Assembly (NCBI RefSeq): GCF_004214895.1
Contig: NZ_CP035952.1
Location: 3,048,501-3,112,500 of the forward strand
DNA length: 64,000 bases
Direction: 5' to 3'
Source of the DNA: Pseudomonas tructae
GTDB taxonomy: Bacteria; Pseudomonadota; Gammaproteobacteria; Pseudomonadales; Pseudomonadaceae
Below are positions 1-64,000 of this stretch, piece after piece. How positions within the stretch are numbered: the first letter of the stretch is position 1; every line of letters starts with the position of its first letter. The position numbers were made by a program, and so were the translations under genes. The notes below the pieces were generated by a model, which was given only the letters and a program-made list of their open reading frames with translations, was not told the DNA's origin and made no database searches.

Positions 1-3000
1 AAGCCTTGCCGGGCAGCCTGGTGCGGCGCTTCCACGCTCAATTGCCAACGGTCGAGCTGCACAACCTCTACGGTCCAACCGAAGCTGCGGTGGACGTCAG
101 TGCCTGGCAGTGCAGCAGCGCACCGGACAATACGCCAATTGGCAAGCCGATTGCCAACACCACCTTGTACGTACTCGATGATCAACTGCAGCCGGTACCC
201 CAGGGTGTGGCTGGCGAGCTGTATATCGGTGGCGTGCAGGTTGCCCGTGGATACTTGAACCGCGACGAACTCACCGCCGAGCGCTTTATCGATGACCCGT
301 TCAGTTCACGTCCTGGCGCGCGGTTGTACCGCACCGGCGACCTGGCCCGGCACTTGGCCGACGGCAACCTTGAGTATCTGGGCCGCAACGATGATCAGGT
401 GAAAATCCGTGGCTTGCGTATCGAACTGGGCGAAATCCAGGCCGGCCTGACCCGTTTGCCGGGCATCAAGGAAGCTGTGGTGATCGCCCGTGAACAACGC
501 TTGATTGCCTACTACACCGGTGAACATCAGCCTGTGGAAACCTTGCGTGCCGCACTGCTCGTACACCTGCCAGAGTTCATGGTGCCCGCGCTGTTCATGC
601 ACCTGGACGCATTACCGCTCAGCCCCAATGGCAAGCTCGATCGCAAGGCACTGCCGCAGGTCGAGGTCGAAAACCGCGCGTTCGAGGCCCCCGAGGGCGA
701 GACCGAAACCCTGCTGGCCGGCCTTTGGACCGAACTGCTGGGGGTGGAGCGGGTAGGACGCCACGACAACTTCTTCGAACTGGGCGGCCATTCGCTGCTG
801 GCGGTCAGCCTGACCTCACGCCTGCGCCAGCTCGGCCTGCAGGCCGATATCCGCGTACTGTTCGGCCAACCGACCCTCGCGGCCCTGGCGGCAGCGGTGG
901 GGCGCGAGTCCGGGGTACAGGTCCCGGACAATCGCATCCCGGCGCACTGCAGCCGCATCAGCCCGGACATGCTGCCATTGGCCGAGCTGTCGCAGCAGGC
1001 CCTCGATGGCCTGGTGGCACAGATCCCTGGTGGCGCGGCCAATGTCCAGGACATCTACGCCCTGGCGCCGTTGCAGCAGGGCATTCTTTACCACCACCTG
1101 GCCCGCGAGGGCGCGGACCCCTATGTGCTGCAGGCGCGCTTCGCCTTTGCCGGACAAGCCGAGCTGGATGCCTTTGCTGCGGCCCTGGACAAGGTCATCG
1201 AACGCCACGACATACTGCGCACCAGCTTCCATTGGCAAGGGCTGGAGGAAGCCGTGCAAGTGGTCCAGTGCAGCGTCCCCTCTGTAGGAGTGGCCTTGCG
1301 CCGCGATGAATCCTCAGCGGTTCTTGATCTGAACCAGGCTCCACTGATCCGCCTACTGCAAACCCAGGCCAACGGCCGCCATGAAGCGACGTTGCTGCTG
1401 CACCACATCATCCTTGACCACGCCGCCGTCGAGCAGTTGGTGGCGCACATCAGTACGGTGCTGCAAGGTCAGGCATTGCCCGACGACAGCGTGCCTTACC
1501 GCAACTACGTGGCCCAGGCCCGTCTGGGTGCCAATACCCAGGCTGATGAAGCCTTGTTCCGCGAACTGCTGGGCGATATTGACGAGCCTACCGAAGTGTT
1601 CGGTCTGCGCGACGCCCAGGGCGACGGCACGGCGGTGCTCGACAGCCGCCTGGCCCTGGCGCCGAGCCTGGCCAGCCGCTTGCGCGCCCAGGCCCGCCAG
1701 TTGGGTGTCAGCCTCGCCAGCCTGGTGCACCAGGCCTGGGGCCAGGTGCTGGGGCAATTGTCCGGGCGCGAGGACGTGGTATTCGGCACGGTGCTGCTCG
1801 GCCGCCTGCAGGGTGGCGAAGGGGCTGAACGCGCCTTGGGCATGTTCATCAACACCTTGCCGTTGCGGGTCAGCGTCGGCGCTGGCGCAGTGGCTGAGGG
1901 CGTGCGCCTGACCCATCAGCGTCTGGCCCGCTTGCTGGCCCATGAACAGGCGTCCCTGGCCCTGGCCCAGCGCTGCAGCGGTGTAGCCGCTTCGCAACCG
2001 CTGTTCACCAGCCTGCTCAACTATCGCCACAGCGCACCGGCCAAGGCGCCACTGCACAAGGCCTGGCAAGGCATCGAACAACTGAGCGCGCACGAGCGCA
2101 GCCACTATCCTCTGGTGGTCAACGTCGACGACCTGGATGAGGGCCTGGTCCTCACGGTCCAGGCCGTGGCACAGGTAGACGGCGAACAGGTCTGTCAGTT
2201 GTTGGGCTGCGCACTCGACAACCTGGCACAGGCCCTTGAACAGGCCCCCGGCACCGCCCTGCACGGCATCAGTTGCCTGCCGCCGGACGAACGCGAACGG
2301 GTGTTGCAGGGCTTCAACGCCACCCAGCGCGACTACCCGCGCGAACATGCCCTGCACACACTGTTCGAGGCATACGCGGCGCTCAGCCCCGATGCCACGG
2401 CAGTGGTTCACGGACAGTTGCAGTGGAGTTACCAGCAGTTGGAGCAGCGCGCCAACCGCCTGGCTCATCATCTGCTGGCGCTGGGTGTGTGCCCCGGTGA
2501 TCGCATAGCGTTGCTGTTGCCGCGCGGCATGGACCTGCTGGCCGCGCAACTGGCTGCAAGCAAATGTGCAGCGGTGTATGTGCCGCTGGATGTCAACGCG
2601 CCGGTCGAACGCCAAGCGTTCATGCTCCAGGACAGCCAGGCGCGGGTGTTGTTGACCCACAGCAGCGAGCCGCAGGTTGGCGTAACGCAACGGATCGAAC
2701 TCGACGGCCTTGCGCTCGACGGCTATCCGCACATCTCGCCGGGCCTGAGGGTAGACGCCGCAAGAGCGGCCTACATCATGTACACCTCCGGCTCCACCGG
2801 CACGCCCAAAGGCGTGCAAGTGCCGCACCGGGCCATCGTGCGCCTGGTGATCAACAACGGCTTCGCCGATTTCAACAGCCAGGACCGGATAGCTTTCGCC
2901 TCCAACCCGGCCTTCGACGCCAGCACCCTGGAAGTCTGGGCAGCGCTGCTCAACGGCGGCACCCTGGTGGTGATCGATCAGGACCAGGTGCTGTCGCGCC

Positions 3001-6000
3001 AGGACCTGGGCGCTGCCCTGCTTGAACACAAGGTCACTGTGCTGTGGCTGACCGCCGGTCTGTTCCATCAGTTCGCCGACGCCCTGTTGCCGGCACTGCG
3101 CAACCTTCGCTACCTGCTGGTCGGCGGCGATGTCCTGGACCCTGCGGTGATCGAGCGTGTGCTGCGCAGCGGCGCCCCGGCGCATCTGCTCAATGGCTAC
3201 GGCCCGACTGAAGCCACCACCTTCAGCACCACCCACGAAATCACCACCGTGGGTGCAGGCAGCATCCCCATCGGCAAGCCGATCGGCAACAGCCGCTGTT
3301 ATGTCCTCGACGCCCGTCAGCAAGCGCTTCCGGTAGGCGCCGTGGGCGAGTTGTACATTGGCGGCGAGGGGGTTGCCCTGGGTTATCTGGGCCAGCCGCA
3401 ACTGAGCGCCGAGCGCTTCCTTGATGACCCTTTCAGTGCCGAGCCCGGTGCGCGCATGTACCGCAGCGGCGATCGGGTGTGCTGGCAGGCGGACGGCACC
3501 TTGCTCTATTTGGGCCGTAGCGATCAGCAGATCAAGCTGCGCGGCTTCCGTATCGAACTGGGCGAGATCGAAGCCCGCCTTGGCGCCTGTGACGGGGTAG
3601 ATGAAGTGGCCGTGGTGCTGCGCGAGGACACGCCGGGCGACAAGCGCCTGGTGGCCTACTACAGCGCCGTTGGCGGCACGCTGGCCATTAACCAACTGCA
3701 TGCCCAGCTGCAAGGGCAGTTGCCGGACTACATGCTGCCGGCGGCCTATGTGCACCTGGCCGCGCTGCCGCTCACCGCCAATGGCAAGCTGGACCGCCAG
3801 GCGCTGCCGCAGCCAGACAGGGACGCCGTGCTCAGCCGGGCGTTCGAGGCGCCCCAGGGCGAGGTGGAAACCGCGCTGGCGGCGATCTGGACAGAGCTGC
3901 TCAAGGTCGAGCGCATCGGTCGGCATGATCATTTCTTCGAGCTGGGCGGACACTCGCTGCTGGCGGTGACTTTGATCGAGCGCATGCGCAAGGCTGGCTT
4001 GAGCGCCGACGTACGGGTGCTGTTCGACCAGCCGAGCCTGGCGGCGCTGGCGGCGGCAGTCGGTAGCGGCCGTGAAGTGCAGGTGCCCGCCAACCGCGTA
4101 CCGGTCGATGCCCGGCACATCACCCCGGCCATGCTCAGCCTGATCGAGCTGGACCAGGCCAGTATCGAGCGCATCGTCGCCACGGTGCCGGGCGGTGCGG
4201 CCAACGTGCAGGAGATTTACCCGCTGGCACCGCTGCAGCAAGGCATCCTTTATCACCACCTGAGTGCCGAGCAGGGCGACCCTTACCTGCTGCAGTCACG
4301 CCTGGCATTCGACAGCCTGGCGCGCCTGCACACCTGGGCCGGGGCCTTGCAGCAGGTTATCGACCGCCATGACATTTTGCGCACGGCGGTACTCAGCGAA
4401 GGCCTGGTGCAGCCGGTGCAGGTGGTCTGGCGCACGGCGCGCATGGCGGTTACGGCCGTCGCCGGTCTCAGTGGTGCTTCGATCATCGATGCCCTGCAGG
4501 CGCGCTTCGATGCCCGCCACCAGCGCCTGGACCTGTCGCGTGCGCCGCTGATGCGCCTGGTGTACGCCGAAGATCCGGCCAACCAGCGTGTGGTGGCGAT
4601 CCTGCAGTTCCACCACCTGGCCCTCGACCATACCGCCATGGCTGTGATCGCTGGCGAAATGCAGGCGCTGCTGGCAGGCAATGCCCAGCGACTGGCGCCA
4701 CCGGTGCCATACCGCACCTATGTGGCCCAGGCCCGGTTGGCTGCGGACGATGCGAGCCATGAAGCGTTTTTCCGCGACATGCTCGGCGACCTTGACGAGC
4801 CGACGCTGCCATTGGGCCTGGCCGATGTACAGGGCGATGGTCGCGCCATCGAAGAAGCCCGCCTGAGCCTCGATGCGGCCGTTGCCCGGCGCCTGCGCGA
4901 GCAGGCCCGGCAACGCGGGGTCAGCGCCGCAACCCTGGCCCACCTGGCCTGGGCGCGGGTGCTGGGGGTGCTGGCCAATCGCAGCGACGTGGTCTTCGGC
5001 ACGGTGCTGATGGGCCGCCTGCAGGGCGGTGAAGGCGCCGACCGGGCGCTGGGTGTGTTCATCAACACCTTGCCTCTGCGCATCGACCTCAGCGCCCCGG
5101 TGGCGCAAGCCGTGGCACATACTCATCAGCGGCTGTCGGCGCTGCTGGGCCATGAACATGCCTCGTTGGCCCTGGCCCAGCGTTGCAGTGGCGTGGCGGC
5201 GGCATTGCCGTTGTTCAGTGCGCTGTTCAATTACCGCCACAGCGCGCTCGGTGCACCTGCGCAGGATGACGCCAGTGTGCAGGGCGTGCGCCTGTTGGGC
5301 GGCGAAGAGCGCAGCAACTATCCGCTGACCTTGAGCGTCGATGACCAGGGTGAAGGTTTTGCCCTGAGTGTACTGGCGCAAGAAGGCATCGGTGCCGAGC
5401 GGGTCGCGCAGTGGATGAGCGAGGCCCTGGCGCAGTTGGCCCTGGCCCTGGAGCAGGCACCGCAGACAACGGTGGATGCGTTGCCGATTGTCGATGAATT
5501 GGCCCGCCAGCACGTGCTCGATGGCTTCAATGCTACGCGTCAGGCCTACCCCCGTGGGCAGACGCTGCAGGCAAGGGTCGAGGCCCAGGCGCAGTTCGCT
5601 CCGCAAGCGCTGGCCGTGACCCAGGATGGTCAGGCCCTGAGCTATGGCGAACTGAACCGCCGCGCCAACCAACTGGCCCATCACCTGATCGGCCGTGGCG
5701 TGCGCCTCGGCGACCGGGTTGCACTGTGCCTGCCGCGCACTCTGGAACGCCTGGTCAGCCTGCTGGCCGTGCTCAAAACCGGCGCCGCCTATGTACCGGT
5801 GGACCCGGCATACCCGGCCGAGCGCATTGCCTACCTGCTGGCCGACAGCTTACCCGCGCTGGTGGTGGCTCAGGCGAGTACGTTGGCCTTGCTCGGCGAT
5901 ACCCCGCAAGTCGATCTGGACCGCGACGCCTGGCAGGACGAAGCCGATCACAACCCGCAGGTTGCCGGGCTGGACGCCCAACAGTTGGCCTATGTGATCT

Positions 6001-9000
6001 ACACATCAGGTTCTACCGGCCAGCCCAAGGGGGTGATGGTCGAACACCAGACCCTGGCCAACCTGGTGCACTGGCATTGCCAGGCGTTTACCGTGGGGGC
6101 TGGCACGCAGACCTCCAGTGTTGCCGGCTTTGGTTTCGACGCCATGGCCTGGGAAGTCTGGCCAGCCCTGTGCGCCGGAGCCACGCTGCACCTGCCGCCT
6201 GCGCACATCGGCAACGAGCTGGTTGATGAGCTGCTCGACTGGTGGCTGGCGCAACCGCTGGCAGTCAGCTTCCTGCCCACCCCGGTGGCTGAACAGGCCC
6301 TGCGCCGCGAACGCCAGCATCCGACCCTGCGCACGCTACTGATCGGCGGCGATCGCCTGCGTCAGTTCGAGCGCGACCCGGGCTTTGCCGTGATCAACAA
6401 CTACGGCCCTACCGAAACCACCGTGGTCGCCACCTCCGGGCAGTTGCTGCCGGGCGCTGCGCTGCATATCGGTCGCCCCATCGCCAATACCCGAGTGTAT
6501 GTGCTCGACGAGCGCCGCCAGCCGCTGCCGATCGGTGCGGTGGGCGAGTTGTACATCGGTGGCGCGGGTGTCGCCCGTGGCTACTTCAACCGTCCTGAAC
6601 TGACTACCGAGCGTTTCCTGGCTGATCCGTTCAGCCGCGAGCCGGGCGCACGGATGTACCGCAGTGGCGACCTGGTACGCTGGAATGCCGATGGCACGCT
6701 GGAGTACCTGGGCCGTAACGATGACCAGGTGAAGATCCGCGGCGTGCGGGTCGAGTTGGGCGAGATCGAGGCGGTGCTTGCGGCGCAGCCGGGTGTAGCC
6801 GATGGGGTGGTACTGGTGCGTGGCGAGCGTTTGTTGGCCTGGTTCACTGCAACCGCCGAGGTCGACCTTGAGCAACTGCGCCAGGCCCTTCGCGGCACAT
6901 TGCCGGCGCACCTGGTGCCGCAAGCGTTGATGCGCCTGGAACAGCTACCCTTGACCAGCCACGGCAAGCTGGACCGCCGCGCGTTGCCCGATCCCGATCC
7001 GGCTGATCTGTTCACACAAGGCTATGAAGCGCCGCAAAACGCCACTGAAGCGGCGATGGCGGTCGTGTGGGCCGAGGTCCTGGGCGTCGAGCGGGTAGGG
7101 CGTCACGACAACTTCTTTGAGCTGGGCGGCCATTCGCTGCTGGCGGTGACCCTGATCGAGCGCCTGCGCCAGCAAGGCCTGCAGTCCGACGTGCGCGTGC
7201 TGCTGAGCCAACCGACGGTGGCCGCACTGGCCGCAGCGCTGGGCACCGGCCGGCAAGTAGCGGTGCCGGATAACCTTATCGCGCACGGCTGCAGCCACAT
7301 CACTGCGGACATGCTGCCCCTGATTGCCCTGGAGCAGGCCGCGATCGAGCGCATCGTCGCCACAGTGCCGGGCGGTGCAGCCAACGTGCAGGACATCTAC
7401 CCCCTGGCACCGCTGCAGGAAGGTATCCTGTTCCACCACCTGAGCGCCGCCGGGGCGGATCCGTACCTGCTGCATTGGCGCATCGCCTTTGACAGCCCGG
7501 CACGTCTGCAAGCCTTCGCCAGCGCCCTGGACCAGGTCATCGCCCGCCACGACATCCTGCGCACCGCAGTGCTCTGGGACGGCCTGCCACAACCGGTCCA
7601 AGTGGTATGGCGCACCGTCCCCTCTGTGCTGGGAGATAGCTTGGTGGGAGCGGGCTTGCCCCGCGATAGCGTCCCCCCGGCTATGGACCTGAGCGCCGCC
7701 CCCCTGATCCGCCTGCACTACACCCAGTCCGTCGATACCCCACGTATCGAAGCCACCCTGCAGTTCCACCACATCGCCCTTGACCACACCGCGATGAAAG
7801 TCGTGCTCGAAGAAATCAGCGAGCACCTGCGTGGCCAGGCGCCGCAACATCCGCCGGTGCCGTACCGCAACTATGTGGCCCAGGCGCGCCTGGCCATCAG
7901 TGAGGCCGAGCACGAGGCGTTCTTCCGCGCCCAACTGGCGGAGATCGACGAACCAACCCTGCCGTTCGGCCTCAGCGATATCCAGGGCGATGGCAGTACC
8001 TTCGATCAGGCCTCGCTGGCACTGGATAGCGGGCTGTATCACCGCCTGCGGCGCCAGGCCCAGCAGTTGGGCGTGAGTGCCGCCAGCCTGGTGCACCTGG
8101 CCTGGGCGCGGCTGGTGTCTGCCACCAGCGGCCAGAGCCGCGTGGTGTTCGGCACCGTGCTGCTCGGCCGCTTGCAAGGCGGCGCCGGGGCGGACCGGGG
8201 CCTGGGCATGTTCATCAACACCTTGCCGCTGTGCCTGGACCTCGAGGGGATGAGTGTCGTGCAAGGGGTACGGGCGACCCACCAGCGCCTCAATGAGCTG
8301 CTTGCCCATGAACATGCGTCGCTGTCCCTGGCCCAGCGTTGCAGTGGCGTGGCCGCACCGGCGCCTTTGTTCAGTGCCATGCTCAACTACCGGCACGGTA
8401 TCAGCGCACAACAGGCGCAACATCAGGCGCTCGAAGGGATCGAGTCGTTGCCCGGTGGCGGGCACGGCAACTACCCGTTCAGCGTCAACGTCGACGATTT
8501 TTCTGACGGTATGCGCCTGTCGGTCCAGGTGACCGCCTGGGTCGGCGCACAGCGGGTCTGCGGGCAACTGGCGAGGTTGCTGCAAAGCCTGGTGCAAGCC
8601 CTGGAACAGGAACCTGGACGGCAGCTCTCGCAGTTGCCGGTACTGGCAGCTGAAGAGCGGCGCCGGATGCTGCTGGATTTCAACGACACTGACGTAGGCC
8701 ACGACCTCAGCCAGACCTTGCATGGTTTGATCGAAGCCCAGGCCGAACGCACGCCGGATGCTGTGGCAGTGTGTGGCGAAGAGGGCGAGCTGAGCTATCG
8801 CCAGCTCAACCAGCAGGCCAACCGCCTGGCCCATCACTTGATTGGCTTGGGGGTAAAACCGGACGACCGTGTGGCAATCTGCGTCGAACGCGGGCTGTCG
8901 ATGGTGGTGGGGTTGTTGGCCATTCTCAAGGCCGGTGGCGCCTATGTGCCGCTCGACCCGAGTTACCCGCCCGAGCGTATCGCCCATATGCTGGCTGACA

Positions 9001-10448
9001 GTGCCCCGTTGGCGGTGCTGGTCCATACCGCCAGCCGTGAGCTGTTGCAAGCGTGGCCAGGGCAGATAATCGACCTCGATCAGCCCGTCTGGGAGCAGCA
9101 GCCCAGCAGCACACCACTGGTCCAGGCGCTGAGCGCCCAAAACCTTGCGTACGTGATCTACACCTCAGGCTCCACCGGCCTGCCCAAAGGCGTGATGGTC
9201 GAGCACCGCAATGTGGTCAACCTGGTGAGCTGGAGCGCGCGACTGTTCCCGGCGTCGCCAGGGGCTGCGGTGCTGCACAAGACCCCGAGCAGTTTCGATG
9301 CCTCGGTCTGGGAGCTGTTCTGGCCGCTGTGCAGCGGTGTGCGCCTGGTCCTGGCGCGGGCCCAGGACGCGCACGATCCGCAGTATCTGGTGCAGTTGAT
9401 CGAAGCGCGTCGGGTCAGCGTCGTGCAGTTCGTTCCGGCCTTGTTGCAGCAGTTCCTCGAATCACCACAGAGTGAGCGCTGCACCGGCCTGGGCGATATC
9501 GTCTGTGGCGGTGGCGAGCTGACTGCGGCATTGGCCGCCCAGGTGCGGCAACGCCTGCCCAGGGTGCGCCTGCACAACGTCTACGGTCCCACCGAAGCCA
9601 CGGTCGATTGCAGCGTGTGGACCCTGGCACCCGGCGAGCCGTTGCCGCCGGGCTCCCCACCCATCGGTAAGCCGATCGACAACACCTGCCTGTACGTGCT
9701 GGACGATCAGTTGCAGCCGGTGCCCCAGGGCGTGACTGGCGAGCTGTACGTCGGTGGCGTACAGGTGACCCGTGGCTACCTGAACCGCGATGAACTCACC
9801 GCCGAGCGCTTCATCGACGATCCGTTCGGCACCCGGCCCGGCGCGCGGCTGTACCGCACCGGCGACCTGGCCCGCCACCTGGCCGACGGTAATCTGGAGT
9901 ACCTGGGCCGTAACGACGACCAGGTGAAAATCCGCGGCTTGCGCATCGAGCTGGGGGAAATCCAGGCCGGCCTGAGCCGTATTGCCGGCATCAAGGACGC
10001 CGTGGTGATCGCTCGCGAGCAGCAGCTGGTTGCCTATTACACCGGTGAACAACAGCCTGCCGAAACCTTGCGTATCGCACTGCTCGCGCACCTGCCGCCG
10101 TTCATGGTGCCTGCACTGTTCATGCACCTGGAGGCACTGCCGCTCAGCCCCAACGGCAAGCTCGACCGCAAGGCATTGCCGCAGGTCGAGTTCGCAAGCC
10201 GCACCTTTGAAGCTCCCGAGGGCGAAACCGAAACCCTGCTGGCCGGCCTCTGGGCCGAGCTGCTGGGAGTGGAGCGGGTAGGGCGCCACGACAATTTCTT
10301 CGAACTGGGCGGCCACTCGCTGTTGGCGGTGAGCCTGACCTCGCGCTTGCGTGACCACGGCCTGGAAGCCGATGTGCGCGCGCTGTTCGATTACCCCACC
10401 TTGGCCGGCTACGCAGCCATCACAGACAGAATGGAGATCGTCCTGTGA
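1..10448 (+). CDS. xtlB: Lipopeptide NRPS, 5'-truncated by window edge (XtlB-like)
   Basis: This is the 3' part of a multimodular nonribosomal peptide synthetase; the frame is open at the window edge, so the true start lies upstream. Visible order: end of an A domain (NLYGPTEAAVDV), T (GGHSLL near 785), then three C-A-T modules with C motifs HHIILDH (~1400), HHLALDH (~4612) and HHIALDH (~7770), A core motifs (YTSGSTG) near 2775, 5998 and 9157, and T domains near 3950, 7130 and 10310. All three C domains begin with the NVQ(D/E)IY-LAPLQ pattern of the Pseudomonas dual condensation/epimerization type. Codes read by alignment to GrsA: DALWLGGTF (Val), DAWFLGNVV (Leu), DAWQVGVVD (Gln/Glu); the partial A ends L-V-D at the code positions, as in Ser domains. 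The stop overlaps the next NRPS by 4 bp (GTGA). The xantholysin assignment is inference from the residue order. Confidence 0.9.
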   Translation, partial: ALPGSLVRRFHAQLPTVELHNLYGPTEAAVDVSAWQCSSAPDNTPIGKPIANTTLYVLDDQLQPVPQGVAGELYIGGVQVARGYLNRDELTAERFIDDPFSSRPGARLYRTGDLARHLADGNLEYLGRNDDQVKIRGLRIELGEIQAGLTRLPGIKEAVVIAREQRLIAYYTGEHQPVETLRAALLVHLPEFMVPALFMHLDALPLSPNGKLDRKALPQVEVENRAFEAPEGETETLLAGLWTELLGVERVGRHDNFFELGGHSLLAVSLTSRLRQLGLQADIRVLFGQPTLAALAAAVGRESGVQVPDNRIPAHCSRISPDMLPLAELSQQALDGLVAQIPGGAANVQDIYALAPLQQGILYHHLAREGADPYVLQARFAFAGQAELDAFAAALDKVIERHDILRTSFHWQGLEEAVQVVQCSVPSVGVALRRDESSAVLDLNQAPLIRLLQTQANGRHEATLLLHHIILDHAAVEQLVAHISTVLQGQALPDDSVPYRNYVAQARLGANTQADEALFRELLGDIDEPTEVFGLRDAQGDGTAVLDSRLALAPSLASRLRAQARQLGVSLASLVHQAWGQVLGQLSGREDVVFGTVLLGRLQGGEGAERALGMFINTLPLRVSVGAGAVAEGVRLTHQRLARLLAHEQASLALAQRCSGVAASQPLFTSLLNYRHSAPAKAPLHKAWQGIEQLSAHERSHYPLVVNVDDLDEGLVLTVQAVAQVDGEQVCQLLGCALDNLAQALEQAPGTALHGISCLPPDERERVLQGFNATQRDYPREHALHTLFEAYAALSPDATAVVHGQLQWSYQQLEQRANRLAHHLLALGVCPGDRIALLLPRGMDLLAAQLAASKCAAVYVPLDVNAPVERQAFMLQDSQARVLLTHSSEPQVGVTQRIELDGLALDGYPHISPGLRVDAARAAYIMYTSGSTGTPKGVQVPHRAIVRLVINNGFADFNSQDRIAFASNPAFDASTLEVWAALLNGGTLVVIDQDQVLSRQDLGAALLEHKVTVLWLTAGLFHQFADALLPALRNLRYLLVGGDVLDPAVIERVLRSGAPAHLLNGYGPTEATTFSTTHEITTVGAGSIPIGKPIGNSRCYVLDARQQALPVGAVGELYIGGEGVALGYLGQPQLSAERFLDDPFSAEPGARMYRSGDRVCWQADGTLLYLGRSDQQIKLRGFRIELGEIEARLGACDGVDEVAVVLREDTPGDKRLVAYYSAVGGTLAINQLHAQLQGQLPDYMLPAAYVHLAALPLTANGKLDRQALPQPDRDAVLSRAFEAPQGEVETALAAIWTELLKVERIGRHDHFFELGGHSLLAVTLIERMRKAGLSADVRVLFDQPSLAALAAAVGSGREVQVPANRVPVDARHITPAMLSLIELDQASIERIVATVPGGAANVQEIYPLAPLQQGILYHHLSAEQGDPYLLQSRLAFDSLARLHTWAGALQQVIDRHDILRTAVLSEGLVQPVQVVWRTARMAVTAVAGLSGASIIDALQARFDARHQRLDLSRAPLMRLVYAEDPANQRVVAILQFHHLALDHTAMAVIAGEMQALLAGNAQRLAPPVPYRTYVAQARLAADDASHEAFFRDMLGDLDEPTLPLGLADVQGDGRAIEEARLSLDAAVARRLREQARQRGVSAATLAHLAWARVLGVLANRSDVVFGTVLMGRLQGGEGADRALGVFINTLPLRIDLSAPVAQAVAHTHQRLSALLGHEHASLALAQRCSGVAAALPLFSALFNYRHSALGAPAQDDASVQGVRLLGGEERSNYPLTLSVDDQGEGFALSVLAQEGIGAERVAQWMSEALAQLALALEQAPQTTVDALPIVDELARQHVLDGFNATRQAYPRGQTLQARVEAQAQFAPQALAVTQDGQALSYGELNRRANQLAHHLIGRGVRLGDRVALCLPRTLERLVSLLAVLKTGAAYVPVDPAYPAERIAYLLADSLPALVVAQASTLALLGDTPQVDLDRDAWQDEADHNPQVAGLDAQQLAYVIYTSGSTGQPKGVMVEHQTLANLVHWHCQAFTVGAGTQTSSVAGFGFDAMAWEVWPALCAGATLHLPPAHIGNELVDELLDWWLAQPLAVSFLPTPVAEQALRRERQHPTLRTLLIGGDRLRQFERDPGFAVINNYGPTETTVVATSGQLLPGAALHIGRPIANTRVYVLDERRQPLPIGAVGELYIGGAGVARGYFNRPELTTERFLADPFSREPGARMYRSGDLVRWNADGTLEYLGRNDDQVKIRGVRVELGEIEAVLAAQPGVADGVVLVRGERLLAWFTATAEVDLEQLRQALRGTLPAHLVPQALMRLEQLPLTSHGKLDRRALPDPDPADLFTQGYEAPQNATEAAMAVVWAEVLGVERVGRHDNFFELGGHSLLAVTLIERLRQQGLQSDVRVLLSQPTVAALAAALGTGRQVAVPDNLIAHGCSHITADMLPLIALEQAAIERIVATVPGGAANVQDIYPLAPLQEGILFHHLSAAGADPYLLHWRIAFDSPARLQAFASALDQVIARHDILRTAVLWDGLPQPVQVVWRTVPSVLGDSLVGAGLPRDSVPPAMDLSAAPLIRLHYTQSVDTPRIEATLQFHHIALDHTAMKVVLEEISEHLRGQAPQHPPVPYRNYVAQARLAISEAEHEAFFRAQLAEIDEPTLPFGLSDIQGDGSTFDQASLALDSGLYHRLRRQAQQLGVSAASLVHLAWARLVSATSGQSRVVFGTVLLGRLQGGAGADRGLGMFINTLPLCLDLEGMSVVQGVRATHQRLNELLAHEHASLSLAQRCSGVAAPAPLFSAMLNYRHGISAQQAQHQALEGIESLPGGGHGNYPFSVNVDDFSDGMRLSVQVTAWVGAQRVCGQLARLLQSLVQALEQEPGRQLSQLPVLAAEERRRMLLDFNDTDVGHDLSQTLHGLIEAQAERTPDAVAVCGEEGELSYRQLNQQANRLAHHLIGLGVKPDDRVAICVERGLSMVVGLLAILKAGGAYVPLDPSYPPERIAHMLADSAPLAVLVHTASRELLQAWPGQIIDLDQPVWEQQPSSTPLVQALSAQNLAYVIYTSGSTGLPKGVMVEHRNVVNLVSWSARLFPASPGAAVLHKTPSSFDASVWELFWPLCSGVRLVLARAQDAHDPQYLVQLIEARRVSVVQFVPALLQQFLESPQSERCTGLGDIVCGGGELTAALAAQVRQRLPRVRLHNVYGPTEATVDCSVWTLAPGEPLPPGSPPIGKPIDNTCLYVLDDQLQPVPQGVTGELYVGGVQVTRGYLNRDELTAERFIDDPFGTRPGARLYRTGDLARHLADGNLEYLGRNDDQVKIRGLRIELGEIQAGLSRIAGIKDAVVIAREQQLVAYYTGEQQPAETLRIALLAHLPPFMVPALFMHLEALPLSPNGKLDRKALPQVEFASRTFEAPEGETETLLAGLWAELLGVERVGRHDNFFELGGHSLLAVSLTSRLRDHGLEADVRALFDYPTLAGYAAITDRMEIVL
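1281..1310 (+). repeat. REP-like palindromic sequence inside an NRPS condensation domain
   Basis: The stretch contains GGAGTGGCCTTGCGCCGCGA, which differs by one base from the intergenic REP copy at 48341-48370. It is translated in frame as part of the loop before the conserved LxxAPLxRL segment of the C domain. REP elements are normally extragenic in Pseudomonas. Confidence 0.75.
7641..7669 (+). repeat. Second REP-like sequence inside an NRPS condensation domain
   Basis: The stretch contains TGGGAGCGGGCTTGCCCCGC followed by GATAG, the familiar P. putida-group REP form. It lies in the same C-domain loop as the copy at 1281-1310, just after a shared GTCCCCTCTG, and lengthens this loop by about nine residues relative to the other copy. 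The reading frame is kept. Confidence 0.75.
8701..10337 (+). repeat. Gln-module duplication, copy 1 (A-T region)
   Basis: The final A-T region of the first NRPS matches 18315-19951 of the second NRPS at a constant offset of 9614 bp with no indel noticed and only scattered substitutions. The A-domain code is the same in both (DAWQVGVVD). This fits recent module duplication or gene conversion. Confidence 0.8.
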
Positions 10449-13400
10449 GTATCAATGAGCTATTGCAAACACTTTCAGCCAACAATGTGCAACTGGCGCT
10501 CAAGGATGGGCAACTGGCGGTACAAGGCAACCGTCAGGTACTGACGGACGCCGCACTGGTGGCGCAGCTGCGTGAACACAAGGCCGCCCTGGTGACGATG
10601 ATTGCGCGTGGTGAGTATGTGGCGGTCAAACAGGGCGCGGTGCAGGTGCCGGACAATCTGATCCCGCCCGGTTGCACGCGCATTACCCCGGCCATGCTCA
10701 ATCTGGCCAGCGTTGACCAGGACAGCCTCGACGGTATCGTCGCCTGCATTCCCGGTGGTGCCGCCAACGTTCAGGACATCTACCCCCTGGCGCCGCTGCA
10801 GCAGGGCTTGTTGTTCCACCATGCCAGTGCCGCCGAGCACGACCCCTACGTATTACGACTGCGCTTCGTGTTTGCCGATGAGGGACGGCTGCAGGCCTTC
10901 GCGGCTGCATTGCGCGGGGTCATCGCGCGCCATGACATCCTGCGCACCTCGGTGCATTGGCAGGGGCTGCAGAGCCCGTTGCAAGTGGTCTGGCGCCATG
11001 CCGAACTGCAACTGCTGGATCTGCCGGCCGACGATGCGCGCCGCGACGGCTTCGATCTGACCCAGGCACCGCTGATCCGCCTGCTGCGCGAAGCGCCGCA
11101 AGCCGACGGCAAGCTGGTCGCCACCTTGCAGTTTCATCATATCGCCCTGGACCACAGTGCGCTGGAAGTCGTCCAGCATGAGTTGGTCGCGCTGCTCAGC
11201 GGCGAAGCTGAACGCCTGGGCGCGCCGGTGCCGTTTCGCAACTATGTGGCCCAGGCGGTCCTGGGGATCAACGAGGCCGAGCATGAGCGGTTCTTTCGCG
11301 ACATGCTCGGCGAGGTCGACGAACCGACCCTGGCCTACGCGATTCAGGACATGCAGGGCGATGGCCTGGTGCACAACGAACACAGCCTGGAACTACCCGA
11401 TGCACTGTGCCAAAGCCTGCGCGCCCTGGCGCGAACCCATGGAGTGAGTGTCGCCAGCCTGTTTCACCTGGCCTGGGGCCGGGTGCTGGGCGGCCTGACC
11501 GGGCGCGAGCGGGTGGTGTTCGGCACGGTCTTGATGGGGCGCTTGCTGGGCGCCGAAGCCGTCGATCGTGCCCTGGGGATCTTCATCAACACCTTGCCGC
11601 TGCGGGTGGACCTGGACGACGTCGACCTGGCAACGGCAATCAAGGCCAGCCACCAGCGCCTGAGTGCACTGATGCGTCATGAGCACGCGTCGCTGGCGCT
11701 GGCCCAGCGCTGCAGCGGGATGACGGCTGGCGTACCGCTGTTCAATGCCTTGCTCAACTATCGCCACAGCGCCGTGGCCGCCGAGCAACCACGGCGCGCC
11801 GCCCTGGCCGGTATCGAGGTGGTGCAGGCGGTCGAGGCGACGACCTATCCGCTGACCTTGAGCGTCGATGACTTGGGCCAAGGGTTGCGCCTGACCCTGC
11901 TGGCCAGTGCCCAGGTGCCGGCGCAGCGCGTGTGCGCCTACCTGCAACAGACCCTGGAAAGCTTGGTGCAGATGCCTCAGCTGGCGGTCAAATCCCTGGA
12001 AATGCTGCCGCACAGCGAGCGCCACGAACTGCTGGAAACCTTCAACGACTACCCGGCCGTGCACACCGGCGTGCTGCCGCTGCACCGGCGTATCGAGGAG
12101 CACGCCCGGCGCTACCCCGATGATACTGCGGCCACCCAGGCTGGCCAGGTGCTTGGCTACGGTGAGCTCAATGCACGGGCCAATGCCTTGGCCCATCACC
12201 TGATCGGGCTGGGAGTGCAGCCCGAAGACCGGGTCGCGGTGCTCGCCCGGCGCGGCCTGGAAACCCTGGTCGGCTTGCTGGCGGTGCTCAAGGCCGGTGC
12301 CTGCTATGTACCGGTTGATGCGGCCCATCCGGATGAACGCATACGCTATCTGCTCGAAGACAGTGCGCCACGGGCGGTGCTGACCCAGCACGCGTTGCGT
12401 GGGCGCCTGGAGGCTGTCGAGGTGCCGTTGCTGGTGCTCGATCGCCCGCACTGGCCGGCGCGTGATGACGATCCACAGGTGCCCGGGCTGGGTGCGAACA
12501 CCCTGGCCTATGTGATCTACACCTCAGGTTCCACCGGCCAGCCCAAGGGGGTGATGGTCGAGCACCAGAGCCTGGGCAACCTGGTCGACTGGCATTGTCG
12601 GGCCTTCGACCTGTGCCGTGGCCGGCAGACCTCGAGCCTGGCCGGTTTCGGCTTCGATGCCATGGCCTGGGAGCTCTGGCCCGCGCTGTGTGCCGGCGCC
12701 ACCGTGCACCTGGCACCTGTGGCCGACGGCAATGAAGATCTCGATGCGCTGCTGCAATGGTGGTGCGCACAACCGCTGGATGTGAGTTTCCTGCCGACCC
12801 CGGTGGCCGAGTACGCCTTCAGCCAGCAGATCGAGCACCCGACCCTGCGCACCCTGTTGATCGGCGGCGATCGCCTGCGCCAGTTCAGCCGCACCCCACG
12901 CTTTGCCGTGGTCAACAACTACGGCCCCACCGAAACCACCGTGGTGGCAAGCTCCGGTGCCGTGGAGCCAGGCGCTGTGCTGCACATCGGCCGGCCCATG
13001 GACAATGCCCGCCTGTATGTTCTCGACGAACGCCAGCAGCCGGTAGCACTGGGCGTGCCGGGCGAGTTGTACATCGGTGGCGCCGGGGTTGCCCGGGGTT
13101 ACCTGGGCCGCCCGCAGCTGAGCGCCGAACGTTTTCTTGCCGACCCGTTCAGCACAGTGCCCGGCCAACGCATGTACCGCAGCGGTGACCTGGTGCGCTG
13201 GCTGGCAGACGGCACACTGGAGTACCTGGGCCGCAACGACGACCAGGTGAAGATCCGCGGCGTGCGCATCGAGCTGGGTGAAATCGAAAGCCGCCTGGGT
13301 AGCTTGGCGGGGATCAACGAGGCCGTGGTGGTGGCCCGTGAGGACCAGCCCGGGCAACCGCGACTGGTGGCCTACTTCACTGCCCAGGCGGATGTCGAAC

Positions 13401-16400
13401 CCCTCGATCCGCAGGGCTTGCGTGCCCAGTTGCAGGCACATCTGCCGGAGTACATGGTGCCGGCGGCCTTTGTCGAGCTGACAGCATTGCCGCTCACGGC
13501 CAATGGCAAACTGGACCACCGTGCATTGCCAAAACCTGAGCGCGCGGCGCTGATCGAACAGGGCTACCAGGCGCCTGAAGGCGAGCTGGAACACAGCCTG
13601 GCGCAGCTCTGGGCAGAGCTGCTGGAAGTTGAGCGGGTAGGGCGTCACGACCGCTTCTTCAGCCTCGGCGGCCACTCCTTGCTGGCCATGCGCATGGTCT
13701 CGCAAGTGCGCCTGCGCCTGGGGGTGGAGCTGCCCCTGGCCGAACTGTTCGCCAGCGACGAACTGGCGGCGGTGGCCAAGGCGCTGGGCAATGCCGGGCG
13801 CAGTGCACTGCCGCCGATCCTGGCAACGCCGCGCACCACGCACCTGCCGATGGCCTTTGCCCAGCAGCGCCTGTGGTTCCTGGCGCAGATGGAGGGCGGC
13901 AACCAGGCCTACAACGTGCCCCTGGCCCTGGGCCTGCGCGGCCCTCTGGACGTCGATGCACTGGAAGGTGCCTTGCTGCGTATCGTTGAGCGCCATGAAA
14001 CCTTGCGCAGCGGTTTTGTGCCCCACGAGGACAGCGCCGAGGTGGTGATTGCCGCAAGCGTCAGGGCCGGCTGGTTCCGGTGTGAGCAGGTAAGCGCCCA
14101 GACCCTCGCCGAGCACCTGCGTGCAGAATCCGAAGCACCGTTCGACCTGGCCCACGGGCCATTGCTGCGAGCCCGTCTGTTGCGCCTGGGGGCTGAGTAC
14201 CATGTATTGGCGTTGACCGTGCACCACATCGTCGCCGACGGCTGGTCGCTGGGGGTGTTGACCGCTGAACTGAGCGCGCTTTACTGCGCCTTGCGCGATG
14301 GCCGTGAAGATCCGTTGCCGGCCTTGACCCTGCAGTACGGCGATTATGCCGTGTGGCAGCGGCGCTGGTTGGCCGGAGAGCAATTGCAACGCCAGGCCGA
14401 CTACTGGCGCGGCGCCCTTGAAGGGGCGCCGGCGCTGTTGAAGGTGCCCGGCGACCGGCCGCGCCCGGAACGCCAGGACTTCGCTGGAGCCAGCCTGCCT
14501 GTGCAACTGGACGCGCGACTTGTTGCCGGCCTGCGCATGCTGGCCCAACGTCATGGGGTGACCCTCTATATGACCGTTCTGGGCGCCTGGTCTGCGCTCC
14601 TGGCGAGGCTTTCGGGGCAGGACGAAGTGGTGATTGGCTGCCCGGTAGCTGGCCGGATACGCGCCGAGCTTGAGCCGTTAGTGGGGTTGTTCGTCAACAC
14701 CCTGGCAATCCGCATCGATACTGCCGATGTCTGCGCAGAGTCCCTGTTGCAGCGGGTCAAGGGTCAGTTGCTGGAGGCTCAGGCGCACCAGGACCTGCCG
14801 TTCGAGCAAGTAGTGGAAATTGTCCGCCCGGCCCGCAGCCTGAGCCATACGCCGTTGTTCCAGACCACCCTGAACTGGCAGGCCACTACCGGAGCGGCCC
14901 TTGCGCTGGAGGGTTTGCAACTCGAAGCGGTGGCGCACAGCGCCCAAGTGGCCAAGTTCGACCTGGCCCTGACCCTGGGGGAGTATGCCGACACCCTGGT
15001 CGGCGCCCTCGAGTACGCGACGGCACTGTTCAATGAAGACACAATGCGCCGCTACCTGGGGTACTTTGACACTCTGCTGCGAGCCATGGTCGGCAATGAT
15101 CAGACGCCACTGGCGCACATTGATCTGGTCGGTGCTGATGAGCGTCAGCGCCTGGTGCACCGCTTCAATGCCACGCATCAGGACTATGCCCAGCAACAGA
15201 CCGTGCATGGCCTGATCGAGGTCCGTGCAGCGCAAGCGCCCCAGGCCTGTGCAGCCCAGGCGGGTAGCCGGTCACTGAGCTATGGCCAACTCAATGCCCA
15301 GGCCAACGCCTTGGCCCACCAACTGATCGGGCTTGGCGTACGCGCCGACGACCGGGTCGCGGTGGTTGCCCGGCGCGGCCTGGAAACCCTGGTGGGGTTG
15401 CTTGCGGTGCTCAAGGCCGGTGCTGCCTATGTGCCGGTGGATCCGGGCCAGCCCGACGAGCGCCTGCACTATTTGCTGGACGACAGTGCACCTGCCGTGG
15501 TGCTGACCCAGGTGGCATTGCGCGAGCGCCTGGGCGTTGTCGACGCTCCACTGTTGTTGCTGGATCAGCCGAGCTGGCCGGCGCGTCACGACAACCCAAG
15601 GGTGCCAGGCTTGACTGCCGATAACCTTGCTTACGTGATCTACACCTCAGGCTCCACGGGCCTGCCCAAAGGGGTGATGGTCGAGCACCAGGCCCTGGTC
15701 AACCTGGTGCATTGGCACTGCAACGCGTTCGACCTGACGCCAGGCGATCACAGCGCAAGCATTGCCGGTTTTGGCTTTGACGCCATGGCCTGGGAAGTCT
15801 GGCCGGCCTTGTGCGCCGGCGCGCAGTTGCACCTGCCGCCGGAGCACCTGGGCAACGAGCAGCTCGATGCGCTGCTTGAATGGTGGTGCGCGCAGCCGCT
15901 GAAAGTGGCCTTCTTGCCCACACCGGTGGCCGAATACCTGTTCAGCCGCGGCCAGCGCCATCCGACCTTGCGCACGCTGTTGATCGGCGGCGATCGCCTG
16001 CGTCAGTTCAGTCGCGATCCGGGCTACAGGGTGATCAACAACTATGGCCCCACCGAAGCGACGGTGGTGGCGACTTCAGGCCAGGTCATGCCTGGCGGAG
16101 CCCTGGATATCGGCAAGCCGATCGGCAACGCCCGGGTATACCTGCTGGATGAGCAGCGCCAACTGGTGCCCTTTGGTTGCGTCGGAGAGCTGTACGTCGG
16201 CGGTGCCGGGGTTGCCCGCGGCTACCTGGGCCGCGCCGAACTGAGTGCCGAGCGCTTCCTCGATGATCCGTTCAGCGAGGTGCCTGGTGCGCGGATGTAC
16301 CGCAGCGGCGACCTGGCCCGCTGGCAGGCCGACGCCACACTGGAGTACCTGGGGCGCAACGACGATCAGGTGAAGATTCGCGGCATACGCATGGAACTGG

Positions 16401-19400
16401 GGGAAATCGAGGGTCAACTGGCCCAGCTAGAAGGCGTTGAAGAGGTATTGCTACTGGCACGCGAAGACCAACCGGGCCAGCCGCGGCTGGTGGCGTACTA
16501 CCTAGGGCACGGAGCGGCGCTGTCGGCCGCCACATTGCGCCAGGGCTTGCAGCAGCGCTTGCCCGCTTACATGTTGCCAGCGGCCTTTGTGCACCTGGAC
16601 GCCTGGCCGCTGACCGCCAATGGCAAGGTCGATCGCCGGGCCTTGCCGGCGCCGACTCGCGATGCCCTGGCCAGCAGCGCCTATGAAGCCCCGGCGGGCG
16701 AGCTGGAATGCGCCCTGGCCGACGTCTGGCGCGAGCTGCTGCAGGTTGAACAGGTGGGCCGCCAGGACCGCTTCTTTGACCTGGGTGGCCATTCGCTGTT
16801 GGCCATGCGCTTGCTGGCCCACGTGCGTCAGCGCCTGGGCCTGGAGCTGGCACTCGGCGAGCTGTTCGCTGATGACAGCCTGGCGGGGGTTGCCGCAAGC
16901 CTTGGAAGCAATCGCCGCGCACTGCTGCCGTCCATCGAGATAGCGCCCCGTGGCGCTACCTTGCCGCTGTCGTTCGCCCAGCAGCGCTTGTGGTTTCTGG
17001 CCCAGTTCGAGCAGGCCAGTGCCGCCTACCACATACCGCTGGTGCTGCAACTGCAGGGTGACTTGCAGCGGCCGGCACTGGCACAGGCGCTACGCCGCCT
17101 GGTCGAGCGGCATGAGAGCCTGCGCAGCCGCTTTGTCGAAGAGAACGGTCAGCCTTGTGTACGGCTGGCCGATGCCGACGCTTTTGAACTGGTCTGGGAA
17201 CAGTGCAGTGATGGCGACCCGCAAGTGCTGGCGACCCTGGTCCAAAACCACGCCCAGCAACCGTTCGCCCTGCATCAGGAACTGCCGCTGCGTGCCTGCG
17301 TCGTGCAACTGGCGCCACAACGGCACCTGTTGCTGCTGACCCTGCATCATATTGCCGCCGATGGCTGGTCGATGGGGGTACTGCTGCGCGAACTGGGCGT
17401 GCTCTACCAGGCCTTTGCTCGCGGCCAGGCCGATCCGTTGCCGGCACTGCCGGTGCAGTACATCGACTATGCCGTGTGGCAACGCCGCTGGCTCAGTGGC
17501 GAGGCCTGGCAGCGCCAGGCCGATTACTGGCTCAAGGCTTTGGCTGGCGCTCCGGAGTTGATCAGCCTGCCGTGTGACCGGCCGCGACCGCAACGCCAGG
17601 ACTACCGTGGCGCGAGTGTCGAGTTGAGCCTGGATCCGCACCTGAGTGAGGCATTGAAAGGCGTTTGCAGTCGCCACGGTGTGACCCCGTATATGGTGTT
17701 CATGGCCGCCTGGGCGGTATTGCTGGCGCGGCTGTCTGGCCAGCACGAGGTGGTCATCGGTTCGGCGGTCGCCAACCGGCGGCTGGCTGAGCTGGATGGT
17801 TTGATCGGTATGTTTGTCAATTCCATCGCCTTGCGTATCGACACCGACCGCGCGCCTGACGTGGCAACCCTGCTGGAGCGGGTCAAGGCCGTGGTGCTGG
17901 CAGGCCAGGAACATCAGGACCTGCCGTTCGAACAGGTAGTGGAGCTGCTGCGTCCCAGCCGAAGCCTTGCGCATACGCCGTTGTATCAGGTGTCGATGGA
18001 TTGGCAGGGCAGCACCGAACAGCAGGCGTTGCACTTGGGCGAGCTGTCGGTGAGCGCAGTCGGCGGGCAACCGTCCATTGCCAAGTTTGACCTGGGCCTG
18101 AGTGTAGGCGAGCAGGGTGACGGCTTTGCCGGCGCGCTGATCTATGCCACGGCGCTGTTCGAGCGGGCGACCATCGAGCGCTACGTGGGTTATCTGGAGC
18201 AGCTGTTGTGGTCGTTTGCCAACAGCGACGCGGCCATTCCCGGGCATGTCGGCTTGATCAACGGGCTTGAACGCCAGCGCTTGTTGCTGGACTTCAACGC
18301 GACGGCCGTAGGCTACGACCTCACCCAGACCCTGCATGGCTTGATCGAGGCCCAGGCCGACCGCACGCCAGATGCCGTGGCGGTGTGTGGTGAAGAGGGC
18401 GAACTGAGCTATCGCCAGCTCAACCAGCAGGCCAACCGCCTGGCCCATCACTTGATTGGCTTGGGGGTCAAACCGGACGACCGTGTGGCAATCTGCGTCG
18501 AACGCGGGCTGTCGATGGTGGTGGGGTTGTTGGCGATTCTCAAGGCCGGTGGCGCCTATGTGCCGCTCGACCCGAGTTACCCGCCCGAGCGTATCGCCCA
18601 TATGCTGGCTGACAGTGCCCCGTTGGCGGTGTTGGCCCATGCCGCCAGCCGTGAGGTGTTGCAGGCGTGGCCAGGGCAACTGATCGATCTCGATCAGCCC
18701 GTCTGGGAGCAGCAGCCCAGCAGCACACCACAGGTCCCGGCGCTGAGCGCCCAAAACCTTGCCTACGTGATCTACACCTCCGGCTCCACCGGCCTGCCCA
18801 AAGGCGTGATGGTCGAGCACCGCAATGTGGTCAACCTGGTGAGCTGGAGCGCGCGCCTGTTTCCGGCGTCGCCAGGGGCCGCGGTGCTGCACAAGACCCC
18901 GAGCAGTTTCGATGCCTCGGTCTGGGAGCTGTTCTGGCCGCTGTGCAGTGGTATGCGCCTGGTCCTGGCGCGGGCCCAGAACGCGCACGATCCGCAGTAC
19001 CTGGTGCAGTTGATCGAAGCGCGTCGGGTCAGCGTCGTGCAGTTCGTCCCGGCCTTGCTGCAGCAGTTCCTTGACGCGCCGCAGAGTGAGCGCTGCACCG
19101 GCTTGAGCGATATCGTCTGCGGCGGTGGCGAGCTGACGGCGGCGCTGGCCGCCCAGGTGCGCCAACGCCTGCCCGGGGTGCGCCTGCACAACGTCTACGG
19201 CCCCACCGAGACCACGGTCGACTGCAGCGTGTGGACCCTGGCACCCGGCGAGCCGTTGCCGCCGGGCTCACCGCCGATTGGCAAGCCAATCGACAACACC
19301 TGCCTGTACGTGCTGGACGATCAGTTGCAGCCGGTGCCCCAGGGCGTGGCGGGCGAGCTGTACGTCGGTGGCGTACAGGTGACCCGTGGCTACCTGAACC

Positions 19401-22400
19401 GCGATGAACTGACCGCCGAGCGCTTCATCGATGACCCGTTCGGCGCCCGGCCCGGCGCGCGGCTGTACCGCACCGGCGACCTGGCCTGCCACCTGGCCGA
19501 CGGCAATCTGGAGTACCTGGGCCGTAACGACGACCAGGTGAAAATCCGCGGCTTGCGCATCGAGCTGGGGGAAATCCAAGCCGGCCTGAGCCGTATTGCC
19601 GGCATCAGGGACGCCGTGGTAATCGCTCGCGAGCAGCAACTGGTTGCCTATTACACCGGTGAACAACAGCCTGCTGAAACCTTGCGCACTGCGTTGCTCG
19701 CGCACTTGCCGCAATTCATGTTGCCCGCGTTGTTCATACATCTGGAGGCGCTGCCGCTCAGCCCCAACGGCAAGCTCGACCGCAAGGCATTGCCGCAGGT
19801 CGAGTTCGCAAGCCGCGCGTTCGAGGCTCCCGAGGGCGAGACCGAAACCCTGCTGGCCAGCCTCTGGGCCGAGCTGCTGGGAGTGGAGCGGGTAGGGCGC
19901 CACGACAACTTCTTCGAACTGGGCGGCCACTCGCTGTTGGCGGTGAGCCTGGTAGCCAAGTTGCGCGCCGCAGGGTTGCAGGCAGACATCCAGGTCCTGT
20001 TCACCACACCGACCCTGGCTGCGCTGGCCGCAACCCTCGGGCAGTATCAGCGCCTGCAGGTGCCGGCCAACCGCATCGAGGCCGATTGCCAACACATCAC
20101 CCCCGACCTGCTGCCGCTGGTGACGTTACCCCAGGAGGCCATCGACCGTATCGTTGCCAGCGTCCCCGGTGGCGTTGCCAACGTTCAGGACATCTATCCG
20201 CTGGGGCCTTTGCAAGCCGGGATTCTCTTTCATCACCTGGCCAGTGAGGGCGAGGACACTTACCTGTTGCGGGCGCGCTTTGCGGTGGCTGACCGCCAGC
20301 GCCTGAGTGCGCTGCACCAGGCACTTGACCGCGTCATCGAACGCCACGACAGCCTGCGTACGTCGTTGTACTGGGAGGGGCTGGCGCAGCCGCTGCAGGT
20401 GGTCTGGCGCAAGGCACCGCTGCAGGTCGAGGCGGCACACGCTGCGCAACTGCAGCGCCTGGACCTGACCCAGGCGCCGCTGCTGCGCCTGGTGTACGAG
20501 GAGGAGGCCGACAGCGGCAAGCTCATCGCCACGCTGCTGTTCCATCACACGGTCATGGACCATATCGCCCTGGATGTGTTGTGCGCCGAGCTGCAGGCGA
20601 TCCTGCTGGGCAGCCAGCAGCAGTTGCCAAGCCCGGTGCCGTACCGCAACTACATCGCCCACATACTGCAAGGTGCCGACGAGCAGGGGCACGAAGCATT
20701 CTTTCGTGAGCAGTTGGGCGATATTGACGAGCCGACGGTACCCTATGCCCAGTATCCCGCGCCACACCCGCAGGCGCAGGCCGAGCTCAGTCGCTGGATA
20801 GACGCCGACCTCGCCCGCCAGGTTCGTGAACAGGCCCGGCAGTTGGGGGTCAGTGCCGCCAGCCTGATGCACCTGGCCTGGGCCATGGTCCTTGGGCAAC
20901 TCAGTGGCCGCGACAGCGTGGTGTTCGGCACCGTGCTGCTGGGGCGCATGCACGGCGGTGAAGGGGTGGAGCGGGCCTTTGGCGTGTTCATCAACACCCT
21001 GCCGTTGCGCATCGACCTGGGCTCCTTGCCAGTACGTGAAGCGCTGCTCGACGCCAATCGCCGGCTGGTCGGCCTGCTCAAACACGAGCATGCGCAGCTG
21101 GGCCTGGCCCAACGCTGCAGTGCCTTGCCAGCCGGTGCGCCGTTGTTCAGCGCCTTGCTCAACTATCGCCACAGTGCCACCGCGCAGGCTGTCGACAGCC
21201 AGACTCAACTAGCCTGGCAAGGCATCGAGTTGCTACACGCCGAAGAACGCAGCAACTACCCGCTGGCGCTGAGCATCGACGACCTGGGCGAGGGCTTTGT
21301 CTTAACGGCGCAATGCGCCCCGGGGGTGGATGCGCGGCGTATCTGCGCTTACCAGGAGCACGCCTTGCAAAGCCTGGTCGGCGCCTTGCGCCAGGCGCCG
21401 GAGCAAGGCATGGAACTGCTGTCGGTGCTGCCCGCGGATGAGCACGAGCAAACCGTTCGGGCCTTCAACGCCAGCCATCGGCAGGCGTATCCGCAAGCGC
21501 CGGTGCAGCGTCTGTTCGAGCAGCGGGTGGCGCGCCATCCTTCGGCCGTGGCGGTAGTAGAAGGCGAGCAGCGCCTGAGTTACGGTGAACTCAATGAACA
21601 GGCCAATCGCCTGGCTCACCACTTGCTCGACGAGGGGGTACAACCGGGTGATCACGTAGCGATCCTGCTGCCGCGTTCGATTACTTTGGTGATCGCCCAA
21701 CTGGCCATTGTCAAATGCGCGGCAGTGTATGTGCCGCTGGACGTCCAGGCCCCGGCCGAGCGTCAGCTGTTCATGATCCAGGACTGCCAGGCTGTGCTGG
21801 TGCTGACATTGCGGCAGTTCGCGCTTGAGCAGGGCGTACGCCGCCTTGACCTGGATGCCGTGGCCGTCGATACCCAGCCCAGGTACAACCCGAACCTGGC
21901 CCAGGGCACCGATGCCGCGGCTTATGTGATGTACACCTCGGGTTCCACCGGTACGCCCAAGGGCGTGCGCGTGGCCCATCGTGGCATTGCCCGCCTGGTA
22001 CTCAACGACGGTTATGCCGACTTCAACCCGCAGGATCGCTTCGCCTTTGCTGCCAACCCGGCTTTCGATGCCAGTACGATGGAGGTCTGGGGCGCGTTGC
22101 TCAATGGCGGCCAGCTGCGGGTGATCGATCACCCGACGCTGATCGATCCACCACGCTTTGCCACGGCCTTGGGCGAGCAGGGGGTAACGGTGCTGTTCCT
22201 GACCACGGCACTGTTCAATCAGTACGTGCAGTTGCTCCCTGATGCCCTGGCAGGCTTGCGCGTGCTGCTGTGCGGCGGTGAACGCGGCGACCCGGCAGCC
22301 TTCAGGACCCTGCTGGCGCACGCCCCGCATTTGCGCCTGCTGCATTGCTACGGGCCCACCGAAACCACGACCTTTGCCACCACCAGCCGGGTGCGGGCCG

Positions 22401-24952
22401 TTGCCCAAGCGGCCAACAGCGTGCCGATCGGCAAACCGATCGGCAGCACCCAGGTCTACGTGCTGGATACGCACCTGCGGCCGGTGCCCCTGGGGGTGGC
22501 CGGTGAGCTGTACATCGGTGGCGATGGCGTCGCCCAGGGCTATCTGCATCGTCCGCAATTGACCGCTGAGCGCTTTATCGACGACCCGTTCAGCGCGCTT
22601 GCCGGGGCCAAGCTGTACCGCAGCGGTGACCTGGCCTGCTGGCGCGAAGACGGCCAGCTCGAATGCCTGGGACGCAATGACGACCAGGTCAAGATCCGCG
22701 GCTATCGCATCGAGCTGGGTGAGATCGAACAGCAGCTGAGCCACTGCCCGGGCATCAACGAGGCGGTGGTCATGGCCTTGCGCCTGGATTCGGGACCGCT
22801 GCGCCTGGTGGCCTGGTTCACCCGCCAGGATCCTGCGCTGCAAGCGGCGACCGTACGTGGGTTTCTGAGTGAGCGCCTACCGCCGTACATGGTGCCGAGC
22901 GCCTATGTTGGCCTTGAGACGCTACCGCTGAACAACAATGGCAAGATCGATCGCAAGGCCTTGCCACTGCCGCTGGAGCAGGACCTGGCCGTGACGGCCT
23001 ATGAAGCACCGGCAACGGTGCTGGAACAACGCCTGGCCGATTGCTGGGCCCAGGTGCTGGAAGTGGCCCGGGTCGGGCGCCATGACAGCTTCTTCGAACT
23101 GGGCGGGCATTCGCTGCTGGCGATCCGCCTGGTCGCCGAGATGGCCAAGGTTGATGCGCAGGCCACCCTGGTGGAGCTGTTCCAGCACCCGAGCGTGGCC
23201 CAACTGGCCGCGTGCCTGGAAACGCGCGATGCGCCGCCTGAAGAACAGGGGGTAGTGACCGTGCGCGCCGGTGGCAGCCAGGCGCCGCTGTTCCTGATGC
23301 ATGAGTTCAGTGGCTTTGATCTGTACTTCCCGGCGCTGGGGCGGCACATCGACGGCGATTTCCCGATCTACGGCCTGCCGGGTATCGCCGCCGGCCAGCC
23401 GCAACTGCGCACCATGGAGTGCCTGGCGGCGCGCCTTTTGCAGCAGATTCGAGCGCTGCAGCCGCATGGCCCGTATCGCCTGGCAGGCTGGTCGTTCGGC
23501 GGGGTGCTGGCCTACGAAATCGCCGCCCAGTTGCTCGGTGCCGACGAACAGGTCGCCTTTATCGGGCTGATCGATACCTATGTGCCGCGCCTGACCGACC
23601 GCGGCAAGGCGCGCTGGCAGGGCGCACATCTGCTTGAGCGGCATCTGCTGGCGTACTGTCGCGACTATTGGCAAGCCCAAGGTGAGACCGGCAGCGCGCA
23701 ACTGGCCAAGGTCGAGCGTTTACGGCCCCAGGTGCAGGATTTCGAAACGCTGCTGGCCTATTGCCGGGCCGAGCAGCTGATACCCAACCTTGCGCCGTCC
23801 AGCGACCAGCAGTTGCGTCATTATTTCGAACGTGAACTGGCCCATGGTCACGCCCTGGCCCACTACCGGGTGGCGCCGTTGGCGGTGCCGGTCCAGTTGT
23901 TCTGCGCGCAACAGGTCAACCCGCTGCTGCGCCATGCCGGCCCGACGCTGGGCTGGGCCGAGGTGTTGCCGGCCGAGCAGCTGCAGTGTGTGGCGGTGCC
24001 GGGGGATCACCAGAGCATGCTCCAGGCGCCCCAGGTTCAGGTGCTGGGACAACTGCTCAGCCAGGCGCTGGAGCAGGCCACGGGGCAAGGCGCAGCGCCA
24101 GTGCTGGGGCCGGTGGCGATCCAGAGTGGGCACGGCGCCCACGCACCGTTGTTCTGCGTGCCGGGGGCAGGTGACAGCATCACCAGCTTTATCGGCCTGG
24201 CCGAAGCGCTGGGCGCGGACTGGCCTGTGTATGGCCTGCAGTCGCGCGGGCTGGATGGCAGTGCGGTGCCGCACAGTTCGGTGGAAGCGGCTGCCGAGTG
24301 CCATGTGCGGGCCATCGAGGCACTGTATCCGCACGGGCCGCTGAATCTGCTCGGGCATTCGTTCGGCGGCTGGGTGGCCCATGCCATGGCCGCCCGTTTC
24401 CAGGCCAAGGGGCGCCCGGTGCATTCGTTGACCCTGGTCGACAGCGAAGCACCCGGGGAGGGCAGCAGCTGTGGCCGACCTTACACCTTGACCGAAGCGC
24501 TGGAGCGACTGATCGAGGCGCTGCAACTGTCCAGCGGCAAAGCCCTGGGCATCGAGCCGCTGGCCTTTGCCGAGGCCAGTGACGATGACCAGTTACGCCA
24601 GCTGCATGGCGCCATGGTCGGCAACGGCTTGCTGGCACAGCGTTCAAGCCCGCGGGTACTGGACGGCACCGTGCGTACCTTCGCCACGGCGCTGCGCACC
24701 GCCTACCGGCCGCTGTTGCGTTACAGCGGCCCGGTAGGCCTGGTACTGGTGGACGACCCGAGTCTGGATGAAGCCGGCAACGCCCGTGAACATGCCGCCA
24801 TGCAGGCCGGGTGGCACACACTGCTGCCGCAGTTGGCGCTGTGGCAGGGACCGGGCAACCACTTCAGCATCCTCAAGGTGCCGGATGTGTTCAGCCTGGC
24901 GGCGTGGTGGCACGACGGCCAGGCACTGACGAGCAAGGTGACACTGTCATGA
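10445..24952 (+). CDS. xtlC: Terminal lipopeptide NRPS, four modules plus tandem thioesterases (XtlC-like)
   Basis: 4835-residue NRPS starting at a GTG that overlaps the previous stop by 4 bp. Order: TubC-type N-terminal docking domain (1-60); C (HHIALDH ~229), A (~690), T (~1075); C (HHIVADG ~1260), A (~1729), T (~2113); C (HHIAADG ~2300), A (~2774), T (~3160); C (HHTVMDH ~3367), A (~3828), T (~4219); TE1 (GWSFGG ~4347); TE2 (GHSFGG ~4636). C1 and C4 begin with the NVQDIYPL pattern of dual C/E domains; C2 and C3 ([10 protein letters not shown] type) are LCL-like. Codes read: DAWFLGNVV (Leu), DAWFLGNVV (Leu), DAWQVGVVD (Gln/Glu), DAMFLGCTF (Ile-like). Leu-Leu-Gln-Ile equals residues 11-14 of xantholysin. 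Tandem TEs are typical of terminal Pseudomonas lipopeptide synthetases and would cyclize the chain. It is followed directly by macAB. Confidence 0.93.
18315..19951 (+). repeat. Gln-module duplication, copy 2 (A-T region)
   Basis: Near-identical partner of 8701-10337. Similarity falls off right after the T-domain Ser motif ([10 protein letters not shown]), where the two proteins continue differently (TSRLRDHG versus VAKLRAAG). Confidence 0.8.
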
Positions 24953-26145
24953 GCCGTGTAGTGCCCCCCCTTGAACAGCAGGTAGTCATGAAAACCAGCA
25001 ACGTGCGCAAGATCAGCCTCGCCACTGCCGTAGTCCTGGTGCTCGGCATCACCCTGTATGCCGTCCAGGCCCCGGCCAAACCGCCGCAGTACATCACTGC
25101 GGTGGTCGAACGCGGCGACATTGAAAATGCCGTGCTGGCCAGCGGCATGCTCGAGGGCGTCAAGCAGGTGGATGTCGGTGCCCAGGTCTCCGGGCAGTTG
25201 AAGTCGCTCAAGGTCAAGCTGGGCGACAAGGTCAGCGAGGGCCAGTGGCTGGCCGAGATCGACCCGCTGGTGCTGCGCAATACCCTGCGCCAGGCCGAGG
25301 TCGACGAAGAAAAGCTGCAGGCCGAGCGGCGTTCGGCCCAGGCTCAGTTGACCCAGGCCAGGCGCGTTTACGAGCGCTACCTGGCGCTGCAGAGCGACCA
25401 GGCGATCTCGCGCCAGGACTACGAGAACTCCGAATCCGAGTACCTGGTGCAGCAAGCGGCGGTACGCTCACTGGATGCGCAGATCAAGAGTGCGCGGGTC
25501 GAGATCGACACGGCCAGGGTCAACCTGGGCTACACCCGCATCAACGCACCGATCAATGGCCACGTGGTCGGCATCGTCACCCAGGAAGGCCAGACGGTGA
25601 TTGCCAATCAGCTGGCTCCGGTGCTGCTCAAGCTGGCCGACCTGGATACCATGACGATCAAGGCCCAGGTCTCGGAAGCCGATGTGATCCACATCAGCCC
25701 GGGGCAGCCGGTGTACTTCACCATCCTTGGTGAGGACAAGCGCTACCATGCCACGCTGCGCGGCACTGAGCCCGCCCCCCAGGGCTATGCGCAAAGCGCC
25801 GACAAGAACGCCAGCGGTGGCGCCAAGCAGAGCAGCGCGGTGTTCTACAACGCCTTGTTCGAGGTGCCCAACCCGGAGCATCGCCTGCGCATCTCGATGA
25901 CCGCCCAGGTGCATATCGTCCTCGACACCGCCGAGGGCGTGCTGACTGTGCCGGTGGCGGCGCTGGGCCCGCGTAACGGCGATGGCAGCTACCCGGTGAA
26001 AGTCCTCGACGACAAAGGCTTCGCCCAGGTGCGCAACGTTCAGGCCGGGATCAACAACAACGTCAAGGTGCAGATCAGCCAGGGCCTTGCCGAAGGCGAC
26101 CGGGTGGTGATCGGTGATCCAGTCACCCAGGAGGCGGGCGCATGA
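24949..26145 (+). CDS. macA: MacA-type periplasmic adaptor of lipopeptide efflux
   Basis: 398-residue membrane fusion protein of the HlyD/MacA family that would link MacB to an outer-membrane channel for lipopeptide secretion. There is an N-terminal membrane anchor (~residues 20-38), then a barrel-sandwich half, a long coiled-coil hairpin rich in Q, A, R and E (~100-180), and a second lipoyl and beta-barrel half (NLGYTRINAPINGHV, then GQTV). The start at 24949 overlaps the xtlC stop as ATGA and has AAGGTG about 8 bp upstream; an internal ATG at 24988 (MKTSNVRK) is an alternative. Its stop overlaps macB by 4 bp, so all four genes form one coupled operon. Confidence 0.92.
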   Translation: MSRVVPPLEQQVVMKTSNVRKISLATAVVLVLGITLYAVQAPAKPPQYITAVVERGDIENAVLASGMLEGVKQVDVGAQVSGQLKSLKVKLGDKVSEGQWLAEIDPLVLRNTLRQAEVDEEKLQAERRSAQAQLTQARRVYERYLALQSDQAISRQDYENSESEYLVQQAAVRSLDAQIKSARVEIDTARVNLGYTRINAPINGHVVGIVTQEGQTVIANQLAPVLLKLADLDTMTIKAQVSEADVIHISPGQPVYFTILGEDKRYHATLRGTEPAPQGYAQSADKNASGGAKQSSAVFYNALFEVPNPEHRLRISMTAQVHIVLDTAEGVLTVPVAALGPRNGDGSYPVKVLDDKGFAQVRNVQAGINNNVKVQISQGLAEGDRVVIGDPVTQEAGA

Positions 26146-28151
26146 GTATGGACATGACCGCCGAGTTGCGCCCGCACACCGCCGTTGCGCCAACGGCCGG
26201 GGAGCCGCTGCTGCGCCTGCAGGGCGTCAGCCGCAGCTTTCGCGCAGGCGACCGGGAGTTTCTTGCGCTCAAGGGCATCGACCTGCAGATCGACAGCGGC
26301 GAGCTGGTGGCGATCATCGGTGCCTCCGGCTCGGGCAAGTCGACCCTGATGAACATCCTCGGTTGCCTGGACCACGCCAGCAGCGGCAGCTACCAGGTCG
26401 GTGGCCAGCAAACCCGCGCCCTGGACAGCGATGCCCTGGCGGCGCTGCGGCGCGACCATTTTGGCTTTATCTTCCAGCGCTACCACCTGCTCGCGCACCT
26501 GGACGCTCTGCGTAACGTCGAGATTCCCGCCGTGTACGCCGGCATGCCGCCGGCCCAACGCCACCAGCGTGCCCGTGAACTGCTGACCCGCCTGGGCCTG
26601 GCCGGGCACCTGGCGCACCGGCCCAGCCAGTTATCCGGTGGGCAACAGCAGCGGGTGAGTATCTGCCGGGCGTTGATGAACGGTGGCCAGGTGATCCTCG
26701 CCGACGAGCCGACCGGGGCACTGGACAGCCACAGCGGCAAGGAGGTGATGAACATTCTTCTGGAACTGCACGCCGCCGGGCACACGGTGATCCTGGTGAC
26801 CCATGACCCCAAGGTCGCCGCCCACGCCGAACGGGTGATCGAGGTCAGCGACGGGCAAATCGTCGCTGACCGGCGCACGGTTCGCGCCCCTGTAGCCACA
26901 CCGGTCGGCGAGCCTGCGGCGCCGGCACGCCCAGGGCGCCGTCTGGTGGCCAGCCTGGGGTTGTTCCGCGAAGCCTTCAAGATGGCCTGGATCGCCTTGC
27001 TCTCGCATCGAATGCGCACCTTGCTGACCATGCTGGGGATCGTCATCGGCATTACCTCGGTGGTGTCCATCTCGGCCATCGGCGAGGGCGCCAAGGGCTA
27101 TGTGCTCAAGGACATCCAGGCGATCGGCAGCAACACCATCGATATCTTCTCGGGGAGCAACTTCGGCGATAGCCGGGCCAAGGCCATCGAAACCCTGGTT
27201 CCGGCGGATGTGGCCGCGCTCAACGCGCTGTATTACGTCGACAGCGCCACCCCGGTGATCGGCCAGAGCACCCTGGTGCGCTATCGCAACCTGGATGTCG
27301 ATGTGCAACTCAACGGCGTCAGCGAGCATTACTTCCAGGTGCGCAACATTCCCCTGGCCGCCGGGATCGTCTTCAGTGCCGAGGATGCCAAGCGCCAGGC
27401 GCAGGTGGTGGTGATCGACCACAACACCCGCAAGCGCCTGTTCGGCCAGGGCGTAGACCCGCTTGGGCAGGTGATCCTGGTCGGCAACCTGCCGTGCACG
27501 GTGATCGGCGTGACTGCGCAGAACAAGAACCTGTTCGTCGCCAGCAACACCCTGAACATCTGGCTGCCTTACGAGACGGCCGCGGGCCGGGTGCTGGGCC
27601 AGCGCCACCTGGACAGCATCAGCGTGCGGGTCAAGGACGGTGTGCCGAGCAAACGGGTGGAGGAGGAGGTGACCAAGCTGATGCTACAGCGCCACGGCAC
27701 CAAGGACTTTTTCACCAACAACCTCGACAGCATCATGCAAACGGTGCAGAAGACCAGCCGCTCGCTGACCCTGCTGCTGTCGTTGATCGCGGTGATTTCG
27801 CTGGTGGTGGGCGGCATCGGGGTGATGAACATCATGCTGGTCTCGGTGACCGAGCGGACCCGGGAAATCGGCATCCGCATGGCGGTGGGCGCGCGCCAGT
27901 CGGATATCCGCCAGCAGTTCCTGGTTGAGGCGGTCATGGTCTGCCTGTTCGGCGGCGTGGTCGGCATCGCCTTGTCGTACGGGATCGGTTACCTGTTCGA
28001 ATTGTTCGTCAAACAATGGGAGATGGTATTTTCGCCGGGCTCGATCGTCATGGCCTTTGCCTGCTCGACGTTGATCGGGGTGCTGTTCGGCTTCGTGCCG
28101 GCGCGCAATGCCGCGCGCCTGGACCCGATCGAGGCCCTGGCGCGTGATTGA
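26142..28151 (+). CDS. macB: MacB-type ABC transporter (ATPase-permease)
   Basis: 669-residue fused ABC exporter. The N-terminal ATPase has Walker A GASGSGKST, signature LSGGQQQR and Walker B VILADEPTGALD. It is followed by TM1 (LLTMLGIVIGITSVVSISAIG), a large MacB periplasmic domain and three C-terminal TM helices typical of the family (LLLSLIAVISLVVGGIGVMN onward). It acts in the inner membrane with MacA. MacAB pairs next to Pseudomonas lipopeptide NRPS genes export the lipopeptide, and position and coupling support that here. It is convergent with the LuxR gene, with only about 15 bp between the stops. Confidence 0.94.
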   Translation: MSMDMTAELRPHTAVAPTAGEPLLRLQGVSRSFRAGDREFLALKGIDLQIDSGELVAIIGASGSGKSTLMNILGCLDHASSGSYQVGGQQTRALDSDALAALRRDHFGFIFQRYHLLAHLDALRNVEIPAVYAGMPPAQRHQRARELLTRLGLAGHLAHRPSQLSGGQQQRVSICRALMNGGQVILADEPTGALDSHSGKEVMNILLELHAAGHTVILVTHDPKVAAHAERVIEVSDGQIVADRRTVRAPVATPVGEPAAPARPGRRLVASLGLFREAFKMAWIALLSHRMRTLLTMLGIVIGITSVVSISAIGEGAKGYVLKDIQAIGSNTIDIFSGSNFGDSRAKAIETLVPADVAALNALYYVDSATPVIGQSTLVRYRNLDVDVQLNGVSEHYFQVRNIPLAAGIVFSAEDAKRQAQVVVIDHNTRKRLFGQGVDPLGQVILVGNLPCTVIGVTAQNKNLFVASNTLNIWLPYETAAGRVLGQRHLDSISVRVKDGVPSKRVEEEVTKLMLQRHGTKDFFTNNLDSIMQTVQKTSRSLTLLLSLIAVISLVVGGIGVMNIMLVSVTERTREIGIRMAVGARQSDIRQQFLVEAVMVCLFGGVVGIALSYGIGYLFELFVKQWEMVFSPGSIVMAFACSTLIGVLFGFVPARNAARLDPIEALARD

Positions 28152-28166
28152 GGCACTGGCCCTTGC

Positions 28167-28820
28167 TCAAGCGTCGGCATACATCCAGCGCAACAACGCA
28201 TGGCGGCCACTGATCCCCAGCTTGATCGCCGCCCGGCGCAGGTAGCTTTCTACCGTGTTGACCTTCAGCTCCAGGCGCTCGGCCTGCTCCGGCGCCGTGT
28301 GCCCGGCCAGCAGGCCCAGGCATACCTGGCATTCGCGTTGCGACAGTACCAGGGCCGACTGGCTCAGGCGTTCGAGAAAACGCTGCTGCAGGCGCTCCGG
28401 TCCGCTGCGCTCGGCGGCAGTGGGCTGCAAGGCATCGATGTGTTTGTCCAGCATGGGCAGCAGCAAGGGTGAGATGTCTTCCAGGTGGCCGCGCTCGCGC
28501 GCCGAAAACCCGTGAGCTGCGCGCAGCACGCGAATCTCGTGACTGTGGCCGTCCTTGCGGCGAATCAGGTGCAGGCACGACGGGTCGTTGAAGTCACCGT
28601 CGGGACGCGGGTCGGCGGAAAACACCGTTTCACTGATCAGCGTGGCGTCGCCGTTGTTGGGGGTAGAGGTCACACACAGCGGGCGGATCTGCGTGGCGTC
28701 GATGGTCAGGTGGGCCTGGATCAGGTCGTGCAGCATGCGCGGGAACTGACGGCTGCCGGTGCTGGCAATGACTTTGCCGATCTGCGGATAGAGCAAGTGC
28801 GAATTCATCGTGTCATCCAT
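28167..28820 (-). CDS. LuxR-family transcriptional regulator flanking the lipopeptide operon
   Basis: 217-residue protein with a C-terminal LuxR-type helix-turn-helix (about 160-210: LSQRECQVCLGLLAGHTAPE then NTVESYLRRAAIKLGI). No autoinducer-binding or receiver domain is recognisable in the N-terminal part. Pseudomonas lipopeptide clusters commonly have such stand-alone LuxR regulators at one or both ends, so control of the NRPS operon is likely but is inference. The gene is convergent with macB. The ATG at 28820 is used here; an in-frame ATG at 28808 (MNSHLL) has a comparable weak ribosome site. Confidence 0.85.
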   Translation of the reverse strand: MDDTMNSHLLYPQIGKVIASTGSRQFPRMLHDLIQAHLTIDATQIRPLCVTSTPNNGDATLISETVFSADPRPDGDFNDPSCLHLIRRKDGHSHEIRVLRAAHGFSARERGHLEDISPLLLPMLDKHIDALQPTAAERSGPERLQQRFLERLSQSALVLSQRECQVCLGLLAGHTAPEQAERLELKVNTVESYLRRAAIKLGISGRHALLRWMYADA

Positions 28821-28990
28821 GAGGTTCGGTGGTGCAGTGACCCGCCGGCGTCTGGGCCTTCATCCTGGGCTTGCGGCGGGGGGTGCTAGGTATCCTAGTA
28901 CAAGGATTGGGTGACGGTAGGGTGAATGGCGGTAATGGCGTAATAATGGCCACTGTGTGGTGGCTGCTGGCTGAATGCTCTGGCGTTTCT

Positions 28991-29016
28991 GGCGGTGCGG
29001 AGGGTGCCGCACCGCC
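28991..29016. terminator. Perfect 10-bp inverted repeat after the hydrolase operon
   Basis: GGCGGTGCGG and CCGCACCGCC are separated by 6 bases. The repeat lies 7 bp past the stop of the leftward HEFGH-protein gene, so it probably ends that operon. There is no clear T-run on the leftward side, so it is a stem-loop of uncertain type. Confidence 0.4.
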
Positions 29017-29022
29017 AAAACC

Positions 29023-31353
29023 TCAGAACCGCCGCTCAGCAATATTGTTGTCCAGCAAGACAAGTCGGCGATTCGGGATGGGGCCAGAATTGATGGCCTC
29101 AAGATTGCTGCGATCACCCGCTGCACTGACTGAGAAGAGCAAACTGTCGCTAGTACTAGAGGGCGTCCAAGGGAAGGGACCAACAACCGTGTGAGCACCT
29201 GGTGGGATTGGTGCCGCAAGGGTGAGTATGGGTGTGCCGAGCGGCTTCCAATCGCTCGGCCAAATGGAGGCTTGCGGATTACGCGACTGAAATCCACGGA
29301 CCGTGACCATCGTCGCAGGACTCAGGCCTCGATTTCGTACGCGTAAGTAGGCGAAACTCTCGACTCCAGGAACCGCTATTTGATGCTCTATCAGATTGTC
29401 GCTACTGATGCGGTTCCAGATATCCGCACTGCCTCGATGATCCTGGAGGTAGGGCATGTACTGGCCCTCGCGACTATCGTCTATATAAACGTCGACCTCT
29501 GGTGGTGCACCGGTCTTTGTCGGACTGCTTCCGTCCGGCTGGTAGAGTCCCTGCTGCTCAAACGACCAGCGAAAGATTTTGTTGAGGGCCCCACCTGGAT
29601 GCCCCTCAAACGCTTGCGTCGTAGCATCCGCCTCGGTCAATGCACAGACGTAGACATCGGGGTCTTGGGTAGTAAAGCTCAGAAGGCCAACGCCCTTGAG
29701 AATCAAGTAACTGATATATCTTGAGGCGAACTGCCGCTCGGCGGGGTCGTCCGAATCGCCTCCAACAGCAAGGTAAACGCGAAACAGTGTCGTCGAGAGG
29801 ACCTGCTCGCCTCCATACTGTCTATCCCAGTTGGTGCCGAACCAGCCCCAACCGTCCGAGACCTTGCGGTCGTGCCTGCGGTTCATGTCGGCGGATGCGT
29901 TCATGAATGGGAATGTTTCAAAGCGATCAGGCGCACGACTTCCAGGATCGTGGAGGATAGCGGCAAGGCTATCGCCGGGGCTATGAGCAAAGCCGAAATT
30001 CGGTGAGTCAACATGCTCCCATAAAACAGCATGGCCGAACTCGTGCCATACCACCCGTGAGTCGGCGGCAATTCCAAATTGTGTTCCGGCTTTTGCAACG
30101 CCGAAGACGAGTCGACCCAAACCATTGCCCATTGCATTCCCAGGCGCTTGGGCATTGACTGCATCTCCTAAAGCGTGCGGGTCAACCGGCACGGGGAAGT
30201 CAGTGTTGTTAAAGTATGAATTGACGTCAATTCCCATGCCTTGGATCAATCGAAACACGCTATCGCAGTGGTGGTACGCACTGCAGGCTGCAAAGTTGCG
30301 AGAGTCTGCGGGGTACACAAAATCGAAGGGTGGGGCTTCAGACGGGAGAGTACCAGCAGGCGCCTCCAGATTGACCAGGCGGACATACTCGCCGTCAAGT
30401 GATTGCAGTCCCGCAGGCGTCACGGGCGACAGGCCGAGGAGATCGGTGAGCACGGTGCAGTTGTCCAAGTCGCCAATTGGTGATCCCGCTCCAAGTACTT
30501 GCCCTATCGCAGAGACCGGATTTGAGGGGAACACACGGCAACGTGCACAGGCGACCAAGGCCCGCAGATACAGCACAGCGCCGGTCTCTGGCTCCACAAA
30601 GGCGCGCCAGTTCAACACCCCCCAACTGGGCGCCTCATAGGTGAACAGCACTTCAGTGACGACATAGTGCATGCCAGCGACGATCTCCTGCGGCACAGGC
30701 GGCAGAGGCAATTGTGGAAACGCCAGGTCGCCGCCAACGCCCGTCGACACATTGGGATCAGCATGCGCAGCAATTTGGGAGTCCAATCGTTCGGCCGGTT
30801 TGTACAGGTAGACCAGAGCGCGGGTGGCGCTGACGGTCAGAGCAGCTTCAGGCGCAAGCCCCACGAGTGTACGTACGGTGTCGGCATCCATGCGGTTGGG
30901 AGAATAACGGACGTCAGCTGCCGGGCGCTGAGCATGCACTGCGTAGTGAGCGGTATTGTGCGAGCCGGTCACGCCCATTTTTTTACTGTCGATGCGCACC
31001 GTAACGCCTGCGCGCCAGATCGGTAAGCCATACAGGGTCTGGTCGTAGGAAATCGCGACGCTGGAACCGACTACTTTCTCTTCCTTGAAGCGCAGTTCGA
31101 CTCCAGCATCGGTCGGGCTCGAACTTACGGTCGCCGCGAAGTTGCTGGTCTGTTCGGCAGAGAAGTCGTAGAGATACGCCGAGTCGCGCAGGTACTGTTC
31201 CGCCAGCGCGCGAGGCCCTGCAATAGTCGACACGCCGCTTGCGAGCAAATCGCTGGCGGCTGGATAGTACTGACGTTGCGTATGCGACATTTGACGGATG
31301 CGCCCATCATCGTCTTTACGAATCTGGATATCGGGGGTGAGTTCGATCGCCAT
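29023..31353 (-). CDS. Putative zinc metallopeptidase with HEFGH motif
   Basis: 776-residue protein, last gene of a leftward three-gene operon. Around residue 436 it has HEFGHAVLWEHV, an HExxH zinc site, followed about 20 residues later by HSPGDSLAAIL, which resembles the region holding the third ligand in M4/M36-like gluzincins. The N-terminal half, with repeated beta-rich segments, resembles the propeptide arrangement of such proteases, but I cannot name a family. No signal peptide is visible. The ATG at 31353 has AGAGGT about 7 bp upstream and was preferred over a start 21 codons earlier. Neighbours are a nuclease and an aminopeptidase fusion, so the operon as a whole looks hydrolytic. The sequence is visibly less GC-rich than the NRPS region. 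Confidence 0.7.
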   Translation of the reverse strand: MAIELTPDIQIRKDDDGRIRQMSHTQRQYYPAASDLLASGVSTIAGPRALAEQYLRDSAYLYDFSAEQTSNFAATVSSSPTDAGVELRFKEEKVVGSSVAISYDQTLYGLPIWRAGVTVRIDSKKMGVTGSHNTAHYAVHAQRPAADVRYSPNRMDADTVRTLVGLAPEAALTVSATRALVYLYKPAERLDSQIAAHADPNVSTGVGGDLAFPQLPLPPVPQEIVAGMHYVVTEVLFTYEAPSWGVLNWRAFVEPETGAVLYLRALVACARCRVFPSNPVSAIGQVLGAGSPIGDLDNCTVLTDLLGLSPVTPAGLQSLDGEYVRLVNLEAPAGTLPSEAPPFDFVYPADSRNFAACSAYHHCDSVFRLIQGMGIDVNSYFNNTDFPVPVDPHALGDAVNAQAPGNAMGNGLGRLVFGVAKAGTQFGIAADSRVVWHEFGHAVLWEHVDSPNFGFAHSPGDSLAAILHDPGSRAPDRFETFPFMNASADMNRRHDRKVSDGWGWFGTNWDRQYGGEQVLSTTLFRVYLAVGGDSDDPAERQFASRYISYLILKGVGLLSFTTQDPDVYVCALTEADATTQAFEGHPGGALNKIFRWSFEQQGLYQPDGSSPTKTGAPPEVDVYIDDSREGQYMPYLQDHRGSADIWNRISSDNLIEHQIAVPGVESFAYLRVRNRGLSPATMVTVRGFQSRNPQASIWPSDWKPLGTPILTLAAPIPPGAHTVVGPFPWTPSSTSDSLLFSVSAAGDRSNLEAINSGPIPNRRLVLLDNNIAERRF

Positions 31354-31394
31354 CACTGCCACCTCTCTACACGTTATGAGTTCGAACGGATTGC

Positions 31395-33302
31395 CTAAGT
31401 TGTCGCCGACAACCAAGCCGCCGCTGCAACTGCTCGCGTGATTTCAGCGGCATAGGACAGGTCGACCAGCGTGTCAGCTGGGCCGTGATAGTTCGGATTC
31501 GCGTCTGCCAATTCTCCACCAGGTGAGTCCACGAAAAAGTCTTCGCTCACCAAGCATGCTGGAAAGCCGTGGGAATGGAATGAGGCATGATCGCTACGGC
31601 CTGCGGCTGGATCCCCCACTGGGCCGTTCGAGCGGAAAACGGCCGGTGCTGGCAGTGAATTTGCTACTTGCGCCACCACGCCGGACAGCAGTTCGGCCAG
31701 CAGCGCCGACCGTTCCTCGACCGCCGCCGACGTTTCACAGCCGACGTGTAGCTCCCACTTGCGTGGCGCGTCTTGGTTGTAACCAATCATGTCCATCTGC
31801 CAAACCGCAGCGATGGCTTCGCCGCGCGCCTTTGACCGGCGCGCATAGGCGCGGCTTCCGATCAGCCCCTGTTCTTCTGCATTGAATAGCACGAAGCGCA
31901 CCGTGCGCCTGGGAATACCTATCGCCACAAGCCGCGCGAAACACTCTGCAATCGTCAGGACGGCCGCCATACCACTAGCATCATCATCCGCACCTGGTGC
32001 TGGATCCTTGCGGGGGTCGTAGTGTGTGTCTACGGCTGCTGTCGAATCCAAATGCGCCGTAACCAACACAAGTTCGGACGAGGTACCGCTCAACTCTGCC
32101 TCAACGTTGTACAGAAAACGGCCAGCATGAGAGAAGGCGTGCAAGCCGACCTGCAAGAGCCCCTGACCAGCGGCCGTCAGATCGGCGACGAGTTGCTCGA
32201 CGGCCAGAGTATTATCGGCACAAAGGATATGCCGAGAGCGAATTCGCTTAGCGGCATCTGAACCAAGTGGTCTTTGTCCGGTGTACCGTTCGATTGTGGG
32301 AGCGATCGCTTCGGCTCGGATACTTCGCAATTCCTCCAGGATCGGCCCCGGCACGGACTCTGGTCTTAAACTTGCGCTCATCTCGGACGTGACAGCAGGC
32401 TCGGTCCAAAGCATGGGGTCGGGCATCAATTTAAGCGCATGTCCGTGGCGCGCGTTGTCGAAATGAAGCGAGTCGACACCATTATGGAGGTCCCCCGGGA
32501 CGGCGGCCAGAACGCCTTCTGCAGAAGCGGATAACATTAGCGAGCGCGCAGTTGGATTGGTGAATACGAGGGAGGCGTCACCTGCTGATTGCAGGAAGCC
32601 CGTGCGGCGGCTGACATCGTCCCGCAGCAGGAAAAGGTCCGTTTTCTGAGGCAAGTCTGCGATTCCCAGCAGCTCCACCGCAAACTGCATCGTTACCAAC
32701 TTGAGCATTACTCGCAGGCTGGTTGCGCCAATCACAGTCGTTCCGTTGCGCCCTGAGATATGCAGCGGCACAAAAGCCAACGATCGCAATGCTTCTCGCC
32801 AGGCGCTGTGGGCCAGCGCCTGCGGCACCGTCAAGCGCAGGAACTGCAACGCCTCGCCATCGAGCACCTCGAAGACCAGTTGCGGATGCAGGCAAACGTG
32901 CCAGCCGGCCGACATCGCCACGGAGCGCTCGTTGCTGTCCTCGCCAACAAAGAGGCATTCCGTCCCATTTCCGTTAAAGCGGGCGGCTGCACGTTCGTAG
33001 ATTTCCCTAGAGGCCTTAGTTACGCCTTCGTCAGCACTGTAAAGTCGTAGATCAGGGTCGATGTCCTCAAGAATACCCGTGGCGGCAAGTACGCGTTCGA
33101 TGGCAACGCCGCGCGTCTCCCCCGTGTTGGAGATGAGCCCACAGCGTATGCCATGGGCCTTAAGTTGCGCGAGGACTTGATGCGCATACGAAAAGACGTC
33201 GAAGCGCACGAGCTGGGGAGGATTGCCCTCGACAGTGGCCTCGCCAAGCGTATCGCCCAGGTCGAAGAACACTGCCCGGATCGGTTTCGATGGCGTGGTC
33301 AT
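31395..33302 (-). CDS. Fusion of HAD-like domain and M28-type zinc aminopeptidase
   Basis: 635-residue two-domain protein. Residues ~8-200 look HAD-like: FFDLGDTL (nucleophile Asp, but Gly rather than Asp at +2), LISNTGE (motif II) and LFVGEDSNER (motif IV). The C-terminal third is an M28 peptidase with every expected zinc/catalytic element: AHLDST, GADDDASG, NAEEQG, QMDMIGYN and DHASFHSHGFP. M28 enzymes remove N-terminal amino acids using two zinc ions. No signal peptide is visible. The start at 33302 (MTTPSKP) overlaps the nuclease stop as ATGA and is preferred over an extension 25 codons upstream. The fusion is unusual; the HAD part may be non-catalytic or a binding module. Confidence 0.8.
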   Translation of the reverse strand: MTTPSKPIRAVFFDLGDTLGEATVEGNPPQLVRFDVFSYAHQVLAQLKAHGIRCGLISNTGETRGVAIERVLAATGILEDIDPDLRLYSADEGVTKASREIYERAAARFNGNGTECLFVGEDSNERSVAMSAGWHVCLHPQLVFEVLDGEALQFLRLTVPQALAHSAWREALRSLAFVPLHISGRNGTTVIGATSLRVMLKLVTMQFAVELLGIADLPQKTDLFLLRDDVSRRTGFLQSAGDASLVFTNPTARSLMLSASAEGVLAAVPGDLHNGVDSLHFDNARHGHALKLMPDPMLWTEPAVTSEMSASLRPESVPGPILEELRSIRAEAIAPTIERYTGQRPLGSDAAKRIRSRHILCADNTLAVEQLVADLTAAGQGLLQVGLHAFSHAGRFLYNVEAELSGTSSELVLVTAHLDSTAAVDTHYDPRKDPAPGADDDASGMAAVLTIAECFARLVAIGIPRRTVRFVLFNAEEQGLIGSRAYARRSKARGEAIAAVWQMDMIGYNQDAPRKWELHVGCETSAAVEERSALLAELLSGVVAQVANSLPAPAVFRSNGPVGDPAAGRSDHASFHSHGFPACLVSEDFFVDSPGGELADANPNYHGPADTLVDLSYAAEITRAVAAAAWLSATT

Positions 33303-34420
33303 GACCAAACACCATTCAGTAAATCGGCGAGTCCACGAGCCGCGCCGGTGAGTCGCTGCAACATGATTGGCTTGCAACGCGCTACATAGGCATCCTCGCC
33401 CTCCCAGCGAACGAAAAAGCTGCGCATTTCCGGGCCGACCGGTCGGTCGATGGATAAGGATTTATAGGCTTCGCGTGCAGCAGCTAGTGAGTCTGTCGCC
33501 CAAACAGCTGGCCAGCTTTCGAGAGGTCCAGGCAACGGTGTGTGTGCGAGGAGTCCAATGGCAGCCGGCACATTCATCAGCTCCACTAGTTTGTCGATGT
33601 GCTCACACCGTTTAGCGTCATTGATGTCTGTGTACTCGGTGATCCGGTCATTGAAAGAGACGCAAGCATCTTCCGGCTCGGCTGGCTCAAATGCGGCGAC
33701 TCGCGCATCGGCACCGATATCGTCAAGGTCCACGCGCCCACCGAGGCGGCTATCCCAATAGCTGTGCAGGCTAACGCCTTTGGTACCCATTGGTAGCAGC
33801 AGGGCATTGCCGCCAGTGTCACTGCGCAACTGTCGTGAAAGCACATCCGCCGGATCGTAAACGAGACTCGGTGGAGACGTCTTGAGGTCGATATACGAGC
33901 AACCGACATGAACCGGTTGAAACAGGTCACCGACACAATGCACAACTAGGCGCAGCGCGTTCAGCCTGGAGAAGCGGTCAGAGTTTCCCGTCAGCACTCG
34001 GATGCCGGCAGTAATCGTCTGAACCACATCGTCCTCACGCGTGAACGCCGGATAGCGCTCACGGCTATAGTCCGTTGCCTGAAGTGGTAGATTGACGTAG
34101 TGCCATTGAGCATGACTGCTATTACGTGGGTCATTGAGGAATTCGACCGTATCAGCATCGTCGTCAGGCGATGCTGTTCGGCGCTTGATCTGGTCCGCCC
34201 AACCAGCCAATTGATCGAGCCCTACGTCACTACCAAGCGCAGAAGTGATCCGCGCTATGTTATCGCACGCACTGACGTTAAGTAGGGTCTGCGCCGCCCC
34301 GGCAATTAACTGGTGACGATCGATGCCCCAAAATTCCTGCGCGAAGAGTCCTGCTTGGGCGCCGCGCGTAGGCGGGGGCAAGGCTGATGAGGATGTACCC
34401 AGATTCGATTGGTTTTTCAT
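33299..34420 (-). CDS. S1/P1-type nuclease-like protein without signal peptide
   Basis: 373-residue protein with the zinc-ligand pattern of S1/P1 nucleases: W31 and H36 (WGIDRHQ), D76 (WADQI), H107 (HYVNLPL), H161 and D165 (HCVGDLFQPVHVG), and H219 and D223 (HSYWDS). The family cleaves single-stranded DNA and RNA and 3'-nucleotides using three zinc ions. In classical secreted members the Trp is the mature N terminus and binds zinc through its amino group. Here it is residue 31 with no visible signal peptide, so maturation or metal binding must differ. GGGAGG lies just upstream of the ATG. It is the first gene of the leftward operon, divergent from 34847. Confidence 0.78.
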   Translation of the reverse strand: MKNQSNLGTSSSALPPPTRGAQAGLFAQEFWGIDRHQLIAGAAQTLLNVSACDNIARITSALGSDVGLDQLAGWADQIKRRTASPDDDADTVEFLNDPRNSSHAQWHYVNLPLQATDYSRERYPAFTREDDVVQTITAGIRVLTGNSDRFSRLNALRLVVHCVGDLFQPVHVGCSYIDLKTSPPSLVYDPADVLSRQLRSDTGGNALLLPMGTKGVSLHSYWDSRLGGRVDLDDIGADARVAAFEPAEPEDACVSFNDRITEYTDINDAKRCEHIDKLVELMNVPAAIGLLAHTPLPGPLESWPAVWATDSLAAAREAYKSLSIDRPVGPEMRSFFVRWEGEDAYVARCKPIMLQRLTGAARGLADLLNGVWS

Positions 34421-34846
34421 CAGAACCTCCCAAGTGGTGGTGGGTGATGCAAGACATTTATTACAATGCTAATAATCGGAGTCACACAATTCGCTTTGCT
34501 CAGACGCGCGCCTACAGAAGCCGCTTACGCAGCTCACGTAACAGATCGAATGCACCGTGGGTTCATTAGGTTTAGCATGGATTTTCTGCTGCAAAGGAAA
34601 ATAAAGACGCATGTTGCAAATGTCCGGAAGATCAATATCTTGCACCCGGCAACGCATGTTTATTGCATTTGACTTGTACCGTTATCGCATTTAACAAGGT
34701 TGTACTTGTCGCTATTTATGCGCGCTTATCCATCATCGCGATTCGCGATTACTCCACCCTTGTTGACACGCGCCCCTTGCCTGGACAAAACCCGTACCCT
34801 CGACAATAGTGATGATGGCTTGACTACATCATTCAGGGAGATGGAA
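34421..34846. promoter_or_regulatory. Divergent intergenic region between two accessory operons
   Basis: About 425 bp, clearly AT-richer than the flanks, separates the nuclease operon from the rightward operon. It must hold both promoters. One weak rightward candidate is TTGACT at 34669-34674 with TTAACA 16 bp later. No convincing operator or gene is seen. Confidence 0.4.
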
Positions 34847-36010
34847 ATGCCAGTCGACGCCGCCATCACATTCGATAGACTGAAAGACTACGCTGCGTTT
34901 TTTAAGGACGAGCCCATTGGTGCAGTTAAATGGCTTGCCACGGTGCTAACTTCCGCATCCGCACGTGGGCCGTTCGTGGAGTTAATCACACAGTTACGTA
35001 CGACGAATCCTGACTTGGCGGCGATTGCATCTCACGCGGCAGAGCTCGAGACAGTTGGCAAGGTACTTACCACGCCTTTCAATCAATTTTCCATCGACGC
35101 AGTACGCAAGTTAGGGCTGATTGTTCCCGATGCGCTCGCCGCACCTATGCTGCGGGGGACGGTACGGGTTGTCCCGACCACGCGTGAACTCGGTGTAAGG
35201 CTGGCGCTCTCTGTTGGCGCTCGCGAGTACCCATTGGTCTGTAACGACAATGCCCTCGAATGCTTTGCGGCCGATTTAAGTACATTCGCCGGCGCCTATG
35301 ATGTGGCCGTTGTCGGTTGGCCTGACAACGCAGGACAGATCTTTGTCGAGGAAGCGGCTCCGATCATGCATCTTCCTGATTTGACGTGGAGCGATTGGGC
35401 CCAGGGACGGCTATTCGACAATGGCGTAGCCGGTAGTCCAGTGGTTTTGCGTGTTAACGGTCAGCGCCAAATTTCTATTGCTGACACCCGTATTCAGGAG
35501 CGGTTAAGGCCCTTCATTGGTACCGGCGTGGTCCTTTATGGACGGCGAGTCGCCGGAGAAAACGGATCGATCGCTCTGGATGACGTCCATCCTGAACTCT
35601 GGTTTCTGACACGGTTGACGAATCCAGCTGATCCCACGCAAGGGTATGCCGGGGCGCCTCGTCCGACACTGGTCGCTGGAAGAGCGCTGTGTATCGGCGC
35701 TACCCCGCCGTGGAACTGGCAGGGCCCGAATGTGGAAACACATATTCTTGCGCCACAATGCGCTGCGTCGCTGAGTGCTACTGAGGAGAGACGGGTAGTG
35801 TTCGGCAAACCCGTAATCAGTTTGCCTGATGGTTGGCCCAATCCTGTGGGCCACGTGAGTCGTGTCATCGAAGCGAGTGCTTACGCAGATGCTCCGATTG
35901 CTGCGCTTGCGCATATTGCTACGCGCCGTGCTCCGCGGGGCGAGACTATTACCGGCTTACGTGGACTCGTCGAACTGGTCAGTGCAGAGCAGGCCTTCAC
36001 CGCGCCGTGA
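34847..36010 (+). CDS. Protein of unknown function, first gene of rightward accessory operon
   Basis: 387-residue protein I do not recognise. There is no signal peptide, membrane segment or obvious catalytic motif. The middle and C-terminal parts alternate hydrophobic strands and loops, suggesting a soluble mixed alpha/beta fold. The ATG at 34847 is chosen because GGAG lies 6 bp upstream; an ATG at 34841 abuts that site, and the frame extends to 34700 without a ribosome site. The next gene follows 23 bp after the stop. It may belong to the same pathway as the downstream ribose-phosphate enzymes, but nothing in the sequence shows its reaction. Confidence 0.7.
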   Translation: MPVDAAITFDRLKDYAAFFKDEPIGAVKWLATVLTSASARGPFVELITQLRTTNPDLAAIASHAAELETVGKVLTTPFNQFSIDAVRKLGLIVPDALAAPMLRGTVRVVPTTRELGVRLALSVGAREYPLVCNDNALECFAADLSTFAGAYDVAVVGWPDNAGQIFVEEAAPIMHLPDLTWSDWAQGRLFDNGVAGSPVVLRVNGQRQISIADTRIQERLRPFIGTGVVLYGRRVAGENGSIALDDVHPELWFLTRLTNPADPTQGYAGAPRPTLVAGRALCIGATPPWNWQGPNVETHILAPQCAASLSATEERRVVFGKPVISLPDGWPNPVGHVSRVIEASAYADAPIAALAHIATRRAPRGETITGLRGLVELVSAEQAFTAP

Positions 36011-36033
36011 TCAATCCGTCCAAGGTGGTAACT

Positions 36034-37062
36034 ATGCCCAGAGAAGACATGTCGATTGACCAGAAGCTGGTCAGGTTTCGCTCGCAGGCCTTGCATCAGA
36101 TCGGCGCCGAGCCTTGGACTTCACCCGCAATACAAGCGAAGGTACTGCGAACCCTGCTTGAACGAGTCAGAGCGGCAAGCGATGCCGATCTTTGCCCTGT
36201 GGTCTGCGTGGACCTGGACTTGACGAGCCTGTTGGCACCTGAGAAGTCGCGCGAGGTCCTTCTGCAACTGGCTCCTGTCGCGAGTGAACTACCTATGCCA
36301 GCAGCGCAAAGAGCACTGTTCACGGCTCACCTCGGGGAAATTTGGCGTGGAAAGGAGCAAGCATTGCTGCCCGGATACACTTCCACTTCGATCATGGCCT
36401 ACGGCGCCTACATGTTGGCACAGCTACAACTGCGAACAGGCAACACTCTCGAATCGCAGACCTGCGCGCTTTGCGAAAAGTGGGTCTGCTCGAAGGTCCA
36501 TGCGCTCTTGCGTGCGGGCTACTGGGATCGCGATCTTGCACATGACCAGATATCTCCCGGCTTTACCGCTTTTGCAGACAGGGTAGCGAAGGCGGGCGGC
36601 TCAATCGTCTTTCTCTCGAATCGCGACGCATCTTTGCGGGAAGTTTCGCTTGCCTGTATCAGGCGACTCTTAGGGGGAGCGGAGCAACCGTTCGCATTCT
36701 TCGGCCCCGGAGGTGCATCCTTCGACGCCTCTTCAAAAGCTTCGGCAGTGTTCCAAATCGAGGCAGGTGTTTGCTTTGGGGTCCACTACGGTGTCGCGCA
36801 GAACGGTCAGACTATCTATCCCGACGCTCAGGACACAAGCACTGTGCGCGGCCAACAGGCGATTGTAGCGGTCATTGACGACCGTGCGCAAAACCGCCGG
36901 CAGATTATCGAGGCAGCGGTCGCGTCGTCAGACCGACTAGTCGACGCTGGTTTGGCAGGCATTATGGATATAGCGAGTGCTGCCTACGGTTTCTGCCCAG
37001 AAATCGATGTTGTCTCTATGGAGACGGTCATCAGTTCCTTCCAGATTCAGGAGGCGTACTAA
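36034..37062 (+). CDS. HAD-superfamily-like protein
   Basis: 342-residue protein with recognisable HAD motifs: VCVDLDLTSLL (DxDxT nucleophile and general acid, residues ~52-58), VFLSNRD (motif II), SFDASSKAS (possible motif III Lys) and AVIDDRAQN (motif IV). It is therefore probably a phosphatase or phosphotransferase. A Cys group in the cap region (CALCEKWVC, ~145) might bind a metal. The ATG at 36034 has AAGG about 10 bp upstream. The stop overlaps the next start by one base (TAATG), so the genes are coupled. A sugar-phosphate or nucleotide substrate would fit the neighbours, but that is inference. Confidence 0.7.
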   Translation: MPREDMSIDQKLVRFRSQALHQIGAEPWTSPAIQAKVLRTLLERVRAASDADLCPVVCVDLDLTSLLAPEKSREVLLQLAPVASELPMPAAQRALFTAHLGEIWRGKEQALLPGYTSTSIMAYGAYMLAQLQLRTGNTLESQTCALCEKWVCSKVHALLRAGYWDRDLAHDQISPGFTAFADRVAKAGGSIVFLSNRDASLREVSLACIRRLLGGAEQPFAFFGPGGASFDASSKASAVFQIEAGVCFGVHYGVAQNGQTIYPDAQDTSTVRGQQAIVAVIDDRAQNRRQIIEAAVASSDRLVDAGLAGIMDIASAAYGFCPEIDVVSMETVISSFQIQEAY

Positions 37063-38987
37063 TGGAAACCGAGATCGACGATGCTGTGGGGCGAGTTGCC
37101 GTTGGCGATTTCAGGTTTGTTCTGCTGGGTGAGATTCGCCGCCTTCTCGCTGAAGCTCGCCAGGCGGTCGAGCGGTCAATCACGCCGGACTTCATCAGTC
37201 GCGAGAAGGCAGAGTTGATCCGGCGCCGCTCGATCGATGAAAGTGTAAGGGATCTTGCATCGTTCGCGAGTACCGTCGCGTCTGCATTTCCGGGACTAAG
37301 TCTTAAGGCTAATGCTGCTATTGATCTGGCAACCTTGATTCAGGCCTCCATAGACGCCAAGGAACTGGTGAGTTTGGCAGTCGCGGTGATGAGTCTTTTT
37401 GAACAGCCTGTTCTTCCCGGCGATGTGACGTCAGTAGTGATAGACCCGGGCGAAGGTGGCGTCGACATTAAGATCGGAGCGAGCAGCGGTTCCAAGGTCT
37501 CGCCCGGTACCCGCGAACTTGGCTCTGCGCTTGAAGCGGCAGGCAATGCCCAGCGCTATCTATGCGTAACGAGTATTATGATTGACGGTGCCCGAGCGAC
37601 CAATCGTCGACTCTCTGGTGTCGAGCAACTCGCTAGAGCAGTTGCCTACAACATGCTTGAGTTTGGCGTGACCTTACCGCCGGGCTACCAAGGAATCGGC
37701 GTCGCAGGTTTGCGCCTTTGGCAGACCTGCCTTTCTTTGGCAGACCCGGGAGAAGGCCATAACCTCGTTACCTGCCTGGACGCCCGCCTGCTAGATGGGA
37801 CGGTTGTTCATATTGAGCATATTGATCGAGGCAAGCAGACTGACCGCGAAATTGCCGAAGCGTATCGCTTGCCCTCGCCACTCAATGCCGCTCGTGTTCG
37901 GTTGCAGGCTGGGGTGGCTGCACCTTGCACTGCCTACATTGGTCGCCCCCCATTCGATAACGGTTCTGTTGCCCATCCTGCCACCTACGTGCAAATGGCT
38001 CGATACTTCGAGGACGACTTGCTCAAAACTGCGCACGTTGTCGCCAGCGCATGTAACGTCATGTTCGTGAACGGTATCGCCGATTGCAAGATTGCCATGG
38101 AGCGAATGACAACCAGCCAAATGGTTCGATTCATGGCAGCCATAGCAGGCAATGTTTCGCGTGATCGTTCACGCCAGTTCCTGTCGGCGGCGTTCAACTT
38201 GAACGTGCCTCTGTTTGACGACCGCGACTCGGCTAATCCTCGCTGGATAGGCGCGAAGCTGGAGATCGCTCACACCGCCATTGACATTGTGTTGGCAGGT
38301 GGATTTGAGAAGGTCACCTGGGATGGGGCTTCGAACCTGCCAAAGAGCGAGCCGATCATTCTGACTTTCAGTGACGCCGAGTGGATGTTGCTGATGCATC
38401 GCGCCCACGAATTGGGCCTGGAAACCTATGTGTCGGCTGGAATGGACAGAACCCATATGGAGGCCTGTGTCTATTGCGGCGTGGATGGCGTGGGCATCGG
38501 CACCAGCCTGCATTACCTGAAGAAGGACGAGAATGGAAAGATCATCATGGGGGAGCTCAAGCCCGATGCAGTACTAGACGTACTGGCAACACGCGATACA
38601 GCTGCCATGCAGGCTCGCGGGCGCGGAGCGACAGCCCTCGCCATGCTGGACCGACTACACTTCGAGCAAATCCTGTCGCAGGATCTTGAGGCTATTCGCG
38701 AGGCGCTTTTCCAAACGCTTTCTGCGGCGCCTCCTTTGGATGAGGCTATCGAGCAGGTACTGCTGCGGCTAGAAAGCGTGCCCTTTTGGAAGCGCATGCT
38801 TGAACACAAAGCGCGGAGCTATCGGGATCACCCTGTAGTGGCACGCGCTAGGCGACGCCTGATCGCCCGCGAATTTGAGCCGAAAAATGAGGGCGTAGAT
38901 TTGACCCCGGTCTTGCGCACAGAGGCTCGCCTTCGCAATGCATTAGTGCGGAACGACATCACCGAACTTCTGGAGATATTGCGATGA
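37062..38987 (+). CDS. Large protein with TIM-barrel-like C-terminal half, function unknown
   Basis: 641-residue protein. Residues ~400-500 resemble strands of a phosphate-binding TIM barrel: LAGGFEKVTWDGASN, ILTFSDAEWMLLMHRAHELG, ETYVSAGMD and then CGVDGVGIGTSLHYL, whose Gly-rich GVGIGTS segment is like a phosphate-binding loop. The N-terminal 130 residues are helical; the middle part has strand-rich segments (TSIMIDGARATNRRLSGVEQ). There is no signal peptide. I cannot assign a reaction; an aldolase or synthase acting on a sugar phosphate would fit the rpiA-like neighbour. It starts in the TAATG overlap with the HAD-like gene and ends in an ATGA overlap with the next gene. Confidence 0.7.
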   Translation: METEIDDAVGRVAVGDFRFVLLGEIRRLLAEARQAVERSITPDFISREKAELIRRRSIDESVRDLASFASTVASAFPGLSLKANAAIDLATLIQASIDAKELVSLAVAVMSLFEQPVLPGDVTSVVIDPGEGGVDIKIGASSGSKVSPGTRELGSALEAAGNAQRYLCVTSIMIDGARATNRRLSGVEQLARAVAYNMLEFGVTLPPGYQGIGVAGLRLWQTCLSLADPGEGHNLVTCLDARLLDGTVVHIEHIDRGKQTDREIAEAYRLPSPLNAARVRLQAGVAAPCTAYIGRPPFDNGSVAHPATYVQMARYFEDDLLKTAHVVASACNVMFVNGIADCKIAMERMTTSQMVRFMAAIAGNVSRDRSRQFLSAAFNLNVPLFDDRDSANPRWIGAKLEIAHTAIDIVLAGGFEKVTWDGASNLPKSEPIILTFSDAEWMLLMHRAHELGLETYVSAGMDRTHMEACVYCGVDGVGIGTSLHYLKKDENGKIIMGELKPDAVLDVLATRDTAAMQARGRGATALAMLDRLHFEQILSQDLEAIREALFQTLSAAPPLDEAIEQVLLRLESVPFWKRMLEHKARSYRDHPVVARARRRLIAREFEPKNEGVDLTPVLRTEARLRNALVRNDITELLEILR

Positions 38988-40060
38988 CCCCTGGATTGCG
39001 AGGGTACTACGAAGGTACCGATGGCGCCGTTTTTCGCCAAATTCCACGTAACGTTGACCCGGCTCAGGATGGCACTAAGCTTGCGGCCAATCACCCAAAC
39101 ATCTTCGCAACCGACGATGGCGCGGACAGTGTGTCGGTCGTTGAGTTCGACAAAAGAATGGAGGCCGTGATTCCCGCTGAGGTTTTAGCACGTATACAGT
39201 CTGTGATGCGTGCCGCGGAGCTACTCGCAGATAGAGGGCTGGCGGACACTCCGCCACTCGATCGCAAGGAGTGGCGGCGGGGAATGATCTTATCGTGGTC
39301 GCATGCTCGCGATCTTGCCGTAATCCTTGATGCCCTGGGTCAACCCCGTCCTACAGCGAACCGCCATGATGTTGACGAACTTGTTCTTGCACGGCACCTC
39401 AAGGAAAAGCTATCCAACGCTGATCAATGGTACATAGATTATGTCACCTCTCTTGACGACGGCGCGTGGATCAATATTGGATTCTTCAATCCGCATCTAT
39501 CGGCCTCAATGTATAAATGGGGAGACGCCAAGCAAGGTAAGCAGAACGCGATGGACGCTCATCGTCTCTCTGCGCATCACCAGGGAAATGTTGAAAGCCC
39601 CGTCGACTGGATTGAGCGCGCAGCGAACTTCGTGATTCACCACATCCCAAGGGAACATCGTGGCATCCGGCATGAAGCGCGAGGAGAGTACACACAGCTG
39701 GAAGAGCGCCTTGCTGTAGACCCCGCCATCAAAAACTCAGAAATTGGTAAGGCCATCGCCCGCGATGTTGCTGCTGTGTGCGAATTACTCGAACGGGAGG
39801 GGAAGATTGTGCCGTGGCGAGTGCTCAAGGTCCCGGACAATGAAGTGACGCCGTCGATGATTGAACATGCCTTTCTAGTGGCATCAACTGCGAGCTTTTC
39901 GTTTGAGGATGCTGATGATAGCGCTGAGCATCTGATCCGGCTCGAGCAGGCACGTGTGCTGTTGGACCGTGTGCCTGACGAGATCTTGAGGGCTGAGGCT
40001 AGTGGCAGCAGCAACTTGGCGGACGCCTATACAAGGATGCTAGCCAATGCCAGATCTTGA
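38984..40060 (+). CDS. Protein of unknown function in ribose-phosphate operon
   Basis: 358-residue soluble protein with no recognised domain. Features seen: a Trp/Arg/His cluster (KEWRRGMILSWSHARDLAVI, ~97-116), an aromatic patch (WINIGFFNPHLSASMYKWGD) and a His-rich segment (HRLSAHHQGN then FVIHHIPREH, ~195-225) that could bind metal. It begins in an ATGA overlap with the preceding gene and overlaps the rpiA-like gene by 14 bp, so translation of the operon is tightly coupled and a shared function is likely. Confidence 0.68.
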   Translation: MTPGLRGYYEGTDGAVFRQIPRNVDPAQDGTKLAANHPNIFATDDGADSVSVVEFDKRMEAVIPAEVLARIQSVMRAAELLADRGLADTPPLDRKEWRRGMILSWSHARDLAVILDALGQPRPTANRHDVDELVLARHLKEKLSNADQWYIDYVTSLDDGAWINIGFFNPHLSASMYKWGDAKQGKQNAMDAHRLSAHHQGNVESPVDWIERAANFVIHHIPREHRGIRHEARGEYTQLEERLAVDPAIKNSEIGKAIARDVAAVCELLEREGKIVPWRVLKVPDNEVTPSMIEHAFLVASTASFSFEDADDSAEHLIRLEQARVLLDRVPDEILRAEASGSSNLADAYTRMLANARS

Positions 40061-40769
40061 AGCTCAGAAGCAGCGCGCTGCGCTGAAGGCTGTAGAGGAG
40101 GTTCGGGACGACATGGTCGTCGGTTTGGGCTCAGGTAGTACTGCGGCCTATGCGGTCCGGGAGATCGGTCGGCGAATGACCGAAGAGGGGCTGAAACTGA
40201 CGGCGACGGCTACATCATCCGCAACTGGCGCACTTGCCGTATCTGTTGGTATTCCCCTTCGACCGATGGGCGATCTGGGCAAACTGGATCTTGTCATTGA
40301 TGGTGCCGACGAGATCGATGCCCAGTTTCGCGCCATAAAAGGTGGCGGTGGAGCCCTTTTCAGAGAGAGGATCGCCGCTGCCGCAGCGAGTCAGATGATT
40401 GTCATTGTGGACAGTAGTAAGTTGGTTGAACGGCTGGGGCGGTTTGCTTTACCGGTCGAGGTACATCCATTTGCGCTAGGCGTGGTCGAGCAACGACTCG
40501 CCCGCTATGGCGTTCCGGCAACGTTGCGCCTGCGAGCCGACGGTACGGTGTTCTGGACCGACCAGCAAGCGCATATCTTCGACATTTCATTCGGCAAGAT
40601 CAGCAATCCCGACGATCTTGCAAAGGAGCTGCAAGCCGTGCCCGGAATCCTGGCGCATGGCCTTTTCCTTACGCTGATAGATAAGGTCGTGGTTGGGCTC
40701 GACAACAAGGTTGACGTCTTGGAACGTGCGAAGAACTCAGAAGGAGTTGATGATGCTCAAGCCAATTAA
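40047..40769 (+). CDS. rpiA: Ribose-5-phosphate isomerase A
   Basis: 240-residue RpiA-family enzyme that interconverts ribose 5-phosphate and ribulose 5-phosphate. Diagnostic segments are present: VGLGSGSTAAY (phosphate-binding), DGADEID (catalytic Asp region) and KGGGGALFRE (catalytic Glu). The length is normal for the family. The start overlaps the preceding gene by 14 bp, with AAGGA upstream, and its end overlaps the LOG-family gene. A housekeeping rpiA is expected elsewhere in a Pseudomonas genome, so this is probably a pathway-dedicated second copy; that is inference. Confidence 0.9.
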   Translation: MPDLEAQKQRAALKAVEEVRDDMVVGLGSGSTAAYAVREIGRRMTEEGLKLTATATSSATGALAVSVGIPLRPMGDLGKLDLVIDGADEIDAQFRAIKGGGGALFRERIAAAAASQMIVIVDSSKLVERLGRFALPVEVHPFALGVVEQRLARYGVPATLRLRADGTVFWTDQQAHIFDISFGKISNPDDLAKELQAVPGILAHGLFLTLIDKVVVGLDNKVDVLERAKNSEGVDDAQAN

Positions 40770-41916
40770 GCTAGTTCCCCATCCGCCATTCAATCCAATC
40801 CACGATGGGCTTTACAGCGCGGATGAATTGCTGTCGGGTTTCACCCCTGATAATCCGCTGAGCGTGATCGATACTGCCGACTATCTCAGCTACCTCTATT
40901 TTCAGCAGAACGGTCGGACCACTATTACCGATCCCTTTGCTGGAATGATGCAGGCCCTTCACGATGCATCAATCGTGCAGGGGATGAACAAGTTCCTGCA
41001 CGACCACCTTGAGAAAGGGCGCAGGCCTGTCGCGATCATGGGGGGGCATCGTGAGAACCGGGGTAGCGACACTTACCGGGCCGTAGCAAAGATCGCTCAG
41101 ATGCTCTCAGAATGTGGCTTCCTCGTCGCAAGCGGCGGCGGCCCTGGATGTATGGAGGCGGCGCACCTTGGCAGTCTATTCGCTGGGCAGGGAGAAAAGG
41201 CGCTGACAGACTCGATCAACCGCCTGGAAAAAGAGGCGCCATCACTGCCCAAGAACATGGGGAGCGTGCTGACACAGGACAAGAATACACGTACCTGGTT
41301 TATCAACGAGGAATATGCCGAGGAGTTGGCCGTCTGGATGATGCCGGCATGGCGAATTGCTCAAGAACGCAAAGCCCAGCTCAAGCCGGAAAACCAGAGT
41401 TTGGCCGTTCCCACCTGGCACTACGGCCATGAACCTCTCACCCCACTCGCGACGCACATTGCCAAGTACTTTCTGAACAGCATTCGTGAGGATGTGCTGC
41501 TTGCGTTGGCGAGCAGTGGGATCATCTATTCCGAGGGACGAGCCGGAACCTTGCAGGAGGTTTTCCAGGACGCGTCTCAGATTTACTACCGCCAAGAGGG
41601 TGAGCCCGTCACCTCAATGGTGTTTTTCGATTCTGCGTTCTGGACCGAGCCCGAGCAACCAGATAAGAAAGTACACCTACCGGTTTGCGATCTGTTGTTC
41701 CAGCTTTTCGTCGGCGGAGGAAAGATGACGAAGGAGGATTTTGCCCGTTATATCCGCAAGACGGATACACCCGAGGAGGCCGTCAAGATTATCACTGACA
41801 ACGCACCGCCGGTCGAACGGGTGATCAGCAATCTTGTCGGGATCGGAATGACTGACGTGGATGTTGCGCAGGTAAAAAGTGCGTTAGCCAAATTTCAGTC
41901 CTTACTCCCCGAATGA
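40753..41916 (+). CDS. LOG-family (lysine-decarboxylase-like Rossmann) protein
   Basis: 387-residue protein with both signatures of the LOG / nucleotide 5'-monophosphate phosphoribohydrolase family: GGGPGCMEAAHLGS (~135) and the second motif as GRAGTLQEVFQD (~265), where the usual PGGxGT is SEGRAGT. It is longer than plant-type LOG proteins (~200 residues) and resembles the long bacterial type. Family members split nucleoside 5'-monophosphates into base plus ribose 5-phosphate, which would feed the coupled RpiA. The ATG at 40753 is preferred because AAGGAG sits 6 bp upstream; an ATG at 40750 is too close to it. It is the last gene of the operon, convergent with 41954-42985. Confidence 0.8.
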   Translation: MLKPIKLVPHPPFNPIHDGLYSADELLSGFTPDNPLSVIDTADYLSYLYFQQNGRTTITDPFAGMMQALHDASIVQGMNKFLHDHLEKGRRPVAIMGGHRENRGSDTYRAVAKIAQMLSECGFLVASGGGPGCMEAAHLGSLFAGQGEKALTDSINRLEKEAPSLPKNMGSVLTQDKNTRTWFINEEYAEELAVWMMPAWRIAQERKAQLKPENQSLAVPTWHYGHEPLTPLATHIAKYFLNSIREDVLLALASSGIIYSEGRAGTLQEVFQDASQIYYRQEGEPVTSMVFFDSAFWTEPEQPDKKVHLPVCDLLFQLFVGGGKMTKEDFARYIRKTDTPEEAVKIITDNAPPVERVISNLVGIGMTDVDVAQVKSALAKFQSLLPE

Positions 41917-41953
41917 CAATCAAGGCACTCTTCGCTCGCCTTCAGGGGCCTGC

Positions 41954-42985
41954 TCACGGCACCTGCAAGCTTGGCAGCGCGGCCCGACCCTGCGCCGAGA
42001 GCAGCGGCTCAAGCTGCTTCCACGTGAAGGTTTCATCGACGTCGCAACCATCGCCGCTGGGACGGTTGGCCAGGCGCATACCCTGGGTGTCGAAACTCAG
42101 GTCGTAGCTGCTGTAACTCGCCACACCTGGGCAGTCGGCGTCTGCCGTGGCCTGGCTCTGGAGCCGGGTGGCGAATGCTTTGGGCAGGGTGACGTGCCCG
42201 GAGTAAGGGCTGTACCACTCAAACCGCGTACCGAGCCAGGTCCAGGGGTCGACGGCTTCGCCCGTTTGCAGGTTCCAGCTGTGCAGGCCCCAACTGATGC
42301 CGCTGCTACCGTAGCCTGCACTCCAGCGGTAGAACCTGACGGTGATCCACCCAGACGACCAGTACGTGGGCTCGACGCTGATTTCGCTGGTGCTGGCCGA
42401 GCCGTTGCGGCCGAGAAACTCCCGACGCTCGCTGAAGAATTCGCTCTGGCCCTCGGGGCTTGCGGCGAGGCGTGCCAGGTGTTGAGTGATCTTGCCGATA
42501 GCCGAGCCATTGCCTTCCAGCTTGAGGGTGACCTGAGCGCCTTGGGTCCTGACCTGGTAGGCGTGCCCATTGAAGGTTTTTTTCTGCACCTTGACTGGCA
42601 GCGCTGCGGCTTCCATTGGCGCGTTATAGGCGTCGCCGCCACAGCCTTCGGCACTTGAGCGGGTCAATGCCAGTGGCAATGCCGTGCCACCTGGGGCCTT
42701 GCTCCAGGTGCCGGTCAGGGTATCGCCCTGGGGCGTATCCAGTTGCCAGAGCCCGGTGTTGCCGTCTTCGATCCAGGGTTCGTCGGCGTTTTCCCGGGTC
42801 AGTTGGATCGGCGAGAGAAAGCGCTGGTAGTAGTAACTGCCGTTGCTGTCCGGGGCGGCGTTGAAGCAGGCGGTGATCCGGGCCTTGCCGAGGGTACCTG
42901 TCCAGACCCCGGCAAGTTCGGAGGACGCTGCGCTAACGTAGCCAGCAGCACAAGTGAGCGTCAGGACGACCAGGGGCTTGAGCAT
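41954..42985 (-). CDS. Exported protein of unknown function
   Basis: 343-residue protein with a clear N-terminal Sec signal (MLKPLVVLTLTCAAGYVSA then A), so probably periplasmic. The mature part is rich in Trp, Tyr, Ser and Gly with strand-like segments (WSSGWITVRFYRWSAGYG, WNLQTGEAVDPWTWLGTRFE), resembling DUF3298/RsiV-like beta-rich domains, but I cannot assign it. Several Cys residues (two near the N terminus, two near the C terminus) could form disulfides. It lies alone between convergent gene ends. Confidence 0.75.
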   Translation of the reverse strand: MLKPLVVLTLTCAAGYVSAASSELAGVWTGTLGKARITACFNAAPDSNGSYYYQRFLSPIQLTRENADEPWIEDGNTGLWQLDTPQGDTLTGTWSKAPGGTALPLALTRSSAEGCGGDAYNAPMEAAALPVKVQKKTFNGHAYQVRTQGAQVTLKLEGNGSAIGKITQHLARLAASPEGQSEFFSERREFLGRNGSASTSEISVEPTYWSSGWITVRFYRWSAGYGSSGISWGLHSWNLQTGEAVDPWTWLGTRFEWYSPYSGHVTLPKAFATRLQSQATADADCPGVASYSSYDLSFDTQGMRLANRPSGDGCDVDETFTWKQLEPLLSAQGRAALPSLQVP

Positions 42986-43032
42986 GGGGGATCGGACTTC
43001 CAGCTGTCTGAAGGGCGATCATCATAGCCGAT

Positions 43033-44538
43033 CTAGGCCACATCGAACTCGACCCACACGCGACGTGGGTCACCGCCTTGACCCACAGTCCCTACTCGAA
43101 CCGCCTGGATCGAACCGGACGGTGTGGTAAAGGGCGCCTGGCCGCCCAGAAGATTCGGGTTGTCGGCACGAATAACCCGTGGGCCGCACTGCTGCTCAAG
43201 CGCTGCGAGGAGCGAATGGTAGGGCATCTCGCCCCAGTTGACCTTCTTCGCATCGCTCTCGTTGGTAGGGACGAAGGCGCTCAGATCCTTGCTTGTCATC
43301 AGTTCAAGGCCCTTGGCTTTGGCCGTCGCGTTCTCGCTGCCGTGGTGACCCACCTTGTAGTAGACGGTTCGTTTGAGCAGATCCGGGCCACTCACCTGGG
43401 TGCCATCGGGCAGCGTCCAGCCCGCGTCCTGCCAGCTCAGCCAGTTGCCGATTTGCGCATCGGCGGCGAAGAGCACAACCCGACCGCTGTCGACGATTTC
43501 AAACGCCAGTACCAGGCTGGTGTTATTGGTCTTGCTGTCGAGCTGCATCGCCAGTGTGCCAGCGCTGCCGAGCCAGTCGAAGTCAATCCGGCGCCATGCC
43601 TGATCGGTCTCGTTTGCGTCAGTGGTGCGTACACGCTTTTTCGAGGCAATCAGCGGTTGACGCTCACTTGCCCCGAAGTAGTGCGAATGCGCGAAGGCGG
43701 CTATGGCATTGTGCGGTTTGGTTGCCCGCTCAAGGTCGCTCAAGCGGCTACCCAGGCTGGGGTCGAAGGGGGCAGTCAGGTCCGTGAAGTCACTCTCGGG
43801 TGCTGCTGCCGCGAAGGCGTTTGACAGCGTCTGGGCAACGCGCAATCCATTTTCATCGCTGGCCATCGAGTATCGTTCACCCACGCGGTCGACGATGTTG
43901 AGGTAATCGGTGTTGCGCGACGGCGCAAGCACATAGGCCCGTATCGCAGATGTACCGGGAATGCTCAGCGGCGCGTGGCTGGGTTCAAGGTACTTGATGC
44001 CTTTATTGGCGAGCTTGCTGGCGGCATCGCGCATACCGCGTACCGTTTCGCCCTGAGCGCCGAAGCTGAAGGCCAGCAACTCGTCGATGCCTTCGCGCAG
44101 AGGCGCGCTCGCCTTGGCCGCGTCCAGGTGAGCCACGCCATGCAATTGCCGGCTGGCGCCAGACAGCGCGTTGAGCGCCTGCTGCTTGAACTTGTCCAGC
44201 CTTTGCGCGTCGGGGTCGCTGGGTGATTCGGTCCAGGCCATCCACACTTCGTCGATGTTGAACGGTGCAAAGCGTTTCGAGGATGCCCTGAACGCAGAGT
44301 TGTGATCAGTGTGCTCGTGGGTCAGCACCAGGACATCGATGTTGCCGCCGGTCTGTTGGTGAATGTCGGCGACGATGTCGTCGATGATCTGCGAGCCGCC
44401 CTTGATGGAGCTGTGAATGCCGCAGTCGATGAGCATCCAGTAAGGGGCACCCTGGTCTTGCGCAAAGCGCAGCAGATGACAGTCACCGATGCCTTGGCAA
44501 TAGTGGCGGACAGTGAAGCCGGGAGGCTTAATGGGCAT
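43033..44538 (-). CDS. Metallo-beta-lactamase-fold hydrolase
   Basis: 501-residue protein with the MBL motif LTHEHTDHN (HxHxDH) and the later FAADAQIGNW and KVGHHGSEN segments typical of ComEC/Rec2-like or SNM1-like MBL hydrolases. The enzyme class hydrolyses phosphoesters or other bonds with two metals; the substrate is unknown. The start at 44538 (MPIKPPGF) has GGAGG about 9 bp upstream and overlaps the end of the protease-fusion gene by 11 bp, implying a functional pair. The frame extends 46 codons further up, but only inside the protease gene. Confidence 0.85.
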   Translation of the reverse strand: MPIKPPGFTVRHYCQGIGDCHLLRFAQDQGAPYWMLIDCGIHSSIKGGSQIIDDIVADIHQQTGGNIDVLVLTHEHTDHNSAFRASSKRFAPFNIDEVWMAWTESPSDPDAQRLDKFKQQALNALSGASRQLHGVAHLDAAKASAPLREGIDELLAFSFGAQGETVRGMRDAASKLANKGIKYLEPSHAPLSIPGTSAIRAYVLAPSRNTDYLNIVDRVGERYSMASDENGLRVAQTLSNAFAAAAPESDFTDLTAPFDPSLGSRLSDLERATKPHNAIAAFAHSHYFGASERQPLIASKKRVRTTDANETDQAWRRIDFDWLGSAGTLAMQLDSKTNNTSLVLAFEIVDSGRVVLFAADAQIGNWLSWQDAGWTLPDGTQVSGPDLLKRTVYYKVGHHGSENATAKAKGLELMTSKDLSAFVPTNESDAKKVNWGEMPYHSLLAALEQQCGPRVIRADNPNLLGGQAPFTTPSGSIQAVRVGTVGQGGDPRRVWVEFDVA

Positions 44539-47500
44539 GGCCGAACCCTCCATTGCTGGCGTGCAGGAGCGCGAACGGCTCGCTCGGGTTTGCCGCAAAA
44601 TACAGTGCTTGCAGCGCGCTCGGGGATCCGCTGGCGGCCTGTTGTCGTTGCCGGGCCAGGCGGCTTTCGCTGCCACTGTTCTTGACGATGGCGTAACGCA
44701 CTTCGCTGGCGTTCTTGCGCGGATCGAGAATCAGCGTCGTACCGCCCCGGAACCACATCTGCGGCCCGTTCGGATCATTGGGGTCAACCGGCACGCGACG
44801 GCGTTGCAGGATCGTCGCCACCACCTCGGTTTGAAAGCCGCCATCGGGCGTTACGCGGCGCGCAGGGCGAACGTTGGGCACATCAAAGGTAGTACTGCCT
44901 TTGTCCGCAGTGGCCACAACGTCCCCATCAATGGAGTACCTAGGCACACCGGGCAGCAGGCCGAACTCACCGTACAGTTCGGGATGGCGTTTGAGAAGAG
45001 CGTCAAGGCCCGTCCACAGCTTCCAGCGATTGGCTTCGTTGAGCCTCTGGATCTCCTCGCGGTCAAGTTTGAGGTCCCAGCCGAAGTCAAGGTCCTTTAC
45101 CAGTTCCGCCAACCACGCCGGCCTTGGATTGGCCAGCGTGCCCCAGGCCAGCGACTCCTGTGAGACCGTGCGCACGTCGCGCGGCAGCAGGTTGCGTTTT
45201 CGGAAGGCGTCCATGAAGGCGACGCGGTAGTGGAACCTGTCCACGGCGACCAGGTCGATGTCGGCGGTGATGAGCGCACGCAGGTACTCGCCAAAGGTGA
45301 TATCGACTGCGGGACAGTAATCCAGTGCGCGGATGCACATGCGCAGCACGTGTCGGGCAGTCTTGCAGGTCTCTTCCGTCAGCCGCTCGACCAGATCGTG
45401 AGGGAGGGCACCTTTTGGAAGCAGGCCAGTGCCATTGGTGGCGATACGGATAAGGTCGGCCGTACGGCGGTCGACGATGCTCAGGAACGCCTCGTACACC
45501 GCCGACACCAGGATTGAGCCGCGCGCATGTATCTCCATTTCGTCGGGATACTTGGGCTTGTCGCCCTCGGCAAGATAGTCGCGCAATGGCCCGCCGCGGT
45601 TGGTGCCCTCGCCGAACTGCTTGGCAAGCGAGGCCAGCAGGCGGGCTGCGCTCAATCGCCCACGGGCCTGCTGAACCTGAAAACGCACCAGCTCAGGCAG
45701 GGAGAAGTGCTGGAAGATCGCCACGATATCGGCGAAGGCTTCGTGAAAAGCCGGCACGTCAGGGTTCGAGGCGTCCTGGAAACGGCGGTGCAAGCCATCG
45801 AGCAGGGCATGGGACATTTCATGGGCAATGATGTCACTGGACAGGCAGGAGAACACCATCGTGCCCCCGGGCGTGGCCCCGGTTGGGTCGGATTGAGACT
45901 GGAAATAGCCAAACAGCAGGGCCACTTTGTCCGGGCTGTAGTAGGCGTTGTCGGTGCGCAGTGCATGGGGGTAGATTCGCAAGCGCCGAACGGTGTAAGG
46001 GTTGTACTGCGAGCGGCCTTTGCTATCGGTGAACTTCGCCCAGCGTGCCGCCCACAGAACGCGTCGGCCCAGCGCTTCCTCGAAATTCCTGATGGTTTTC
46101 ATGGCCACGGCATAGACCATCTGCTGATGGAAGGCCGGGTTACCCTCGGAGGGCGGCCAGCCGTCCTGGCCCAACAGCTTTGGCTCGTTCAGGTCGACCG
46201 GGTCGTAAAGGCGATCAGAGGCCGGGTCAATGTCGACAATCTCGAGGTATTCGCCGACCGGGCCGGGTGCAAGGTTTTCCTCCCAGGGGATGCTGATGAC
46301 CGCCTCGTTGATCGCGACAGCGTCCAGTGTCTTGGCGATGGAAGGGTCCAGGGCGTAAACCCGCAAGCGTCGCGGTGGTGTAGGCAGCACTTTGGCTTTG
46401 CGCTCGATCTGAGGCCCCGGGGTTGCAGGGGGAGGGGGAGCGCCTGTGCTGGCCTGCTTGCGGCCCAGCTGTTGCTCAAGAAAGGCTTTCAGCGCAGTTG
46501 ATGGGTTGCCCGCGTCAAGTGCCGCCTCCAGGTAGCGGTTGAACAGGGCAGGTGCCATCCCGGTGGCGGCATCGCTGTCCGGGATGGACTCGTCCACCAA
46601 ACGGCAGCGCTGCGCCATTTGCGTCAACTCGAGCGCAAACATCTCAGCCTGCGCCGGTGTCAGCCCGGGCGCGAGACTGACGCCGCCGACGCCGAAGATC
46701 AGGTTGAGCCAGCCCCAACTGGGTTCAGCGTTTGAGGTCTTGTTGAGGTCCTGGGCGGCGGGCGGCGCCAACTCAAGCATGGCGTCGGCCTGCAGTACCC
46801 CGCGGCCGATCTTCTCAAGCGTTTCATCTGCGCCCATCGCTGCTGTGTGTTTTAACGCCGAACCAAACAGCGCCGAGCGCGCGGCCTCGATACGCATCCA
46901 CGGTTCAGGATAAGCCTTGAGCGCCTGGGCGTGCCTGCCCATCCACAGCGCCACGGCGGCCGCCAATTGCGGTGTCGCGGCGCAGGTGCCGGCGCCATCC
47001 ATGCTGACCAGTTTGCTGCAGCCAAACTCAGCCCAGGGTACGTTTGGGGTAAAGGCGCCCATTGCCGTCTGCATCGCCGACGCCGGCCCATAGTTGCCTT
47101 GCTGGGTGAACGGGCTGAGACCGGCGTAGGCCCGGCCGTCCGCCATGACGCCGCATGCCGCGAGCACGCGCTGGAAGCGGGCAGGGAAGACCACAGAACC
47201 CGGGGTTGGCGCCTTGGCGATGTTGTTGCCCGCCGCGGTAACCATGAACAGGCCGTGCTCGTAGGCCAGGTTGACGGCGTCGGCAAGGGCACGGGAAGTC
47301 AGACCCCCCATGCTCATCGACAACACCTGTGCGCCCTGGTCCACGGCGTATTGAAAGCCCTGGACCATGGTGCTGGTCGAGAACCGCACGACCCAGTCGG
47401 CAATGCGTATGGGGATCACCGTCGCATGGGGGGCACCGCCGATGAAACCGACAAAGCCGTTGGCGGCCGCAGCGTTGCTGATCTGGTTGCCTGCCAGCAG

Positions 47501-48157
47501 GCTCAGCGTGGCGTGACCGTGGCCTTGGTTGCGAATGGCTGTCCAACCGGCGGGCGTGCGATCAGTGGCGTCATTGAGGTGGCCTTGGTCGCGAAAGTTG
47601 CGCTGGTGCTGCAGGTCCAGGTGCAGGGGCAGGCTTGCGTGATGCGGGTCATAACCGGTGTCGAGGTGAGCGATCCTGATGGCCTGTTGCTCTGCCTGGC
47701 TGACGCGGGTTCTGGCGTTGGCCAGCTGTGAATGTTGGCTCTGCAGGTGCCAGTCGTTACCTGCAACCGAGACGGCTTTGCGTCCCGACGCATCCTGCGG
47801 ATGGAAGGTACAGACAGCGGCTGCAAGCGCAGGCCCAGGCGTTGCCACCTCGGCAAACCAGCCTTGTTCGATGTCCGGCTCGACGAACTCGATCTGCGCA
47901 CCGCCCGTGGCTGCGAATGCGGCCCCGTGGGAGAGCATTGCATGGGCGGCGTCCCAGGGGTTGCTGGCCGGCGGCAGTTGCGCGCGGTACCAGGTTGACC
48001 CTTGCGCCGCTGCCAAGCCTGCTGCGCCGGACGTCGCAGGTTGCGCGGGAACCCTGAGGATCTCCTCCAGGGCAGGCCCGCCGACTGCTGCTGCGAGTCC
48101 TTGGTTCTGCCCAGGGTTTAACCGTCCACGGACCTTGACCAGCAGTGCCTGTCCCAT
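44528..48157 (-). CDS. Subtilase-gluzincin double protease fusion with Cys at the nucleophile position
   Basis: 1209-residue protein. The N-terminal part is an S8 subtilase: Asp motif HLDTGYD (~165), His motif QGHGHATLSLLAG (~210), oxyanion segment VTAAGNN (~310), then GAGTCAATPQ (~392), where families have GTSxAxP; the codon is TGC, so the catalytic Ser is Cys. After a Pro-rich linker (~580) comes a metallopeptidase domain with DIIAHEMSHALLDGLHRRF and, downstream, HEAFADIV (HExxH plus a downstream Glu, a gluzincin pattern). No signal peptide is seen, so it is probably cytoplasmic. The ATG at 48157 has AAGGGA about 8 bp upstream. It may be a regulatory or conflict-type protease working with the coupled MBL protein; that role is inference. 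Confidence 0.85.
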   Translation of the reverse strand: MGQALLVKVRGRLNPGQNQGLAAAVGGPALEEILRVPAQPATSGAAGLAAAQGSTWYRAQLPPASNPWDAAHAMLSHGAAFAATGGAQIEFVEPDIEQGWFAEVATPGPALAAAVCTFHPQDASGRKAVSVAGNDWHLQSQHSQLANARTRVSQAEQQAIRIAHLDTGYDPHHASLPLHLDLQHQRNFRDQGHLNDATDRTPAGWTAIRNQGHGHATLSLLAGNQISNAAAANGFVGFIGGAPHATVIPIRIADWVVRFSTSTMVQGFQYAVDQGAQVLSMSMGGLTSRALADAVNLAYEHGLFMVTAAGNNIAKAPTPGSVVFPARFQRVLAACGVMADGRAYAGLSPFTQQGNYGPASAMQTAMGAFTPNVPWAEFGCSKLVSMDGAGTCAATPQLAAAVALWMGRHAQALKAYPEPWMRIEAARSALFGSALKHTAAMGADETLEKIGRGVLQADAMLELAPPAAQDLNKTSNAEPSWGWLNLIFGVGGVSLAPGLTPAQAEMFALELTQMAQRCRLVDESIPDSDAATGMAPALFNRYLEAALDAGNPSTALKAFLEQQLGRKQASTGAPPPPATPGPQIERKAKVLPTPPRRLRVYALDPSIAKTLDAVAINEAVISIPWEENLAPGPVGEYLEIVDIDPASDRLYDPVDLNEPKLLGQDGWPPSEGNPAFHQQMVYAVAMKTIRNFEEALGRRVLWAARWAKFTDSKGRSQYNPYTVRRLRIYPHALRTDNAYYSPDKVALLFGYFQSQSDPTGATPGGTMVFSCLSSDIIAHEMSHALLDGLHRRFQDASNPDVPAFHEAFADIVAIFQHFSLPELVRFQVQQARGRLSAARLLASLAKQFGEGTNRGGPLRDYLAEGDKPKYPDEMEIHARGSILVSAVYEAFLSIVDRRTADLIRIATNGTGLLPKGALPHDLVERLTEETCKTARHVLRMCIRALDYCPAVDITFGEYLRALITADIDLVAVDRFHYRVAFMDAFRKRNLLPRDVRTVSQESLAWGTLANPRPAWLAELVKDLDFGWDLKLDREEIQRLNEANRWKLWTGLDALLKRHPELYGEFGLLPGVPRYSIDGDVVATADKGSTTFDVPNVRPARRVTPDGGFQTEVVATILQRRRVPVDPNDPNGPQMWFRGGTTLILDPRKNASEVRYAIVKNSGSESRLARQRQQAASGSPSALQALYFAANPSEPFALLHASNGGFGHAH

Positions 48158-48340
48158 CGCTCTGTCCCTTGATGCGTAGATTCAAGATCGGCTTCCCTAG
48201 GGGATCGGCGTGCCTCTGACGTTCTGGAATGCCTTGCGTATCAGCTCATCGTAGCTGTCACGCCAACCGGTTGTTGCTTGGTGTGTCCCTTTCTGGACTG
48301 AAGATTAGCGGGTCCCGTATTTTTCGCGAGGCCAGCGTAG

Positions 48341-48386
48341 TCTGTGGGAGCGGCCTTGCGCCGCGATGGGGCGCAAAGCGGCCCTG
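48341..48386. repeat. Intergenic REP palindrome
   Basis: TGTGGGAGCGGCCTTGCGCC followed by GCGATGG, then an imperfect inverted copy (GGCGCAAAGCGGCC), forming a strong stem-loop. It lies between the QEGLA gene and the protease-fusion gene and ends at the QEGLA stop. This is the normal extragenic setting for Pseudomonas REPs and is the reference for the in-gene copies. Confidence 0.75.
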
Positions 48387-49649
48387 TTACTCATGCTCGT
48401 CTTCAAAGTCCATGAAGCGTTGCAGGTCGAGTACATCCAGTTTGATGCGGGCGATAAAGGCCGAAAATGCAAGGTTGGCGGCCAGCCGTCGCAGGTCGCT
48501 GGCCCAGGTCGGAACATAGGTCGGCCCCACCAGCCAGCCCGACTCGAACAGCGGCGCCAGGTGCAGGGTGTCGCCCAGGCTCAGGCGCCCGGCAAACAAG
48601 TGCCCCACCAGGTCCGGGCGGTTGTCGCGGATCGCCACACGCAACAGGGTGTGCACGCCGAGCAGCCCGGTCAGGTAGGCGGCGTCCTTGGTAAATGCCG
48701 ACCCTCCGCGCACGTTGGCGCCGCGGAAAATCCGCTGGGTTGAGCGAAAGGACTCTTCCGGCGACTGGCCGGCGTTGATGAAGCCTTCAAACACCTGGAT
48801 GAAATCGGCGCCATCGAGCGCTTGCTGCACCGCGAGCACGCGCAAGGCCAGGCGCCGCAAGCGATTGATGTCCATGCTGCCGGTGAGCAGCTCGGCCAGG
48901 GTGGCAATGCCTTCCTGCGTCTGGGTAGTGCGCGGCGCCCCCAACGCCAGGCATTTGAGGTTGGGCTGACGTGCACCGTTCTGCGCGGTGGCCACGTGTA
49001 CAAAGGCTTCGTGTTGCAGCAACTGCTGCTTGTCCAGCTCGCTGAACAAGGCGCTGGCACGCAGACGAATTCGGCTGGTGCCGGCAATGGCCTTGGCGGC
49101 AAGCCCTGGGTCCAGCTTGATGGTGATCTGCCCGGCACCAAAAAAACGCTCCAGCTCCGGTTGCAGCCAGGCGGCAAACACATCAGCCGGAATCTCGGCA
49201 GGGCTGGGGGGAATACAGTTGCCACCCAACAGCGCATCGGTGGTTTTCAGAAAAAAATGGGCGGCGTCGAGCATGCTCAGCTTTTGCCGGGGGTAGTAAA
49301 AGTCCGGGCGGCGGTACAGCGCCGACGAGTAGTGGGTAAAGGCAGGGGTGCCCATGGCGCCGAGCATGCGCCCGGCAGTGGCATAGCTATGGGCGGTCCT
49401 GGCAAGAAAGCGACCGGCGGGATGGCCCTGGTCGCAATGCCCGACAAAGCTCTCCAGCGCTGCGATATCGGCGCTGTGCTCGCGCGGGCTGAACTTGACC
49501 TTGGGCAGTTGCGCCTTGCCGCTGCGCCACTGGGCCAGGAACACCTCCTCAACCCCCTCAGGCCAGGCCAGCGCATCGAGTACGCGGATCTTGCGAGTCA
49601 AACCGGGTAACGCGGCATCCAGTTCAGACAGCGACAAGGCAGTACTCAT
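48387..49649 (-). CDS. QEGLA-motif (DUF1704/MATCAP-like) protein
   Basis: 420-residue protein matching the flavohemoglobin expression-modulating QEGLA family: TQEGIATLAELLTG (~245), and HEAFVH (HExxxH) about 25 residues earlier, the metal site also seen in the related tyrosine carboxypeptidase MATCAP family. A zinc peptidase activity is therefore plausible; the bacterial role is not established. The ATG at 49649 has AAGG about 8 bp upstream; an in-frame GTG at 49658 overlaps that site. It sits upstream of the protease fusion, separated by about 230 bp with a REP, so it is probably a separate unit. Confidence 0.85.
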   Translation of the reverse strand: MSTALSLSELDAALPGLTRKIRVLDALAWPEGVEEVFLAQWRSGKAQLPKVKFSPREHSADIAALESFVGHCDQGHPAGRFLARTAHSYATAGRMLGAMGTPAFTHYSSALYRRPDFYYPRQKLSMLDAAHFFLKTTDALLGGNCIPPSPAEIPADVFAAWLQPELERFFGAGQITIKLDPGLAAKAIAGTSRIRLRASALFSELDKQQLLQHEAFVHVATAQNGARQPNLKCLALGAPRTTQTQEGIATLAELLTGSMDINRLRRLALRVLAVQQALDGADFIQVFEGFINAGQSPEESFRSTQRIFRGANVRGGSAFTKDAAYLTGLLGVHTLLRVAIRDNRPDLVGHLFAGRLSLGDTLHLAPLFESGWLVGPTYVPTWASDLRRLAANLAFSAFIARIKLDVLDLQRFMDFEDEHE

Positions 49650-49745
49650 GGCATTCACCTTGAGAGTCGAGGATCCACCGTACTAGCTTAGTCCTTAGCC
49701 TGTTAGAGTGTTCATCCAAGCCGTCTGCCAACTGTAATGTGAAGA

Positions 49746-50384
49746 ATGAAGCGTGCGCTGTTTGTTTCTCTGGATGGGCCCAAGGGGACCGGTAAAACCA
49801 CACTGTTGGAGGCCGTCACCCAAGTACTGCGGGCCGGCAACAACAAGGTGATCCGGCTTTGCGAGAAAAAAAGCGATCCCTTCCGGGGCGAAACCATGGC
49901 CCTGGTCAACCAACTCGTCAGACATCCCAGCCGGGAGCTGGAGCTGGAGGTGTGCCAACGCCTGGCCGATAGCCGCACCTGGATTACCCAGCATGTGCTG
50001 CCTGAACAGCCAGCGGACAGCATCATTCTGATCGATCGCTGGTACCCGTCTGATGCCGCGTTTCGCCGGCTGGTCCCGTTCGCAGAGATTCTGCAGTTGA
50101 ACATCGAGCGCAACGTGCAAGTGCCCGACCTGCATGTCGGGGTGGTGACCGCCCCTGATATTTCCTGGGCCAGGGCAGCGGCGCGCTCGCGTGGGTTGAG
50201 CAGCACGGTGATGTACAAGCTCGAAGAGCAGGTCGCCTGTACCCGGGCGTTCGAGCGTGCGGTTGCCGATCACGGCTGGGTGCTGTGCCGTAATGAAAGC
50301 ACTGTCGAAGACGCCACGATGCAGGTGGTGTCGCAGATCTATGGCGCGCTTGGGCGCCAGCGCTGTACTATCGGCGCAGGCTGA
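49746..50384 (+). CDS. Thymidylate-kinase-like P-loop nucleoside/nucleotide kinase
   Basis: 212-residue protein with Walker A DGPKGTGKTT (residues ~10-19) and LIDRWYPSDAAFRR (~95-108), the DR motif region of dTMP kinases. The length is normal. It is divergent from the QEGLA gene. A housekeeping tmk is expected elsewhere, so this is probably an accessory kinase whose substrate may differ. The ribosome site is weak (GTGAAGA just before the ATG). Confidence 0.8.
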   Translation: MKRALFVSLDGPKGTGKTTLLEAVTQVLRAGNNKVIRLCEKKSDPFRGETMALVNQLVRHPSRELELEVCQRLADSRTWITQHVLPEQPADSIILIDRWYPSDAAFRRLVPFAEILQLNIERNVQVPDLHVGVVTAPDISWARAAARSRGLSSTVMYKLEEQVACTRAFERAVADHGWVLCRNESTVEDATMQVVSQIYGALGRQRCTIGAG

Positions 50385-50510
50385 TACTGCCTGCCGCTCG
50401 CTCCGTCAAGGATGGGTGAAAGTATTGCTGCTCCAAACCCTTTCACATCTCTCTTGATAGTCGAGGTTTGGCAACGCGAGCACCAAAATGCTTCGACTCC
50501 AGGAGGAATC

Positions 50511-51041
50511 ATGTCGACCATCGAGAACGCCAAGCGGATGGCCAAGCGTTTGCGCACCTCGCTAGAGGCCAGCAATCACCCGATATCCCACAGCGCAGCA
50601 CTTGAAATGGTGGCGCAGCAACTGGGCTACAAGGATTGGAATACGGCTTCAGCCCTGCTGGCTCCAGAGCCGAGCAGCGCTGCCATTAAACTTGAAAAAG
50701 CCATACCGATACTGCGCATGTTCGATGAAGCCAAGGCGCGGGAATTCTATCTGGACTTTCTCGGCTTCAGTGTTGAGTTCGAGCACCGCTTCGAAGCGGA
50801 TCTTCCCCTCTATCTGGGCCTTAGCCGGGACAGCGTGCAACTTCACTTGTCCGAACATCACGGCGACGCAAGCCCAGGCACCACCCTTTTTGTGCCCATG
50901 CGTAATATCGAGCAATTTCGCGACGAGCTGATTGGCAAACGCTACGGTTTTGGCCGGCCCGACATTGTCGAGCAGGACTGGGGCAAGCTGCTGGAGGTTT
51001 ACGATCCTTTCGGCAATCGGATCCGCTTTTGCCAAAGCTGA
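50511..51041 (+). CDS. Glyoxalase-superfamily protein with N-terminal helical domain
   Basis: 176-residue protein. Residues 1-55 form the helical 'glyoxalase-related' domain (ENAKRMAKRLRTSLEASNHP, then QLGYKDWNTASAL). Residues ~60-176 are a VOC fold (REFYLDFLGFSVEFEH ... EVYDPFGNRIRFCQ) like bleomycin-resistance and glyoxalase proteins. The start at 50511 follows AGGAGG by 4 bp. The frame extends upstream to 50412 but without a ribosome site. The substrate is unknown. Confidence 0.85.
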   Translation: MSTIENAKRMAKRLRTSLEASNHPISHSAALEMVAQQLGYKDWNTASALLAPEPSSAAIKLEKAIPILRMFDEAKAREFYLDFLGFSVEFEHRFEADLPLYLGLSRDSVQLHLSEHHGDASPGTTLFVPMRNIEQFRDELIGKRYGFGRPDIVEQDWGKLLEVYDPFGNRIRFCQS

Positions 51042-51068
51042 CATTTAATACAGCCTGATCTACATTTG

Positions 51069-51097
51069 GGCCGTCTATCTACCCAGGGACGGCCTTT
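51069..51097 (+). terminator. Possible terminator after the glyoxalase-like gene
   Basis: GGCCGTC and GACGGCC (7-bp stem) are separated by 12 bases and followed by a short TTTA. It lies 28 bp past the stop. The rest of the ~270 bp up to 51310 shows nothing recognisable. Confidence 0.4.
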
Positions 51098-51310
51098 ATG
51101 CTGACGGGCATCAGCTGGAAGCGCATGTGGGTGATCTGAAATCACGGTTGGCGACCTGCCGAAGCCATCCTTACAGCGAGATGGAGTTTTTTGACTAGCT
51201 GAGCTGCGCAAACGGCGAGGTGTTGGTTCGCTTACCACTACACTGGTCATGTTCAAGCATCCCTCCAGGCAGCGGCGTCCTCGGGCTTTGCCTGAACACT
51301 TGGAGGCGCC

Positions 51311-52747
51311 ATGCACTTGCAAGCCAGGATCGCTGACACCTGCGAACCGTTCAATTTGATGCGGCGCTTCTCGTTGACCAGCTTTGTTGTCATCAGCGCT
51401 GTCGCGGTGGGGTTGGCGTGGTTGTCGACGCGCTTTCTGGTCAATGAAAGCCTGGAGCGCGATGCGCTGCTGTCGGCACAGTTCATTCAGTCCATCGCAG
51501 TGGGTGAAATCCGCCACCACGATCTGACGGGCATGAAAATGGGCGATGTGCTTGCTGCGGCGCAGTACGGAATGCTTACGCCGGAAACAGCAGCAAACCG
51601 CCTGCGGGCACGCTCGGAATTCCTCGATCACCTGTCCAACCTCCCGGACCTGCTGCTGGCAACCATCTTTTCTGCGCAACGAGAGGTTATCTGGTCAACC
51701 AACCCACAGTTGGTCGGGCGCAAGGTCCGTGGCGACGAGGCGCTGGAGATTGCCTTCACCTCAGGCGGTCGTGTCAGTGCCAGGTACGATGAAGTCGAGC
51801 CCGGCCGCCTGGAGCAACAGTTCAGCCGGCCGCCGAAGATGTTCTTTGTCGAGAACTACATTCCGCTGCTCGATGATCAGGGCAAGGTCCTGGTGATGGT
51901 GGAAATCTACAAGGAACCGGTCGATCTGATTGAGCGCCTGGAGCGCGGACGCAGACTCATTTGGGTGGCGACGACAGTGGGTGGGCTGATCATCTACTTC
52001 GTGCTGTTCTGGATTGTCTGGCGAGCCGCGCGGCTGTTGACCGAACAACAGGACCAGTTGGTAGCGAACAAGACCTATGGCGGCCTGGTGGAAATGTCTA
52101 CCGCAGTCGCCCACAGTTTGCGCAACCCATTGGCGAGTATCCGCAGCAGTGCAGAGCTTGCGCAGATGGCGCCGGATCAGCCGGCCGCTCGTAACATTAC
52201 CGATATCATTGCTCAGGTCGACCGAATGTCGGGCTGGGTGCATGATCTGCTGTTATGCCTGCGTCCCTTGCGAGGCGAGGCCGAAACGCTCGACCTCGTA
52301 GCGATCACACATGAGGCCCTGAGTGGCTTCGAGGCGCAACTTCGCCAGTTGCGGATACAGGCGCAGCCGCAGATCGGCGACACGGCCATGGTCATCAGCC
52401 ACAGGCTGCTGCTCGGGCAAGTCCTGAACAGCGTCCTGGCCAATGCCATCGAGGCGATGCCCGAGGGCGGAGCGCTGCGCTTGTCGCTGGAGCGCGCTGG
52501 CCGCGACGAGCTGATGTTGTTCATTGACGACACCGGCCCTGGCTTGACCCGTCAACAGGAAATCTCAGCGTTCAAGTCGTTCTACACCACCCGGCAAGGT
52601 GGCCTGGGGATCGGCCTGGTGATGGTCAGGCAGGTCATGGAGCACTTCGGCGGAGAGGCCTCGTTGCTCAATCTTGAACCGCAAGGCACCAGGGCCTGCC
52701 TGCGATTTCGCTGCCCAGCGGGGTTTGATGGAAACGTGACGGTGTAG
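51311..52747 (+). CDS. Sensor histidine kinase
   Basis: 478-residue membrane kinase with TM1 (~22-43), an extracytoplasmic sensor region (~44-215), TM2 (LIWVATTVGGLIIYFVLFWI, ~217-237), an H-box (VAHSLRNPLASIRSSAEL, His ~266), an N-box (NSVLANAIEAMP), and G1/G2 boxes (IDDTGPGL, GGLGIGLVMVRQ). The sequence shows a complete HisKA-HATPase kinase. No response regulator gene is adjacent, so its partner and signal are unknown. GGAGG precedes the ATG at 51311; an internal ATG at 51359 (MRRFSLTS) is a less likely alternative. Confidence 0.9.
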   Translation: MHLQARIADTCEPFNLMRRFSLTSFVVISAVAVGLAWLSTRFLVNESLERDALLSAQFIQSIAVGEIRHHDLTGMKMGDVLAAAQYGMLTPETAANRLRARSEFLDHLSNLPDLLLATIFSAQREVIWSTNPQLVGRKVRGDEALEIAFTSGGRVSARYDEVEPGRLEQQFSRPPKMFFVENYIPLLDDQGKVLVMVEIYKEPVDLIERLERGRRLIWVATTVGGLIIYFVLFWIVWRAARLLTEQQDQLVANKTYGGLVEMSTAVAHSLRNPLASIRSSAELAQMAPDQPAARNITDIIAQVDRMSGWVHDLLLCLRPLRGEAETLDLVAITHEALSGFEAQLRQLRIQAQPQIGDTAMVISHRLLLGQVLNSVLANAIEAMPEGGALRLSLERAGRDELMLFIDDTGPGLTRQQEISAFKSFYTTRQGGLGIGLVMVRQVMEHFGGEASLLNLEPQGTRACLRFRCPAGFDGNVTV

Positions 52748-52811
52748 TGGCTCGATGAGTGAGCCCTTTTCGATAACGAGTTTTTTTGCTGTGCATGGCC
52801 TGGTGGTGCGC

Positions 52812-54170
52812 TCAGACACTCAATTGCAGGTACTCACGTTCCCATGCACTGATCACCTGCTTGTAGTTGTTGTGTTCGGTACGCTTAACGGCGACGTAGC
52901 CTTGCACGAACCTGTGCCCGAGGTGCTCCTTGAGCACTTCGCAATCCTCCAATTGCACCAGCGCGTTCTCGAGCGTGCTCGGCAGGCGCAGACCGCGGCA
53001 GTCGTAGGCACGTCCTTGCACGGGAGCTGAGGGGTTGATCTGTTCGATCATGCCCAGATAGCCGCAGAGCAGGCTGGCGGCCAACGCCAGGTAAGGGTTG
53101 GCATCAGCGCCCGGGAGGCGGTTCTCCACGCGCGTGGCGGCCGCTGGCGCAGCTGGAACACGCAGGCCTACGGTGCGGTTCTCCTCACCCCACTCAACGT
53201 TCACCGGGGCACAGGCGTCCGGCAGGAATCGGCGGAACGAGTTCACATTGGGCGCAAGCAGGGGCATCAGCTTCGGCGTGTATTTCTGCAGGCCGCCGAT
53301 GTAATGCAGCAGCCGCTCGCTCATGGCACCCTCTTTTCCGGCGAAAAGGTTCTTGCCTGTGGCCACGTCCAGTACGCTCTGGTGGATGTGCATTGCACTG
53401 CCGGCCTCGTTGGCGATCGGCTTGGCCATGAAGGTTGCGCTGAGCGCATGCTTGAGCGCGGCCTCGCGCAGGGTGCGCTTGAACACAACCAGTTGGTCAG
53501 CCAGGTTCAGGGCGTCGCCGTGACGAAAGTTGATTTCCATTTGTGCAGGGCCGCCCTCATGGATCAGCGTATCCAGGTCCAGGCCTTGGGCCTCGCACCA
53601 GTGGTAGAGGTCTTCGAACAGCGCGCTGAATTCGTTGGCCGCATCGATGGAAAAGCTTTGCCTGCCTTTTTCAGGTCGGCCTGACCGGCCTTCAGGGGGC
53701 TTGAGCGGCAGGTCCGGGTCGCTGCTGGGCTTGGTCAGGTAGAACTCCATTTCCGGCGCGACGACCGGCCTCCAGCCTTTGTCGGCGTAGAGTTTGAGCA
53801 CACGCTTGAGTACGTTGCGCGGCGACAGCTCGATGGGATTGCCGCGCTTGTCGAACGTGTCGTGGATGACCATGGCGGTGGGTTCAGCGATCCATGGCAT
53901 GAGGAACATGGCATTTGCCGCAGGGCGGCAGATCATGTCGACGCCTGCCTCATCGAGCAGGGCGTAGAAGACCTGGTCCTCGACGAAGTCGCCGGTCAGC
54001 GTCTGCAACAGGACGCTTTCCGGGAGTCGCATGCCACGTTCCTCGAGGAATCTGCTGGTCGAGGAAAGCTTGCCGCGGGCGATGCCGGAAAAATCGCTCA
54101 CGACACATTCGACTTCGGTGATGCCTTGATACTTGAGCCGTTGCTCCAACTGCTCGGTGGGGGTGTTCAT
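52812..54170 (-). CDS. Glutamine synthetase-family gamma-glutamylpolyamine ligase
   Basis: 452-residue GS-family enzyme of the polyamine/ethanolamine branch (PuuA/SpuI type), shorter in its N-terminal domain than housekeeping GlnA. Visible landmarks: VAPEMEFYLTKP (metal Glu), QMEINFRHGD, AMHIHQSV and LPGADANPYLALAA (Arg/Asn active-site region). It would join glutamate to putrescine or a related amine with ATP, the first step of the gamma-glutamyl polyamine degradation route. It is convergent with the sensor kinase. It is probably core-genome DNA and marks the left border of the acquired segment that follows. Confidence 0.9.
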   Translation of the reverse strand: MNTPTEQLEQRLKYQGITEVECVVSDFSGIARGKLSSTSRFLEERGMRLPESVLLQTLTGDFVEDQVFYALLDEAGVDMICRPAANAMFLMPWIAEPTAMVIHDTFDKRGNPIELSPRNVLKRVLKLYADKGWRPVVAPEMEFYLTKPSSDPDLPLKPPEGRSGRPEKGRQSFSIDAANEFSALFEDLYHWCEAQGLDLDTLIHEGGPAQMEINFRHGDALNLADQLVVFKRTLREAALKHALSATFMAKPIANEAGSAMHIHQSVLDVATGKNLFAGKEGAMSERLLHYIGGLQKYTPKLMPLLAPNVNSFRRFLPDACAPVNVEWGEENRTVGLRVPAAPAAATRVENRLPGADANPYLALAASLLCGYLGMIEQINPSAPVQGRAYDCRGLRLPSTLENALVQLEDCEVLKEHLGHRFVQGYVAVKRTEHNNYKQVISAWEREYLQLSV

Positions 54171-54395
54171 GTAGCACTCTCGAGAACGCGAAGATGTGCC
54201 AAAAAGGGTATTGGGTTGCGTATCAAGTTGCTGTCGGTTTTCTTTTGGCGAGCGTAAATTCTTGATAAAGCGTCCGAGGTCTCACTGCGCAGGGGGGGGC
54301 GAGCTGGGCCTCTACCAGTGGATGGGATCTAAAATCACTGATGAGCTATGTGGGCTGGAGGGACGTAAAATCTGCATTGCGCTATGTCGATACTA

Positions 54396-54806
54396 GGTTC
54401 TGTCTGAAAAAAGGTGTCGCAGACACCGCATGACGCAAGCCAGTGAGACCATCGCGCCATAACTTTTTGCGAGCTTGTCGAAGCGTGTCACGAGTCGGCG
54501 GTTCTCGTTCAGCCAACCGAACATACGCTCGATCACATTGCGTTGGCGGTACTTTGGGCGATCAAACAGGCGAGGCAATCCAGGCTTGGGTTTGCGCTTC
54601 ATCGAACGCAAAGGAATAACCGGCTGCATGCGGTATCGGTCACAGAAACGCCGCAGCGCATCAGCGTCGTAGCCCTTGTCGGCCAAAAGCCAGCGGCAGC
54701 GCTTGCGAGGTCGACCGCGTTTGCTCATCGGGATGCAGACATCGTTCAGCAATGGCTGTGCGTAGCTGATATCGCTGGCTTGACCGCCAGAAAGGAGAAA
54801 GCGCAA
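54396..54806 (-). pseudogene. IS5-family transposase, C-terminal fragment
   Basis: About 136 residues of an IS427-type DDE transposase: LADKGYDADALR (a catalytic Asp) and YRQRNVIERMFGWLNENRRL (Y-(2)-R-(3)-E-(6)-R type signature with the catalytic Glu). The N-terminal ~120 residues with the first Asp are missing, and the reading frame has no normal ATG start. It cannot be active alone. Confidence 0.8.
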
Positions 54807-54837
54807 TGTTCGGTTTCTCCGAATTTCAGACAGAGCC
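54396..54837 (-). mobile_element. Internally deleted IS5-family element
   Basis: A 442-bp element bounded by inverted repeats: GGTTCTGTCTGAAA at the left and the reverse complement GGCTCTGTCTGAAA at the right (one mismatch in 14). TA flanks both ends (CTA/TAG), fitting the TA target of IS427-group IS5 elements. A complete element of this group is about twice as long, so the transposase N-terminal part has been lost. Confidence 0.75.
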
Positions 54838-55137
54838 TAGTGCTTCGTTCGGCGGTCTGGCCATCCGTGCGCCGACCTCAAAAGTCGAGTCGCTCTAAAA
54901 GCCAGTACTTTCAAGGTCTTTCCCCTTTTTTGGCTTTGAGCTCTCGGCCCGCTGGATACATGCCTGGCACGATGTGGTCGGCTTCATGTTTAATGCCACC
55001 AGTCTCGGCAATCAGCCTACTGGTTGCGCTTGCGCGCAACGCGTCATGTCTGGCGCCCCCATGAGAAACCCCACGTCGCCATGCAATGTGGGGATTTTGA
55101 CTTTCTTCGAAACGTACTGGCAGTTTAAGTTGTAAAC
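54838..55137. other. 300-bp stretch without convincing gene
   Basis: Between the IS5 remnant and the nucleotidyltransferase stop. A 76-codon leftward frame (54911-55141) runs through it, but it has no ribosome site, no recognised domain and overlaps the operon end. It is probably remnant or 3' untranslated DNA. A small inverted repeat (AGTTTA/TAAACT) lies next to the operon stop. Confidence 0.45.
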
Positions 55138-55863
55138 TCACAGTTGTGGATAAATCCGCTCATACAATTGCACGTCGGAAGGGCAGTCAATTTCGCCCCA
55201 CGGCGCATTTGTGGGTGTCCCGCCGACCCGTACACCCGCCTCAATCAGCAAGGAAAACAGCGAGGTCATATCAACTTGTTCACGCTGCTCGATGTTCAGC
55301 CGTTCCAGTTGACCATTGAGTGCATGCCAACCCGCCGGCGTCAACTTGAACAGCCCCATGTATTGTCCCTGGATCTGCTCCAGCGTTTCGGCACGATGGC
55401 CGATTTCGCAGATCCTGCCGTTATCGATAACAAATCGCTCCATGTCATCCAGAGGTTGATCGAAGCGCTGCTGCCAGAGTTTCACCGCCTGGGGATCAAA
55501 TGCCAGATCGATATCCTCGTCTTTTTGTATCAGGGCACTGACCAGTTCAGGCGAATAGAAAATATCGCCATAACTCACCACGCACGCCTGCGAGTCCAGC
55601 CATTCATGGGCCGCACTCAGCGACTGGCGAATTCCCGTTGTGCTCCACAGTGGGTTGATAAACAGCCGATCGGCATAGGGCGCGAGCATGTCGCTGCGAT
55701 AACCCGCGACAATGCCGATCTCGGTAATACCTGCGGCACGCAAGGTACGAACTGTTCGCTCGATTAACGGCATGCCGTTGAACGTCACCAGTGCCTTGGG
55801 CCACTGATCAGTTAGCGCCCCCAATCGGCTGCCACGTCCAGCCGCAAGAATGATTGCCTTCAT
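55138..55863 (-). CDS. Nucleotidyltransferase, probable CTP:phosphoglutamine cytidylyltransferase
   Basis: 241-residue sugar-nucleotidyltransferase-like protein with AAGRGSRLGALTDQWPKALV (GxGxR...PK nucleotide-binding motif) and VSYGDIFYS (metal Asp). Such small enzymes transfer CMP to phosphocholine, phosphoethanolamine or similar phosphates. The last-gene position, coupled by an ATGA overlap to a C26 hydrolase and a PEP-synthase-like kinase, reproduces Cj1416-Cj1417-Cj1418 of Campylobacter jejuni, where Cj1416 makes CDP-L-glutamine from CTP and phosphoglutamine. I therefore predict that reaction. The alternative is a LicC-type phosphocholine or sugar cytidylyltransferase. Confidence 0.8.
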   Translation of the reverse strand: MKAIILAAGRGSRLGALTDQWPKALVTFNGMPLIERTVRTLRAAGITEIGIVAGYRSDMLAPYADRLFINPLWSTTGIRQSLSAAHEWLDSQACVVSYGDIFYSPELVSALIQKDEDIDLAFDPQAVKLWQQRFDQPLDDMERFVIDNGRICEIGHRAETLEQIQGQYMGLFKLTPAGWHALNGQLERLNIEQREQVDMTSLFSLLIEAGVRVGGTPTNAPWGEIDCPSDVQLYERIYPQL

Positions 55864-56462
55864 GGTGAAACTCCATAAACCTGGCGGACCAAGGAAAGGT
55901 CAGCACTGTCCCAATGTTGATTACGTTCGGGGTGCCACATCACGGCGCTATGACCTGCGCCGGGGTTGCTGACGGCTTCGATTACACCGTCCTCACTGAC
56001 TGCCTCGACTTCATAGCCAGGTGGCGCGGCATAAAAGCCGTAATCGTGAAACGAGTTGACCCGACGAACCGCGCCGTGACAGTGAATGTCGTGGGCGCCT
56101 ACGTGGGATGCAACGGGCTCCAGCGTTGCCCCGGCACGGCTGAGCATCACCTGCATTCCACGACAGACGCCCAGGACTGGAAGGCGATGCTGTAGAGCCC
56201 ACGCCATCAGCATGGCTTCGGTTTCATCTCGCGGGTCGGCAATACCCGACAACGCCTGACAACTGCCGCCCCCGGTCAATAGCACACCCTGCGGCTGAAG
56301 CCGCGCCAGCAGGTCGCGACTGACGTGGGCATCATTGGGCATGTAAAGCGGTAGCACCCCGCAATGAGACAGAAAGGATGTCCAGCGCCCATCAATCGCA
56401 TCCCTCCACTCCTCTCGCGTTGTATCGAACAGCCGAAGCATGGTGACGGCTATCAAGGTCAC
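55860..56462 (-). CDS. C26-type amidotransferase-like hydrolase, probable gamma-glutamyl-CDP-amidate hydrolase
   Basis: 200-residue class I glutamine amidotransferase-fold enzyme with catalytic triad C100 (LGVCRGMQ), H177 and E179 (WHPERNQ). Generic annotation would call it a gamma-glutamyl-GABA hydrolase (PuuD). Its position between the kinase-like gene and the cytidylyltransferase, with 4-bp ATGA overlaps on both sides, and its length match Cj1417 of C. jejuni, which cleaves glutamate from CDP-L-glutamine to leave cytidine diphosphoramidate (CDP-NH2). That role is inferred from family and context. Confidence 0.82.
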   Translation of the reverse strand: MTLIAVTMLRLFDTTREEWRDAIDGRWTSFLSHCGVLPLYMPNDAHVSRDLLARLQPQGVLLTGGGSCQALSGIADPRDETEAMLMAWALQHRLPVLGVCRGMQVMLSRAGATLEPVASHVGAHDIHCHGAVRRVNSFHDYGFYAAPPGYEVEAVSEDGVIEAVSNPGAGHSAVMWHPERNQHWDSADLSLVRQVYGVSP

Positions 56463-58819
56463 GACAGCACCTGGATACGCCGTTCAGCACAATCGAGAAT
56501 TAACCGTGTACTCGACAGCAAACTACGAAACTTCGCCTCCCCGACGCCGATTGCAGCAGGGATGGCAAATTCCCGGGCACGGATCGACATGTGAGAGTTT
56601 TCGCCGCCGTAAGCGGTAATGAACCCCGCGATACGGTGAGTGAAAATCCAGTCGAAACCAGGGTCGGCGCTCTCGATCAGCACAATGCAGCCTTCGATGT
56701 TGCGCTTGCTGGTTTCTTCTGCCCGCAACACCGCCACTGGCGCGTTAGTCGCACTGCGGGTGATGAAGTTCGGATTGCACGTCTCGATGGCGTGGGACAG
56801 CAAATCCTGAGGCTTGCAAACAATGACCGGGGTGCGGATACCCTGAGTCGACTGCCACCGCACTCGGTTGTTGGCGATCTGGTCGCGAATCATCTCCAGC
56901 CGAACCTCTTCAAGGTTGCCGACAAAATCGTCAAGCCTTGCAAAACTCAACTCTTCGCGATTCAGCTGATGACTCTCCCCCCAACTGCCGAGCGCCTTGA
57001 GGGCTTGCGAGACGAAAGCACCGTACAAGTATTTGACCTTCTCCCGGGCGGCGACAGCGGCATCGAGAAACTTGAAAAAGTGTTCGGCCGATACGCGTAG
57101 CTGACACTCGTCGAAGGCTTGTTGCACGGCATTGCGGATTTCATGACTGATCACCCGCGGCCCCTCATCGCGATGGGCCCGTTGCAGCGGCGTATTCCAG
57201 TCGAAATAGGCGTCGGGGGTTTCATCGTATCGGGCCACGCGCAAATCGTAGGTGCCGGGACGTACATGGCCGTGCAGACGCAAAAACGCTTCTTTGTGCA
57301 GTATCCGGAAGTCGTCGGCCATCTTGCGTCCGACGGTGCATACGCCGCCGATCAGCGAATCCGTGAAACCCGCTGGAATTCGCTGCATGGTTTCCAGCGA
57401 CTTGATGACCGCGGTAGCAACAAATGCCGCCCGCGCTACGCCGGAAAAAACTTCCCCTACCACCTTTGCGTCAGCCAGGGAGTGACGCAATCGCTGAAGC
57501 GGATCCTCGCTCTGCTGATGGCTGCCCAGTCTTTCGACTTTTTGTTCAATCCGGGGGAGTCGCGTCAGGTCCGAAAAAAACGGCCCATCGGCGCTGATGA
57601 TGTGCTCGGTAACGCTCTTCAGTTCTGCCAGATAGAGCGCATGCTGAGCCGCGTTCAATCCGTTGAAAGCTGGAATTGACCCCGCGGGCATGGCCGCCAG
57701 TTGTGGTGTAAAGCATGTGGGAATAATCGAAAACTCAATTTTGTCGTGCAACGACTGGTGAGCTGCCAGGTGTTCACAACACTCCGTGACCACCGAGTTT
57801 ACGATCGACAACGGCAGCGCCGCTGGAATGAACGACTCCACGCTGTAGGGAATGCAGATGTACGGTGAACCACTGAACTGATACATCAATGGTTTGTTGC
57901 GCATGTCGCGGTAGCCGTAGCGGAACCGCGCCGACGCCCAATTCACATCGGTGATCAGCTCCTTGTAAAGCGAGTACGCCAGCGGTCGCGGCTTGACGCC
58001 AATCATCTCGGCTGGATTCCAGTCCGGCATCAGCCCCAAAAAGGCATTGAAGCTGTGCTCGGGCTCCCGCGTCTTTCTGTCCATCCCTTCAAGCAGCACC
58101 ACCTCCGAATCCAGGACCGAACGCAACGCTAGGTCCGAGTGCGGGTCGATGTACTCCACGCCTTGTCCCGTCATCGGCCGAACCTGAAACAGCAGCGGCC
58201 CGCCTTCGGTGATCGCGAACTCGATATCCAGCGCGTCGCGCTCAGTGAGTTGCTCGACTTCGGCCAGCAGGGCGAACAACCCCTTAAGCTCCACCGGTTC
58301 TGAACTGCACTGGGATTTGAGAGCCACAAACGAGTGAACAGTACCGGTGCCGGCGGTGACGCCATCCGTTTCGTGCCCTGGCACATAATCGACCACGTAG
58401 TAAGGCAGGCCGGTTTCTGGATCACGAGTCATCGCTACACCTGACGCCAGCACCCCAGTTGCCATGCTCTGGATCAGCACTTCATCGAAATCGCTGGCTT
58501 GCCCGTAGGAGCAGATCACCTGTTCAATGGCCTGATTCAATGCCACTGCCCCGCGCACATTACCGACCGAATCGTACATGCCGGCTCCCGAGGTGCCATC
58601 CTGATCCTCGGACAGACTGCTGGAGCGCACGATCAATGAATGATCACCGAAGCGCTTTACACAATAATCCAGAATGGCCTGTGGCTTACTGCGCCAGTTC
58701 CTGACCGTGAACCGATGTAATGGCAGCACGCGGCCAGTTTTCAGAAACGGGGCAAGGCTTTCCAGTGTCCCGGCTTTACCGGAAAACTCGAAAGGACCGG
58801 CTAAAGTCATCGACTGCAT
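56459..58819 (-). CDS. PEP-synthase-like phosphotransferase, probable L-glutamine kinase
   Basis: 786-residue protein with an N-terminal PEP-synthase/PPDK-type ATP-binding domain (IVRSSSLSED, then GAGMYDSVGNV, ~70-95; later EFAITEGGPLLFQVRPMTGQ, ~245-265) and, at the very C terminus (~735-750), the phosphohistidine domain motif GGENSHMSIRAREFAIPAAI. The PEP-binding TIM barrel that follows in true PEP synthase is absent, as in Cj1418 of C. jejuni, which phosphorylates the side-chain amide of L-glutamine. The start at 58819 (MQSMTLAG) is chosen because GGAAG lies 5 bp upstream; the frame extends 66 codons further into the ATP-grasp gene end. It forms the first enzyme of a predicted N-P bond pathway. 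Confidence 0.82.
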   Translation of the reverse strand: MQSMTLAGPFEFSGKAGTLESLAPFLKTGRVLPLHRFTVRNWRSKPQAILDYCVKRFGDHSLIVRSSSLSEDQDGTSGAGMYDSVGNVRGAVALNQAIEQVICSYGQASDFDEVLIQSMATGVLASGVAMTRDPETGLPYYVVDYVPGHETDGVTAGTGTVHSFVALKSQCSSEPVELKGLFALLAEVEQLTERDALDIEFAITEGGPLLFQVRPMTGQGVEYIDPHSDLALRSVLDSEVVLLEGMDRKTREPEHSFNAFLGLMPDWNPAEMIGVKPRPLAYSLYKELITDVNWASARFRYGYRDMRNKPLMYQFSGSPYICIPYSVESFIPAALPLSIVNSVVTECCEHLAAHQSLHDKIEFSIIPTCFTPQLAAMPAGSIPAFNGLNAAQHALYLAELKSVTEHIISADGPFFSDLTRLPRIEQKVERLGSHQQSEDPLQRLRHSLADAKVVGEVFSGVARAAFVATAVIKSLETMQRIPAGFTDSLIGGVCTVGRKMADDFRILHKEAFLRLHGHVRPGTYDLRVARYDETPDAYFDWNTPLQRAHRDEGPRVISHEIRNAVQQAFDECQLRVSAEHFFKFLDAAVAAREKVKYLYGAFVSQALKALGSWGESHQLNREELSFARLDDFVGNLEEVRLEMIRDQIANNRVRWQSTQGIRTPVIVCKPQDLLSHAIETCNPNFITRSATNAPVAVLRAEETSKRNIEGCIVLIESADPGFDWIFTHRIAGFITAYGGENSHMSIRAREFAIPAAIGVGEAKFRSLLSSTRLILDCAERRIQVLS

Positions 58820-58895
58820 GTCGTCTTCCATTGATAGAGGTAAATACATTTCATTGTGGGCAGCAATGACCACCAGAAATCGGTATGACAATGAT

Positions 58896-60206
58896 TTACG
58901 CCAGTTCAGGACCGGTGTATTTCGCCAGTTCGTTGCCGTACAGCAAGGACAGTTCAGCCAGAAAACTGTTGCCCTTTTTCGCGGCAGCGTAGGGGCAGCT
59001 GTCGAGCACAATGACATGGCCGATGGTTCCGATATTGCCGGTGTAGACGCTCACCTGCTGACCGGGGACGACATGGGCAGTACAGAACTCGATCTCGTAC
59101 TTATTCAGCAGCGGTTGCAGCGTTCGAGGGTCGTAGCTATCGGCAATCCGTCCGCCATGTCGCGAGGCGATCGTGACCACGGTGCCCGCGGTTTCAATCA
59201 GCGAATCGTCAATCTTGATGATCTCCCCCAAGTGCAGACGGATCAGCATTTCGAATGGATCAATACCGGTCAGCATCCGATACATCTGCGGTGCTACACT
59301 GCCCATCATGCGGGCATTGATCTCTACCAGGCACGGGCCGTTTTCGTCACGGAGCAATTCGACGTGATACAGGCCTATGTCCAGTTTCAAGGCAGTGAAT
59401 ACCTGCTGGATGTAGGCCTTTATTTCATCGCGCGCTGCCGTGTTCAGACCCGATGGCATGGTTGCCGTCATCTCAAGAATTTCGTTGTAGTCGGCGCGGA
59501 AACGAATGGTGGTAACGTAGCACGACACTACCCCGTCCTGAACGATGACTTCAGCAGAGTGCAGCGTACCCTTCACGTATTGCTCGACCAGGTATTCGCG
59601 GCTGACCAGGGCATCTATCATCGGATTGGAATCAGTACGGGCCTGACGGATATTTTCGACGAATGCGTCGAAATCCTGTTGGGTAAAACAGATCGCCGAA
59701 AACTGTTTGGAAAAACCACGTGTGGGTTTGACCACAAACGGCAACGCCAACCGAGGCGCGATGCCTTCGGCCAGTTGGCTTTCGGTCAAGACCTGGAAGT
59801 CGGGAGAACGCACGTTGTTGGCGCGCAAGGTTTCACGCAGACGACTCTTGTAAACAGCGCCGCAAAGGTTTTCATGGCTAGGGTAACGCGTACCGAGCAG
59901 CTCGGCTTCCCGGGCCACGGCAACAATCGCCGCCTCGGACGTAGAGATCAGCGCATCAATTTTTCGAGTGTCGTTGAGCTTTGCCAGCAGATTGTGAAAC
60001 TCGTCCCCCTCAAGCGAATCGACGCGAATGTATTCGTCGACGTGTTTAAGGTACGGCTCGATTTTCGAGTGATCCCCCTTGACTGATATTGTCAGAAACG
60101 ACGTATCGCGCTGGTGAATAAATGTCACATGACAACCCAGGCGCTTGGCAGCTTCAAAGGCGAGCAGGCCACTGACCGTGCTGTCGACCAAAACGACATG
60201 TTTCAT
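58896..60206 (-). CDS. ATP-grasp ligase
   Basis: 436-residue ATP-grasp enzyme: pre-ATP-grasp Rossmann-like start (HVVLVDSTVSGLLAFEAAKRLG), ATP-binding strand LPFVVKPTRGFSKQFS (~175), EQYVKGTLHSAEVIV (~225) and metal ligands in GPCLVEINARMMGS (~295). The overall form is like amino-acid ligases that activate a carboxylate as acyl phosphate and join it to an amine. The ATG at 60206 has GGAG about 8 bp upstream; an upstream frame of 21 codons was rejected. In this operon it probably adds an amino acid to a phosphoramidate-bearing building block; the substrate is unknown. Confidence 0.85.
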   Translation of the reverse strand: MKHVVLVDSTVSGLLAFEAAKRLGCHVTFIHQRDTSFLTISVKGDHSKIEPYLKHVDEYIRVDSLEGDEFHNLLAKLNDTRKIDALISTSEAAIVAVAREAELLGTRYPSHENLCGAVYKSRLRETLRANNVRSPDFQVLTESQLAEGIAPRLALPFVVKPTRGFSKQFSAICFTQQDFDAFVENIRQARTDSNPMIDALVSREYLVEQYVKGTLHSAEVIVQDGVVSCYVTTIRFRADYNEILEMTATMPSGLNTAARDEIKAYIQQVFTALKLDIGLYHVELLRDENGPCLVEINARMMGSVAPQMYRMLTGIDPFEMLIRLHLGEIIKIDDSLIETAGTVVTIASRHGGRIADSYDPRTLQPLLNKYEIEFCTAHVVPGQQVSVYTGNIGTIGHVIVLDSCPYAAAKKGNSFLAELSLLYGNELAKYTGPELA

Positions 60207-60222
60207 GAAGCGCTCCGTATAG

Positions 60223-60840
60223 TTATGCGTGATAGAGGAGAAAACTGCAGAGGGAAAAGACAATCGCAATGAAGGCCACCGTGGGAACGGCCTTGAATTT
60301 CGGCAATTTCAGGTTCGTGACCTGAAGCACGGCAATGAGGAACATCAGCATCAGCACGTCATGAGCGCCGACCCTGCCCGCCGCCACTGACTGGAAAGCT
60401 AGCGCGAACAGCAAACCGGAATAGGTCGTCGGCAAACCGCGATAACCCACCGGGGCGTCGGGGTCATTGATGGCGAAAACAGCTAGGCGCAGTACACCGG
60501 ACAGCACCAGGACAGAACCCGCCAGTACAGCCAGAGATGAAGGGAGCAGCAGGATCAGGACAAGTGCTGGCGCGACACTGAAATTCAGCAGGTCGGCAAA
60601 ACTGTCCAGATGCTTGCCAAACGCGCGCCGTGGCGCGTCGCCGGCCAACCAGGTTCTCGCAATGTGTCCATCGACGAAGTCTAGTATCGCCGCCAAACAA
60701 ATAACACTAGCCGCCCAAGACAAGCGTCCCTGATGCGCCACGACTACCGCCGCAAAAGACAACAGAATGTTTAATGCTGTTACCCCATTAGCCAGATCAA
60801 AAAAACGAACGAACGGAAATATCGGCGCTTTCTGGCGCAT
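60223..60840 (-). CDS. CDP-alcohol phosphotransferase, phosphatidylserine-synthase-like
   Basis: 205-residue integral membrane protein with the full CDP-OH-P signature: D54-x2-D57-G58-x2-A61-R62 then G75-x3-D79-x3-D83, so all four metal-binding Asp are kept. The spacer between R62 and G75 is 12 instead of the classical 8. The following SFADLLNFSVAPALVL is very like bacterial PssA, whose acceptor is L-serine. About five or six TM segments are visible. The family displaces CMP from a CDP-activated donor by an acceptor hydroxyl. Given the neighbours, the donor here may be CDP-NH2 rather than CDP-diacylglycerol; that is inference. Confidence 0.85.
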   Translation of the reverse strand: MRQKAPIFPFVRFFDLANGVTALNILLSFAAVVVAHQGRLSWAASVICLAAILDFVDGHIARTWLAGDAPRRAFGKHLDSFADLLNFSVAPALVLILLLPSSLAVLAGSVLVLSGVLRLAVFAINDPDAPVGYRGLPTTYSGLLFALAFQSVAAGRVGAHDVLMLMFLIAVLQVTNLKLPKFKAVPTVAFIAIVFSLCSFLLYHA

Positions 60841-60871
60841 ATCTCATGACCTTGTAACGTTGGAAAACCTA

Positions 60872-62065
60872 TTAGATAACTTGTTCAGCAGGTTTAAAAC
60901 TGAACGAGAGCAGTAGAGTAGCCGCCAAATAACACACGGCAAAAATAACGCTAGTCCATAGCAACCCAATGTGCTCGACCAATAATGAACCGAAGAATAT
61001 CGTTATAATCATCCCAGCATAAACACCCGCATATTGTACTGACGCAACCAGCGGCATGGCATTGGCCGGTGTTGCCAGCACGACATCGGATTGCAACTTG
61101 AAAAATGCCAATTCAAAGAAAAAGATATAGAAAAAGTAAGCGCCATAGCTAGAGGCCAAGCCTCCACCATAGGCGGCCACCATCATGAACAGTGCGCTGG
61201 CGGCAGCCATGGAAAGGGGCGCCAGTCTGTGGCCACGCTTGTTCAGCTTGTAGTAAAGGATCGCGCCTACCAGGGCGGCCACGCTGTTGACCGCTTGCAG
61301 CAGACCCACATAGCCCTCCGACAAGCCCAGGACATGGGCCGGCAGAATAATCCGCGACACGTTGAAGAAACCCTGATAAACGCTGACGAAAATAATGAAG
61401 CTCCAGAAACTGCGGCGCAGTTGCGGGCTGGTTCTCATGAAATTCGTAAATGTTTTGATCAGCGCCGCAGACTGGGGGGTGGTGGCGGTAGTCGGGCGTT
61501 CCGCGCGGGGCAACAGAAAGGCGGCGAAGCAGGCTATGGAGAACAACACGGCAGTGATTGCCAACGCGTGCCAAGGCATCATATCACCCTTGACCAGTGC
61601 CATTGTAGCACCGGCGATGCCACCGGCAATGAATTGTGCCATCAGGGTCAGCGGAACGGTGGATTCGACATTTGCTGAATTGAAATAGCATTTGATGGCA
61701 ACGATTCGGCCCACCCGCTGCAACGCGTCCAGTGTGCCAATGGCGATACCGCCAAGGATCGCAATCAATGCAACAGTCGGCAGTAACGAATAAACCAACA
61801 CCGCCACCAACAACGCCAAGGCATTGGATAAAATCAATAACGTACGCGGAGAGATCCGATCGGACAGCCTATAAATCTGCCCGACAAACAATACGGGTAA
61901 TACCATGGGTGAAAACAGCACGATCTGCGAATAAAGCAGACTGCCGGTTTCCTTGTAAGTGTAATAAGACAGGTAGATATAACTTAGCGTTGACGCACAG
62001 ATGGCACACAGATTTACGATCCAAATAAGAACCGTAAGACCCTTCAACGAACATGTAGTACGCAT
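60872..62065 (-). CDS. MFS transporter, probable product exporter
   Basis: 397-residue major facilitator protein with about 12 hydrophobic helices and the cytoplasmic loop QIYRLSDRISPRTLL, an MFS motif A-like region. It is the first gene of the six-gene leftward operon, with AGGA about 6 bp before the ATG. Its likely role is export of, and self-protection against, the compound made by the downstream enzymes; uptake cannot be excluded. Confidence 0.85.
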   Translation of the reverse strand: MRTTCSLKGLTVLIWIVNLCAICASTLSYIYLSYYTYKETGSLLYSQIVLFSPMVLPVLFVGQIYRLSDRISPRTLLILSNALALLVAVLVYSLLPTVALIAILGGIAIGTLDALQRVGRIVAIKCYFNSANVESTVPLTLMAQFIAGGIAGATMALVKGDMMPWHALAITAVLFSIACFAAFLLPRAERPTTATTPQSAALIKTFTNFMRTSPQLRRSFWSFIIFVSVYQGFFNVSRIILPAHVLGLSEGYVGLLQAVNSVAALVGAILYYKLNKRGHRLAPLSMAAASALFMMVAAYGGGLASSYGAYFFYIFFFELAFFKLQSDVVLATPANAMPLVASVQYAGVYAGMIITIFFGSLLVEHIGLLWTSVIFAVCYLAATLLLSFSFKPAEQVI

Positions 62066-62254
62066 GTGATTCCTAACCTACAAAATCTCCTACCAACGAC
62101 AGACACGCTATCTTAGTAAAAATAAGATCACAATGGCTTGTAACAAAACCTCATGAATTTCTGAATCGCTCACTTTTTCTGCACTGTTTTGGGGCGAGCT
62201 TGCTATTCGCGTAAACCTCGTTAGGTGGAAAATGCATCTATCGAGGAGGTTTTT
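62066..62254. promoter_or_regulatory. AT-rich leader of the phosphoramidate-type operon and IS3 end
   Basis: The upstream region of the MFS gene is AT-rich and contains the inverted repeat ATCTTA-7-TAAGAT (62111-62129). It probably carries the operon promoter for the leftward genes; no clear -35/-10 pair is defined. The part beyond about 62185 looks like the left end of an IS3-family element. Confidence 0.35.
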
Positions 62255-62401
62255 ATGGTCAACAAACGTAGGACATTCGACGAAGGCTTCAAGCTGCAAG
62301 TGGTGAAGATGATCACGGACCAGGGGCTAACCGTTCATCGAGTTCCAAGCCCGACTGAGAGAGAAAAATTCGAGAGTAGGGAGATGAACGTTCGGTTTTA
62401 A
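62255..62401 (+). pseudogene. IS3-family transposase OrfA, N-terminal stub
   Basis: A GGAGG-preceded ATG opens 48 codons starting MVNKRRTFDEGFKLQVVKMI, typical of the helix-turn-helix start of IS3-type OrfA proteins. Similarity seems to end after about 28 codons (near 62340), where the frame runs into the 3' end of the opposing recombinase fragment. The rest of the element is missing. Confidence 0.65.
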
Positions 62402-62873
62402 AGTCCTTAATATTTAGATAAATGCCGTTATCAAAACCGATGATTCCTCTATCCAGTGCCCAGCGATAAAGCGTGCGAAAGACGACTACGTACTCTCTTG
62501 GACTGCTCCAACTGCAGAATGCGCTAATAATTTCGTCGGCTGCCCAAGTGAATTTCAAGGAAATGTCACTTTCTGAAATCCGATGGAGCATCCTGGCGGC
62601 CCTATATGCAGTTGAAGGGGAGTATTTTTCTAACATGTAGACCATAAATGCTTTGGCTATTTCGAAAAACTCCGAGCTCAACTTTAGACTAGGCCAATCA
62701 ATACTCATTCCCATGCCGCCGCCGTACCACGTCCAGACGTTCAATCGGGTATCGACATACCTTGGCTGGTCATTAGTGCGAGTTCGAATCGCAACCAGAG
62801 CCGGACCCTCGAACACGTAGGCCGAGAGAGAGGAGGAGGGTGATGCCTGTTCGTGATCGGCTGATTTAGTCAC
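62313..62873 (-). pseudogene. Tyrosine recombinase, N-terminal fragment
   Basis: 186 codons resembling the N-terminal SAM-like core-binding domain of a phage/XerC-type integrase (EIAKAFMVYMLEKYSPSTAY ... VFRTLYRWALDRGIIGF). The catalytic domain with R-H-R-Y is absent, and the last residues are encoded by the abutting IS3 remnant, so the gene was truncated there. Twelve bases separate it from the next recombinase fragment, an arrangement like tandem recombinase genes of some genomic islands. Confidence 0.7.
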
Positions 62874-62884
62874 GACGAGCCTCC

Positions 62885-63285
62885 TTAACTGTCAAGCCGG
62901 CCCCACGCTGCCGAGGCACGCTGCGCATTATGGCGGTTGGCTGACTCGGCTAGATAACGACTTGCATAACGACGTGGCATCGCCGAAGTCTCAGCCCAAC
63001 CGCAGACTCGCCGGAGTTCGTCCGTGGCGCGCTCCAGGTCGTGCCCACGCTGCTCGACCAGGTAAGCCAAGAAGCGGTCGGCAAAAGTGTGGCGAAAGTC
63101 ATGCGCAGAAAAAGTAGTCAACAACCCCGGATGTGCCAGTTCAATGGTCAGAAACAGCCTATCTAGGACGTTAGACAATGCGCGAATCGACAGCGGGCGG
63201 CCTCTGTCAGAGATGAACAGATAGCGGTACGGCAATTTCGTCGGTTTGCCGTCACGTAGAGGGCGCCGTTTGCTCTGGATATAGT
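62885..63285 (-). pseudogene. Tyrosine recombinase, C-terminal catalytic fragment
   Basis: The C-terminal catalytic part of a tyrosine recombinase: LPYRYLFISDRGRPLS, HDFRHTF (HxxR box) and CGWAETSAMPRRYASRYL with the likely nucleophile Tyr. The open frame continues upstream without a start into DNA that on the other strand encodes the kinase-receiver fragment, so the N-terminal part has been lost and the junction lies near 63285. The right end given is approximate. Confidence 0.65.
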
Positions 63286-63751
63286 GCTCAATTTCAGTGT
63301 AACCCTGCCACTCTCTGAAAAAAGCCTGAACGAACAGGATGAGGACGAGCAGGGCGAGCCCCAGGGTCGCTTGAAGGGGCTGAAGGTGTTGCTGGTCGAC
63401 GACTCCCCCGAGGTCCTCGACGTAATGCGCATGCTACTGGAAATGGAGGACGCCCTGGTCAAGAGCTATAGCGATCCGACGCAGGCGCTGGAAAAATCCC
63501 TTCAAGAGCGATTCGACGTCATCCTGACGGATATCGGAATGCCCGTCATGAATGGCCATGAACTGATCAGCTCCCTGCGCCAGGGCAAGGTGCACAAATA
63601 CACCCCGGCGATCGCCTTGAGTGGTTATGGCGTGAATTCGGATCCACATAAAGGCAACGACATGCAGTTCGATAGGCATCTGATGAAGCCTGTGCAGTAC
63701 GACGAGCTGGTTGGCACAATCGAGGCGCTGTGCAAGGATGTATTGTCCTAA
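63284..63751 (+). pseudogene. 3' end of a hybrid histidine kinase (receiver domain)
   Basis: 155 codons. The first few (FSVTLPLSE) look like the tail of a kinase ATPase domain. From ~32 on there is a complete receiver domain: VLLVDDSPE (acidic pocket), ILTDIGMP (phospho-acceptor Asp), ALSGYG (Ser switch) and RHLMKPV (Lys). No credible ribosome site precedes the GTG at 63284. I read this as the C-terminal part of a hybrid kinase broken by the recombinase-bearing segment on its left; a stand-alone receiver protein is less likely. Confidence 0.7.
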
Positions 63752-63900
63752 GCAGGCCGCCTTGCTTTACACCATGGGCGAGGCGAGCGCGGCGGCGGAG
63801 TCGGGACGAATATAGCCAGTGCAAATCCAGGCTTTCTTGGCATCGACGGAAATGACAGGCTATTATTCCTTGCCTGGCAGTGAACCCGCGCGGGTGGCTT

Positions 63901-64000
63901 TCAAGCTGCGTGCTGATCGCCCTTGAGAATTTTTTTCTGTGTCTGCATGGTGTTGCCCATTTCTTCGAGGATCAATTTGCCGAGCAGCTTTCTGGCGGTT
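63901..64000 (-). CDS. Possible C-terminal end of a gene running off the window
   Basis: The leftward frame is open from the window edge to a TGA at 63901-63903 and encodes 32 residues (ARKLLGKLILEEMGN ... ILKGDQHAA). It reads like a helical protein tail, but too little is visible to name it. Confidence 0.35.
   Translation of the reverse strand, partial: TARKLLGKLILEEMGNTMQTQKKILKGDQHAA

What the first reader, a model, noticed from the sequence alone, without database searches (positions are those of the whole stretch)
55138..62065. Six-gene operon predicted to make an undescribed phosphoramidate (P-N bond) natural product
Seen: three ATGA-coupled genes encoding a PEP-synthase-like kinase lacking the PEP barrel (786 aa), a C26 amidotransferase-fold hydrolase with an intact C100/H177/E179 triad (200 aa), and a small nucleotidyltransferase (241 aa). 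Known: this is the gene set of Campylobacter jejuni Cj1418, Cj1417 and Cj1416, which convert L-glutamine to phosphoglutamine, CDP-glutamine and then cytidine diphosphoramidate for capsule decoration. Inference: here the trio is joined not to capsule genes but to a CDP-alcohol phosphotransferase, an ATP-grasp ligase and an MFS exporter, and no 3'-kinase like Cj1415 or methyltransferase is present. That points to a small, exported phosphoramidate metabolite, possibly an antimetabolite as phaseolotoxin is. The flanking mobile-element debris supports acquisition by transfer.
Basis: partly seen in the sequence, partly recalled or inferred. Interest (0 to 1): 0.95.

Follow-up and report, generated by a model that had tools for sequence, protein, structure and literature searches.

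The report
Phosphoramidate dipeptide biosynthesis operon
A six-gene operon in a Pseudomonas, found in the same order in five other genomes, is predicted to build and export a small molecule with a rare phosphorus-nitrogen bond, likely by moving that group onto an amino acid (probably serine) and joining it to a second one, which would be a route to such compounds that the papers we could search do not report.

The parts
60872..62065 (-). MFS transporter (397 aa), predicted exporter
   Evidence: PF07690 E 6.6e-13; first gene of the set in all six loci
60223..60840 (-). CDP-alcohol phosphotransferase (205 aa), PS-synthase-like with AR-x12-G spacing; predicted to move the phosphoramidate group from CDP-NH2 to serine
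58896..60206 (-). ATP-grasp ligase (436 aa), predicted L-amino acid ligase
56459..58819 (-). PEP-synthase-like kinase without PEP barrel (786 aa), predicted L-glutamine kinase; phospho-His candidate H743 in GGENSH
   Evidence: PPDK_N and PEP-utilizers; NF004508 773 bits, cut-off 501; motif
55860..56462 (-). C26-fold hydrolase (200 aa), predicted gamma-glutamyl-CDP-amidate hydrolase; C100, H177, E179
   Evidence: PF07722 E 3.2e-22; best NCBIfam NF045546 E 4.3e-23 but 82.4 bits, cut-off 250; triad
55138..55863 (-). MobA-like nucleotidyltransferase (241 aa), predicted CTP:phosphoglutamine cytidylyltransferase
   Evidence: PF12804 E 6.1e-20; last gene of the set in all six loci

Best explanation
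The six co-directional genes likely form a pathway in which glutamine would be N-phosphorylated, coupled to CMP and hydrolysed to CDP-NH2, the phosphoramidate group would be moved by the CDP-alcohol phosphotransferase to the hydroxyl of an amino acid (probably serine), the product would be joined to a second amino acid by the ATP-grasp ligase, and the dipeptide would be exported by the MFS protein. Shown: gene set, order, conservation, family matches, active-site residues, absence of the APS-kinase-like and methyltransferase genes of the capsule-type loci within the stretches read, and the occurrence of the same ligase family and phosphotransferase type in a PEP-mutase cluster. Predicted: the two folds compared. 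Inferred: every substrate and product, and that the trio takes the place of the PEP-mutase part of a phosphonate pathway in front of a common transfer-and-ligate module.
Confidence: 0.58

Rival explanations
1. CDP-NH2 is made as proposed, but the acceptor is a different alcohol (glycerol, inositol, a nucleoside or another amino alcohol), and the ATP-grasp modifies it in another way; the product is a phosphoramidate of unknown skeleton.
For: Solved CDP-alcohol phosphotransferases use several alcohols (rows); the family differs from PssA by motif spacing and scores under the pssA cut-off (77 of 107 bits).
Against: PS synthase stands about 6 Z units above the next family, and of 32 family members 30 keep both the site serine and the LRLxxF block (one has alanine, one lacks the block, probably the 123-aa fragment P0151).
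Confidence: 0.22
2. The trio makes a different CDP-activated group: the kinase acts on something other than glutamine, so the product is not a phosphoramidate.
For: The kinase is only 34-39% identical to the other Pseudomonas kinases; NF004508 is named only 'hypothetical protein'; two kinases of the same clade have no hydrolase or nucleotidyltransferase nearby by my profiles (L114, L173).
Against: Hydrolase and nucleotidyltransferase lie beside it in all six loci, and the hydrolase's best model is the gamma-glutamyl-CDP-amidate hydrolase.
Confidence: 0.12
3. The operon decorates a surface polysaccharide with phosphoramidate, as in Campylobacter.
For: 34 of 62 neighbourhoods have the trio with a separate APS-kinase-like gene, 23 of these with a methyltransferase too.
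Against: None of the six loci has these genes in the 19-21 kb read; the partner genes code for an amino-acid-ligase-like protein and an exporter.
Confidence: 0.06

Closest known systems
Campylobacter jejuni Cj1415-Cj1418 (CDP-phosphoramidate for O-methyl phosphoramidate capsule)
   Same: Same three enzyme kinds: PEP-synthase-like kinase, C26 hydrolase, nucleotidyltransferase (the Campylobacter kinds partly from recall; pathway from PMC11800397 passages)
   Different: No 3'-kinase type gene, methyltransferase or capsule genes nearby; a CDP-alcohol phosphotransferase, ATP-grasp and exporter instead.
PEP-mutase phosphonate clusters with a CDP-alcohol phosphotransferase (Chimaeribacter L186/L187, S. 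meliloti L188, Mesorhizobium L189; cf. Pantoea pgb cluster, PMC9933511 passages)
   Same: CDP-alcohol phosphotransferase with a nucleotidyltransferase; in Chimaeribacter also a 52%-identical ATP-grasp and an (unrelated by BLASTP) MFS gene
   Different: Head group comes from PEP mutase (P-C bond), not from the kinase trio; no PEP mutase over cut-off in the window's genome
Phaseolotoxin genes phtL, phtQ, phtU, and agnD1/agnD2 of agrocin 84 (PMC4530439 passages)
   Same: A PPDK/PEP-synthase-like protein assumed there to serve P-N bond formation; in phaseolotoxin also ATP-grasp peptide ligases
   Different: No cytidylyltransferase/phosphotransferase route is described in the passages seen; sequences were not compared here
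CDP-diacylglycerol-serine phosphatidyltransferase (PssA, MjPSS)
   Same: Predicted fold, CAPT aspartates, serine-site residues, essential arginine
   Different: Spacing AR-x12-G instead of x8; presumed water-soluble donor; below the pssA model cut-off

Membership tests
Cj1416-Cj1418 CDP-phosphoramidate module | PEP-synthase-like kinase without PEP barrel, next to C26 hydrolase and nucleotidyltransferase | tested here: met
Cj1416-Cj1418 CDP-phosphoramidate module | Hydrolase over the NF045546 equivalog cut-off (250 bits) | tested here: not met
   82.4 bits, best-ranked family; four relatives (two capsule-type, A. vitis, divergent six-gene) score 96.5, 111.9, 106.1 and 92.6, also below. Not filed as an equivalog
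Cj1416-Cj1418 CDP-phosphoramidate module | Greater sequence similarity to Cj1416-1418 than to other relatives | not testable with these tools
   No Campylobacter genome was reached
Cj1416-Cj1418 CDP-phosphoramidate module | Phosphorylation of L-glutamine | not testable with these tools
   Needs an enzyme assay
O-methyl phosphoramidate surface decoration pathway | Adjacent APS-kinase-like 3'-kinase and methyltransferase | tested here: not met
   No match in the 19-21 kb read around each of the six loci
PssA (CDP-DAG-serine phosphatidyltransferase) | CAPT motif with x8 spacing and pssA model over cut-off | tested here: not met
   x12 in 32 of 32 family members (P0121-P0152); 77 of 107 bits
PssA (CDP-DAG-serine phosphatidyltransferase) | Serine-site residues (Asp62, Ser63, Asp66, Phe105) and essential Arg101 of MjPSS | tested here: met
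   Arg104 is not kept
L-amino acid ligase (ATP-grasp) | Predicted fold closest to BL00235/BacD/RizA | tested here: met
L-amino acid ligase (ATP-grasp) | ATP-dependent ligation of two amino acids | not testable with these tools
   Needs an enzyme assay
Phosphonate biosynthesis | PEP mutase | tested here: not met
   0 of 3 matches in the own genome over the TIGR02320 cut-off
Phaseolotoxin-type cluster | Sequence kinship of the kinase with PhtL | not tested
   PhtL was read about, not fetched

The most novel reading that the evidence does not exclude
The product is a peptide of O-phosphoramidyl-L-serine, an isostere of phosphinothricin (CH2 replaced by O, CH3 by NH2) and a mimic of the glutamine synthetase transition state, carried as a dipeptide in the manner of bialaphos: a phosphorus-nitrogen counterpart of a phosphinate antimetabolite, made by a 'transfer and ligate' module that evolution has fitted at least twice to either a phosphonate or a phosphoramidate head group.
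Probability: 0.25. Interest if true: 0.93.

Novelty: new variant of a known kind. Interest (0 to 1): 0.8.

Why it matters
P-N natural products are rare, and for phaseolotoxin the paper seen still only assumes which gene serves the P-N bonds (PMC4530439). Here is a compact gene set in which each step has a testable enzyme. If right, it moves CDP-phosphoramidate from capsule chemistry to small-molecule metabolism, shows phosphonate and phosphoramidate pathways sharing exchangeable parts, and gives a sequence hook (kinase plus x12 phosphotransferase plus ATP-grasp) for finding more such compounds.

Tried and rejected
Capsule decoration: rejected for the six loci because APS-kinase-like and methyltransferase genes were not found there. 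Anti-phage defence: no PADLOC match for the six proteins. A phosphonate fed by the own genome: no PEP mutase over cut-off. Plasmid or viral carriage: the window's phosphotransferase has no plasmid match at 1e-5 (the A. vitis one is too distant to show), none confirmed in viral contigs; the ATP-grasp matches 172 plasmid records, the rows listed at 21-29% identity, not followed up. Empty site: the left-flank glutamine-synthetase-like gene and right-flank response regulator did not lead to one in 38 relatives. Self-resistance: the synthetase-like gene 52812-54170 is not recognisable beside the operon in the five other loci (starts of ORFs read by eye), so it is not counted as evidence. The nucleotidyltransferase profile picked up kinases; traced to kinases with a fused N-terminal nucleotidyltransferase domain, and the class counts were redone with a length-limited profile. 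Class counts use my own profiles at E < 1e-20, so distant partners can be missed; L117 and L150 show a weaker fused domain, and L062 lies on a contig of 8487 bases. Dropped before counts: tree without proteins under 750 aa (P0018 among them) and locus kinases under 700 aa; no outgroup, midpoint root. Paper searches (listings and start of abstracts) showed no report of this operon; only open-licence papers are held.

Full report
Observation. The window lies in a 5.69 Mb single-contig genome; the nearest named relatives of the kinase and phosphotransferase are Pseudomonas proteins. On the minus strand it codes, in transcription order, for an MFS transporter, a CDP-alcohol phosphotransferase, an ATP-grasp protein, a PEP-synthase-like kinase without PEP barrel, a C26-fold hydrolase and a small nucleotidyltransferase. 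The kinase and hydrolase genes overlap by GTGA and the hydrolase and nucleotidyltransferase genes by ATGA; C100, H177 and E179 of the hydrolase are in place, and the kinase has a GGENSH motif with His743.

The trio. The kinase is over the cut-off of NF004508 (773 against 501 bits), a model named only 'hypothetical protein'; the hydrolase ranks NF045546, gamma-glutamyl-CDP-amidate hydrolase, first, but at 82 bits against a cut-off of 250. Hydrolases from two capsule-type loci (96.5, 111.9), the A. vitis cluster (106.1) and the most divergent six-gene locus (92.6) are in the same range. Campylobacter Cj1415-1418 make CDP-phosphoramidate 3'-phosphate from Gln, ATP and CTP (PMC11800397, passages). 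I could not fetch those proteins, so kinship rests on family ranking and gene order.

Survey. Of 398 genomes of the genus, 36 have a kinase at E <= 1e-40: five at 55-100% identity and 31 at 34-39%. The phosphotransferase (E <= 1e-15) is in 5 of 398, the same five (P 4.6e-6 for that overlap if genomes were independent). Wider: kinase in 8 of 350 class genomes and 15 of 393 phylum genomes at E <= 1e-60, own included; phosphotransferase in 1 of 295 genomes of the order of Chimaeribacter, that genome itself. I fetched the surroundings of 32 of the 36 genus genomes (G089, G101, G372 and G382 not fetched), 6 of the 7 other class genomes (G765 not), all 14 other phylum genomes, 8 of 16 plasmid hits, one order relative (L062) and P. 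endophytica (L011): 62 neighbourhoods. One search sorts them: 23 trio + APS-kinase-like + methyltransferase; 11 trio + APS-kinase-like; 8 trio with a second nucleotidyltransferase domain fused to the kinase; 6 with the six-gene set; 3 kinase alone; 3 trio alone; 3 trio + methyltransferase; 2 trio + phosphotransferase (A. vitis and Allorhizobium, with LysE); 2 kinase + hydrolase; 1 with kinase-fused APS kinase. The six-gene loci show no APS-kinase-like or methyltransferase match. In a tree of 173 kinases (midpoint root) the six-gene kinases, 11 of the 12 kinases that share an exact contig length with a phosphotransferase (P0018, 622 aa, was left out) and the A. vitis kinase fall in one clade (support 1.0) without any kinase known here to have an APS-kinase-like neighbour or fusion; only nine members of that clade have a neighbourhood that I read.

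Shared parts. The Chimaeribacter genome that holds a remnant of the operon (L012: MFS and a phosphotransferase with an in-frame stop; best kinase match in that genome only E 2e-5) also has a cluster with PEP mutase (TIGR02320, 394 against 320 bits), PhnW-type aminotransferase, a weakly matching nucleotidyltransferase, a phosphotransferase with x12 spacing (31% identical) and an ATP-grasp 52% identical to the window's; its MFS is not related by BLASTP. Plasmids of S. meliloti and Mesorhizobium, two of the 37 more distant records found with the A. vitis enzyme, have PEP mutase-aminotransferase-nucleotidyltransferase-phosphotransferase. In a tree of 31 phosphotransferases the A. vitis enzyme groups with these two (0.986) and the six-gene enzymes with the Chimaeribacter phosphonate-cluster enzyme (0.99). 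I read this as two independent exchanges of head group, phosphonate against phosphoramidate, in front of one transfer step.

Mechanism proposed. Gln -> phosphoglutamine -> CDP-Gln -> CDP-NH2 + Glu; CDP-NH2 + Ser -> O-phosphoramidyl-serine + CMP; ligation to a second amino acid; export. All chemistry is inferred. O-phosphoramidyl-serine would be isosteric with phosphinothricin, a glutamine synthetase inhibitor (PMC9961378, passage; the isostere argument is my own, bialaphos is recalled).

Verdict. A real, conserved operon with signs of horizontal movement; a new variant built from known enzyme kinds; no report of it in the papers searched (open-licence papers only).

Noticed in passing
L115:7923-13012 and L172:8923-14002 (Agrobacterium vitis, Allorhizobium ampelinum plasmids): Trio plus LysE exporter plus CDP-alcohol phosphotransferase, near AsnA-like and asparaginase genes (A. 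vitis also TauD): a second, differently built P-N type cluster; the Allorhizobium kinase is annotated in two pieces.
   Followed up: partly
L187:15184-16053 and L186:992-11964 (Chimaeribacter californicus): PEP-mutase phosphonate cluster whose ATP-grasp is 52% identical to the window's.
   Followed up: yes
window 52812-54170: Extra glutamine-synthetase-like gene (PF00120) next to the operon; two further copies in the genome at 69-73% identity. Could be coincidence; not recognisable beside the operon in the other loci.
   Followed up: partly
L114:7962-10325 and L173:7953-10313 (Cupriavidus and Microvirga plasmids): Kinase of the same clade without recognised hydrolase or nucleotidyltransferase nearby; both have two further genes of like start nearby, in Cupriavidus annotated as thiamine-pyrophosphate enzyme and histidinol-phosphate transaminase.
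   Followed up: no
L098, L148, L149, L168-L171, L174: Kinases with an N-terminal nucleotidyltransferase domain fused on, plus a separate nucleotidyltransferase, and no APS-kinase-like match: a third kind of trio locus.
   Followed up: no
window 62250-62330: Just upstream of the MFS gene the plus strand appears to begin an IS3-type OrfA reading frame (read by eye, family from recall).
   Followed up: no
L012:8739-10519: Remnant of the operon in Chimaeribacter: MFS gene and a phosphotransferase with an in-frame stop, no good kinase match in the genome.
   Followed up: partly
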